Positions 1 to 40,400 of a stretch of DNA of 40,400 bases are shown piece by piece (the stretch's first letter is position 1; every line of letters starts with the position of its first letter). The notes below the pieces were generated by a model that searched no databases, was not told the DNA's origin, and saw only the letters and a program-made list of their open reading frames with translations. The stretch spans positions 1-40,400 of IMG/VR virus record IMGVR_UViG_3300020213_000052. One strand, 5' to 3'. Made by a program: the position numbers and the translations under genes. The stretch comes from a virus.

Positions 1-1
1 C

Positions 2-100
2 CCCTTGGGTACCCCGGCGCCCACTCCAGGCCAGCAGAAACGCCAACGGCAGGCCGGTGAGTCGGCTGCTCAATATCTGAAGCGGACAGGGCAGGATTGA
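2..100 (+). CDS. C-terminal tail of an internal virion protein (5' part missing)
   Basis: An open frame entering from the left edge encodes about 32 residues and stops with TGA at 98-100, sharing a base with the ATG at 100 of the next gene (TGATG). The end, with residues ESAAQYLKRTG, resembles C-termini I know from T7-like internal virion proteins. The gene cut at the right end of the window (from 38918) is an internal virion protein ending in a Pro/Gly/Gln-rich stretch that this tail would continue well. Joining the ends directly leaves the frames off by one base in a run of C. I infer this is the 3' end of that gene. Confidence 0.6.
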   Translation, partial: PLGTPAPTPGQQKRQRQAGESAAQYLKRTGQD

Positions 101-3100
101 TGAGCGATTCAATCTTACCCAGCCCCCCAGTCGGCGGTTTTTCCCAGCCCGCCCCAAAGGCAGATGGGCTAGTTGAAATTGACGCGCTAAAGGCGGGGGG
201 ATTTGATGACGGCGAGATCCAGGGCTGGATTAGCGAGAAGAAAGCCGCCCTGGTTGAAGGGCAGTTTTCAGAGCGTGAGATTGACGACTACTTTGGCGTC
301 AAGCAGTTCGACGCCAACCCGCTTCAAGAGCGGTTGAACACGAACTTTGGCGTTGATCCGCTTGATAGGGCTAAAGAGCTTTTGAGCGGTTCATCGGTAG
401 AAGGCGCTCCGGCTCGAACCTTCCAAGGTCCGTCGTTCGAGGGTGCTTCTTTGGCGCCCGATGAAGCCGACACTTTCTTGCAAGCTTTCGAAGCTGGGTT
501 TCAATTTTCCCCGACGGGGCTCCTTGCTAGGGGTAAGCTCCCCGACATCGACGTGAACGAAAACGCCGAATGGCACATGACGATGGCCAAAGGAATGGGC
601 CTCGCCTTAGGGGACATACCAGCCAATATCTTGGGTGGCTTGATCGCTTCCCCCGTGGGGTTAGCGGGTGGGCCTGCCGCCCCCATTACTTCGGTCCTTG
701 CGGCCGGAGCGGGAGCCAATGCCGCTCCCACGCTTATCCGTGAAATGTTAATGGACGCGTACCGAAAAGGGTCCGTTGTCGATTTCAAGGATTTTTGGAC
801 GCGTGCGGCCCCTATCTTCCTCAATACGATCAAATCCGGGGTTGTTGGCGCCGCCACTTTAGGCGTCGGTCACAAAGTGGGCCTTGCGGCTAAAGTGGCT
901 AGTCCGGTAGTCAAGACCACTGCAAAAATTTCCGCTGAGATTGGCACGATGGTCACCCTTGGCCGCGGCCTCGAGGGCGAATTGCCCAAGTTTAAAGACT
1001 TCACGGATGCAGCCATTGCTGTGGTGGGGCTAGGCGGCTCGGTTCATGTCGGCGGCAAGTTGATGAAGATTTTCGCGCGTACGGGCATGAAGCCGATGGA
1101 CGTGGCGGAACAATCGCTGAAAGATCCGGTATTGCGCCAGCAACTAGCAGAAAAGGGTGAGCACCTTCCGGCCGCTTACGAAGGTTTCGTTGACCCGGCT
1201 ATCGCGCCAGAAAACACGGTTAGGATAAAACTCGATCCTAAACTGGGGGATGGGGAGCTCGTCCTTCCTGCCCGGATGGAACCGGCGACAACTCCCGAAA
1301 CCGGCCCCAACGCGCTCGACACCCCTAAGCAACAGATGATGGCCTTTCTCGGTGAGGAAGTGGGCTCAGCGGCTCAGCCAAAGCCAAAAGTTGAAATCGT
1401 TCGCACGCCAGAAGAAAGCGCCATGTTGGCGCTCATAGGTAAAGAACAGCGTAAAGGTTTAGCCATTGATTTCGATTCGGCGTACACGGCCACCGTAGAC
1501 AAATTTCATCCGGTGAACCTTTTCGTCAAAGCCGTCACCAAAGGGGCAAAAATCCCCGAGCACACTGACCCCTATACTCTCGTCAGGCTCACTAGAGGGA
1601 GTGGCGGTAGAGCCACGCAGTTCATTGAGAACGCCCCATTTAGTCATAAGACGTATCAAGTAATTGAAGGGGCAAAATCGCTCAAAGAAATCTTCCAGCC
1701 CATCGCCGGAGATCTTGACGGGTTCAGAGCGTACGGCATTTCAAAAAGAATTCAGAACCTCGAGTCGCGAGGAATCAAGCCCTTCAAAGATATTGGCCCC
1801 GATGCGGCTACTGTCGCGAAAGCGGCTAAAGATGGCGCCGCTAAGTATGAGCCCATCCTGCGAGACATCGTAAAATACCGTGGGCACTTACTCCGGTACA
1901 TGCGCGATGCGGGCGTTTTGACTGAGGAGCAGATCCTAAAATGGGAGAAAAACGATCCCGACTACGCCACTCCTTTTTACCGCATCCTCGAAGAGGGAAC
2001 TGGCGGAAGTAACCCCGGTAAGGGGCTGACGGTCTCCAACCCCGTGAGGAGATTAAAGGGCGATAGCGATTTGCTGCTTGTTGACCCCGTTGAGTCACTG
2101 GTCAAGGACACGTATAAGTTCGTCGAAGTGGCAGAGCGTAACCACGTGTTTAGGTCAGTGGTTAAACTCTCCGAGAAGTTCAACGCGCCCAAAGAGCTCA
2201 TCGAGCGGGTGCCCACAAAGATGAAAGCCATCGAAGTGACGCCGCAAGAGATCTCGCGTTTTGCGGACGAATTTGGGCTAGATTTTGAAGTTGCTGAGCA
2301 GGCGATGACCGTCTTCCGTCCGATGAAGACGGATTTGGCGCCGGATCAGATCTCCGGATTTCGCGACGGAAAGCAGGAAGTTTACCGGGTACCTATCGAG
2401 CTCGCGGAGTCGTTAAAGGAGATGGATTCCAGATCCGCTAATCTCCTCATGAAGGTGCTGGCCGGTCCCGCGAAGACGTTGAAGGCGGGGACTACGATAC
2501 TCCCGGAGTTTATGGGGAAGAACTTTATCCGCGATCAGGGCGCGGCGTTCATCTTCTCCAAAAACGGGTACGTGCCCGTACTTGATTTCTTGCATGGCAT
2601 CGGAGAGCAAATAGGTAAGGGCAAAGTGTACCAGCAGTGGCTAATGGGCGGGGGAGCTGAAGCCACCTTTCTTTCCATGGACCGCGCCTACATCCAAGAA
2701 CACGTAATGAACTTAGGCGACATGCAAAGCATGGCGAAGCGGAGCTGGAACGTAATAAGCTCCCCCATACGTGCGGCGCAGATGTTTGGCGAGCTCACCG
2801 AAAACGCTACTCGCATCGGGGAGATGAGGCGCGCCATGATGGGTAAGACTGGCACGAAGCGCGAGATAGTAAAAGGTTCCTACTCTACGCGTGAGCTAAC
2901 GCTGGATTTTTCACGAATTGGCGCTCAAACGCAGTTTGTGAATCAGATCATTGCGTTTACTAACCCCAAAATTCAGGGGCTAGACCGCATTGCCAGGGCG
3001 TTTAAGGATGACCCCATGGGTACATCCGTTCGGGTGGCGGCCGTTATCACGGTCCCTTCCATCCTTGGGTGGTACCTGAACAAGGACGACCCGCGGTACG

Positions 3101-4104
3101 CTGAAATTCCCCGGTGGCAGAAAGACATTTTTCATCACGTCATGTTGGACAAGTGGGAGAACGTCAAACCGGATGAGGGGCAATCGGCTGGCGTCTTTGG
3201 CAGGCAAACAGATGACGGTCAGTGGCAGATTAACCGGGGCACCATTTGGAAAATCCCTAAAGTGCAGGATACGGGCGTGGCTTTTGGCTCAAGCGTCGAG
3301 CGGTTTTTGGAATACGCGCACAAAAACGACCCCAAGGCGTTGAAAGATTTTATGGATACCCTGGGAGATTCCGTCATTCCGGGGGTAGTGCCCAATATCG
3401 CAATACCCGCGCTAGAAACGTTTAACAACAAGAGCACCTTTACCGGAGCTCCTATCGTACCGGGCCACCTCGAGGGGACGTTGCCCGAAGTGCAGTACAC
3501 GGATTACACCACCGAAAGCGCTAAGCTCCTGGGTAAGATCATTCCGCCCGTTCCCTTTGGGGAACTGAAGCTCAATTCCCCCATGGTCATCGAAAACTTG
3601 ATTCGGGCCTGGAGCGGTGGAATGGGCATGTACGCGCTCCAAATTGCGGATAAGGCATTGGAAGTAGCGGGAATCGCGATACCGCCGCCGCGGCCCACTA
3701 AGACGCTAGCAGACATGCCTGTGATCAAGGCCTTCGTGGTTAGGTTCCCCCAGGCCAATGTTCAATCCATTGTCGATTTCCGTGAGCGGTTCAATCAAAG
3801 CCAAGAGATCTTTAAGTCGATAAAGGTCATGGCGGCCAAGGGCGATTTTCAAGGACAGCAACGCCTCATGTTGGCGGAGGAGAACCAATCGAAGCTGGTT
3901 TCTCTGTCCGGTATCAATGATTCTTTGACCAAGATGAAGGGTGTTATCGAGCGGGTCACGCTTGATCCTCAAATACCCCCCGACGAGAAAAGGCAACTAA
4001 TCGACGGGGTCTACTTAGGTATGATAAATTTCGCTCGGCGCGGAAACGAGCTTGTTGATGAGCTAAAAAAAACTTTGGGCGTAGCTAACAAAGGGAATAA
4101 ATAA
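100..4104 (+). CDS. Giant internal virion protein, gp16-like, with LPD38-type domain
   Basis: This 1334-residue protein lies where T7-like phages encode their largest internal (ejection) protein, after the gp14- and gp15-like genes and before the tail fibre. In T7 the equivalent proteins leave the head and form a channel for DNA entry across the cell envelope. The N-terminal 60 residues hold a short helical segment (DALKAGGFDDGEIQGWI) often seen at the start of such polyvalent proteins. Gly/Ala-rich, possibly membrane-active stretches lie near residues 165-280. Around residues 780-870 the pattern GKNFIRDQGAAFIFSKNGY matches the large polyvalent protein-associated domain 38 as I remember it. 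I see no lytic transglycosylase motif, unlike T7 gp16. I chose ATG at 100 because it overlaps the upstream stop; a TTG at 97 is in frame but less likely. Confidence 0.8.
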   Translation: MSDSILPSPPVGGFSQPAPKADGLVEIDALKAGGFDDGEIQGWISEKKAALVEGQFSEREIDDYFGVKQFDANPLQERLNTNFGVDPLDRAKELLSGSSVEGAPARTFQGPSFEGASLAPDEADTFLQAFEAGFQFSPTGLLARGKLPDIDVNENAEWHMTMAKGMGLALGDIPANILGGLIASPVGLAGGPAAPITSVLAAGAGANAAPTLIREMLMDAYRKGSVVDFKDFWTRAAPIFLNTIKSGVVGAATLGVGHKVGLAAKVASPVVKTTAKISAEIGTMVTLGRGLEGELPKFKDFTDAAIAVVGLGGSVHVGGKLMKIFARTGMKPMDVAEQSLKDPVLRQQLAEKGEHLPAAYEGFVDPAIAPENTVRIKLDPKLGDGELVLPARMEPATTPETGPNALDTPKQQMMAFLGEEVGSAAQPKPKVEIVRTPEESAMLALIGKEQRKGLAIDFDSAYTATVDKFHPVNLFVKAVTKGAKIPEHTDPYTLVRLTRGSGGRATQFIENAPFSHKTYQVIEGAKSLKEIFQPIAGDLDGFRAYGISKRIQNLESRGIKPFKDIGPDAATVAKAAKDGAAKYEPILRDIVKYRGHLLRYMRDAGVLTEEQILKWEKNDPDYATPFYRILEEGTGGSNPGKGLTVSNPVRRLKGDSDLLLVDPVESLVKDTYKFVEVAERNHVFRSVVKLSEKFNAPKELIERVPTKMKAIEVTPQEISRFADEFGLDFEVAEQAMTVFRPMKTDLAPDQISGFRDGKQEVYRVPIELAESLKEMDSRSANLLMKVLAGPAKTLKAGTTILPEFMGKNFIRDQGAAFIFSKNGYVPVLDFLHGIGEQIGKGKVYQQWLMGGGAEATFLSMDRAYIQEHVMNLGDMQSMAKRSWNVISSPIRAAQMFGELTENATRIGEMRRAMMGKTGTKREIVKGSYSTRELTLDFSRIGAQTQFVNQIIAFTNPKIQGLDRIARAFKDDPMGTSVRVAAVITVPSILGWYLNKDDPRYAEIPRWQKDIFHHVMLDKWENVKPDEGQSAGVFGRQTDDGQWQINRGTIWKIPKVQDTGVAFGSSVERFLEYAHKNDPKALKDFMDTLGDSVIPGVVPNIAIPALETFNNKSTFTGAPIVPGHLEGTLPEVQYTDYTTESAKLLGKIIPPVPFGELKLNSPMVIENLIRAWSGGMGMYALQIADKALEVAGIAIPPPRPTKTLADMPVIKAFVVRFPQANVQSIVDFRERFNQSQEIFKSIKVMAAKGDFQGQQRLMLAEENQSKLVSLSGINDSLTKMKGVIERVTLDPQIPPDEKRQLIDGVYLGMINFARRGNELVDELKKTLGVANKGNK

Positions 4105-6002
4105 TGGCCGTCGAAACCATACTCAATCGTAAGGTCACCACTGGAAACGGCGTTACCACGGCCTTCCCCACCACGTTTCAGTTTCTCCTTGCCGCCGACT
4201 TAGTCGTCATCGAAACGGTCATATCAACCGGAGTGGCAACGACCAAGGCAATCACCACGCACTACACGGTAAGTGGAGGAGCGGGCCTAGTAGGCACGGT
4301 GAACATGCTGGTCGCCCCTTCGGCTCTAGTGACCCTTACCGTCTATAACAGCCCCGCCATTACTCAAGGGCTGGACTTGCTCGAGGGGGACGTAAGCCCC
4401 GCAGAATCCAAAGAAGCCGCGTGGGACCGCTTGACCTACATCGCTCAGCGCCTCTCCGATCGCCTAGATCGTTCGGTACGTTTGGCCGAAGGATTCTCTG
4501 CAACGTTTAGCTTGATCCTCCCCGCCGTACTTACCGCCGACGCGGTCTTAACGGTTAACCCCTCCAGTACGGGGCTCGTCATGGGGCCGACCATCGGAGC
4601 CATCACCACTGCCGCCGCTAACGCCGCAGCCGCTTTAGCTTCCGCCAACGCCTCGGAGATATCGAATTTGGCCTCAGGGGTTTCCGCTGCCGCCTCAGCG
4701 GCTTCGGCCACCGCCTCAGCGGCTTCGGCCACAGCCTCGGAGGTATCGAATCTGGCTTCAGCGGCAGCGGCGGCCGCCGCGGTAGCGACTCACGCGGCGT
4801 TGACCGTAACCCATGGCGCTACCGGCGCGGTAGTGGGAACCACTAATAGCCAAGTCCTTACGAATAAGACCCTGACCACCCCGGTAATCGACGTGGCGAG
4901 CCTCACGGAACAAGGCTCTACTCCCAGCACGCCAGCCTCGGGGACAGCAAGGCTCTACGCTAAAAGCGACGGCCTTTACCGGCTTAACTCGGCGGGCACA
5001 GAGCAGAGAATAGGTTCTGGTGGCGGCGGTATCAACTACATGGCGGACATCTCCTCCAACGACGCCGAATCGTCGGTCGGTAACTGGGTTGCGTATAAAG
5101 ACGCCGCTGGTGCCCTGCCTGTCGATGGAGTTGACGGCACGATCAACACGACCATTACTCGGGTTGCCTCTACAACGCTACGTGGAACTGGCCTGTTCAG
5201 ACTAACCAAGCTCACCGGCGCTTCACGGCAGGGTGAAGGTGTTAGCTGTCCGTTCACGATTGCGGACGCAGACAAAGCTAAGATGTTGGACATCAGCTTC
5301 GACTACCTCCCCTCGGCGGGAATTGTTGCGGGGTCTGATTCGGCAACTGGCGACATCAATGTTTACATCTACGACCTGACGAACGCCGTCCTTATCCAAC
5401 CCACGCCGTTCAAACTGCCAGGTGGCTCTACCCTAAGTACGCTCTATTCCGGCACGTTCCAAACCGCGTCGAACAGCACTTCCTACCGGCTAATTGTTCA
5501 CATTGCAGGAACGACGAATGCCGCCGCCACGTTCGATTTCGATAACGTTGTTGTAGGTCCACGGATTTTAGTACAGGGCGTTCGAGCCAAAGCGTATGGC
5601 GCAACCACTTCGATCCCTAATGCAGCAACAACCACAGTAGTTAACCCGACTAAAAAATTCGATACACACGGCGCATACAGCACTACAACCGGCCTTTTCA
5701 CTGCTCCAAGGTCTGGATTCGTGCGCGTAACCGTGGCAGTAAACGCCAGTTCTGCATCCGGAACTGGCGCGATCAATAATGCGGCGCTGTTACAAACAAA
5801 CAAGAACGGGTCTACTGACTCTTTCATCGATTGTTTTGTAGCGGAACAAACCGGAACGGCTCTCACCCGACGCTTGTCCGGCAGCACAATTATACAAGTA
5901 ATCGCTGGCGACACAGTAGGCGTGCAGATCAATAACATAGACTCAGCATTTACTTGTGGCGGCACCGAGGTCGGCACATGGGTCTGCTTCGAAATGGAAT
6001 AA
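4104..6002 (+). CDS. Tail fibre / receptor-binding protein
   Basis: This 632-residue protein has the modular build of a podovirus tail fibre. Residues 1-130 match the T7 gp17-type N-terminal attachment domain (start MAVETILNRKVTTGNG, then DLLEGDVSPAESKEAAWDR, which ends this domain in many phages). Residues 165-235 are an Ala/Ser-rich repeated shaft with two copies of a SE(I/V)SNLAS motif around AAASAASATAS repeats. Residues 310-490 look like a beta-sandwich carbohydrate-binding module. The last 140 residues, with the FTAPRSGFVRVTV pattern, resemble a C1q/TNF-like jelly-roll head. It should bind the surface receptor. Its ATG shares one base with the preceding TAA. The exact folds of the two C-terminal modules are inferred. 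Confidence 0.85.
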   Translation: MAVETILNRKVTTGNGVTTAFPTTFQFLLAADLVVIETVISTGVATTKAITTHYTVSGGAGLVGTVNMLVAPSALVTLTVYNSPAITQGLDLLEGDVSPAESKEAAWDRLTYIAQRLSDRLDRSVRLAEGFSATFSLILPAVLTADAVLTVNPSSTGLVMGPTIGAITTAAANAAAALASANASEISNLASGVSAAASAASATASAASATASEVSNLASAAAAAAAVATHAALTVTHGATGAVVGTTNSQVLTNKTLTTPVIDVASLTEQGSTPSTPASGTARLYAKSDGLYRLNSAGTEQRIGSGGGGINYMADISSNDAESSVGNWVAYKDAAGALPVDGVDGTINTTITRVASTTLRGTGLFRLTKLTGASRQGEGVSCPFTIADADKAKMLDISFDYLPSAGIVAGSDSATGDINVYIYDLTNAVLIQPTPFKLPGGSTLSTLYSGTFQTASNSTSYRLIVHIAGTTNAAATFDFDNVVVGPRILVQGVRAKAYGATTSIPNAATTTVVNPTKKFDTHGAYSTTTGLFTAPRSGFVRVTVAVNASSASGTGAINNAALLQTNKNGSTDSFIDCFVAEQTGTALTRRLSGSTIIQVIAGDTVGVQINNIDSAFTCGGTEVGTWVCFEME

Positions 6003-6003
6003 T

Positions 6004-6049
6004 GTCGCGAAGGCACTTCGCCGCCTCGTCAAAGGCGACTAACTTTTTT
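6004..6049 (+). terminator. Possible rho-independent terminator after the tail fibre
   Basis: Arms gtcgc (6004-6008) and gcgac (6035-6039) enclose smaller hairpins (gaag/cttc, cgcc/ggcg). A run of six T follows at 6044-6049. The stem is modest, so this may only attenuate transcription into the next gene. Confidence 0.45.
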
Positions 6050-6066
6050 AACCAAGGAGAATTCCC

Positions 6067-6444
6067 ATGTCCATGCCCGTAAGTGCCAATATTTCTGGAT
6101 TCATCGCAAGAGTGAGCGCCAAGCACGCGCCAGCGGTCGCCACTAAAGCGACGATTGCGATCACGGCTCCTGGCGCCAAGCTCCGCATAATCGTGGACAG
6201 CCTGAGTTTCTCTCTGGCCTGCGGCGCTACGGCGCAGACGCCGCTCACGGTGAACCTCTTGTCAGCCGCGACGGTTAAGCAATCCTGGGTCATCTCAGCG
6301 CCTGCCAACTCGTCCCAAACAGTAGTGCTCACCGACGTGCACTTTTCCATGGGCCTGAACGAAGCGGTGACGCTTGAGTTTTCGGCCGCTGGAGTGGCTG
6401 CATCTCTTGAAACGGTCAACGTAGATGGCTACGTTTCCGCCTAA
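6067..6444 (+). CDS. Small putative structural protein, function unknown
   Basis: A 125-residue protein with a strong ribosome site (AAGGAGA, 6 bases before ATG). It has no signal peptide or membrane segment. It is rich in Ala, Thr, Val and Ser with alternating hydrophobic residues, which suggests an all-beta fold. It sits alone between the tail fibre and the lysis cassette, with a hairpin on each side. Small beta-rich proteins at this place in podoviruses can be accessory fibre or virion proteins, but I do not recognise a family. A second ATG two codons in could also serve as the start. Confidence 0.6.
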   Translation: MSMPVSANISGFIARVSAKHAPAVATKATIAITAPGAKLRIIVDSLSFSLACGATAQTPLTVNLLSAATVKQSWVISAPANSSQTVVLTDVHFSMGLNEAVTLEFSAAGVAASLETVNVDGYVSA

Positions 6445-6454
6445 CGCGTAGGGT

Positions 6455-6490
6455 GGTGGGGTCGTGCTACACTGGTAGCGACTCCCCACC
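6455..6490 (+). promoter_or_regulatory. Imperfect hairpin with extended -10-like loop before the lysis genes
   Basis: Arms ggtggggtcg (6455-6464) and cgactccccacc (6479-6490) pair with a small bulge. The loop contains TGCTACACT, which resembles an extended -10 element. A similar TCGTGCTAAACT lies at 29995-30006 before another gene. No good -35 box is visible. This could be a lysis promoter or an RNA hairpin controlling translation of the gene at 6510. Confidence 0.35.
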
Positions 6491-6509
6491 GCCCCATCTC
6501 GGAGATCCA

Positions 6510-6776
6510 ATGGCCAAGCCCGAAGGAGTGAATCCGATTTCCGTTCTGATCACTCTCTTCACCGGGCTCACCCTCGTGGTGGCCACGTCCACGCTAACCC
6601 GCATCGGGAAGCTCGAAGAAAGTTACTCCTCTTTAGACAAGCAGGTAGCGATTCTGCTTTTCGCTGGCGGCCACGAGCCACGCGTTCATTCCGTATTGTC
6701 TCTGGCTTCACGCCAAACCCTATACGCTTTCCCCTCGCTCATCCCCTTTAACCTCATTCCTCCGAAGGACAAATGA
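6510..6776 (+). CDS. Small membrane protein of the lysis cassette
   Basis: This 88-residue protein starts at the ATG preceded by GGAG (6501-6504). A longer in-frame start upstream would read through the hairpin and is unlikely. Residues 9-28 form one hydrophobic segment (ISVLITLFTGLTLVVATS) followed by a charged stretch, so a single-pass inner-membrane protein is expected. Its stop overlaps the next ATG by 4 bases. The place in a run of small membrane genes before an endolysin suggests a holin, antiholin or related lysis role, but no family is recognised. Confidence 0.6.
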   Translation: MAKPEGVNPISVLITLFTGLTLVVATSTLTRIGKLEESYSSLDKQVAILLFAGGHEPRVHSVLSLASRQTLYAFPSLIPFNLIPPKDK

Positions 6777-7198
6777 AGCTAATAATTCTTGCACTAGCCT
6801 TTCTCGCCAGCTCGGCTCTCTGCTTTGCGACAGAAGAACTCTCCACACCTATTACCAACGTCGAGTTTTTCGTAAAGCTGGTCGGCTTCCTTGGCGGCCT
6901 GTCGGGCATCACCAAGCTAGGAATCGCTGCTGTGGCGGTTCAAGTGGCGATGCTCCTCTTGCGCGGCCCTCTCACCAACGTAGCCGGAGTGTGGCGGCTT
7001 ACTATTTTGACTGTTCTCTCCTGGGTAGGCGGCATCTTGGCTCAGATGAGCTCCGGCGTGCCCTTCATGGCAGCGTTCACCAACGCGCAAACACTCGCAG
7101 CCCTTCAAGTGTGGCTACACCAGGCGGTTACTCAAGTGGGTAAGCTGCAACAAGATAAACTGGACCTCGAGGACAGAATCTTTTTCGAGGATACGTGA
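6773..7198 (+). CDS. Putative holin-like membrane protein
   Basis: A 141-residue protein beginning with a typical signal sequence or signal anchor (MKLIILALAFLASSALCFA). It has two or three further hydrophobic segments, at about residues 32-63 and 75-92, and a charged helical C-terminus (KLQQDKLDLEDR). It overlaps the genes on both sides by 4 bases and lies two genes before the endolysin. That context makes it the best holin candidate: a pore that lets the endolysin reach the peptidoglycan. The assignment rests on topology and neighbourhood only, and the cleavable-looking leader is not typical of every holin. Confidence 0.5.
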   Translation: MKLIILALAFLASSALCFATEELSTPITNVEFFVKLVGFLGGLSGITKLGIAAVAVQVAMLLLRGPLTNVAGVWRLTILTVLSWVGGILAQMSSGVPFMAAFTNAQTLAALQVWLHQAVTQVGKLQQDKLDLEDRIFFEDT

Positions 7199-7620
7199 AG
7201 GTTCCCCTCGCCCTGGTCGGGGCGTTAGTGCTCGGAATCGCCATTGGTAGGTTCACCGTGCCAAGTAGAATCGTCACGAAAATCGAAGTGCAGGAAAAAA
7301 TCGTCACCGTCATCGAGAAGGTGAAGAGTGAAAACGTGGTGACTGTCTACCGCGAAGTAGTGAAACCCGACGGCACCAAGGTGATAAAATCTCGCACGTT
7401 CGATAAGTCGGTGACGCAGGAAAAAGCGAACGTAGTGGCCGCCAAATCCGTTGCGGAGACAAAAACGATTGAGCGGGCCGCACCGGATTGGCTGCTGCGA
7501 GGGGTATTTAGCGGCGCTTACGGCGTTGGCCTGGACCGACGAATACTTGGCCCGCTCTACCTTGGCGGGCAAGCCCTTAGCGATGGGTCGGTCAGCATCT
7601 CAATCGGCCTGCTATTTTAG
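7195..7620 (+). CDS. Membrane-anchored protein of the lysis cassette, possibly spanin-like
   Basis: A 141-residue protein starting with GTG that overlaps the previous stop (GTGA). Residues 4-19 are an N-terminal membrane anchor (LALVGALVLGIAIGRF). A charged, Val/Lys/Glu-rich stretch with coiled-coil character follows (about 30-85), then a Gly-rich C-terminus ending in SISIGLLF. An anchored, mostly periplasmic helical protein next to the endolysin suits an inner-membrane spanin. The beta-like C-terminus is unusual for that, and no nested outer spanin gene is evident. Other membrane roles are possible. Confidence 0.5.
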   Translation: MKVPLALVGALVLGIAIGRFTVPSRIVTKIEVQEKIVTVIEKVKSENVVTVYREVVKPDGTKVIKSRTFDKSVTQEKANVVAAKSVAETKTIERAAPDWLLRGVFSGAYGVGLDRRILGPLYLGGQALSDGSVSISIGLLF

Positions 7621-7629
7621 GGGGAGCTC

Positions 7630-8034
7630 ATGAGTCATGTTAATGGAAAGAATCCGTGCGAGCGCTGCGAGAAAATGCTGGAAGAGGGTCACCCCTCCTT
7701 GGGCGTGTACTTCCGCGGAATTCACGAGATATTTCCCGACGCGCACATAAGCTGCGTCTTCCGCGACGAAGCGGCACAAAACGAAGCGGTCAAAAAACGG
7801 ACGTCGAAACTCTCTTGGCCGAAATCCAAGCACAACGTCATGAAGAACGGCAAGCCCGTGTCGGAAGCCATGGACTTGTTCCGCTTGGGCGACGACAAAA
7901 AGGCGTACTTCGAGAAGGCGTATTATTTACGGATTGCGAAACACTTGAGGGATTTGAAAGCGGGGGTAGTGTGGGGAGGGGACTGGAATTCTTTCCCCGA
8001 TGCCCCACACTATGAGTTAGATTTACGTACGTAA
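7630..8034 (+). CDS. Endolysin: M15-family peptidase (L-alanyl-D-glutamate type)
   Basis: A 134-residue, single-domain zinc peptidase expected to cut the peptide stems of peptidoglycan at lysis, like the T5 and VanY-type enzymes. The zinc-site pattern is clear: S66-x-H68 with the downstream A80-x-D82, and the C-terminal D124-x-P-H127-Y-E-L. The block VWGGDWNSFPDAPHYEL is highly characteristic of phage members. A GGGGAG ribosome site precedes the ATG. There is no signal peptide, so a holin is needed for export. It is the last gene of the rightward transcript, just before a strong terminator. Confidence 0.9.
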   Translation: MSHVNGKNPCERCEKMLEEGHPSLGVYFRGIHEIFPDAHISCVFRDEAAQNEAVKKRTSKLSWPKSKHNVMKNGKPVSEAMDLFRLGDDKKAYFEKAYYLRIAKHLRDLKAGVVWGGDWNSFPDAPHYELDLRT

Positions 8035-8049
8035 CCGTGGATGGTTGGG

Positions 8050-8086
8050 GCCGTCGTGAGGGTTAACGCCCTTGCGACGGCTTTTT
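8050..8086 (+). terminator. Rho-independent terminator closing the late rightward operon
   Basis: A perfect 7-bp outer stem, gccgtcg (8050-8056) with cgacggc (8075-8081), has an inner aggg/ccct stem and is followed by five T (8082-8086). It lies right after the endolysin and faces the convergent integrase operon. Confidence 0.85.
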
Positions 8087-8161
8087 ACATTCCACAATGA
8101 CTGTCGGCTTCTTCGACCATGGTGGCGTCAGTCCCCAGCCAATGAACGTGAGCCAAGTCAT
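8063..8161 (-). CDS. Possible 32-residue peptide after the integrase
   Basis: An ATG overlaps the integrase stop by 4 bases (ATGA), the same coupling seen at most junctions of this operon. The frame gives 32 residues with a Trp-rich N-terminal half (MTWLTFIGWG) and a basic end. It runs into the terminator hairpin of the opposite strand. The coupling favours a real gene; its size and overlap with the terminator argue against. Confidence 0.35.
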   Translation of the reverse strand: MTWLTFIGWGLTPPWSKKPTVIVECKKPSQGR

Positions 8162-9027
8162 TGCCTCCCTCCCAGCATTTCGCCCATTACCCTCGCGATG
8201 GCGCGAGCGGCATTTATCTTTGCAACAGGCATGAGTTTGGCGTACCTGTCCGTAGTTTGTGCCGATCGGTGATTGAGTAACTGGCCAATCTGGCCCTTCT
8301 CGACGCCGTGAGAGAGGCCCACCGTTGCAAACGTCCGCCGCAAGTCGCGGACCCACAGAGTGGGGCACCCCGCTTCCCGCGTTAAACGTTCCCAGAAGCG
8401 CCGATACTGCACCTTGCCTAGTAAGAGACCATCCTCGCGAAGTGGGAGCGCCTGGAGCGTTTTAAGCGCCAATGGCGGCACGATAACGGTCTCCTCCTCC
8501 CCCGTAGTCTCAGTAGACTTCCCCGCGAATCGGAGAATCCCGATGTCACCGTGAACCACAAGCTCGTCACGCCTCACTCTCTCGATGCTGATAGGGCGAG
8601 CTCCCGTTAGTGCGAGAGTCTGGCAGAACGCCACCTCACGCGGGTACCGGACTCGGTGACGCTCAAACGCCTTCCCCAAGGCGGTTAACTCCTCTGCCGT
8701 AGCGTAGCGGTTCCGCTGTTTCTCCCGGTTACTCTTCACCAAGCGGCATGGATTCACGCACGTAAGGAGCGCCTCCTCGTGACCGAACGTGTATATCCTA
8801 CCGAGGACTTCGAGGCACCTATTGGCCGTCGTGGGCGTAAGCGCTAGTGAGCGGTGCCACGCCTTCACGAACTGCGGACCCACCTCTATAACTTCCATCT
8901 CCGCGAAAGTGGGCGCGATGTGGCGCTTCCAATACCGTTCCACCTCCGCTTTCCATCCCGAGTCCACGTACCGCGTTTGCGACCAATGCTCGTCGATACA
9001 CTTTTGGTAAAGATCTTTAATTCTCAC
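8158..9027 (-). CDS. int: Tyrosine recombinase / phage integrase
   Basis: A 289-residue site-specific recombinase that would insert the phage into, and help excise it from, the host chromosome. Residues 1-100 form the SAM-like core-binding domain, and 110-289 the catalytic domain. The catalytic residues visible are R144 (TGARPISI), K170, R230 in RDLRRTFAT, H253 in LLNHRS and the nucleophile Y262 (TTDRYA). The first position of the H-x-x-R box is Arg (R227) instead of His, a substitution seen in some phage integrases. The start is GTG, inside the end of the small gene upstream. It is the last substantial gene of the leftward operon; attP is probably nearby but I cannot identify it. Confidence 0.9.
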   Translation of the reverse strand: MRIKDLYQKCIDEHWSQTRYVDSGWKAEVERYWKRHIAPTFAEMEVIEVGPQFVKAWHRSLALTPTTANRCLEVLGRIYTFGHEEALLTCVNPCRLVKSNREKQRNRYATAEELTALGKAFERHRVRYPREVAFCQTLALTGARPISIERVRRDELVVHGDIGILRFAGKSTETTGEEETVIVPPLALKTLQALPLREDGLLLGKVQYRRFWERLTREAGCPTLWVRDLRRTFATVGLSHGVEKGQIGQLLNHRSAQTTDRYAKLMPVAKINAARAIARVMGEMLGGRQ

Positions 9028-9100
9028 TTTCCACCTCTGCGTTAGCGATGAACTTGGCCACCGCGTGAGTTAGTTCGGATAAGGGCACTGGCAGCGTCAT
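9017..9100 (-). CDS. 27-residue peptide coupled to the integrase
   Basis: The ATG overlaps the upstream stop by 4 bases (ATGA), with GGGAGG just before it. The frame ends 11 bases inside the integrase start. The peptide (MTLPVPLSELTHAVAKFIA, then an acidic end) looks like one amphipathic helix. It may be a real micro-protein or only a device that carries ribosomes to the GTG start of the integrase. Confidence 0.5.
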   Translation of the reverse strand: MTLPVPLSELTHAVAKFIANAEVESEN

Positions 9101-9333
9101 TCCTCCCACCTCACTAGTTTATAAACTTCCAGCCAATGGCCGCACTCCGGCCCCACGCTGTCGTCGCCTCTCTCGCAGTACACCTCCTGATATGCGAATC
9201 CATTTTCGATTTCGGCCGGGCCGTCGCATTGAACTGTGTCGCGGCAAAATGGGCACTTATTTGCGAAAATGCGCTGAAGGGCCACGCTCTCCGAGGGAGG
9301 GTTCTCCCTGGTGTAGATGGTTTTGTCTCTCAT
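9097..9333 (-). CDS. Small zinc-site protein, fused in frame to the gene upstream
   Basis: This 78-residue cistron begins at an ATG with its own GGAG ribosome site (GGAGAAAAAATG). It contains CPFC at about residues 29-32, then further Cys and a CGHW, which could bind one zinc ion. I do not recognise the family; a loose likeness to restriction-alleviation (Lar-type) zinc ribbons is noted without conviction. In this sequence the upstream frame runs into it without a stop. One fewer A in the A6 run would restore a TGA overlapping the ATG, as at the neighbouring junctions. Confidence 0.6.
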   Translation of the reverse strand: MRDKTIYTRENPPSESVALQRIFANKCPFCRDTVQCDGPAEIENGFAYQEVYCERGDDSVGPECGHWLEVYKLVRWEE

Positions 9334-9861
9334 TTTTTCTCCTTTACGATTTGTTTCATAGCGTCTTGAAGCCCGTGCCAAAAGTCGCTTTCTTGCCTCA
9401 ATGCCAAACTCAAGTATGAGATTGCCTATACGATTTGTTTCATAGCGTCTTGAAGCCCGTGCCAAAAGTCGCTTTCTTGCCTCAATGCCAAACTCAAGTA
9501 TGAGATTGCCTAAGTGCATTTCAGCTAAGTCGAGTAACTCGTATACAACGCTCCAGTGCGGGAAGCTTTTCGGCGCCAACTCTTCCGAGTACGTTTCCTC
9601 GAAGCCGTGTAGGATCACACCTCCGTGGTAGTACGGACCCTCATCGGAACTAATGAACCACGCAAATGAATGCGCCACCCAGTCCGGTGTAACTCTCACC
9701 ACCACCCCCTTCTTGCCTCGGTATCGAACGGCGTTACGTTTTATGCGGTTAATTGTGCGCATACAGTGGAGAAGGCTGCTTTTTGGCTCACCCCCAAGAG
9801 ATGCGGCAAAAGCCCGTGCTTTGCGTGCGTGATCAACGTTTACGATTTCTATCTTGGTCAT
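9097..9861 (-). CDS. Apparent fusion ORF: unknown protein with a 28-residue tandem duplication plus the zinc-site protein
   Basis: As sequenced, one 254-residue frame covers two probable genes. The upstream part (9861 down to about 9334, 176 residues) has no recognised family. It begins MTKIEIVNVDHARK, contains HGGVILHGFEETY-like segments, and ends with a basic helix in which 28 residues are repeated exactly (GNLILEFGIEARKRLLARAS and the following eight). Then KGEKM reads across a ribosome site into the downstream zinc-site protein. Elsewhere in this operon proteins end in (K)GEK-stop where the Shine-Dalgarno sequence is translated, so a lost stop is the likely cause. The ATG at 9861 overlaps the upstream stop by 4 bases. 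Confidence 0.55.
   Translation of the reverse strand: MTKIEIVNVDHARKARAFAASLGGEPKSSLLHCMRTINRIKRNAVRYRGKKGVVVRVTPDWVAHSFAWFISSDEGPYYHGGVILHGFEETYSEELAPKSFPHWSVVYELLDLAEMHLGNLILEFGIEARKRLLARASRRYETNRIGNLILEFGIEARKRLLARASRRYETNRKGEKMRDKTIYTRENPPSESVALQRIFANKCPFCRDTVQCDGPAEIENGFAYQEVYCERGDDSVGPECGHWLEVYKLVRWEE
9345..9512. repeat. 84-bp perfect tandem duplication, in frame
   Basis: Two identical 84-bp copies, 9345-9428 and 9429-9512, lie head to tail inside the gene above. They add exactly 28 codons. The absence of any mismatch means a recent duplication or an assembly artefact. Confidence 0.95.
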
Positions 9862-10085
9862 TTTTCACCCTTCCACTCAGTGGTTATCCTTCCGGTCTTG
9901 CTCGCCTTTTTACTGATAATGCCACGCTCCATCAGCGCCGCTTCAATCTCGCTAGGCTCATACCCGCAAGCTTCGTTCTCCCAAAAATTACCCTCTTTCG
10001 TGCATTTGATGGTGCAGTAGATGGCCGTCTGATACCGCCTAATGATTTTGGCCGGGATGGTTTTAAAACAGTTCTGACACTTCAT
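9858..10085 (-). CDS. Small cysteine-rich (zinc-site) protein
   Basis: A 75-residue protein beginning MKCQNCFK, with CxxC at 3-6 and CTIKC at 24-28, so a four-cysteine zinc site is likely. The middle (EPSEIEAALMERGIIS) is helical and the end is basic. The C-terminal KGEK comes from translation of the ribosome site of the next gene, whose ATG overlaps this stop. Its own ATG follows the clamp-like gene by one base. Function unknown. Confidence 0.65.
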   Translation of the reverse strand: MKCQNCFKTIPAKIIRRYQTAIYCTIKCTKEGNFWENEACGYEPSEIEAALMERGIISKKASKTGRITTEWKGEK

Positions 10086-10086
10086 T

Positions 10087-10638
10087 TCACACCCGCCATC
10101 GTATTGGCATGAGAACTCCCGTGAAACCCGAACTGCATTTCACGACGAGAGCTTTTTGCGGATCGGTGAAACTGATCCGACAGGCCATGGTCTTGTTATC
10201 CCGTTGCATGGCTTTCACTAGCCGTAACAGTTTTTCCGCGTCGAGAGAGACTGACGTGTCACCCGTTTTCTCGGGGATGAGCCCCTCGATGTCGGCGAAC
10301 CTAAATTCCGAAGTTTCCGCGTAGATCTTTAAATGGGAGCCTGGATAGTCGAGCATTATGCACTCATTGGTCACCTCACTGTTTACTGCGCCCTGTTTTA
10401 CGTGCGTCTTCAAAAACGTCACGGCTGCGGGAGCCGCAAGGTACCTCCTGTCGCCGATGGCATTAGCAAGCTCTTGATCGTCTATGCGTAGATCGACGAG
10501 AGAGCAGTCATCACAAGCTACGATGCGAACCATCCCCTCACGCGTAGTGATCAGGATATTTTCTAGGTGCAGGCGATTGTCTTTACGGGATGCGACTAGG
10601 GATGCGCGGATAATTGCGCGGATTGTTTCGTGTTGCAT
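10087..10638 (-). CDS. Sliding-clamp-like (DnaN-related) protein, half length
   Basis: This 183-residue protein resembles part of the bacterial beta clamp. The N-terminal helix and strand pattern (RLHLENILITTREGMVRIVACD) looks like a clamp domain start. The end, SSGFTGVLMPIRWRV, matches the clamp C-terminus that usually reads like xxVIMPMRL. A full clamp has about 366 residues and three domains, so this would be one and a half to two domains. It might tether the phage polymerase or bind host clamp partners. A ribosome site AGGAG precedes the ATG. The similarity is from memory and the family call is moderate. Confidence 0.5.
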   Translation of the reverse strand: MQHETIRAIIRASLVASRKDNRLHLENILITTREGMVRIVACDDCSLVDLRIDDQELANAIGDRRYLAAPAAVTFLKTHVKQGAVNSEVTNECIMLDYPGSHLKIYAETSEFRFADIEGLIPEKTGDTSVSLDAEKLLRLVKAMQRDNKTMACRISFTDPQKALVVKCSSGFTGVLMPIRWRV

Positions 10639-10699
10639 TAGGTCTCCTATGGCCGAAAATTTGAGCCCGAAATTGGGCTAAAAAAATCGGCTCGGGGCC

Positions 10700-10728
10700 T
10701 GAATACACCCCGTGACAAGAAGCGTCAA
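10700..10728 (-). promoter_or_regulatory. Possible leftward sigma70 promoter before the clamp-integrase genes
   Basis: On the minus strand TTGACG (10728-10723) is followed after 17 bases by TATTCA (10705-10700). The 171-bp gap has no gene. An AGCGTC/GACGCT inverted repeat overlaps the -35 box. The -10 match is weak. A promoter here would let the integrase end of the operon be expressed separately. Confidence 0.4.
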
Positions 10729-10809
10729 CTCGACGCTAAGTGTCGGAAAATATTGGGGATTTTTTTTCGGTGGATTTTAAGGACCGCGCGCACACGGGGC
10801 CACGCGGAA

Positions 10810-10995
10810 CTATTTCTTTTGCAACAAATCGGGGTATTTTCTTTCCCAGGCTGCGATAGATTTCATCGGGTAAATGACTGTCCGGCCCACCCGAGCAAAC
10901 GACGGCCCTTGGCGCCCGTACATCCTTCGGTTGGCGAGAGCGCCACAGCTACAATTCCACCGAGCCGCCAGCTCCTTTGCTGTCAGAAACTTCAT
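10810..10995 (-). CDS. Excisionase / AlpA-like helix-turn-helix protein
   Basis: A 61-residue winged-HTH protein of the DNA-binding excisionase type. The pattern FLTAKELAARWNCSCGALANRR is the turn, followed by RQGPSFARVGRTVIYPMKSI-type wing residues. Such proteins direct excision with the integrase or act as transcription factors. I chose the ATG at 10995, which overlaps the primase stop by 4 bases; a TTG two codons upstream is also open. It ends the replication block, a few kb before the integrase. A role as Xis is an inference from fold and company. Confidence 0.7.
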   Translation of the reverse strand: MKFLTAKELAARWNCSCGALANRRMYGRQGPSFARVGRTVIYPMKSIAAWERKYPDLLQKK

Positions 10996-13184
10996 TCCCA
11001 ATCTACCTCGTGTCCTATGTACGCCTCGAAGTCCGCTCGAGCTCTGTCGTGTGGAGGAAGCCGGTATGAGTTTGATCGCCCCTCAGCCGCCCTAGTTTTT
11101 TGATCCGTCTTCACCGATGCGCAGCACTGCTTGATGATCTTCCCAAACCCGCGCTCCTCGGGGACTCGCGTTCTGATTTGTCGGTCCCTACAATACCGCC
11201 CGAATGCTGTGCGCATACCGTCTTTTGCCACTTCATCGGGCCAACCATTGGCGCCGCTGCCGGTGAGCTCCCCGCGGGTGAGGCACTCAAACCACCATTC
11301 TTGCACTGGCCCCAGGCTCTGCATTTTTTGCTCGAGCAGCCCTTTCGTGTTTGGCGCCCGCCGCACGTCCACCGCTGAAATGTCGAACTCTGAAAGGTAC
11401 GTCAGGAGCAATCGGTAACCGCCGAGATCCATACCTGACAGCAACGACTTAAAAAACCCGATGTCTTGCTTTCTACCGTCACCCACATCGAACACGCCAT
11501 ACCGGCGCTCATCGTGCGAAGCGGGTACAAGCCAATTCTCGTTACCCAAAATCATCACCCTAGTGCAGTTATCTACGCGATACGCCTCTTTGCCCTTGTG
11601 CTCGATCAGATGCTCGTCACCCGTGATAAGGTCCTTCAGCGTCCCCTCGGTCCGCTTGTCCCCACCCCAAAGCGCTTCGTCTAGTACGAAGAACAGACAG
11701 TTTTCGAAATGACTGTTGAAATCGCCGGTAAGGTAGCGCTCTTTCGCCGCCACAAGGTAGTGGCCGCCCAGGAGCTTACCCACGCAGCGTACGAGGACAT
11801 TCTTTCCCACGCCCTTTGATCCGCGTAAAACTATCGCAACGCCGGGACTCTCCCACGGCCGTTGGATGAGATGAGCGAAGTACCCCATGAGCCAATGAAA
11901 AAGCTTCTCATCCCCGGCGCATATGTTCTCCCTAGCGTGATCGAGATAGTCCTGGAGCGCTTTGGTAGCCTCCTCGGGGAAGACCTCGAGCGGCTCAGCC
12001 TTCTTGTACGCGAATCCCTTCCACAGGTTGTAGTAACCGGGGGGAGTGGGCTGCTCTGGACTAAAGCAAATGCCGTCATACGATCGCCGGTTGACCGATT
12101 TCATCCATGCCTTAGTCACCGGCTCGAGCTTGCCGCCACCCGTGACCATGGTTCTGGCCGCAAACTTCTTGTGAAAACTCTCCTCGTTCAGATGCTCGAT
12201 CACATCCTTACCCTTGTGATCCGTCTTCTCCCAAAGAATGTGATGGCCCCCACCCGTCAAAACGAAAGCGTGGCTTTTGTTGAGCTGCTGAATGGGAGAT
12301 ACCTTCACCGGCATTTCGATCTCATCAAAAGCGTTTTCTGGCGCGTAAACCCCTTGCGCGTTTTTGCCGTACTTGTAAGCATTCTCGATAGAGAAAAGCA
12401 GATCCGCTTCGGGCATAGGCGGCAGGCACCGATCCGCCCACTCTTCCATAACCTCCAACGTGCAGTAAGACGAAAGGCCAAAATCTTTTAGCCGCGCGGC
12501 AAGTTCGAACGCAGCGGTGTTGCGCGTCCCTTGCTCAGCGCCCTTCACATTCTTAACGTGCTCCTCGGCGCGTTTGTACGCAAACTTCGGGTCGATCTCT
12601 GCAACGCTCACGCAAGAAAGTGCGGTCTGAGGCTTCGTGGCGAGGCACGCCTGAACCAGCCAATCCGGGGCCTGCGCTAGCGGCGCGAAGTTGGCGACGT
12701 AGGGCTTGCCCTCCAACTCGCTCCCAGCGCCAATGAGGTACCCGCCACGGCCACGGATGTCGATGCCGTCGGCGATTTTGCTCGTGCTGTTTCCAAGGAC
12801 CGCATCCGTCTTGTAAACAAGATGCCGCCCCCCGGTCGGAGTGGTCTGCTCGAAAGTATCGGGCAGTTCCTTTCCTTCCAATTCCAACTTCAGGACTTCG
12901 AGATCCCCGTCTTTGCCCTGCTTGTTATCGATGTCCACGCCGACGATCTTACCGCCGCCGCGTAGACTGTGACACGTGATGCCGATATTGTGCTCTCTCA
13001 CCGTCTTGGTGAGGGGACACCTCCACCAGGCCGAAGCCCGTTCGGGATCAGCCGAGGCGTAGTCAGCGTATTCCTTGATGAGCACCACGTCTTTGGTGTC
13101 CGCCGCGATGGGAAAGACACGGAATCCGTGTCTTTGTAACCGAACTGCCGACGCCAAGAACTTATTTCCGGTATCTAAATCCAA
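10992..13184 (-). CDS. Primase-polymerase / helicase replication protein
   Basis: A 730-residue two-domain replication enzyme. Residues 1-200 match the bifunctional primase-polymerase (AEP) domain: GVDIDN supplies the metal-binding D84 and D86, and TPTGGRHLVY contains H121. The C-terminal half is a superfamily 3-like helicase of the D5/DUF5906 type: Walker A GSKGVGKN near residue 450, the acidic VLDEALWGG motif B, and a sensor-like MILGNENW. It should unwind the fork and make primers, replacing T7 gp4. It starts 23 bases inside the end of the polymerase gene, with GGAGG upstream. Confidence 0.88.
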   Translation of the reverse strand: MDLDTGNKFLASAVRLQRHGFRVFPIAADTKDVVLIKEYADYASADPERASAWWRCPLTKTVREHNIGITCHSLRGGGKIVGVDIDNKQGKDGDLEVLKLELEGKELPDTFEQTTPTGGRHLVYKTDAVLGNSTSKIADGIDIRGRGGYLIGAGSELEGKPYVANFAPLAQAPDWLVQACLATKPQTALSCVSVAEIDPKFAYKRAEEHVKNVKGAEQGTRNTAAFELAARLKDFGLSSYCTLEVMEEWADRCLPPMPEADLLFSIENAYKYGKNAQGVYAPENAFDEIEMPVKVSPIQQLNKSHAFVLTGGGHHILWEKTDHKGKDVIEHLNEESFHKKFAARTMVTGGGKLEPVTKAWMKSVNRRSYDGICFSPEQPTPPGYYNLWKGFAYKKAEPLEVFPEEATKALQDYLDHARENICAGDEKLFHWLMGYFAHLIQRPWESPGVAIVLRGSKGVGKNVLVRCVGKLLGGHYLVAAKERYLTGDFNSHFENCLFFVLDEALWGGDKRTEGTLKDLITGDEHLIEHKGKEAYRVDNCTRVMILGNENWLVPASHDERRYGVFDVGDGRKQDIGFFKSLLSGMDLGGYRLLLTYLSEFDISAVDVRRAPNTKGLLEQKMQSLGPVQEWWFECLTRGELTGSGANGWPDEVAKDGMRTAFGRYCRDRQIRTRVPEERGFGKIIKQCCASVKTDQKTRAAEGRSNSYRLPPHDRARADFEAYIGHEVDWE

Positions 13185-15417
13185 GCCAACCCTCCGCTGA
13201 GATGGGGAGACCGCTAGCCCAAGCCGGTGCCACTGACATTATCTTTTTAGTCGTTACGTAAACTGCTTCCGCCGCCGTGGCGGGTACCTCAAGCGCTGCT
13301 TCGTCGTGTACGTGCATAGCGATAGCAAAGCCTTCGTCGTCCAACGCGAGCATTCGGTCTGCCAACAAATCTCTTGCAACAGCCTGGGTAATGTTCTCAG
13401 TGAGAGAGCCACCATAAGTCGAGCCACGCACGAACTTACGCGTTTGCGAGTCCTCGTACTTGTAAGTTAATTGCGGCCTCGATGCGCCCCACGGCGTCTT
13501 CGTTTCCCTAACTTCGGGATACGGGTAAACTAGACGGCCGCCAGAAGGGAGGGTGCATAGTAGAAACGACCCGCTCATCTTGAACGTCACGGAAGGGAGG
13601 TTAGTGCCTCCGGCCCTCACTACCGTGCCCGGTTTGTCCACCGCCATAATCGCCGCGGCCTCCACGTAGCCCCAATATTTCGCGATGTTCGGATTGGCTT
13701 CACGGTAGGCGAGCTTTACGAGCTCCGACGCTACCCACTCTTTCTTGCTGATCAGCAGTATCAACGTAGGCTCTTTGCCCTTGGCCACGGCGTTTTGAGC
13801 TTTCAATAGCTCCGTTCCATAGCGTCCTAGCGCCCTGTCCTGGCGTTCCTGGCCGGCCAAGGCCCACAGGCCGTCAAACGCGGGCTCGAGCATCACCCCG
13901 AGGCTTACGCACATGTTTTGAAGGGCGTTTACCCCGCCTTGAAAGCCCAAACTCAGAACCTGCACTTTACCAACATCGCGACGGGGATCCCCCTTCACGA
14001 TTTCCAAATAGTGAACGCCGTAAGTTCGTCCAGCCTGCGCCGAGTAGATTTGGCCGTGCGTTCTGAAGACCTCGAGCACCGCTTCCTCTCCGGTGAGCCA
14101 CCCCAACACTCTGGCCTCAACCGAGTCGAAATCCATCGCCACGAACCTCATGCCTGGCGCAGCAGTGAGGAATCCGCGAATGCATGACGAGAGCATCGAC
14201 ATCGGAGCGCCGTGAAACAACTCGATATAGTCCCGAGCGTCTACGGGGGATTGCGTTTCCAGCGAGCGGAAAATCTTGTCGATGGCTGACTGAGGGATCT
14301 TAGGCTTGGGCAGATTATGCAACTGCACGCCCCTCGCAGCCCATCGCCTCGTATTTGCCCCTGAATACTGAAACATGCCCCTCAATCGCTCATCAGCACC
14401 CGCGAGAGTAAGCATTTTTTCAAGCTTCGCGGTGGAAGATTTCGCCGCTTCCTTACGGATCTCCACGGCCGCACGAACGACAACAGGCAAATCCTGGCGA
14501 GCCAATAGATCAATAACGTCATCTTTTGCGACTCCTTTGGTGACCACACCGTTTTCGGTGATCCAGTTCTTAAGTTGCTTATTGGCGCGAGTAGACACCA
14601 CCCCATTGTCGGTGGCCCGCCGCATGGCCTCATCAAGCCGATCTTCTTCCATCTCCACGATATTAACGGCCTTCTTGGCGCTGCCTACGTCCACCCTCAC
14701 GCCCCGCCGATTGATCCGGTAATCTAGCTGCCAAACCCGCTTCTCGTACTTCGATAGCGGAAGGAGCCGCTTATCAAGCGCTCTCTCCACTTCCACGTCA
14801 GTAGCGCAGTAACTAAAAAGCGCCGCAACGTCTTCCGCCTCTTCATGCCATTCGATCTTACGGCCAGTCCCGTCACAGGCGGGACAGCCTACCGATACGT
14901 AGTCGGTCCCTTCCGCAATAACGTAGCCCGCCACGCAAAATTCGCACGTAAGGGTGGACTTCGGCTGGCACATCTTGCGCATTAGCCGATTGCCTTTGTG
15001 ATCTTTCTCCACCCTCAGCCCTACGGCCGCTCGAGCTCCGTCGAGAGAAGGTGGCAGCGACATGGCGTAAGCGCGCGCCATAGTGCAATCGGTCTGTAAG
15101 TAGGAGAGCGGCGGCCAGCTATACTTTTCTACGCCGACGGCCTCCCACAGGAGGAGCTCGAAGGGGGAATTATGGGCAACCACCAGGCCGCCACTTTGTA
15201 CGTGCGCGAAAAGCCTCGCCATTAACGTACGCCGCTTCAATACGGACTCGGCGCGATTGATGGCAACCGCAAAACCTACGACCTCTACCGGCTCCTCGTT
15301 GAACGCGATGCCCATGCACATGATGTCCGTCGAGGGATGGACTGCGTACTGGTCAGCGCCAACTGCGGATAGATCAGCAGCGCTACGCGTTTCGAAGTCT
15401 ATGTGGCAAACGTCCAC
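13162..15417 (-). CDS. Family A DNA polymerase with an inserted CxxC/CxxC element
   Basis: This 751-residue replicative polymerase has a 3'-5' exonuclease domain (D7-x-E9 in HIDFETRS, HNSPFE at 82-87, YCATD with D207) and a polymerase domain. Motif A is DFDSVEARVL (D429), motif B RDVGKVQVLSLGF (R480, K484) and motif C HDE (704-706). It would copy the phage genome with the prim-pol/helicase and SSB beside it. Between exonuclease motifs II and III, where relatives I recall have a short link, it carries C158-x2-C161 and C178-x2-C181, a likely zinc ribbon. The start is GTG with GGGAG before it. Confidence 0.93.
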   Translation of the reverse strand: MDVCHIDFETRSAADLSAVGADQYAVHPSTDIMCMGIAFNEEPVEVVGFAVAINRAESVLKRRTLMARLFAHVQSGGLVVAHNSPFELLLWEAVGVEKYSWPPLSYLQTDCTMARAYAMSLPPSLDGARAAVGLRVEKDHKGNRLMRKMCQPKSTLTCEFCVAGYVIAEGTDYVSVGCPACDGTGRKIEWHEEAEDVAALFSYCATDVEVERALDKRLLPLSKYEKRVWQLDYRINRRGVRVDVGSAKKAVNIVEMEEDRLDEAMRRATDNGVVSTRANKQLKNWITENGVVTKGVAKDDVIDLLARQDLPVVVRAAVEIRKEAAKSSTAKLEKMLTLAGADERLRGMFQYSGANTRRWAARGVQLHNLPKPKIPQSAIDKIFRSLETQSPVDARDYIELFHGAPMSMLSSCIRGFLTAAPGMRFVAMDFDSVEARVLGWLTGEEAVLEVFRTHGQIYSAQAGRTYGVHYLEIVKGDPRRDVGKVQVLSLGFQGGVNALQNMCVSLGVMLEPAFDGLWALAGQERQDRALGRYGTELLKAQNAVAKGKEPTLILLISKKEWVASELVKLAYREANPNIAKYWGYVEAAAIMAVDKPGTVVRAGGTNLPSVTFKMSGSFLLCTLPSGGRLVYPYPEVRETKTPWGASRPQLTYKYEDSQTRKFVRGSTYGGSLTENITQAVARDLLADRMLALDDEGFAIAMHVHDEAALEVPATAAEAVYVTTKKIMSVAPAWASGLPISAEGWLGFRYRK

Positions 15418-15442
15418 GGGACTCCCAAGCCGGTATCAGATG

Positions 15443-15468
15443 CCGGGGAGAGACAATTCCCTCCCCGG
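15443..15468 (-). other. Intercistronic hairpin between SSB and polymerase genes
   Basis: Perfect 8-bp arms ccggggag (15443-15450) and ctccccgg (15461-15468) enclose a 10-base loop. No T-run follows on the minus strand, so it is more likely an RNA stability or attenuation element than a terminator. It lies just upstream of the polymerase ribosome site. Confidence 0.6.
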
Positions 15469-15486
15469 TAACTGCTTCCAGGCGCA

Positions 15487-16095
15487 TCAGCCGAAAGGGT
15501 TTTCATCAGTGGGCTCAGCGGCCTCTTCAACAGCATCGGGCATCTCGATCGCCTCGAAGGAGTCCTCCGCTTTACGACGGCCGGAGAACGGCTCGCCATC
15601 TGCAACTTTTTGCAGATGATTGAGCGAGATAGAAATCCCCTGGTTCAGCCCATCTTCCACGTTGAAAACGTTGATGTAGACATTGGCCCGCGCGTAGCAA
15701 CCAGCGTAAAATTCCGACTCGTCCACGATCTCTTTCTTTTGCTGATCCACGACGCCCGGTTTATTTTTACTCTTCATCGTGATCATGGTGGCGCCTTTAG
15801 TGTAGCCATCCGGTAACTGCATCACGCCTTTGTCGTCCTCTTTCTCTCGCTCTCCCTGGTCCTTCAGCGGATTTTTCCACTTCTTCGGCCACTTCTTCGG
15901 GTTGTCGCCCCACGCTTCTTTAGCCGCCTTCATAGCTGCGTCTTTGATCGCGCTGATGTCCTGGTCGAGCTCAAAGAGCGCTACAACGGAATACTCATCC
16001 CGCTTCGCGAGCTTGTTGAATTCCGGTTTGAATACCTTCGGGAAACTAACCCGAAATTTCGGAGTGACTATTGTGATGCCTGCGGTCCTCGCCAT
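15487..16095 (-). CDS. Single-stranded DNA-binding protein, T7 gp2.5 / DUF2815 type
   Basis: A 202-residue protein with an OB-fold-like pattern beginning ITIVTPKFRVSFPKVF, and the conserved segments EFYAGCYARANVYINVF and GISISLNHLQKV typical of the DUF2815 family of phage SSBs. The C-terminus is acidic and ends in DENPFG, as expected for the tail by which SSBs contact replication partners. It protects unwound strands and recruits polymerase and helicase. A GAGG ribosome site precedes ATG. It sits directly before the polymerase and after the nuclease. Confidence 0.88.
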   Translation of the reverse strand: MARTAGITIVTPKFRVSFPKVFKPEFNKLAKRDEYSVVALFELDQDISAIKDAAMKAAKEAWGDNPKKWPKKWKNPLKDQGEREKEDDKGVMQLPDGYTKGATMITMKSKNKPGVVDQQKKEIVDESEFYAGCYARANVYINVFNVEDGLNQGISISLNHLQKVADGEPFSGRRKAEDSFEAIEMPDAVEEAAEPTDENPFG

Positions 16096-16140
16096 TTTTT
16101 TCCTCGTTTTGTTCGTTTTGATCGTCTTGTATGAAATGAC

Positions 16141-16908
16141 TCAACTGAATGGGTCATCCTCTTCTTCCGAAACCACATCGAAAGAATCTATCGCCTTGGT
16201 AAGCCGCTCCGCTGTTTTAGCCGGGCAGAACGTATGCGCCGGGCAAAAAAAGCAATATCGGCCGGGGACGAGCGGGGCATTCGCGGCTTCCGTAGCTTCG
16301 GCCCGCTCTACCAAAAAACCTTCGAAGTCTAATAGCTGCAACGAGCTCACACGCCACCGCCGCACCGGATTCTTGCCGGGGCCGTTCGGCTGCACGACGA
16401 CGATCTCTACGTGCAACGCCGGGAACTTCAGCGTTACCAGGGCGCCGAGCGCGTAGTACTGCAACTGCCAATTGTCCTCAACTTCGACAGCGGACTTGCC
16501 ATTTTTATAATCGTAGACGTAGAGGACTCTTGTGGTCGGATTCCACATGACCGTATCGGCGCGGCCATAGCAGCCGGGATAAACCGCGTTCAAGTCAAAG
16601 TTTTGCTCAATGAATATCTCAGTGTCGTCCGCCTTCAGCGGCCACTTGGAGCCATACCGATCTTCAAAAATGGTGGTCGTGTACAGCGTGATCGCGTCCT
16701 GAACCTTCTGATCCAGCCGGTGGAAATTCTCCGCTGGCATTTCGCCGCGCTGATACATCTCGATGAGAGTGTGGACCCACGTACCCAGTTTGGCCGCATC
16801 GCTTTCAATGGACGGGACTCCACGACACAACTCCACTGATCCCGGACACGACGCCCAGCGGGACATGGAGCTCGCCCCAAGCGCAGAATGTTTCGCTACA
16901 CCGCTCAC
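16141..16908 (-). CDS. PD-(D/E)XK nuclease, Cas4/RecB-like (DUF2800 type)
   Basis: A 255-residue exonuclease-like protein with the conserved order of this family: H46 in GTWVHTLIE, D118 in CYGRADTV, then D133-x-K135 in YDYKNGK. Cysteines C21, C219, C222 and C228 are placed as for an iron-sulfur cluster in Cas4/AddB relatives. It probably processes DNA ends in recombination or replication. The start is GTG overlapping the RyR gene stop by 4 bases (GTGA). The acidic end DDPFS resembles that of the SSB. Confidence 0.85.
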   Translation of the reverse strand: MSGVAKHSALGASSMSRWASCPGSVELCRGVPSIESDAAKLGTWVHTLIEMYQRGEMPAENFHRLDQKVQDAITLYTTTIFEDRYGSKWPLKADDTEIFIEQNFDLNAVYPGCYGRADTVMWNPTTRVLYVYDYKNGKSAVEVEDNWQLQYYALGALVTLKFPALHVEIVVVQPNGPGKNPVRRWRVSSLQLLDFEGFLVERAEATEAANAPLVPGRYCFFCPAHTFCPAKTAERLTKAIDSFDVVSEEEDDPFS

Positions 16909-17255
16909 GAAAGCGCCTTAATTACCGCGACAAAGAGATCATCTTTGATTTTCTGCTGCGCAGGCAATTGCGCGTAGGGCACAAGACACGGGTGCGTTTT
17001 GAATTCCGCATTCTTGTGTACGCCGTAAACCCAGCCCTGCTTTAGCTTTTCAGCCATCCAATTTTCATGACTGGCCCTTGGCCCGTCGTCCAAGCTGGGG
17101 CTCCCCAGGTGGAACCTAACGCCGTTGATGGCGCTATCCTTCTGGTCCTGCGGCGCCTTATCCCAATTCAGGTGGCTCGTGTCGCCAATACTCCGGCTGT
17201 AAACCCGATTCACTTCATGACAACATTCTGCAATCTTCTCGATGACGATACTCAT
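16905..17255 (-). CDS. RyR-domain protein
   Basis: A 116-residue protein containing one ryanodine-receptor-type (RyR) repeat. The diagnostic run is HENWMAEKLKQGWVYG followed by KNAEFKTHPCLVPY and a C-terminal FVAVIKAL helix. RyR domains are known in phage and bacterial proteins, where their role is unclear; ligand or nucleotide binding has been suggested. I placed the start at ATG 17255, which has AAGGGG upstream; an ORF ten codons longer is open but would begin within the terminator region. It is coupled to the nuclease gene. Confidence 0.8.
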   Translation of the reverse strand: MSIVIEKIAECCHEVNRVYSRSIGDTSHLNWDKAPQDQKDSAINGVRFHLGSPSLDDGPRASHENWMAEKLKQGWVYGVHKNAEFKTHPCLVPYAQLPAQQKIKDDLFVAVIKALS

Positions 17256-17269
17256 AGTGACCCCTTGGG

Positions 17270-17320
17270 AAAAAGGGCGCAGCACGGAATGGGTATTGTT
17301 TGTCCCTCGTGACTGCGCCC
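17270..17320 (-). terminator. Rho-independent terminator or attenuator inside the leftward operon
   Basis: On the minus strand GGGCGCAG (17320-17313) pairs with CTGCGCCC (17282-17275), extended by CACG/CGTG with one bulged base, and is followed by a T-run of four to five bases. It lies after the acidic protein gene and only some 15 bases before the RyR gene start, so it may lower expression of the replication genes downstream. Confidence 0.75.
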
Positions 17321-17333
17321 CGGATAAAAGCAG

Positions 17334-17786
17334 TTATTTCTTGGCTGCGAACGCCTTGCTACAGGCAGCCATCACCGCCGCGAAGTGCGGCGCTTGGATG
17401 TCTTTAACTTTCTTGAGCTTGACCGCGGCCAGGACGTCACGGACAGCTTGGACGCCGATTTTCGTGTTGACCTGCTCGAGGGCCGCGTGGACGACTTCGG
17501 CAGTAAGCGCGACGGCTTCATCTTCATCAGACTCCGCTTCAGCGGTAGCGAACGGATCTTCTTCTTCAACTTCGGCTTCGTCTGCAACAGGGGCTGAGGG
17601 TTCTTCTTTTTTAGCGGCGACCTTTTTACTTTTAGCCGCCTCCTTTGCAGCAGGCGCCGCCGTGACAACAGACGGGGCCTCGGCAATCCCAGCGCCGCGA
17701 ACTACGGACGCGCTCATATACTCACTGATGCTCGCATGGACTTCCTGAGCGTTTTCACCCTCGAAAACTAACGTAACTTTAGCCAT
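17334..17786 (-). CDS. Unknown protein with low-complexity acidic linker
   Basis: A 150-residue protein. The N-terminal 25 residues (MAKVTLVFEGENAQEVHASI) form a short strand and helix. Residues 40-95 are an Ala/Lys then Glu/Asp-rich low-complexity linker. The C-terminal 55 residues (VVHAALEQVNTKIGVQAVRDVL) form a compact helical domain ending in basic residues. Similar Ala/Glu-rich proteins occur beside the nuclease and SSB in other phages, which suggests a replication or recombination accessory role. I cannot name the family. Confidence 0.7.
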   Translation of the reverse strand: MAKVTLVFEGENAQEVHASISEYMSASVVRGAGIAEAPSVVTAAPAAKEAAKSKKVAAKKEEPSAPVADEAEVEEEDPFATAEAESDEDEAVALTAEVVHAALEQVNTKIGVQAVRDVLAAVKLKKVKDIQAPHFAAVMAACSKAFAAKK

Positions 17787-17827
17787 TATACGTACCTTCC
17801 TATTACTTTTTAATGCCTGGTAAAACA

Positions 17828-17861
17828 GTTCGGGAACCGAACCGAGAGTGATGATTCATCA
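17828..17861. promoter_or_regulatory. Two palindromes in the gap after the SNF2 helicase gene
   Basis: gttcgg/ccgaac with a 3-base spacer (17828-17842), and the perfect tgatga-t-tcatca (17849-17861), occupy the 126-bp gap. On the minus strand TTGACT lies just upstream. This could be an operator or promoter region for the acidic protein and replication genes. Confidence 0.4.
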
Positions 17862-17912
17862 CACAGCATTGTTGAGTCAAGCGGAATTAGTGAGGGGGAA
17901 CCGTGAATGATT

Positions 17913-19274
17913 TCAGAACGATGCGTCATCCAAGAGGATGTTGATGTCTTGAGTTTTGCGCCTCACTACGCGAGTCACTTTCTCGTCGATAGAATCCGCG
18001 ATGCTGATGAAGCGGGCCATTACGTTTCTCGTCGAGCCAATACGGCGACAGCGGCGAACCGCCTGCGCATTGGCCCCCGGAGACCATTCGCTTTCGACAA
18101 AAATAACTTGCGACGCGGCGGTCAGATTGATGGCCGTGCCCGCCGCTTGAATGTTGCACACGATGATTTTACAAAGTGGATCAGTCTGGAATCGATCGAT
18201 GTTGGCTTGTCGCTGCTCGGACGAAGTGCCGCCATGAATGCTCACCGCCTCACCTTTGCTCAATCCTAATCGGAACGTGAGATTAGTGATCACTTCCCGG
18301 TGAACGGCGAAAATGACGACCTTCGAGTAGGCCCCAGCATCGAGCTCGCCGCGAACGAGCTCGTGGACCGGGTTAACTTTTTGCAGCCCGTTATAAAACC
18401 TCAGCGTCGAAACGGAATTGGCGAGCGCCTCGAGCACTCTCATTTTCTCTGGCGTAATGTTGCCCGCCTCGTCCAGCATTTGGCCCTTCAACCACGCCTC
18501 TTGTGCCAATGCCTCCGCTAGCCGTTGCGCCGAGAGCTTCACAGCGCCAGCGGCAACGACAACATCGCCGAACATCAAATCGGGGAGCTCGGGCAGAACT
18601 TCCTTCACCGTCCTGCGCAGCATCACCGGGGCGAGGAGCGCCTTCAACTCCGGCATCCTGTCACGATTCGATCCTACAACTCGGACATGGCCGCGATATC
18701 CCGGCGCCACTTCGCAATAGCGGTTGCAGAACGCCTCGTAGCCCATGGTGACCCGGCCAAATGCCGTGAGCATCACCCACAGCTCGCTCGGATTGTTCGG
18801 CATCGGCGTGCCAGTAATCGCCCAAGTGACTCGGGCTTTTCGAGCCAACCCCTTTTTCCCAAAAACAGCGTGCGTCCTCTTGGCCTCTTGCGATTTAACG
18901 AAGTGCGCTTCATCTATAATGAGCAAATCGACGATGTCCGAACCGTTTCGGTCAGCGAGTTTTACCGCGTAATCGTACGAACAGATGGCGACCCCATCGC
19001 CGCTTGGGACCGGATCAGCCCCTTCAAGTACAACACTTCGTCGGGTGAAAGCGGAAAACTTCTTGAACTCCCTCGCCCAGTTAATGCGAGCCACTGCCGG
19101 GCAAACAACGAGAATTCTGGCGGCAAGGATGTTGTCCGCGCCCCTAATAGCTTGGGCGCTTTTACCCAGCCCCATCTCGTCCGCCAAAAGCGCGTGACGA
19201 CGCTCTGACAACCAGTCAACGCCCTGGTTTTGGTAGGGAAATAGCTGCTCCACCAGCTTAGCTCCACTGCGCAC
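17913..19274 (-). CDS. SNF2-family DEAD/H helicase
   Basis: A 453-residue superfamily 2 ATPase. Motif I is DEMGLGKS (32-39), motif II DEAH (121-124), motif III TGTPMPNNP (154-162). The C-terminal RecA-like domain has the motif V/VI pattern NIQAAGTAINLT and QAVRRCRRIGS. Short phage SNF2 helicases act in replication, recombination or transcription remodelling. The start is GTG inside the end of the small zinc protein gene. The protein is compact, with no extra nuclease or DNA-binding domain apart from the two helicase lobes. Confidence 0.88.
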   Translation of the reverse strand: MRSGAKLVEQLFPYQNQGVDWLSERRHALLADEMGLGKSAQAIRGADNILAARILVVCPAVARINWAREFKKFSAFTRRSVVLEGADPVPSGDGVAICSYDYAVKLADRNGSDIVDLLIIDEAHFVKSQEAKRTHAVFGKKGLARKARVTWAITGTPMPNNPSELWVMLTAFGRVTMGYEAFCNRYCEVAPGYRGHVRVVGSNRDRMPELKALLAPVMLRRTVKEVLPELPDLMFGDVVVAAGAVKLSAQRLAEALAQEAWLKGQMLDEAGNITPEKMRVLEALANSVSTLRFYNGLQKVNPVHELVRGELDAGAYSKVVIFAVHREVITNLTFRLGLSKGEAVSIHGGTSSEQRQANIDRFQTDPLCKIIVCNIQAAGTAINLTAASQVIFVESEWSPGANAQAVRRCRRIGSTRNVMARFISIADSIDEKVTRVVRRKTQDINILLDDASF

Positions 19275-19446
19275 TGATGTGGCTAGCTATCCGCCGACAA
19301 GTCGTACACAGCCGCCAAAGCGGATCGGCCGGGATTAGCCATTCACATTCAAGACACGGCCGCTTAGTCTTCGGCCTCGCACACGCCAAGCCGTGCCGGT
19401 GCCTCACGCGCTGAGCACGAGGAGCCCCAATTTCTTGCGGAATCAT
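19258..19446 (-). CDS. Small zinc-ribbon protein before the helicase
   Basis: A 62-residue protein with CLEC at about 33-36 and CTTC at about 48-51, a likely four-cysteine zinc ribbon, and basic flanks. ATG overlaps the upstream stop by 4 bases, and its end overlaps the helicase start by 17 bases. It may be a DNA-binding partner of the helicase; the family is not recognised. Confidence 0.55.
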   Translation of the reverse strand: MIPQEIGAPRAQRVRHRHGLACARPKTKRPCLECEWLIPADPLWRLCTTCRRIASHISAQWS

Positions 19447-19772
19447 CCGGGCTTCTTGCCCTTAACCGGCTTTGCTCCGCCAGTCAGATGCGGCTTCGCT
19501 ACCGGAGCTTGCACTTCTGGCGCCGTGATAGCCACCGCGCCGAAACCACGTTCACTGTTGAATGCGATCATCATCGCACAGGCCCCAACCGCCACGCACG
19601 CATCCAAAACGCCGATCCCCATCTCGATCGCCAATCCCAAATTGTCCACTTTCAACGTGAGCTCTTTTAGGATGTCAGCGTTCGCCTCACGGTCGAACCG
19701 CCGCCCCGTACCAGCCAAAGAAAATTCGATCCTCTGGCCAAACCACTTTGTCGCGTTAGATAGTCCTTGCAT
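19443..19772 (-). CDS. Unknown protein with a hydrophobic central helix
   Basis: This 109-residue product starts at the ATG preceded by the ribosome site AGGAGGAACG. A longer upstream frame crosses a hairpin and is not used here. The N-terminal half is basic and amphipathic (MQGLSNATKWFGQRIEF). Residues 45-72 are hydrophobic (LGLAIEMGIGVLDACVAVGA), and the end is Lys/Pro/Gly-rich. The hydrophobic part could be a buried helix or a membrane segment. It is coupled to the zinc-ribbon gene by a 4-base overlap. Function unknown. Confidence 0.6.
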   Translation of the reverse strand: MQGLSNATKWFGQRIEFSLAGTGRRFDREANADILKELTLKVDNLGLAIEMGIGVLDACVAVGACAMMIAFNSERGFGAVAITAPEVQAPVAKPHLTGGAKPVKGKKPG

Positions 19773-19791
19773 CGTTCCTCCTAGTGCAGAA

Positions 19792-19823
19792 GAAGCGGGA
19801 GAGGTTGACCCCTCTCCCGCTTC
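19792..19823 (-). terminator. Perfect 13-bp hairpin between two leftward genes
   Basis: Arms gaagcgggagagg (19792-19804) and cctctcccgcttc (19811-19823) enclose a 6-base loop. On the minus strand only a short TTCTTCT follows, so termination would be partial. It separates the duplicated gene upstream from the ribosome site of the next gene. Confidence 0.6.
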
Positions 19824-19832
19824 ACAATTCAA

Positions 19833-20276
19833 TTAGTTTCGCGCTAACGGATTGCACTGCCGCGACACAGGGGTTTCCCCCACCATCACGCTTTTTCTAA
19901 ACCACACTTTCTCGTTCTCCCCGTCGATAACAGCAATGTCCACGCACCTCTCGCTATGCACTCTCGTCACTAAAGCGAGAAGGGGTAGTGTGCCCTTGGC
20001 CGGATCGTCGCCGTAGTAGTGCATCGGCGCGCCAACACCGTCCACCAACTCCCCCTTGACCGGGTGGGATGCGTCCCCCTCAAATGGATCAGACACCGCC
20101 GGTCCAGCGGTTTTAAGATGCTTCTCTTCGGCGGACGAGTAGTGCATCGGCGCGCCAACACCGTCCACCAACTCCCCCTTGACCGGGTGGGATGCGTCCC
20201 CCTCAAATGGATCAGACACCGCCGGTCCAGCGGTTTTAAGATGCTTCTCTTCGGCGGACGCTTTCGCTTTTGACAT
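19833..20276 (-). CDS. Unknown protein carrying a 41-residue perfect tandem duplication
   Basis: A 147-residue protein whose first 82 or so residues contain two identical 41-residue units (motifs EEKHLKTAGPAVSDPFEG and GVGAPMHY). After them comes a beta-rich domain (LPLLALVTRVHSERCVDIAV, then EKVWFRKSVMV). The ancestral form was probably 106 residues. The repeated part has the low-complexity look of a flexible linker. A ribosome site AGGAG precedes ATG. No family is recognised. Confidence 0.65.
   Translation of the reverse strand: MSKAKASAEEKHLKTAGPAVSDPFEGDASHPVKGELVDGVGAPMHYSSAEEKHLKTAGPAVSDPFEGDASHPVKGELVDGVGAPMHYYGDDPAKGTLPLLALVTRVHSERCVDIAVIDGENEKVWFRKSVMVGETPVSRQCNPLARN
20015..20260. 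repeat. 123-bp perfect tandem duplication, in frame
   Basis: Identical copies at 20015-20137 and 20138-20260 lie head to tail and add 41 codons. There is no mismatch between copies, so the event is very recent or an assembly product. Confidence 0.95.
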
Positions 20277-20288
20277 TGCTCACTCCTG

Positions 20289-20429
20289 TTATGTTGAAAA
20301 GCGTGATCTTGTTGCAAAAGACGTTACTTCGTCAAGTCCCGGCCTAAACCCTCCCCCTAAACCAAGGGCTTCGGGGCTTTGCACTAAACCGCGACGAAGT
20401 TGGGAACGTGATTTTAGTTGGTCGGTCAT
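20289..20429 (-). CDS. 46-residue small protein, unknown
   Basis: ATG overlaps the stop of the XF1762-like gene by 4 bases. The frame runs 46 codons, basic and Gly/Leu/Arg-rich (MTDQLKSRSQLRRGLVQSPE), and stops 13 bases before the next ATG. The coupling and the good fit into the gap support a real gene. Confidence 0.5.
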   Translation of the reverse strand: MTDQLKSRSQLRRGLVQSPEALGLGGGFRPGLDEVTSFATRSRFST

Positions 20430-20863
20430 TTCGTCGCCTCCCATAGTTGTTTCTTTTCCGTTGGGTGCTTACCTGAATCTCGCTTTCTGCTCGGTCGGCC
20501 CCACTCGCCCCCTCCCGCTTCCCTGACGAAGCTCCATCCGGAAGCTTTCAATGAAGTCCCCGGTTCAGATGCGAGAATATAGGTGATGATCCTCCTCCAG
20601 CCGAGTTCAAAGGCAGCTCGGCGAGCTGTCCCGTACAGGAATGAGCAAGCGTTTCTAGTGCCGTCGGTGCAAAGCCGAATGACCTCGCACGTAAGAGGCT
20701 CTTTCTCAGAAATCATTCTAGAGACTGGGCGTCCTACCATTACAATTCCGACGATCTTTCCGTCTTTTTCAGCGGCTGCGCCGAATTTCCAACCCTGCGG
20801 TGAAAAGTGATGTCGGTGATTCTCTTCGACCCACGCCTTAGCCTCACGCCAACCGATTGGCAT
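20426..20863 (-). CDS. XF1762-family protein
   Basis: A 145-residue protein matching a phage family usually labelled XF1762. The N-terminal WREAKAWVEENHRHH, the middle VGRPVSRMI, VIRLCTDGTRNACSFLYG and ITYILASEPGTSLKASGW are its hallmarks. The fold resembles GNAT acetyltransferases (GKIVGIVMVGRP strand, ASGW near the end), but no substrate is established. I chose the ATG at 20863 because the ORF extension overlaps the preceding gene and the ribosome site GGGGAGAAG lies upstream. It belongs to the small-gene accessory cluster. Confidence 0.8.
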   Translation of the reverse strand: MPIGWREAKAWVEENHRHHFSPQGWKFGAAAEKDGKIVGIVMVGRPVSRMISEKEPLTCEVIRLCTDGTRNACSFLYGTARRAAFELGWRRIITYILASEPGTSLKASGWSFVREAGGGEWGRPSRKRDSGKHPTEKKQLWEATK

Positions 20864-20868
20864 TGCCT

Positions 20869-21234
20869 TCACTTCTCCCCCTTCTCTGCCAGCCCGGCCA
20901 ATATAGTGTTGGTTTCGCCTTTGCATCGCCGCGCCCTCTCCCCGCAGTCGGACGAGTATTCATCCGCTGGCCTTTCGACGCTCGCGTACCATTCCAACGC
21001 CTCCCGCTGTCTCTCGATCACATCGAGAAGGATTAGAACGGTGGAGGGGTTGAAAGTGGCGATGTGGTGGGCGTCAGACGAAAACGCCTGTCTGCAAACT
21101 AATTCATCCCCTGTTTTATCGACCGCGAAAACACTGGCATATCCCGGCTCTGCATCCTGAACGTAATACGGTCCCGGTGTCGCCTTCTCCGCAATCTCTT
21201 TTAGTTTTGTTAGGTAGTTTGGTTTCTGTTCCAT
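20869..21234 (-). CDS. Ead/Ea22-like protein
   Basis: A 121-residue protein with the typical Ea22-like layout: LKEIAEKATPGPYYV at the start, a short beta part, then DAHHIATFNPSTVLILLDVI and a helical EAL segment. This family is common in accessory regions of temperate phages and its function is unknown. The start is ATG 21234 with AAGGAG just upstream; an in-frame ATG at 21258 is weaker. The product ends in EKGEK, where the next ribosome site is translated. Confidence 0.75.
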   Translation of the reverse strand: MEQKPNYLTKLKEIAEKATPGPYYVQDAEPGYASVFAVDKTGDELVCRQAFSSDAHHIATFNPSTVLILLDVIERQREALEWYASVERPADEYSSDCGERARRCKGETNTILAGLAEKGEK

Positions 21235-21259
21235 TTTGCTCCTTGTTTGATCTGTCATC

Positions 21260-21357
21260 TCAAAATTCACGGGCCGCCTTTGCTGGCATCGAGGTAGGCG
21301 CGGGCACACTCGCCGGGATTACTCTTATTTTGTCCCCAACTTTAAAGTCATTTTCAT
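21260..21357 (-). pseudogene. Small gene apparently frameshifted just after its start
   Basis: The ATG at 21357 overlaps the upstream stop (ATGA) and has GGGAGAA before it, but as sequenced it gives only 10 codons. The adjacent frame encodes NDFKVGDKIRVIPA and runs to a stop at 21260. One extra A in the A-run after ATG would give a 32-residue protein starting MKNDFKVGDKIRV, a pattern common to small phage proteins. Either the base is missing from the sequence or the gene is broken. Confidence 0.5.
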
Positions 21358-21557
21358 TTCTCCCCCAGCTTGGCCAATAGAGCGGCAGCGACCGCATGCA
21401 GTGATTCGATTTCTTCGGCGTGCTCCAACCGCATTTGGTGGATGCTGGTGCGAAGCGATTCGATTTCCTCGTTCCGCCGGTTCTCATGGCAATCACAACC
21501 CGCGTAGTGAGTTACCCCGCACTGGTTTCGTATTGCTGCTACGTCGTAGTCGGTCAT
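21354..21557 (-). CDS. Small coiled-coil protein with a CxC/His motif
   Basis: A 67-residue protein. HYAGCDCHENRR near residues 17-28 resembles the H-x3-CxCH motif of many small phage proteins that precedes a helix. Residues 28-64 form a long charged coiled coil (EEIESLRTSIHQMRLEHAEE). ATG overlaps the upstream stop, and the C-terminal LGEK is made from the next ribosome site. Function unknown. Confidence 0.65.
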   Translation of the reverse strand: MTDYDVAAIRNQCGVTHYAGCDCHENRRNEEIESLRTSIHQMRLEHAEEIESLHAVAAALLAKLGEK

Positions 21558-21790
21558 TTCTTCACCTCCCCATAGACCGTCGTGCCCCTCGCCGACGCAT
21601 AACGATCTCGGCAGCTATCAATTGAACCGAAATAAAAGTCCGTCGGAAAAACGTAGTCCCAAATAATATCGAGATCCTTCCAGCCGGAAAACCAGCGATG
21701 CACGTTGCTGAGTTTGGACGCAACAACTCTCGCGGTAACCCCCGCCTGGTATTCCTCTTCGCTAATCAAACGCCATTTAAAGATTTTCAT
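21554..21790 (-). CDS. Accessory protein A with shared MKIFKWRLISEEEYQ leader
   Basis: A 78-residue protein whose first 15 residues are identical to those of the gene just upstream. The rest is aromatic-rich (VHRWFSGWKDLDIIWDYVF) and unlike its neighbour. It overlaps the genes on both sides by 4 bases. I do not recognise a family; the shared start suggests shuffling of different bodies onto one translation start. Confidence 0.6.
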   Translation of the reverse strand: MKIFKWRLISEEEYQAGVTARVVASKLSNVHRWFSGWKDLDIIWDYVFPTDFYFGSIDSCRDRYASARGTTVYGEVKK

Positions 21791-22063
21791 TTCTCCCCCT
21801 CTTTACCTAAGCCCAGAGCTTCGCTCGGAATTCTCATGCTGATATCTCTTTCGATCAGTTCCGTGGTGACTGCGCCGGGCACTGCTCGCGCGGCGCTATC
21901 ACCATCTCTTGCCAATACTAAACATTGGAATCTAGCGGCCACGCCTGCGCACATGTACGCGACACGGTATAAATTCCACCCAGCGATTATTCGGTCCCTC
22001 GCTTTTTGTTGGTACTCCTCTTCGCTAATCAAACGCCATTTAAAGATTTTCATTTCTCCCCCT
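21748..22063. repeat. 53-bp direct repeat forming the start of two adjacent genes
   Basis: Positions 21748-21800 and 22011-22063 differ by one base. Each copy holds the ribosome site, the ATG and the first codons of one gene. The spacing is 263 bp. Recombination between copies would delete or duplicate one gene cleanly. Confidence 0.9.
21787..22053 (-). CDS. Accessory protein B with shared MKIFKWRLISEEEYQ leader
   Basis: An 88-residue protein that starts with the same 15 residues as the next gene downstream, then differs: a possible buried helix (VAYMCAGVAARFQCLVLA) and a TTELIERDISM segment. It overlaps both neighbours by 4 bases and ends in KEGEK from the next ribosome site. Function unknown. 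Confidence 0.6.
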   Translation of the reverse strand: MKIFKWRLISEEEYQQKARDRIIAGWNLYRVAYMCAGVAARFQCLVLARDGDSAARAVPGAVTTELIERDISMRIPSEALGLGKEGEK

Positions 22064-22301
22064 TTATCAGCTCGTAAGTCGCTTCAAAAATATCTGGTTT
22101 GCATGGGTAGTGCCCGCCTTTAGCGCCTCGGATGACCCAGTCACCTACCGCTACCGTCGGCGCGCCCTCGAGAGCAAAAATGGAGCATACGCCAGGCGGT
22201 GTCGTGCCTTCGGGCTGGTCCATGAACTTCCGCATTGCCCGTTCATTATCGCCAGTCCACTGGATCGCTTCGATCACCACCGGCTTTTTTCTGTATCTCA
22301 T
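22050..22301 (-). CDS. Conserved small phage protein (RKKPVVIEAIQW family)
   Basis: An 83-residue protein with two hallmarks of a very widespread phage family: MRYRKKPVVIEAIQWTGDN at the start, and GDWVIRGAKGGHYPCKPDIF toward the end. It is expected to be a small beta-rich cytoplasmic protein. Its function is unknown. It overlaps its neighbours by 4 bases and ends in KGEK from translation of the ribosome site. Confidence 0.75.
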   Translation of the reverse strand: MRYRKKPVVIEAIQWTGDNERAMRKFMDQPEGTTPPGVCSIFALEGAPTVAVGDWVIRGAKGGHYPCKPDIFEATYELIKGEK

Positions 22302-22453
22302 TTTTTTAGGTACTTACCGAGCGCCCGTACAACGCAGATGGCAGGTAATGCTGTAATGAAGAGGACGAGCGCAAACGGCACCGCTACGAACAACACTAAA
22401 ACGCTTATGGGTAAATCTCGAGCCCCATCATCGTCGAAAAAGTCGTCAATCAC
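22298..22453 (-). CDS. 51-residue single-pass membrane protein
   Basis: GTG at 22453 overlaps the stop region of the RuvC-like gene, and the frame ends in ATGA with the next start. An acidic start (IDDFFDDDGARD) is followed by a 30-residue hydrophobic stretch (ISVLVLFVAVPFALVLFITA) and a basic end. Clear membrane topology and coupling at both ends support a real gene. Confidence 0.65.
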   Translation of the reverse strand: MIDDFFDDDGARDLPISVLVLFVAVPFALVLFITALPAICVVRALGKYLKK

Positions 22454-22967
22454 TCTGGCCCCCGATCATGTTCGTCCCGCTCACAAGGGAAGAAAGTGCA
22501 TTCTCCCCCATGTGAGCGAGCAGAGCAGCTTCGGCACGGCCATTGTGCTTCTGCAACACAAACCGCTTGCTACGCGGAAAGAGCTGGCGAGCTTTGACGA
22601 GCGAATCGTTCTTGTCTCGCCCCAAGCCCATCATCGCTTTCCACACTGCTGGCCTGGTCTCAATCGTAGTAACCCCGAATCCCGCCAAGACGCCCAAGAC
22701 GATCCCAAAAGAGCGCCCGAACTGAAACGACGAAGCCGCGCTCTCTTTACCAGTCATCGCCGCCACTTTCTCGATGACGGCAATGGTGCTGTGACCAGAC
22801 GTAAAGTCCCCTATCGTCGTCGCCAAGGCCATAGCGTCAACCTCCTTGCGGCCGCTAGCCCTTACCCTGGTTGGCATATCAAACACGGCCAGGGCGTACG
22901 GTTTAGGTCGGTAAAACGCAATGGCTCCCGTTACGCCGGGATCAACGCCGATGAAGATGTTGGTCAC
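22446..22967 (-). CDS. RuvC-like Holliday junction resolvase
   Basis: A 173-residue RNase H-fold nuclease. GVDPG with D9 begins the first strand, E66 lies in AVIEKV, FQFGRSFG and GVLAGFGV follow, and the end has HNGRAEAALLAHMG with E146. This order matches the RuvC-like resolvases found in phages, which cut branched DNA before packaging. Many relatives I recall have Asp close to the final motif where this has His/Asn, so full activity is not certain. The start is GTG overlapping the upstream stop by 4 bases. Confidence 0.8.
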   Translation of the reverse strand: MTNIFIGVDPGVTGAIAFYRPKPYALAVFDMPTRVRASGRKEVDAMALATTIGDFTSGHSTIAVIEKVAAMTGKESAASSFQFGRSFGIVLGVLAGFGVTTIETRPAVWKAMMGLGRDKNDSLVKARQLFPRSKRFVLQKHNGRAEAALLAHMGENALSSLVSGTNMIGGQSD

Positions 22968-23437
22968 GAAGGCACTTCACGCATTTCAACCGGGTCAGGC
23001 ATGCGCTCCGGCAAACCCTCGGGCTCTACCGGACTATGCTGCTCGCCCAAAAACAGAAGCGACACGTAGGCGCACGCTGAATGGTGACTAATGGCCTCCC
23101 ACTCAGCGCTCCCCAGGCGAAGATCTGATTCAGACTGCGGCCCGGCTGGCTTCGGACAATACTGAGCATGGGTAGCCAGCAAGACCCCATACAGCCCGTT
23201 CTCGAGCTCGCCGATTCGCTTGCGCTGCGCAAGACTCTCGTCAGCGCACTTGCGCGCAAAGTCTGGGACGCCAATCAGCGCCTCTTGCAGCTCGGTGTTA
23301 TCCCTTAAGATGCGATCGGCGCACTTGTGACAAACAACACGCAAGGAAACCGAACCGTGGATCGTGCAATCGACCTTCTGGCCGCTCGTTTGGCCTTTCA
23401 TTCCCGATCTAAAATTGGTGTTAATGGCGTCGGACAT
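22964..23437 (-). CDS. Unknown protein with possible zinc site and coiled coil
   Basis: A 157-residue protein. An N-terminal CTIH...CHKC pattern (about residues 24-39) may bind zinc, and residues 65-90 form a charged helix. The rest is polar with two His/Cys-rich patches. I use ATG 23437, which has a GGGGG ribosome site and overlaps the upstream gene by 40 bases. An internal ATG at 23401 would give the 4-base overlap usual here but has a weak ribosome site. Function unknown. Confidence 0.6.
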   Translation of the reverse strand: MSDAINTNFRSGMKGQTSGQKVDCTIHGSVSLRVVCHKCADRILRDNTELQEALIGVPDFARKCADESLAQRKRIGELENGLYGVLLATHAQYCPKPAGPQSESDLRLGSAEWEAISHHSACAYVSLLFLGEQHSPVEPEGLPERMPDPVEMREVPS

Positions 23438-23616
23438 TTTTTTCCCCCTGCAAATTCCACTCTAACGGTGAGCTCGCCCCCCATGAACCAGCCCCTAGCT
23501 TCGACAACCTCAATACTGCTGTTTTGCTCTGATCTGAGTAGCGCACGGGTGAGGTTCCCACGGCCAAGCAAAGCCATCAACCCGGACACGAAGGTTTGTA
23601 GGCTCTCCGCGGTCAT
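23398..23616 (-). CDS. Small protein, unknown
   Basis: A 72-residue protein with an N-terminal helix (AESLQTFVSGLMALLGRGNLTRAL) and a C-terminal beta part with a Gly-rich turn. It overlaps the Thivi_2564-type gene upstream by 4 bases and the next gene by 40 bases. The place among small coupled genes makes it real; no family is recognised. Confidence 0.6.
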   Translation of the reverse strand: MTAESLQTFVSGLMALLGRGNLTRALLRSEQNSSIEVVEARGWFMGGELTVRVEFAGGKKCPTPLTPILDRE

Positions 23617-23786
23617 CTAGCCGGCCAGAACGAAAGCCCAAGCCTGGAAAACGCCCACGACAGAAAAACGACAGCGAGAATCACATTGAAGATCACCTTC
23701 ACCGGGTCGGGCAAAGGGATGGTGTTGAAAACGTAAATCACCACTGCAAAAAGTAACAGATACACGAGAATCCAGATCATCATCAT
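23613..23786 (-). CDS. Small two-helix membrane protein, Thivi_2564-like
   Basis: A 57-residue protein encoded between two 4-base overlaps. Two hydrophobic helices (IWILVYLLLFAVVIYVF and VIFNVILAVVFLSWAF) are joined by a short NTIPLPDPVK turn. This layout matches the phage membrane proteins named Thivi_2564 as I remember them. They occur in temperate phage accessory operons and have no known role. Three ATG codons in a row make the exact start uncertain. Confidence 0.65.
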   Translation of the reverse strand: MMMIWILVYLLLFAVVIYVFNTIPLPDPVKVIFNVILAVVFLSWAFSRLGLSFWPAR

Positions 23787-24130
23787 TTACCCCACTTCTT
23801 TCGCGGCATCCGTTTGACCCGCGAGAGATCCACTTTGGCCCAATTCGCCGCAACAAGCACATCTACGTACGCGTGGGCCGGAACTCGACCACCCGTCCCT
23901 CTAGGGTAGGGATAGGACCACCGATAGATACAAGCGGCGTCCTTGGGTAGCCCGACCTTTTTGAGCGCTCTAGCGAGGTTTCTAGGCCCGCCAAACGCGG
24001 TTATTACGTCGAAGCTGCTAGCCACGGTGCCCGACACGCGGAAAGCGGGCTTCTTGGGCGCCACTTTTGGGCGCCAACTAGAGGATCGGTACCGGAGCGG
24101 CAGTTTCATCAACCAGAAATTCAAATCCAT
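23783..24130 (-). CDS. Helix-turn-helix protein, possible Cro-like regulator
   Basis: A 115-residue basic protein. The segment FGGPRNLARALKKVGLPKDAACIYRWSYP has the shape of a Cro/YdaS-type helix-turn-helix, followed by a conserved PRGTGGRVPAHAY stretch seen in phage relatives. It is the only clear sequence-specific DNA-binding candidate near the control region, one gene away from it. A repressor or Cro role is an inference. A ribosome site AGGAG lies 7 bases before ATG. Confidence 0.65.
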   Translation of the reverse strand: MDLNFWLMKLPLRYRSSSWRPKVAPKKPAFRVSGTVASSFDVITAFGGPRNLARALKKVGLPKDAACIYRWSYPYPRGTGGRVPAHAYVDVLVAANWAKVDLSRVKRMPRKKWGK

Positions 24131-24160
24131 CGTAGTACTCCTAGCGTGTTGCAGAAGATT

Positions 24161-24964
24161 TCATGGGGCGATTGGCCCGTCAACTTCTTCCCCAATCGCC
24201 CTCATACCATCGAACGGGTCGTCAGGGGCTTCGAAACCATCAAGTATCTCCTCCAACCGTGCAGCCTCTTCAATCTTTGCTTTTTGCGCCTCTTCCTTCT
24301 GCCGAAGGTCACTCTTCTTCCGAAGGTACTCAGCCCTCCCATACGTTTCATACCTGGCCTTCCTATACGCGCTAGCCTTGGCCTTCCGCATCGCACGATG
24401 ATCGTCAGAGATGCGATCCCCAATCGCCCTCGTACCCTCGAACGGGTCATCTAGCGCGATCCCAGCGGCGACGCGTTTAAAATTCTCGGCCTCCCCCTTC
24501 CTTCGCCGTAAGCCCACCATAAGAGGCTCGCCGACGAATCTCCGCTCGTTGTCGAACGCAGCGGTCACTCGATACCTGCCCGCCCGCACCCTCACTATTT
24601 GGCCAGCGGCCATCATCTTAAACAGTGACTGATTCACGTTCGCAGGAGATGCGTTCGCGCCAGGGAAAAGTCTGTTGAACTCCTTGCGCAAGACACAAGC
24701 GCGAGCGCCTCTCCCGCACGTAGTGATCCGCCGCTCAAGGAATCGTCGCAGGTACTTGGGTCTTGCGACCAGGCTGTGCTGGAAACCGAGCCACGGATAT
24801 GGCAGGCCAGTAATGCCCTCAGCTCTCTGCTGGCGAGTCTCCTGGATTAAAAATCTGTCTATTCGCTGCTGGCTCGCTGAGAGATTGGCCTTGCCCTTAC
24901 CCCTGCCCCCACTTAAAAATCTGTCTATTCGCTGCTGGCCCACTAAAAAATCGGTCTCGTCCAT
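24161..24964 (-). CDS. Promoter-proximal leftward gene, unknown, with repeated QQRIDRFL motif
   Basis: A 267-residue basic protein starting at ATG 24964 with GGAG upstream; 21 further codons are open but carry no better start. QQRIDRFL occurs twice near the N-terminus, 22 residues apart. Residues 85-140 (EFNRLFPGANASPANVNQSL, then AGRYRV) look like a winged-helix or similar DNA-binding fold. The C-terminal 90 residues are a charged helix with two DDPF(E/D)G motifs. It may be a replication initiator or regulator; this is only a guess from position and charge. Confidence 0.55.
   Translation of the reverse strand: MDETDFLVGQQRIDRFLSGGRGKGKANLSASQQRIDRFLIQETRQQRAEGITGLPYPWLGFQHSLVARPKYLRRFLERRITTCGRGARACVLRKEFNRLFPGANASPANVNQSLFKMMAAGQIVRVRAGRYRVTAAFDNERRFVGEPLMVGLRRRKGEAENFKRVAAGIALDDPFEGTRAIGDRISDDHRAMRKAKASAYRKARYETYGRAEYLRKKSDLRQKEEAQKAKIEEAARLEEILDGFEAPDDPFDGMRAIGEEVDGPIAP
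24847..24939. repeat. 27-bp direct repeat with 66-bp period inside the first leftward gene
   Basis: Identical 27-base copies at 24847-24873 and 24913-24939 encode the two QQRIDRFL motifs. The intervening bases differ. Confidence 0.8.
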
Positions 24965-24992
24965 CGTTTTTACTCCAAATTTGGCTGTCCGG

Positions 24993-25151
24993 TTAGACCC
25001 TATAGACGCTCCCGATGTGATGGCCAAGGTAAATATCTAAAATGGCGCCGGAAATCGAATTTAGCCAATATTTGGCGTCATTTTCAGTTCCCGGCGGCGG
25101 CGCTGACGGGCTCTCGCCGCCGCAGATTGTTGCAAGAAGTATTTGCAGCAT
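24993..25151 (-). CDS. Possible 52-residue peptide at the head of the leftward operon
   Basis: A frame from ATG 25151 gives 52 residues with a hydrophobic start (MLQILLATICGG), a Pro-rich turn and a mixed end (YWLNSISGAILDIYLGHHIG). It ends 28 bases before the next start. No ribosome site is properly spaced (AAGGAGG is 22 bases upstream), so this is doubtful. Confidence 0.3.
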   Translation of the reverse strand: MLQILLATICGGESPSAPPPGTENDAKYWLNSISGAILDIYLGHHIGSVYRV

Positions 25152-25205
25152 ATCGTGCCGCCGCGCCTTCGGCCTCCTTCTATTTAACTAATACTCTATT
25201 TACTT

Positions 25206-25273
25206 AAGACAAATAAGACAAATAAGACAGAAGTAGTAATAACAACTAGTTAGGCTGTCCTGTTTCTGTCCTG
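25206..25273. repeat. Short direct repeats in the AT-rich segment
   Basis: aagacaaat occurs at 25206 and 25215 with a third, altered copy at 25224 (9-bp period). ctgtcctg occurs at 25255 and 25266 (11-bp period, near one DNA turn). The spacing suits protein binding on one face of the helix. Confidence 0.7.
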
Positions 25274-25460
25274 CTTGAATTAATTACACGCTTACACCGG
25301 ACGGATGCGGGCTGTTTAAGGCGCTGCGTCACCCTTGGCGAAATCCTATTGCAAACAAAGCACTGCAAAGAAAATTATGTTGGCGCTTCAAGCGCCCCTC
25401 TATGGCGGGGGAGGGGGTTTTGCAACAGGCCGGGAGCTATAAGTTTGCGCCGCTGTTTTT

Positions 25461-25596
25461 GCCGATTACGCCAAATCGTTTTTTCTTTTCAAATCATCTA
25501 GTCCTCGGCCCCTTCGCCAAACCCCATGGCCGATTACGCCAAATCGTTTTTTCTTTTCAAATCATCTAGTCCTCGGCCCCTTCGCCAAACCCCATG
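25461..25596. repeat. 68-bp perfect tandem duplication, non-coding
   Basis: Copies 25461-25528 and 25529-25596 are identical, and six bases of a third copy follow. Each contains a run of six T followed by cttttc. Confidence 0.95.
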
Positions 25597-25672
25597 GCCG
25601 ATAGAGCCCATTGAATGGCAGTAATGGCGAGTAGGGGCGCTGGGAGCTCGCCGGGCTTTGTACAGCAATGAG

Positions 25673-25747
25673 ATGGTCCATATGGTCCATATGGTCCGGA
25701 ATAGGCTGGAATAGGCTGGAATAGGCGGGAATAGGCTGGAATAGGCG
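25673..25747. repeat. Iteron-like tandem arrays (9-bp and 10-bp units)
   Basis: atggtccat is repeated nearly three times (25673-25697), followed at once by five copies of ggaataggc(t/g) (25698-25747). Arrays of short units beside an AT-rich stretch (25760-25783) are typical of replication origins that bind an initiator. Confidence 0.85.
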
Positions 25748-25785
25748 ACGTCCTAGACGAATTCCTTATAAGCAATTTTTTTATC

Positions 25786-25840
25786 AGCGGGCATAAAAAC
25801 CCGCTGCACGACAGCTCGTCGAGTGTATAGAAAATATACA
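25786..25840. promoter_or_regulatory. Hairpin and operator-like palindrome beside the iterons
   Basis: agcggg/cccgct (25786-25791 and 25800-25805) and tgtata-gaaaa-tataca (25824-25840). The second has the form of a repressor operator. Neither has a T-run in the sense needed for termination. Confidence 0.5.
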
Positions 25841-26044
25841 GCGGGTTCAATTGAACGGGAGCGGGAGTGTATTCAGCGAGTGTGCGGCTAAAAGATCGAC
25901 GGAAAATTAAAATCACGTCCTAGACTAGGGGGTTTTAGGTTCAATTTTTAATTGCAATAAATTTGGCATACCGGATGCAGTAACTAAAAATCAGAGCGAA
26001 CGACAACGTGTCGGACGCCAAACTAAAAAACTAAGGAAAATAAC

Positions 26045-26458
26045 ATGAGTAAGAAAAAATCGCCCCTCACGGCGGCGGAAAAACGATCCAAGGGTTACCA
26101 CTTCATCCAAGACGTCAACGGGGTACCCGTATTCTTGGCCAAAAAAACGTCCGACATGAGTCTGGACATTGACTCGGGTCCAGCACGGGTGGCGTTCCTG
26201 GCTAAACAATGTGCCAAGGCCGTTGAGCGCGAAATCAAGAGCCAAGCCTCTTCAGCTGAATCGAACGGTTCGATCATCTTCACGGAGTACAACGGACGAC
26301 TACGCGTAGTCGCATCGGGTACCCGTCAATGGGTATTGATGTCCAAGACCAAAGGGCTCGAAATGTTTAGCCCTGAGAATGTGAAGTTGGCGCGTGCGTT
26401 CCTGGCCACGTTACCGGACGTCACGTCCGTTGAAGTCTCGGCCGAGGATGACGAATAA
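26045..26458 (+). CDS. First rightward gene, unknown
   Basis: A 137-residue protein with a basic N-terminus (MSKKKSPLTAAEKRSKGYHF), a mixed alpha/beta body (ARVAFLAKQCAKAVEREIKS, then SIIFTEYNGRLRVVASG) and an acidic end. AAGGAAAA precedes the ATG. It lies right after the control region, so it is expressed early from the rightward promoter and could be a regulator or host-takeover protein. No DNA-binding motif is obvious and no family is recognised. Confidence 0.65.
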   Translation: MSKKKSPLTAAEKRSKGYHFIQDVNGVPVFLAKKTSDMSLDIDSGPARVAFLAKQCAKAVEREIKSQASSAESNGSIIFTEYNGRLRVVASGTRQWVLMSKTKGLEMFSPENVKLARAFLATLPDVTSVEVSAEDDE

Positions 26459-26467
26459 TGACGGCCT

Positions 26468-26515
26468 ATTGAGAATACGCGGCTATAAACTAGCGTAGTG
26501 CCGCGTATTCTCAAT
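26468..26515. promoter_or_regulatory. 16-bp perfect inverted repeat between two early genes
   Basis: attgagaatacgcggc (26468-26483) and gccgcgtattctcaat (26500-26515) are perfect complements around a 16-base loop containing tataaact. No T-run follows, so it is not a standard terminator. As RNA it is a very stable hairpin; as DNA it could be a large operator around a -10-like box. Confidence 0.85.
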
Positions 26516-26538
26516 CGTCCCTCACACAAGAGGACATC

Positions 26539-26745
26539 ATGCAAAATACCAATATTCTTATAGTCGCTGAGGAATTCGAACGTTTTAAGCACAATAGGGA
26601 TGCGGCCTATGTCAGGTACAACGCCTTAGAGCGGGCGGGAATGCATCGGAGATTAACCCCCGCCGAGCGTGAGGAACTTGACCGGCTTGAGGTTATCACT
26701 GATCTCTATGATCACGTCTGGTTCGGCTTACTCGGTCAACAATAA
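26539..26745 (+). CDS. Small helical protein, unknown
   Basis: A 68-residue protein with a ribosome site (AGAGGA). It is almost entirely helical and charged (AEEFERFKHNRDAAYVRYNA, then LTPAEREELDRLE). It ends just before a strong terminator, so genes at 26045 and 26539 form a short early operon. No family is recognised. Confidence 0.65.
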   Translation: MQNTNILIVAEEFERFKHNRDAAYVRYNALERAGMHRRLTPAEREELDRLEVITDLYDHVWFGLLGQQ

Positions 26746-26762
26746 AATCCCAAATTCCCAAG

Positions 26763-26802
26763 ACCCCCGTATTCGTCCATTGGACGATGCGGGGGTTTTT
26801 TT
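26763..26802 (+). terminator. Rho-independent terminator after the early rightward genes
   Basis: acccccg (26763-26769) pairs with cgggggt (26790-26796), extended by a near-perfect cgtcc/ggacg inner stem, and is followed by seven T. Confidence 0.88.
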
Positions 26803-26838
26803 ATTGAGGGAATTCACCCTCGTATTCCAGGAGAATTC

Positions 26839-26919
26839 ATGCGTTCAATGGTATTTTTTATGGGCGTTGATGCCGCGTACCACCACGGCGAACACTGCAT
26901 AGATAACCGCACGTTTTAG
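26839..26919 (+). CDS. Possible 26-residue peptide between two terminators
   Basis: An ATG with AGGAG 6 bases upstream opens a 26-codon frame (MRSMVFFMGVDAAYHHGEHC and six more). On the opposite strand a 30-codon frame ending at 26845 (inner part INWLKRAVIYAVFAVVVRG) overlaps it. Only one can be real, and neither is sure. The better ribosome site favours the plus strand. Confidence 0.3.
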   Translation: MRSMVFFMGVDAAYHHGEHCIDNRTF

Positions 26920-26946
26920 CCAGTTAATGCCCCGCATAATCCCCCG

Positions 26947-26984
26947 AACCCCAATACCACCACGGTTATTGGGGTTTTTTTTAT
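26947..26984 (+). terminator. Second rho-independent terminator upstream of the packaging leader
   Basis: aaccccaata (26947-26956) pairs perfectly with tattggggtt (26967-26976), and eight T run from 26975. Together with the one at 26.8 kb it insulates the packaging operon from the early genes. Confidence 0.9.
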
Positions 26985-27052
26985 CTGCATTTTCGCTATA
27001 TATAGTGGGTTTTTTACGGTGCGAATTCGTTCGCGTATGCACGGGACGTGCG

Positions 27053-27137
27053 CATTCTCTCGGAATACGGCGCTGATTGGTGCGTACCAATTTGACAATT
27101 CGTCCCTGGAGACTTTGTATTCTCCCGGAATACGGCT
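27053..27137. repeat. 18-bp direct repeat around the packaging promoter
   Basis: attctctcggaatacggc (from 27053) and attctcccggaatacggc (from 27119) differ by one base and are 66 bp apart. Each contains an attc/gaat mini-palindrome. One copy lies upstream of the -35 box, the other overlaps the -10 box and presumed start site. Confidence 0.8.
27092..27121 (+). promoter_or_regulatory. Sigma70-like promoter for the packaging / late genes
   Basis: A consensus TTGACA (27092-27097) is followed after 18 bases by TGTATT (27116-27121). An attggt/accaat palindrome abuts the -35 box. Transcription would begin near 27128, giving a leader of about 315 bases or more. Confidence 0.65.
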
Positions 27138-27330
27138 ACAGGTTTTTAACCTGTAGTCGGTTTTCAGGCTCACGGTGCGCCCTGGACGCCGTGGCGGCAC
27201 TGAAAACCGGAAAACTGCCCGCCTGCCCGCCGCTTGACCACGGTTTTTAGAGGCTCCAAGGCGTCTAGGACGCGCCGTGGCATCCCCGACTAGGTCAGCG
27301 GGCGAACGGCCCGGGGAATTCAGCCGTGGG
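27136..27330 (+). ncRNA. Structured leader or small RNA upstream of the terminase genes
   Basis: Four consecutive stem-loops follow the promoter: ctacaggtt/aacctgtag (27136-27156), cggttttcag/ctgaaaaccg with a nested cacgg/ccgtg (27158-27209), a branched one with ccacgg/ccgtgg and gcgtc/gacgc (27230-27301), and acggc/gccgt (27306-27326). No good coding frame is seen across it. It could be a cis-acting leader, a free RNA, or a DNA packaging site. Confidence 0.5.
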
Positions 27331-27442
27331 CTGTTTAAATTGAATTTCGTGCGACGAAATCGAAATTGAATTTTCGAACCGCCCTTCACCGACGCTCATC
27401 GGCACCTATTGTTGTCTAGGTACCCTAGTCAATCTATGCCTA

Positions 27443-27856
27443 TTGGATGACATCAAGGGCATCTCCGGGGTACCTTCACTAAAGACCGGGGGTGGGGATG
27501 CCGTACCCCCGAAACTCGAAGCCAATCGTACCCTTTCTGGGTATGGCGTAGGCACTGTTTCGCCCCCTTCGAAATTTTTGCAACACATGAAACCTTCTAT
27601 CAGAGAATGCAGACACCTCAATCGTCCGGTGGAAGTAATCACCATTCCCGATAGGCTTGACCATTTCGAGGATCTGACTCCAGACTATACGGCTGAAGAT
27701 CTAGAAATGTTCAGAAGCACCACGGCTGAAGATCTAGAAATGTTCAGAAGCACCACGGCTGAAGATCTAGAAATGTTCAGAAGCACCACGGCTGAAGAGC
27801 TAGAAATGTTCAGAAGCACCACGGCTGAAGAGCTAGAAGCTCATAAAAATTTTTAA
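27443..27856 (+). CDS. Unknown protein with an 11-residue tandem repeat
   Basis: The frame opens at TTG 27443 (137 residues) or at ATG 27587 (90 residues). The later start has more protein-like sequence (PVEVITIPDRLDHFEDL) but no Shine-Dalgarno site. The C-terminal half is five copies of TAE(D/E)LEMFRST, the last one partial, forming an acidic amphipathic helix. It is the first gene after the packaging promoter and lies directly before terS. Function unknown. Confidence 0.5.
   Translation: MDDIKGISGVPSLKTGGGDAVPPKLEANRTLSGYGVGTVSPPSKFLQHMKPSIRECRHLNRPVEVITIPDRLDHFEDLTPDYTAEDLEMFRSTTAEDLEMFRSTTAEDLEMFRSTTAEELEMFRSTTAEELEAHKNF
27689..27853. repeat. 33-bp tandem repeat array, five units, in frame
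   Basis: Units start at 27689, 27722, 27755, 27788 and 27821. The first four are identical except for one base in unit 4 (gatct/gagct); the fifth diverges after 17 bases. Confidence 0.95.
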
Positions 27857-27880
27857 CCTATACGGATTCTTTGCAACAAT

Positions 27881-28477
27881 ATGGATGCCCCCCGACCAAA
27901 AAGAACTTACCGAAGGTGGGCACCATTAAAAGTGAAGCCCGAGAAGGTGGTGCCACCACCGAGGGTCATTCCGCCGCTCAAGAGAGGGCAAAGGTCTCCG
28001 GGGCTTCTTGATCCACGTAGAGCAGCGTTCCTGATAGAGTTTGTGAAGCACGGTAATGGCAAGCGGGCCGCACTAGATGCGGGCTATTCGTCCCAAAGTA
28101 GTGGCACGTACGGGACGTCTTTGGCGAAAGATCCGAGATTGGCCGCAGCCGTCGAGGAAGTAAGGGAACGGGTTATGGCTAAAGCAGAATACACGTGTGA
28201 AGTGGCGATGAAAGAAGCGCAAGCGGCGCTGGATTTTGCGGAAGAGACCGGAAACGCTAATGCGTACGTTAAAGCCGTGGAGCTCCGTTCTAAGCTAATG
28301 GGGCTTCTCGTTGAGAAGATAGATTTACGCCAAGCCATTGGCTTTCAGATTCGTATTGGCGGATTGAAATCGTCGACTGCGCCACCGGTTGACGTGCAAA
28401 TGATTCCCTCGGACACTTCGGTAGCGGAGTCCGACGCTAAGGTAGCTGAAGCTATCGAGGATGATCCGTGGAGCTAA
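27881..28477 (+). CDS. terS: Terminase small subunit
   Basis: A 198-residue DNA-recognition subunit of the packaging motor. After a basic, Pro-rich N-terminus, the segment RRAAFLIEFVKHGNGKRAAL followed by DAGYSS is the helix-turn-helix start of the Terminase_2 family. The helical oligomerisation region (VAMKEAQAALDFAEETGNAN) and an acidic C-terminus ending DDPWS follow. It binds the packaging site and feeds DNA to the large subunit encoded next. No Shine-Dalgarno site is present; TTGCAACAAT directly precedes the ATG. Confidence 0.85.
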   Translation: MDAPRPKRTYRRWAPLKVKPEKVVPPPRVIPPLKRGQRSPGLLDPRRAAFLIEFVKHGNGKRAALDAGYSSQSSGTYGTSLAKDPRLAAAVEEVRERVMAKAEYTCEVAMKEAQAALDFAEETGNANAYVKAVELRSKLMGLLVEKIDLRQAIGFQIRIGGLKSSTAPPVDVQMIPSDTSVAESDAKVAEAIEDDPWS

Positions 28478-28502
28478 CGAGTAACAAGGGAGTTTCTGCG
28501 AT

Positions 28503-29990
28503 ATGAGCCAAGACGTTATCGTCGATTACATCCCTCAAGGCCCTACGCTCGTTAAGTTTCACGAATCGGAAATGTTTTTTAGGGGCATCATGGGGCCGTT
28601 CGGTTCCGCAAAGTCCACCGCTTGCGCGATGGAAATCCTCCGACGCTCGCAAGAGCAGCGCCCCTCAACGGTGACCGGCCAACGCCGCACGAGATGGGCT
28701 GTAGTGCGGAACACGTTCCCGGAATTAAAGACCACGACGCTCAAAACGTGGAACCAATGGTGTCCCGCGCAGTACGGGAAATTGACGATGGACTCCCCCA
28801 TTCGTCACTACGTGAATTCCACCGAGATCGAGATGGAAGTTTTGTTTATGGCGTTGGATAAACCCGACGACGTGAAGAAACTACTCTCACTCGAGCTGAC
28901 CGGGGCTTGGCTGAACGAGGCAAGAGAATGCCCTAAGGCGATTTTGGATGGCATCACTGGCCGCGTGGGGCGTTTTCCGCCAATGGTAGAGGGTGGCTGC
29001 ACATGGTCCGGCGTAATTGCCGACACCAACCCTCCCGACGATCAATCGTGGTGGTACAAGTTCTCCGAAGAAGCGACGCCCGAAGGATTTGAATTCTTCA
29101 AACAGCCGGGTGGTAGCAGCCCATTGGCCGAAAATTTGTGCAATCTCCCCGCTAACTACTACAAGCGGCTAGCCTCGGGCAAAGATTCTGACTGGGTGAA
29201 AGTCTACGTGGATGGGGAGTATGGCTACGTTTCCGAGGGCAAGGCCGTTTACCCCATGTTCCGTGACAGAACGCACGTACCCGAAGACGCAGTGGAACCG
29301 GTTCCGGGATTGCCGCTGCTCCTCGGCGCGGACTTTGGCCTCACACCATGCGTGGCCATTGGGCAAAAGCTCCCGAATGGGCGATGGCTTATCATCGACG
29401 AGTTTCTGACCGATAACTGTGGTGTCATCCGATTTGCTGAGCTCTTAACGAAGTATATTGCAGTGAATTACAAGGGGTTTACCGTAGACGGGGGATGGGG
29501 CGATCCGGCCGGGATGTTCAAATCTCAGAGTGACGAGAGAACATCCATCGAAATTATGAATACCCATACTCCGTGGAAGTGGCTACCGGCGCCGTCGAAC
29601 TCTCTGGCTATGCGCCTGGAATGCGTTAAAGGGGTCTTGAATCGCTTGGTGGACGGTGACCCAGGGCTGACAGTGTCTAAGAAGGCAAAAATCATCCGGA
29701 AGGGCTTTGCTGGCGCTTACGTGTATAAATTGATCTCGACAGGGGATGGGACACAGACACATGTGACTCCAGCAAAAAATATGTACTCTCATCCTCACGA
29801 TGCTGTGCAGTATCTTCTATTGGGCGGCGGCGAGCACAATGTGGTCATGGGGCGTAATCGGCAAAAACAGCGACAGACAACCCACAACGTCGAGGGCCTC
29901 GATTACAACCCGCTCAACGGTATTCAGGGGAGTAGTAAACGCAAGGAAAGCGAGCCCCCATATTTAAAGCGGATTCGCAAGGACTATTAA
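28503..29990 (+). CDS. terL: Terminase large subunit
   Basis: This 495-residue ATPase and nuclease drives DNA into the prohead and cuts it. Walker A is GPFGSAKST (31-39), and Walker B lies in LTGAWLNEARE (about 130-140). The C-terminal RNase H-like nuclease shows aspartates in GADFGLTP (about 275), WGDPAG (about 333) and HPHDAVQYL (about 430). The order matches podovirus terminases. It overlaps nothing and follows terS by 25 bases. Confidence 0.92.
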   Translation: MSQDVIVDYIPQGPTLVKFHESEMFFRGIMGPFGSAKSTACAMEILRRSQEQRPSTVTGQRRTRWAVVRNTFPELKTTTLKTWNQWCPAQYGKLTMDSPIRHYVNSTEIEMEVLFMALDKPDDVKKLLSLELTGAWLNEARECPKAILDGITGRVGRFPPMVEGGCTWSGVIADTNPPDDQSWWYKFSEEATPEGFEFFKQPGGSSPLAENLCNLPANYYKRLASGKDSDWVKVYVDGEYGYVSEGKAVYPMFRDRTHVPEDAVEPVPGLPLLLGADFGLTPCVAIGQKLPNGRWLIIDEFLTDNCGVIRFAELLTKYIAVNYKGFTVDGGWGDPAGMFKSQSDERTSIEIMNTHTPWKWLPAPSNSLAMRLECVKGVLNRLVDGDPGLTVSKKAKIIRKGFAGAYVYKLISTGDGTQTHVTPAKNMYSHPHDAVQYLLLGGGEHNVVMGRNRQKQRQTTHNVEGLDYNPLNGIQGSSKRKESEPPYLKRIRKDY

Positions 29991-30040
29991 CTTTCGTGCT
30001 AAACTTTAGGTTACCCAACAATTTCTAGGAGACTTGCAAC

Positions 30041-30484
30041 ATGCCCACCATGGCCGATCGGATTAAGCAGTTTGCTGAGGACCGTAAAAATTCTGGCGCA
30101 AAACGGCCTAGTGGCATAACGGGGCGTCCGAGAACGCCGGGGACGTCGTTGCCGGGTGATCCGCGCGTTGACCCGAACAAAGTAAACAAGATTCCCTCGT
30201 TCTTGCGATCGAAGACCAGCCCCTTGAGCGATCAAGAGGGGCAAGCTAACCCCGACTACAAAAGCGACGTCGTAGATCCCAACAGTGAAGAGTACAAGGC
30301 AGACTTTAAGGCTAAGTTCCTTCAACCAGCTCAGGTAACGAGGGACGTTGACGAGCGCGCCGGAAAAGAGCTTGAAGCGGAAGAAAAGCGTCGGCAGCGT
30401 GGCAAGGCGTCCACCATCATCACCGGAGGCCGGGGTTTGATCAACGGGCCTCGTACGGCTCGACGTAGTCTACTTGGCATGTAA
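30041..30484 (+). CDS. Unknown protein between terminase and portal
   Basis: A 147-residue, strongly charged protein without hydrophobic core segments: a basic Pro/Gly-rich first half (RPSGITGRPRTPGTS) and a charged helix (ERAGKELEAEEKRRQRGKAS) ending in GLINGPRTARRSLLGM. It has an AGGAG ribosome site. It is likely partly disordered and virion- or assembly-related from its position. No family is recognised. Confidence 0.6.
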   Translation: MPTMADRIKQFAEDRKNSGAKRPSGITGRPRTPGTSLPGDPRVDPNKVNKIPSFLRSKTSPLSDQEGQANPDYKSDVVDPNSEEYKADFKAKFLQPAQVTRDVDERAGKELEAEEKRRQRGKASTIITGGRGLINGPRTARRSLLGM

Positions 30485-30510
30485 ATCCCCCTCAAAGCTT
30501 TGGAGCGTAA

Positions 30511-32184
30511 ATGGTCAAAAGTAATATGAAGTCGAGCTATGCCGAAGAGAAAGCCGGGAAGATCATCAAATCGGTTGCTCAGCTCAGGGGCCAACGCGGA
30601 AACCTGGATTCACACTGCCAAGAAATCGCCGAGCGCATCTGGTCGGACCAAAGCCGATTATTCCAGAGTCAGGGTAAGAACAGCACTACGGGCGAGAAAC
30701 GAACAGATCATGTTTTCGATTCCACCGCGGCGAGCGCCCTGAACAAGTTTGCCAGCATTCTCGACTCTCTCCTCACGCCGATGAACCACACATGGCATGG
30801 CATTGCTCCCGACGAGGAGGAGCTCGCTAAAGACCGCGCCACGGTGTTGTGGCTGGAGGAGCTTAACCGCTGCATCTTCAAAAAGCGTTACGCCCCATCG
30901 GCGAACTTCGTGCCGCAGAACCAGTTAGTGTACAAAGGACTGGGCGCTTTCGGCAACAGCACCATTTTTACGGACGAATTCCGTGGTCGTCGTGGAGAGC
31001 GCGGGTTCCGCTACCGGAATATTCACCTCTCCGAGATGTTCATTCGCGAGAACCACCAGGGGATTGTCGAAGACTTGAGCCGTTACTACAAAGCGACGGC
31101 CGCTCAGGTGGTGCAAAGATTTAAAGATCTCCCGCAAGACGTGATCGATAAAGCGCAAAAAAACCCTGATCACGAATATTTTCTCATCCACGCGGTACTG
31201 CCCCGAGAAAATGCCGATTACGATCGGCGCGACTACATGGGGATGGAATTCGAAAGCGTGTACGTACTTGAGGAAGGAGCGCACCTTTTGGAAGAAGGCG
31301 GGTACGATTCCTTTCCTTATGGCGTTTCTCGCTATGAACAAGTGCCTGGCGAAGTCTACGGGCGTTCTCCAGCGATGGAAGCCCTTCCTGCCATTAAGAC
31401 CCTCAACGAGCAGAAAAAGACACTGCTCACTCACGGTCATCGCGCCATCGCGCCTCCAATGTTCGCTTACGATGACGGCGTTGTAGACACCTACAATATC
31501 GCGCCTGGTCGCGTGACAATGGGCGGAGTGAACGCCGACGGCAAGCTCCTGGTCCACGCGATGCCCAATGGCAGCATCGCCATCGGAAAGGACATGATGG
31601 ACGACGAGAGGTTAGTGATAAACGATCTCTTTCTCGTCCCACTCTTTCAGATGCTCGAGAAGAATCCGCAAATGACCGCTACCGAGGTACTCGAGCGATC
31701 CAAAGAGAAGAATATTTTGCTTTCACCCACCGTTGGCCGCCAATACAGCGAGTACCACAGCCGAGTTATCGAGCGTGAGATAGACATGGAGCTCAAGCAG
31801 AACCGGGGCTTGAGGGAACGGATGCCTCCCGCGCTAATCGAAGCCGGTGGGGCTTTCAGGATTCGCTACGACTCCCCCATGGCCCGAATGCAGCGAGCCG
31901 AGGAATCTTCGGGATTCATGCGAACGGTGACTACTGCGATAGATATTGCGACCCAAACGCAAAACCCCGCACCGCTTGACCATTTTAAATGGGATGTCAT
32001 TATTCCCGAGGTCGCGGATATCGACGGGGTACCGAAGCGTTGGCTGAATGGGCCTGAAGAGATTCAAGCCATTCGCGAAGGTCGCGCGAAAGAGGCCAGT
32101 AAACAAGACGAAATTGCAGCAGCGCCAGCCGCCGCGGCAATGATGAAGGCGCAAGCCGTTGCAGGGAAAACTAGCTTAGGATGA
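30511..32184 (+). CDS. Portal (head-tail connector) protein
   Basis: A 557-residue protein of the T7 gp8-type head-to-tail connecting family. The early SQLFQ-like LDSLLTPMNHTWHG, YEQVPGEVYGRSPAMEALPAIKTLNEQKK and QMTATEVLERSKEK are family hallmarks. Twelve copies would form the ring through which DNA enters and leaves the head. The Ala-rich C-terminus is common. GGAG precedes the ATG, and the stop overlaps the next start by 4 bases. Confidence 0.9.
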   Translation: MVKSNMKSSYAEEKAGKIIKSVAQLRGQRGNLDSHCQEIAERIWSDQSRLFQSQGKNSTTGEKRTDHVFDSTAASALNKFASILDSLLTPMNHTWHGIAPDEEELAKDRATVLWLEELNRCIFKKRYAPSANFVPQNQLVYKGLGAFGNSTIFTDEFRGRRGERGFRYRNIHLSEMFIRENHQGIVEDLSRYYKATAAQVVQRFKDLPQDVIDKAQKNPDHEYFLIHAVLPRENADYDRRDYMGMEFESVYVLEEGAHLLEEGGYDSFPYGVSRYEQVPGEVYGRSPAMEALPAIKTLNEQKKTLLTHGHRAIAPPMFAYDDGVVDTYNIAPGRVTMGGVNADGKLLVHAMPNGSIAIGKDMMDDERLVINDLFLVPLFQMLEKNPQMTATEVLERSKEKNILLSPTVGRQYSEYHSRVIEREIDMELKQNRGLRERMPPALIEAGGAFRIRYDSPMARMQRAEESSGFMRTVTTAIDIATQTQNPAPLDHFKWDVIIPEVADIDGVPKRWLNGPEEIQAIREGRAKEASKQDEIAAAPAAAAMMKAQAVAGKTSLG

Positions 32185-32477
32185 GCTCGACCAGAAAAGA
32201 CTTATTGTCGGCACTCATGAGGGAGCGGAAGACGGCGTACACGCAAGTCTTTGGTCTCACCACTAATTCGTCGACGTTGGTTTTGGCTGATCTAAAGCGT
32301 TTCTGCCGTGACCGGCAGAGTACTTTTCATCCCGATCCGCAATGGCACGCTCTGCTCGAGGGACGCCGTGAGGTTGTTCTGCGCGTTCTCGACTTCCTTG
32401 AGCTTTCCATCGAAGATTTAGTTATTAAATACGGGGGTTCCGATGCTTCGCCTACTATGCTTGTTCCCGCTTCTTAG
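32181..32477 (+). CDS. Bbp19-like small phage protein
   Basis: A 98-residue protein with the signature ADLKRFCRD...FHPDPQWHALLEGRREVVLRV of a family usually found between portal and scaffold genes in podoviruses (Bbp19 type). Its role is not known; a virion assembly job is likely. It is coupled to the portal gene (ATGA) and overlaps the scaffold gene by 35 bases. Confidence 0.75.
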   Translation: MSSTRKDLLSALMRERKTAYTQVFGLTTNSSTLVLADLKRFCRDRQSTFHPDPQWHALLEGRREVVLRVLDFLELSIEDLVIKYGGSDASPTMLVPAS

Positions 32478-33336
32478 TCCTGATCCGGCCGGTGGTGGCG
32501 CGGGTGGCGCGGGTGGCGCGGGTGGCGTGGCAACCCCACCAGTAGTTCTCCCAGCCGATGGCGGCCAAAGCGCGCCGTGGTTCTCGACGTTTAAAAACGA
32601 CGAAACTCGCGGGTATGTTGAAAGCAAAGGGTTCAAGGATTCGGAAAGTTTAGCCGATGCCTATCGTAACTTGGAGAAGTTGCGCGGGGTTCCCGCGGAA
32701 AAGCTCCTCACGTTGCCGGGCGATGATAAGCCGGAGTCGTGGGCGCCGATTTACAACAGACTCGGACGGCCGGAAAAGGTAGACGGTTACGAGTTGACGA
32801 TTCCCGAAGGAGCTCCTGAAACATTCGGTCCTGAGATGTCGGGCAAATTTCACGAGCTTGGGCTGTCCAAAAAGCAGGGTCAGGCATTAGCTGATTGGTG
32901 GAACGAGCTAGTGGTCAAAAGCAATGGCGCGGATAAAGAAGCCGCGGGAGCGAGTTTCGACACTCAGGTGGCAGCGCTGAAAAGCGAGTGGGGCGCGGCC
33001 TTCGATCAGAATTTGGACCGGGTTAGCGAGTTTGCGGAAAAAGCTGGAATCGATGAGAACACGGCCGCGAAGCTGCGCGGCGCTCTCGGTGTTGATGGAT
33101 TTGCGAAGATGCTCGATGGCATGATGGGCAAGTTCGGCATTAAGCTTGGTGAATCGCAATTCCACACTGGCGGTGAGAACACCGGATTTGGCCGATTAAG
33201 TCCCTCGGCTTCAAGAGCCAAGCGCCAGGAGCTACAGAGCGATCCTGATTTCATGGCTAAGTGGGCGGCGGGCAGCAAGAAAGAAGTGGATCAGGTCAAC
33301 AAGTTGTACGAGATGGAATTCGTAAATCAGACGTAA
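32443..33336 (+). CDS. Scaffold / capsid assembly protein
   Basis: A 297-residue protein in the scaffold position just before the capsid gene. A Gly/Ala repeat (GGGAGGAGGAGG) is followed by WFSTFKNDETRGYVESKGF, DAYRNLEKLRG, LGRPEKVDGYEL and a long charged helical region, the usual order of T7 gp9-like scaffolds. It would shape the prohead and then leave. The first 15 residues (MLRLLCLFPLLSP) are odd for a scaffold and read over the end of the previous gene, so the true start may lie elsewhere. Confidence 0.8.
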   Translation: MLRLLCLFPLLSPDPAGGGAGGAGGAGGVATPPVVLPADGGQSAPWFSTFKNDETRGYVESKGFKDSESLADAYRNLEKLRGVPAEKLLTLPGDDKPESWAPIYNRLGRPEKVDGYELTIPEGAPETFGPEMSGKFHELGLSKKQGQALADWWNELVVKSNGADKEAAGASFDTQVAALKSEWGAAFDQNLDRVSEFAEKAGIDENTAAKLRGALGVDGFAKMLDGMMGKFGIKLGESQFHTGGENTGFGRLSPSASRAKRQELQSDPDFMAKWAAGSKKEVDQVNKLYEMEFVNQT

Positions 33337-33350
33337 GATCGACTTTCCCG

Positions 33351-33380
33351 TTGCAAAAAAATTTTATTCTCACGTATTAT
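33351..33380 (+). promoter_or_regulatory. Sigma70-like promoter before the major capsid gene
   Basis: TTGCAA (33351-33356) and TATTAT (33375-33380) are 18 bases apart in the 183-bp gap before the capsid gene. It would raise capsid expression. No gene is seen in the gap. Confidence 0.6.
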
Positions 33381-33519
33381 TAAGGTTTCACGCACATATA
33401 GGCCCGGTAGCCGCAGCCAAGCCCCCAAGCCCGAGGGTTCTGCAAAAGTTGACCGAAAAGCCTTCTAGTTCGGGAAGTTTTCTCTTTCCACACAACTTTC
33501 AAAACTTGGAGGACTGACA

Positions 33520-34410
33520 ATGTCGGTCAATATTCCTACGCATTATGGTCGTCAGTACGCGGATACTCTCATGTTGCTGCTACAGCAAAAAGGCTCTCGT
33601 TTGCGCGGCTGCGTGATGGAGAAATCCGATTACAAAGGCGAGCAGGCTTCTCCTGTGGATCAGGAAGGGCCAGTCGAGATGCAATCCGTTGACTCTCGCT
33701 TTGAAGCGATGGGCCGGGTTGATTCCGACAGCGATCGTCGGTGGTTGTTCCCCAAATCCTACGATCTTCCCCAGATGGTCGATCACTTCGACGAGCTCAA
33801 GGTTCTTTTGGACCCCAAGAGCCAGAAAGTTCAGAACGCTGTTAATGCAGCGGGCCGCCAGATTGATCGCCGCATCATCGCGGGCATGTTGGGGACAAAC
33901 TACACCGGGAAGAACGGCGACACGACCACAACGGCTCTTGCGGGAAACACGATTGTCGTAGATGAAGGATCGTCGGTCGATACCGGGCTGACCGTTGCAA
34001 AGCTCATTAAGGCCAAGGAAATTCTGATGTCCCACAACGTGGACACGGACAACGATCCGCTGTATTGCGGCATTACGGCAAAACAGCAGACCAGCCTGAT
34101 GCGCGAAGCGCAGGTTATTTCCCTCGACTACAACGAGAAGCCTGTGCTCGTTGAGGGCAAAGTGACGTCGTTCATGGGATTCAAGTTCGTTCACTCGGAG
34201 CTGTTTGGAGAAACGCTCTCTTCGGGTGACGAACAGTGCTTGGCTTGGGCCAAGTCGGGGGTCCATTTGGGACTGTGGGAAGACGTCCGCACGGACATCT
34301 CTCAGCGCAAAGACCTTCGCGGTCTGCCCTGGCAGGTGTATTTGTGGCTCACAATCGACGCGTGTCGGCTGGAAGAAAAGAAAGTCGTCAACATCAAGTG
34401 TAACGTCTAA
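33520..34410 (+). CDS. Major capsid protein
   Basis: A 296-residue shell protein of the HK97-fold podovirus type. It starts MSVNIPTHYGRQYADTLMLL, has RRWLFPKSYDLPQMVDHFDE and DRRIIAGMLG, and ends with GFKFVHSELF then QRKDLRGLPWQVYLWL, an arrangement typical of phage capsids of this group. It forms the head around the scaffold. A strong GGAGGA ribosome site and its own promoter suit high expression. Confidence 0.88.
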   Translation: MSVNIPTHYGRQYADTLMLLLQQKGSRLRGCVMEKSDYKGEQASPVDQEGPVEMQSVDSRFEAMGRVDSDSDRRWLFPKSYDLPQMVDHFDELKVLLDPKSQKVQNAVNAAGRQIDRRIIAGMLGTNYTGKNGDTTTTALAGNTIVVDEGSSVDTGLTVAKLIKAKEILMSHNVDTDNDPLYCGITAKQQTSLMREAQVISLDYNEKPVLVEGKVTSFMGFKFVHSELFGETLSSGDEQCLAWAKSGVHLGLWEDVRTDISQRKDLRGLPWQVYLWLTIDACRLEEKKVVNIKCNV

Positions 34411-34434
34411 TATTTTCTACCCGATAGTTTAAAC

Positions 34435-34457
34435 GGGGGGGTCTTAAGTGGCCCCCC
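34435..34457 (+). other. G7/C6 hairpin after the capsid gene
   Basis: ggggggg (34435-34441) and cccccc (34452-34457) form a strong stem with no T-run after it. It probably protects the 3' end of a capsid mRNA rather than ending transcription. Confidence 0.5.
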
Positions 34458-34472
34458 TTACAAGGAGCTTTT

Positions 34473-34979
34473 ATGGCGATAGTGACAAGAAAATCGACGT
34501 CGATCACCAACCGAGATGCGAATCCGCGCGTGATGACTAATGCGGCGGGAGCCGCTGGAAGCATTCGTGGCTTTGTCGGGCAACTGCTCACAGTTGCGAC
34601 GGATGACATTGACTCGGCGTACATCATGGGGCGTGTCCCAAGCAACGCGATAATGCACTCACTGCGGATCTTTTCTCCGGATATCGGTTCGGCTGCTGCC
34701 GCGGTAGATGTCGGGCTGTATCAGACCACGGAAAACGGCGGGGCCGTAGTGGATGCGGATTTCTTCGCATCGGGCGTGGTGCTCAACGCAGGCGCCATCA
34801 GCGCCGTCGAAGTGGTTCACGAGGCGGCGGTTTTCACGCTAGCTAACTCGGAAAAACCGCTTTGGTCGGCTTTGGGTCTCACCTCTGATCCGGAGAGAGA
34901 TTACGACGTCGTGCTGACGCCGATTGGAGCCATTGACGCCGCGGTAGTTATCGCGCTCAAGGGTTTGTACGCTATCTAA
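34473..34979 (+). CDS. Probable head decoration / structural protein
   Basis: A 168-residue, beta-rich protein right after the capsid gene with a strong AAGGAG site. The segment DIDSAYIMGRVPSNAIMHSL and the later VDVGLYQT recur in podovirus proteins found at this place. It is followed by a terminator, so capsid and this gene form a high-expression pair. The decoration role is inferred from position and likely abundance. Confidence 0.65.
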   Translation: MAIVTRKSTSITNRDANPRVMTNAAGAAGSIRGFVGQLLTVATDDIDSAYIMGRVPSNAIMHSLRIFSPDIGSAAAAVDVGLYQTTENGGAVVDADFFASGVVLNAGAISAVEVVHEAAVFTLANSEKPLWSALGLTSDPERDYDVVLTPIGAIDAAVVIALKGLYAI

Positions 34980-34990
34980 TAGACTGAAGT

Positions 34991-35034
34991 GGTGGCGCGT
35001 CTTTCCGGATCGGAATGCACGCCGCCCTTTTTTT
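34991..35034 (+). terminator. Rho-independent terminator after the capsid/decoration pair
   Basis: ggcg, cgt and ttccg segments pair with cggaa, acg and cgcc across a short gat loop with one small mismatch, followed by seven T at 35028-35034. Confidence 0.75.
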
Positions 35035-35055
35035 CGTCCACAAGGGAGTTAAGTC

Positions 35056-35244
35056 ATGGCGAATTTATATGTCGGATTGAATCGCGGGCAAACGCAAAAA
35101 GATGTGGTAACCGGGGCTTCGACGGGCACCAAGGACGTTGAACTGCGGATCGACGACTCGAAAGGTCTGCGAAAATCCGAAGTCCTGCAGAAGCTTGAAG
35201 AGATCAGGAACCACTTCCTCACCAAATCGTCGCAGTTTCCGTAA
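35056..35244 (+). CDS. Small conserved podovirus protein, unknown
   Basis: A 62-residue protein with ATG preceded by AAGGGAG. It begins with a beta-like MANLYVGLNRGQTQKDVVTG and ends in a helix (SEVLQKLEEIRNHFLTK). Similar short proteins lie between capsid and tail genes in related phages, as I remember. Function unknown. Confidence 0.65.
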   Translation: MANLYVGLNRGQTQKDVVTGASTGTKDVELRIDDSKGLRKSEVLQKLEEIRNHFLTKSSQFP

Positions 35245-35278
35245 GCGTTTCTTTCGAATCAACCCGGAGTGAACCGCT

Positions 35279-35857
35279 ATGGCAGCGCCTTCTGTTGTGA
35301 GCATTTGGAATCGGGCGTTGCAGCTGCTGGGCTGTTCCTTCGTGCAGGCCATTACGGACACGACCAAAAACGGCTTGGCCTGTGCAGCTTGTTATGAGCC
35401 GATACGGGATAGGCTGCTCGAGCAGCACATATGGCGTTTCAGCATTAAGCTGGCGACACTGGCGGCTGACAGCCCGGTGCCTGCGTGGGGACGCGCCAAT
35501 TCGTTTACGGTACCGGCCGATTTCGTAATGCTCGCCCCTGACTACGAAGAGGACAACAGCCTGGAGCTAGATTACGAAGTGCAGGACGGGAAGATATTCA
35601 CTGATGACGCTGCGCCCCTCTACATCCGATACGTTTCTCTCGTTACCGCGCCCGGGACCATGACACCTTCCTTCCGCGAGCTTCTCTCCCACGAAATGGC
35701 GCTTGCCATGTGCGAAGCTCTCACCCAATCCAATACCAAGCGTGCGGGCCTTGCCCGAGAAGTCGATCGAATGTCGGCGATTGCTCGCCGCGCAAATTCC
35801 CGCTTGACCAGGCCGCAAAATCCGCCCGAAGATCCTTACATCGCAGTGAGGAAATAG
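35279..35857 (+). CDS. Tail tubular protein A (gp11-like adaptor)
   Basis: A 192-residue protein. The N-terminal VSIWNRALQLLGCSFVQAIT and CYEPIRDRLLEQHIWRFSIK pattern is the mark of podovirus tail tubular protein A, which forms the ring between the portal and the nozzle. The middle YIRYVSLVTAPGTMTPSFRE and the C-terminal helix agree. It directly precedes the gp12-like gene with a one-base gap. Confidence 0.88.
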   Translation: MAAPSVVSIWNRALQLLGCSFVQAITDTTKNGLACAACYEPIRDRLLEQHIWRFSIKLATLAADSPVPAWGRANSFTVPADFVMLAPDYEEDNSLELDYEVQDGKIFTDDAAPLYIRYVSLVTAPGTMTPSFRELLSHEMALAMCEALTQSNTKRAGLAREVDRMSAIARRANSRLTRPQNPPEDPYIAVRK

Positions 35858-35858
35858 G

Positions 35859-38378
35859 ATGCCTAAAGCCAGTCCCATACAAAGTAGTTTTCTTGGAGGG
35901 GAATGGAGTCCTTTTTGCGCTGGGCGTGTCGATTCAGAGCGGTACAAGATCTCCCTTGAAACGTGTGAGAACTACATCCCTTTGCTACAGGGAGGGCTGA
36001 CCCGCCGTCCGGGGACGCGGTTTGTGGCAGAGGCCAAATTCGCGGATAAAGAAGCCATCCTTGTAAAGTTTCAGTTTTCGACGGCCCAAGCCTACATGCT
36101 CGAAATGGGCGACCTCTACGTGCGTTTTTTCACGAATCAGGGGCAGGTAGTAGAGGCTGCACGGAACATCCTGAGCATTTCGGCGGCAAACCCGGCTGTT
36201 TTCACCATGACTGCCGCGCACGGGTATTTGGACGGGGAAGAACTTTTCATCACGGGGATTGGCGGAATGACCCAGTACAACAATCGAAATTTGATTATTG
36301 CGAATAAAACCGCCGACACGTTCACGCTGAAGTACCGTAATGGCACCGATTATCCGGGAAGTGGTACGTACACTTCGGGGGGTACTACCTCGAGGGTTTA
36401 CGAAGTCGCTCACACGTACACCGAAGCGCAGCTTCCGCTGCTCTCCTTCGTGCAAAGCGCCGACGTGATTTTTATTGTCCATCCGTCACACCCGCCTCGA
36501 CGACTAACTAGAATGGCCGCCACAAATTGGACGGTCACCGACGTAAGTTTCCTCGACGGCCCTTTTCTGCCAGCAAACACTACTGCTACTACGCTCAGTC
36601 CGAGTAGTGGCACATCAGTCACGCCAAATATTACGGCGTCGGCTGCCATCTTTGCCACCACCGACGTTGGCCGGCTTATCCGCGTGAAAAAGGCGATCGG
36701 ATGGCGATGGCTGAAGATCACTGCATTTGTTAGCTCTACAGTGGTTACGTGTTCTAGGAACGAAGCGAGTGACATCGGGGTTATCGCGGTAGACTCATGG
36801 GCTTTGGGGCTTTGGTCGGACACCACGGGCCACCCTTCGGTTGTTACTTTTCACGAAGATCGCCTTTGCTTCGCGGGAGCCAATGCGGCCCCTCAGCGCT
36901 TCGACATGAGCGTGAGCAGCGACTACGTGAATTTTGCGACAACCGATCAAGCAGCCGTGCCTGCTGTGACCGCAGCCAACGCGGTATCACGGTCACTAAA
37001 CTCTGAGGACATCAACACGATTTTTTGGCTGAAGAGTGAGGAACGAGCATTGCTCGCTGGCACTCAAGCCGGAGAGTGGGCGATTCGTCCCTCAATCTCG
37101 AGCGAGGCTATCGCGCCCGAAAACGTGAACGCCAAGCAGATTTCCAACTATGGGAGCGCGGCTATTCAGCCGGTCCTTGCGGGAAAATCGACCATTTTCA
37201 TTCAAGGGTCTTCGCGCACAGTACGGGAAATTAGCTATTACTTCGAGGTAGATGGCTTTAAAGCGCTTGATCGCACGATTCTCGCGGACCATATCGGCGG
37301 GGACACAGGTTTCAAGCAGCTTTGCCGACAGAAAGAAAAGCCGTCCATCGTTTGGTTTACCCGCAATGACGGCGTACTGGCCGGAATGACCTACGAGCGA
37401 GAAGAGGAAACGATCATCATCGCGTGGCATCGCCACGTTTTAGGTGGTCAAAGCGACACAGCGGGTACCGCGCCTTCTGTCGGATGGTCCGCAGTGATTC
37501 CGGAGCCTGAAGGTAAGCGCGACGATCTGTGGATGATCGTAAAACGCAACATCAATGGGGCTACGTGTCGGTACATCGAGTATCTCACGAAAATTTTTGA
37601 GCACGAAGACAAGCCGCGTGACGCCTTTTTCGTCGATTCGGGACTTACTTACGACGCGCCCTTAGTCATTAGCGGAGTGACGAAAGCGAGTCCCGCTGTT
37701 GTGACGTCTACGGCGCATGGCTTGATCGATGGCGATGTGGTGATCATAAGTGGCGTAGTGGGCATGATCCAGCTTAACGAAAACAGCTACGTCGTGACGA
37801 ACAAAGCGGCGAACACGTTTCAATTGACCGCAATGAACGGCACCGTCGTAGATAGCTCCGATTTCGACGCCTACGTTTCAGCGGGCGAGGCGAGAAAATT
37901 CGTCACCGTCATTTCAGGGCTCTGGCACCTCGAGGGGCAGTCGGTCGAAGTGTGGGGCGATGGCGGCATTCAGCCTCCCGTAACCGTTACCAATGGGTCC
38001 GTGACGCTCCAGAATCGCGCGGCAACCGCACAGATTGGCCTTGGCTACCGCAGCCGCGGTAAAAAGCTTCGGGAGGAATCTGGAGCGGCTGACGGGACGT
38101 CCATGGGGAAGAATCGCCGCACCAACCGCGTGGCGTTCATGCTTCACCGAACGCTAGGCTTCAAATTCGGCACTAGCTTTGACTCCTTGCAAGAGATCTC
38201 CTTCCGCACGAATGACGACCCCGACGGACGAGCACCAGCGCTTTTTACTGGCATCAAAACGGAAACGATCGAAGCGGACATGGACTTAGAAAATAACATT
38301 TGTTGGGAGCAAAGCCGTCCTGCTCCGGGGACGATTCTCGCCATTGCCCCGCAAATGCACACGGAAGACAGAGGATAA
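35859..38378 (+). CDS. Tail tubular protein B (gp12-like nozzle) with two E1-FCCH-like insertions
   Basis: An 839-residue nozzle protein. The start SSFLGGEWSPFCAGRVDSER and CENYIPLLQGGLTRRPGTRF are diagnostic. Two internal domains at about 106-178 and 600-680 share the pattern ANPAVFTM...HGYLDGEELFITGIGGMTQYN and SPAVVTS...HGLIDGDVVIISGVVGMIQLN. They resemble the FCCH domain of ubiquitin-activating enzyme E1, a small beta domain often spliced into phage tail proteins. They may contact the fibre or the cell surface. Confidence 0.88.
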   Translation: MPKASPIQSSFLGGEWSPFCAGRVDSERYKISLETCENYIPLLQGGLTRRPGTRFVAEAKFADKEAILVKFQFSTAQAYMLEMGDLYVRFFTNQGQVVEAARNILSISAANPAVFTMTAAHGYLDGEELFITGIGGMTQYNNRNLIIANKTADTFTLKYRNGTDYPGSGTYTSGGTTSRVYEVAHTYTEAQLPLLSFVQSADVIFIVHPSHPPRRLTRMAATNWTVTDVSFLDGPFLPANTTATTLSPSSGTSVTPNITASAAIFATTDVGRLIRVKKAIGWRWLKITAFVSSTVVTCSRNEASDIGVIAVDSWALGLWSDTTGHPSVVTFHEDRLCFAGANAAPQRFDMSVSSDYVNFATTDQAAVPAVTAANAVSRSLNSEDINTIFWLKSEERALLAGTQAGEWAIRPSISSEAIAPENVNAKQISNYGSAAIQPVLAGKSTIFIQGSSRTVREISYYFEVDGFKALDRTILADHIGGDTGFKQLCRQKEKPSIVWFTRNDGVLAGMTYEREEETIIIAWHRHVLGGQSDTAGTAPSVGWSAVIPEPEGKRDDLWMIVKRNINGATCRYIEYLTKIFEHEDKPRDAFFVDSGLTYDAPLVISGVTKASPAVVTSTAHGLIDGDVVIISGVVGMIQLNENSYVVTNKAANTFQLTAMNGTVVDSSDFDAYVSAGEARKFVTVISGLWHLEGQSVEVWGDGGIQPPVTVTNGSVTLQNRAATAQIGLGYRSRGKKLREESGAADGTSMGKNRRTNRVAFMLHRTLGFKFGTSFDSLQEISFRTNDDPDGRAPALFTGIKTETIEADMDLENNICWEQSRPAPGTILAIAPQMHTEDRG

Positions 38379-38381
38379 ATC

Positions 38382-38918
38382 GTGCCAGTACCATTGATCC
38401 CCCTAGCGCTGACATTAGGTTCCTTCTTTGGGAGCATGCTTGGGCTAAAAGGCAAGCTTGACGAGAACTCGGCCGCCGCGAAAGCCGCCCGGTATCAGGC
38501 GGATATTGCTGACGAGGACGCTGTACTGGCAGACAAGAACGCGCAAATCGTCTTGTCTCGAGCAACCGAAGAAGATCGGAAAGTTCGCGTTTTAGCGCGT
38601 CGGACGATGGGAAATATGCGGGCTACCATCGGCGCTTCGGGCCTTACCGACGAGGGAAACCCCGTCGATCTTTTGGAAGAAGCCGCGGCCACTTCCGAAG
38701 CCGATTCACTTGCAATACGCACGCAAGGCAAATACGAGTCAGACGCGTATTCCCTTCAAGGGCGAAGGAAGAGAGATTACGCGGCTCAGCTCCGCTCGGG
38801 AGCTTTAGACGTAGATAAATCGGCCCCGTTTGTGCTGGGTGCTGGAATCTTGGGCGCCGTGGGGGATGCGGCGCCCAAGATTCCGGGCGGTAATGGCCGC
38901 ATGAAGCGGGGTGGCTAA
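38382..38918 (+). CDS. Internal virion protein, gp14-like
   Basis: A 178-residue protein. A hydrophobic N-terminus (LIPLALTLGSFFGSMLGLKG) is followed by a long Ala-rich helix (AAAKAARYQADIADEDAVLA) and a GNMRATIGASGLTDEGNP motif that marks gp14-like internal proteins. These leave the head early in infection and form an outer-membrane channel. The start is GTG with AGAGGA upstream, and the stop shares a base with the next ATG. Confidence 0.78.
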   Translation: MPVPLIPLALTLGSFFGSMLGLKGKLDENSAAAKAARYQADIADEDAVLADKNAQIVLSRATEEDRKVRVLARRTMGNMRATIGASGLTDEGNPVDLLEEAAATSEADSLAIRTQGKYESDAYSLQGRRKRDYAAQLRSGALDVDKSAPFVLGAGILGAVGDAAPKIPGGNGRMKRGG

Positions 38919-40400
38919 TGCCGAGAATTAAAATTGAGCGCTTGGATTCACAATCGCGAGCTCCAGGCCCGGTAGCTACGCCCGACGGACAATCCGCGGG
39001 AGCGTTCGGTTTTGGCAGTGCGTCCGGTTCCGCGCTGAGGGATATCGGTGAAGGCGTAAAGAAATTTTCCGATGGCGTACTCGAGCGAATGGAGCAATCG
39101 GAAGTCTCCGCGCTTAACTCTGACTTTGCTGATGCTCAGGCCGATTTCACCACGCAATGGCAGGAAACGCTCAGGACCGCCAAACCGGGCGACAATACGA
39201 TCGCGGATAAATTCCTCGAGGACTTTGACAAGCACGTCGAGCGCATGCAAGAAGGCGCTTCTACTAGAGCGGGACAACTTTACTTTGCAAAAGCCAGTTC
39301 AGAAATGCGATCGCAATTTGCGGTCACCGCGCAATCGGCTCAAGCGGAGTTAGCCGGGCAAAAAGCCAGGCTGGACTATACCAACACAGTATCGAAGCTT
39401 TCTTCGAGCCTGTTGGATGACCCGACACTTTACGGAAAAAACGTGCAGATGCACGACGACGCTTTGGGCGCCCTGGTCGGGACCAAAGCGATCAGCCCCA
39501 TGTTGGCCGCTCAGCTACGGGAAAAGGGAATGCCTGATCTCGCGCAGTCAGCGGTGAGAGGACGCATCCGAGTCAACCCGAGAGCGGTCGAGGCGGAGCT
39601 AGCGTCAGGCAAATGGGACAATGTCATTTCGGGGGATGCTAAGCACACGCTTTATGGCGAAGCTCGCCAGGCTCTCAGCGCCCAAAAAACGATGGCTGAT
39701 AAGTCCAGGCTGGACCAAGAAAGCGCCAAAGCTGCCGCGCAGAATGCCCGTCAAACCGAGTACCTCAAAAAATTCTATGACGGTAAGCTCGATATCAAAG
39801 ACGTTTTAAACGATGGGCTATTGGACTCATTCGGTTCGGGCTCCAAGCAGCAGTTCTTGAATATGGCTGAGGAGCGTAACAAAGCCGGTGGCGCTGCTAA
39901 ACGGGACAGCGGCACGGTATCGCGGCTCTTTGATCAGATTCACTTGCCCGATGGCGACCCAAAGAAAATCACCGATGAGAACCAGCTAAACAATTATTTC
40001 GGCACGGGCCAAGGTAAGGGATTAGACGAATCGGCGCTGAATTTTCTGCGTGCTGAAGTGCAGGGAAAGAAAACCGTTGAGGGGGCCAATGCCGCTAAGC
40101 TGAAAGTGGCCATGACGGACGCGGCAAAAGACGCGATCGTAAAAAAGGACGTTTTCGGCTTGGCTGATCCGGATGGCTTGTCTGTGTACGTCGAGTATCT
40201 ATCGGATTTCACGAAAGAGTGGCAAGAGAAAGTGGCCGCTGGCGTTCCGGCGCGATCGCTTGTTGACCCCAAGTCCCCTGAGTACATGGGGAATCGGTTT
40301 CTGCCATACAAGAAAAATCAGGCGCAGATTATCCAAGCGATGATAAACCGCCAACAGGGCCAGCCTTCCTCCGTATCGCCGTTTGGCCCCCAGCCCCGCC
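38918..40400 (+). CDS. Internal virion protein, gp15-like (3' end cut by the window)
   Basis: The 494 residues visible are helical and charged, with early segments SALRDIGEGVKKFSDGVLER and MQEGASTRAGQLYF, and a later FTKEWQEKVAAGVPARSLVD near the end. This fits the middle internal (ejection) protein that lies between gp14- and gp16-like proteins. The frame is open at the right edge, and the natural end is probably the tail at 2-100. T7 gp15 is longer (747 residues); the total here would be about 527. Confidence 0.75.
   Translation, partial: MPRIKIERLDSQSRAPGPVATPDGQSAGAFGFGSASGSALRDIGEGVKKFSDGVLERMEQSEVSALNSDFADAQADFTTQWQETLRTAKPGDNTIADKFLEDFDKHVERMQEGASTRAGQLYFAKASSEMRSQFAVTAQSAQAELAGQKARLDYTNTVSKLSSSLLDDPTLYGKNVQMHDDALGALVGTKAISPMLAAQLREKGMPDLAQSAVRGRIRVNPRAVEAELASGKWDNVISGDAKHTLYGEARQALSAQKTMADKSRLDQESAKAAAQNARQTEYLKKFYDGKLDIKDVLNDGLLDSFGSGSKQQFLNMAEERNKAGGAAKRDSGTVSRLFDQIHLPDGDPKKITDENQLNNYFGTGQGKGLDESALNFLRAEVQGKKTVEGANAAKLKVAMTDAAKDAIVKKDVFGLADPDGLSVYVEYLSDFTKEWQEKVAAGVPARSLVDPKSPEYMGNRFLPYKKNQAQIIQAMINRQQGQPSSVSPFGPQPR

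Follow-up and report, generated by a model that had tools for sequence, protein, structure and literature searches.

A conserved G-rich element ahead of terS in a metagenomic podovirus, a candidate packaging-initiation site next to a predicted structured leader

The window studied here, which is the entire IMG/VR virus record IMGVR_UViG_3300020213_000052 of 40,400 bp, contains a G-rich DNA element at positions 27481-27511, and this element, together with its flank, is probably the cos or pac site at which DNA packaging is initiated. This is the most economical reading of the element, and a cos site is more likely than a pac site. On this reading, 26985-27586 would act as a cis-acting control region where the packaging and late operon of the podovirus begins, and its functional core would be the element with about 75 bp of flank, serving as a packaging-initiation site 5' of terS. 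TerS would recognise the element and TerL would cut the DNA, upon which packaging of the concatemer would start. The original prediction, made for the neighbouring stretch 27000-27442, had put forward three ideas, namely a 5' regulatory leader, a free packaging RNA, and the pac/cos site itself. The third of these came closest and is the best supported, although the element that we describe lies about 40 bp beyond that stretch.

In this genome, most replication genes are encoded on the minus strand, and the plus strand carries the virion genes. The terminase genes are terS (27881-28477, plus strand; Terminase_2, phrog_51) and terL (28503-29990, plus strand; phrog_2), while the portal and the major capsid protein were assigned to phrog_332 and phrog_3437, respectively. 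MW202898, a circular, 38.7-kb environmental podovirus, is the closest genome found; its proteins are about 35-56% identical to those of the window over most of its length, but its terminase differs. A tyrosine-recombinase/integrase gene (8158-9027, minus strand; phrog_1), which has a counterpart annotated as xerD in MW202898, means that the phage may be temperate. An ORF beginning at 38918 apparently resumes, in a different frame, where the window begins (GESAAQYLKRTGQD, where MW202898 has GEGPDAYLKRVGKL). As this ORF seems to run across the window ends (40400/1), the record is best taken as a circle that is almost closed, with a short stretch missing. Tandem duplications, exact or nearly so, are present at 9341-9512 (84 bp), 20015-20260 (123 bp), and 25461-25602 (68 bp), and these may be real or else assembly artefacts; a comparable 122-bp duplication was seen at the start of L002, a second contig of the same phage. 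Besides, about 1 kb without a good ORF lies between divergent gene blocks (25030-26040) and carries short tandem repeats with 9- and 10-bp units, making it a candidate replication origin or promoter region.

The gap ahead of the packaging genes spans about 600 bases (26985-27586). It follows an intrinsic-terminator-like hairpin (26947-26984, plus strand) that closes the upstream small-gene group, and the perfect terminator claimed at this place was confirmed, with 10-bp arms at 26947-26956 and 26967-26976 and a T run that ends at 26984. No coding signal was detected in any frame of 26990-27350, and a 157-aa minus-strand ORF spanning the region (26916-27389) was scored as non-coding. The non-coding character assigned to 27000-27442 is therefore upheld, whereas its right boundary is not, as the gap extends past 27442 to 27586. 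A TTG start at 27443 was discarded, as it overlaps the DNA-conserved element and its reading frame differs in L031 (contig IMGVR_UViG_3300040759_000020, 38.9 kb), the closest full terminase relative, with a TerL 60% and a TerS 46% identical to those of the window. The first plausible start is the ATG at 27587, which opens a small ORF of 89 aa (27587-27856, plus strand) and marks the boundary of the gap. Within this ORF, four to five near-perfect 33-bp tandem repeats (27689-27838) give rise to the 11-residue repeat TAEDLEMFRST, and no family match was obtained for its protein. A similar TTTGCAACA stretch, which is not a clear Shine-Dalgarno sequence, precedes both the ATG of the small ORF (27570-27589) and that of terS (27863-27883).

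The sequence AAAGACCGGGG...TACCCCCG is common to 27481-27511 of the window and to position 16251 of MW202898. The alignment of the two elements is not significant alone (score 31; shuffles average 24 and reach up to 36), and the pattern was therefore tested on independent data. In the window, the pattern of the core, AAAGACCGGGGGTGGGGATGCCGTACCCCCG (27481-27511, plus strand), was found once and in none of 100 shuffles. Searching IMG/VR with AAAGACCGGGGN{6,20}TACCCCCG returned 12 stretches; the pattern permits lengths of 25 to 39 nt, yet 10 of the 12 measure 30-31 nt. With AAAGACCGGGGTGGGGTG, 26 stretches were returned. Among the 32 distinct viral loci found by pattern, 28 have terL on the same strand within 3.5 kb downstream, and the start of terS is usually 140-240 nt downstream of the site. 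The same pattern, AAAGACCGGGGN{6,20}TACCCCCG, gave 15 matches of scattered lengths in bacterial genome contigs, none of them near a related terL. When the search was instead started from terminase alignments and directed upstream, the site or a close variant was recovered in many of 80 loci. Altogether 59 non-redundant contexts carry the element ahead of terS/terL. Its left half is sharply conserved in these, with 1.5-2.0 bits at each of positions 1-11, followed by a G-rich part with 0.6-1.5 bits, and a TTTTTCGCGC/CTCGCACGCG-type block occurs about 70 nt further on. Alignments place the likely counterpart of this second block at 27554-27564 of the window (plus strand), about 70 nt after the core, where it is weaker than across the larger group. 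The flank of the core (27425-27597, plus strand) is likewise conserved and homologous to the same place in L031 (3271-3429; nhmmer E = 2.4e-5). The element occupies a single place per record, both in the window and in the 11 records with an exact match.

Some observations on where the site occurs speak against a packaging-initiation role. Most relatives of the window-type TerL at 51% identity or less are devoid of the site, and in MW202898 it is found after, not before, the Sf6-like terS. Nor did a search of alphaproteobacterial genomes with related TerL genes find the site next to them. In these genomes, related terL matches came in two pieces at several loci (L271, L272; G356, G241, G243, G181, G138, G137), about 870 bp apart in G241, and such pieces are possible introns, inteins, or broken genes. 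Partial matches to the site were noticed in Gordonia phage Kuwabara and Streptomyces phage Spernnie. Streptomyces Camvirus phage phiScoe54, with GACCGGGGTGGGGTGGGGGTAC near its record end, was rejected as a further case, as six relatives show a TTGAC...TACAAC promoter with a variable spacer. We found no phage paper describing the site sequence in the literature.

The reading frame through the element differs between the window and L031, showing conservation as DNA and not as a coding sequence. The right half of the element is a C run in 23 of the 59 contexts and consists of G only in 25, and base pairing is therefore not the conserved property. A four-run G-quadruplex as the conserved function was accordingly dropped in view of the 23 C-run right halves, and so was an RNA hairpin at the site, as G-only right halves are about as many as C-run ones. 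Conservation of the left half and of the placement ahead of terS, and not of pairing, favours a DNA element read by a protein.

Lambda-like cos sites are located just 5' of terS. The window resembles the cosQ-cosN-cosB arrangement of lambda and the 3' cos of HK97 in having a single intergenic G-rich element shortly before terS and a second conserved block further along, whereas the sequence of its element is apparently unrelated to theirs and occurs with more than one terminase type. A presumed packaging start near terS is also shared with the headful phages P22 and SPP1, and the TerL of most site-bearing phages has P22-like and PaP3-like phages among its isolate relatives. However, the pac sites of P22 and SPP1 lie within or at the terS coding sequence, in contrast to the intergenic element of the window. 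Several contigs (L180, L107, and L136) break within the site; L180, whose TerL is 62% identical to that of the window, starts with GTGGGGGTGGGGTGTACCCCC, and the 45.8-kb record of L107 was opened at the site with a 127-base overlap. As proof of genome ends, such breaks are ambiguous, given the 127-base overlaps, the differing offsets, and the G tracts, which break assemblies too. L058 was withdrawn as a contig-end case, as its site is actually internal, at 12.1 kb of the record. No isolate that bears the site and has mapped genome ends was found, and the genome-end type of the PaP3 group is disputed (PMC8540360).

Upstream of the element, 27106-27430 is predicted to form an elaborate fold, in agreement with the dense stem-loops noted originally. 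The minimum free energy (MFE) of 27100-27420 on the plus strand is -142.7 kcal/mol (z = -6.49), which no shuffle equals, and 27119-27300 has a z of -6.3; across analyses, the fold reaches z = -6.5 to -6.9. On the plus strand, 27126-27325 is the most structured 200-nt segment of the whole record, and the two best segments of a 320-nt scan overlap it. Three domains are predicted, all on the plus strand: a three-way junction (27106-27167; mean pair probability 0.84-0.96 in the MFE structure) composed of a 9-bp closing helix and hairpins at 27117-27133 and 27134-27158, a long imperfect hairpin (27168-27281) of 37 pairs including 4 G-U, formed by inverted repeat I1 with 79% complementarity, and a multibranch domain (27288-27430) closed by GACTAGG/CCTAGTC with a mean pair probability of 0.98 for the closing helix. 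The reverse strand also beats its own shuffles (z = -3.3). A raw difference of -13.9 kcal/mol between the strands is nothing unusual in this genome, being reached in 188 of 501 scan segments, and the asymmetry alone is therefore no proof of an RNA and was rejected as such.

The fold was not encountered in relatives. In L031, which keeps the site, the 400 nt upstream of it fold no better than shuffles (z = +0.3), the same interval of MW202898 has z = -1.5, and the mean over 50 other loci is z = -1.5. L060, L071, and L103 are strongly structured in this interval with sequences different from that of the window. No DNA homologue of the structured segment was detected in 50,697 phage records, 72,556 plasmids, and 16 full related viral records, an exact-pattern search of IMG/VR viral contigs with the 18-bp repeat described below gave no match, the three-way junction (27106-27167) was not found in relatives, and a TerS-based search of viral contigs retrieved no relative. 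Nor did the segment match Rfam 15 at or near a gathering score. The term 'compensating arms' implies covariation, for which no homologous sequences turned up in the collections searched. Absence of the arms from relatives, which had been named originally as a refuting outcome, was observed for the stem region in the relatives examined. As a predicted structure the leader holds up, and among the records examined it was found only in this phage. Several GCAATAATGTTGC-type palindromes, possible TerS-binding sites or replication iterons, stand just upstream of the conserved site in L060, L071, L144, and L150.

A promoter had been claimed at the left of the fold. The perfect -35 hexamer TTGACA is indeed there (27092-27097), while the promoter as a whole is weak. 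Its best -10 candidates are TGTATT at a spacing of 18 nt (4 of 6 positions) and TTGTAT at 17 nt (3 of 6), giving a sigma-70-like signal at 27092-27121 (plus strand), and a consensus promoter scan of 26900-27650 reported none. The 18-bp direct repeat said to bracket it is present at 27054-27071 and 27119-27136 with 17 of 18 positions identical, and when up to 3 mismatches are allowed, the genome holds one further match, at 26819, with all 3 of them (0.05 matches expected). From its sequence, the repeat is better read as two operator-like palindromes of the form GTATTC-N5-GAATAC around the weak promoter. The first, GCATTC-TCTCG-GAATAC, has 1 mismatch and lies within the first repeat (27052-27068), and the second, GTATTC-TCCCG-GAATAC, without mismatches, lies in the second repeat over the -10/start region (27117-27133). 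A third, GTATTC-CAGGA-GAATTC, with 1 mismatch, is located at 26822-26838; these three are the only copies genome-wide at up to 2 mismatches (0.97 expected by chance), and all fall inside about 310 bp. The positions of the first two, upstream of the -35 and over the -10/start, look like those of operators for a dimeric regulator, and the 18-bp repeats flanking the weak promoter may thus be bound by a dimeric DNA-binding protein. A perfect 15-bp inverted repeat, TTGAGAATACGCGGC...GCCGCGTATTCTCAA, was also observed between two small genes at 26471-26516 and has GAATAC in common with the operator-like palindromes.

Two accounts of 27106-27430 have to be weighed. The stems could be inverted repeats that act at the DNA level and have no RNA function, either as palindromes bound by proteins or as what is left of an inserted element, and we rate this at somewhat below an even chance. 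Both strands fold better than shuffles, the operator-like palindromes form part of the fold, and L060 and L071 bear different repeated palindromes at the same place, all consistent with repeats acting as DNA; however, the plus-strand fold is clearly the stronger one relative to shuffles (z = -6.5, and -3.3 for the other strand), and G-U pairs occur in the imperfect 39-nt arms. Alternatively, the segment could be a structured leader RNA with a function in the late operon, acting in cis in antitermination or translation control, an assignment that we can make only tentatively. The z of -6.5 to -6.9, the well determined helices, and the promoter-like -35 with palindromes upstream are what such a leader would predict, whereas the fold was found in no relative examined, L031 is unstructured, the promoter is weak, the strand asymmetry is ordinary, and Rfam offers no match. 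A 5' regulatory leader, the first of the three original ideas, may still apply in view of the strong predicted fold and the operator-like palindromes around the weak promoter. It would be comparable to late-operon leaders and antitermination RNAs such as the lambda late leader and HK022 put in being a structured 5' leader after a promoter and upstream of a long phage operon; this is a resemblance only. In the proposed arrangement, 27106-27430 would be a lineage-specific spacer or leader, which the late transcript would carry at its 5' end should transcription begin near 27128. A leader RNA at this place is compatible with a packaging site in the neighbouring element.

For the conserved element itself, the main competing explanation is a transcription control site, e.g., an activator box situated about 40 bp ahead of the -10 in a late promoter for terS, which we consider unlikely. 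A weak TAAT-like signal is seen about 50 nt after the element start in many contexts, e.g., GATAATCGACC, and the distance from the element to terS is fairly constant, as would be expected of such a box. Nevertheless, this signal is low, at 0.3-0.5 bits per position, and the window lacks it. In addition, the element occurs once per genome, whereas a phage late activator usually controls two or more promoters.

A free packaging RNA resembling the pRNA of phi29, the second original idea, is highly improbable. Its sole support is the position of a proposed structured RNA near the packaging genes, which it shares with pRNA. It is disfavoured on two grounds: an ordinary TerS (Terminase_2/phrog_51) and a conventional TerL are present, whereas phi29 packages its DNA without TerS, and the fold is absent from L031, the closest terminase relative with upstream sequence, whose TerL is 60% identical and whose upstream DNA is neither homologous nor structured (z = +0.3). 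A strong predicted fold beside terminase genes is by itself no evidence for a packaging RNA.

A portal of the window's family, 41-56% identical, is present in 17 of the 18 site-bearing records tested. Most site-bearing phages, by contrast, have a TerL type unlike that of the window, namely the one with P22-like and PaP3-like isolate relatives. The shared portal family and the differing TerL types therefore point to a shared virion lineage in which the site was retained and terminases were exchanged. We would go further only as a speculation with the balance against it, namely that one packaging signal stays with a podovirus portal lineage through the exchange of terminase families, so that its reader extends beyond TerL alone or several unrelated terminases use the site. 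If the site is a cos or pac site, survival of a packaging signal through terminase exchange becomes a testable question. A true cos or pac site would moreover mean that its signature marks the packaging start, and likely the left end of the genome, in dozens of podoviruses that are uncultured and represented by metagenomes alone, whose genome ends are otherwise hard to know.
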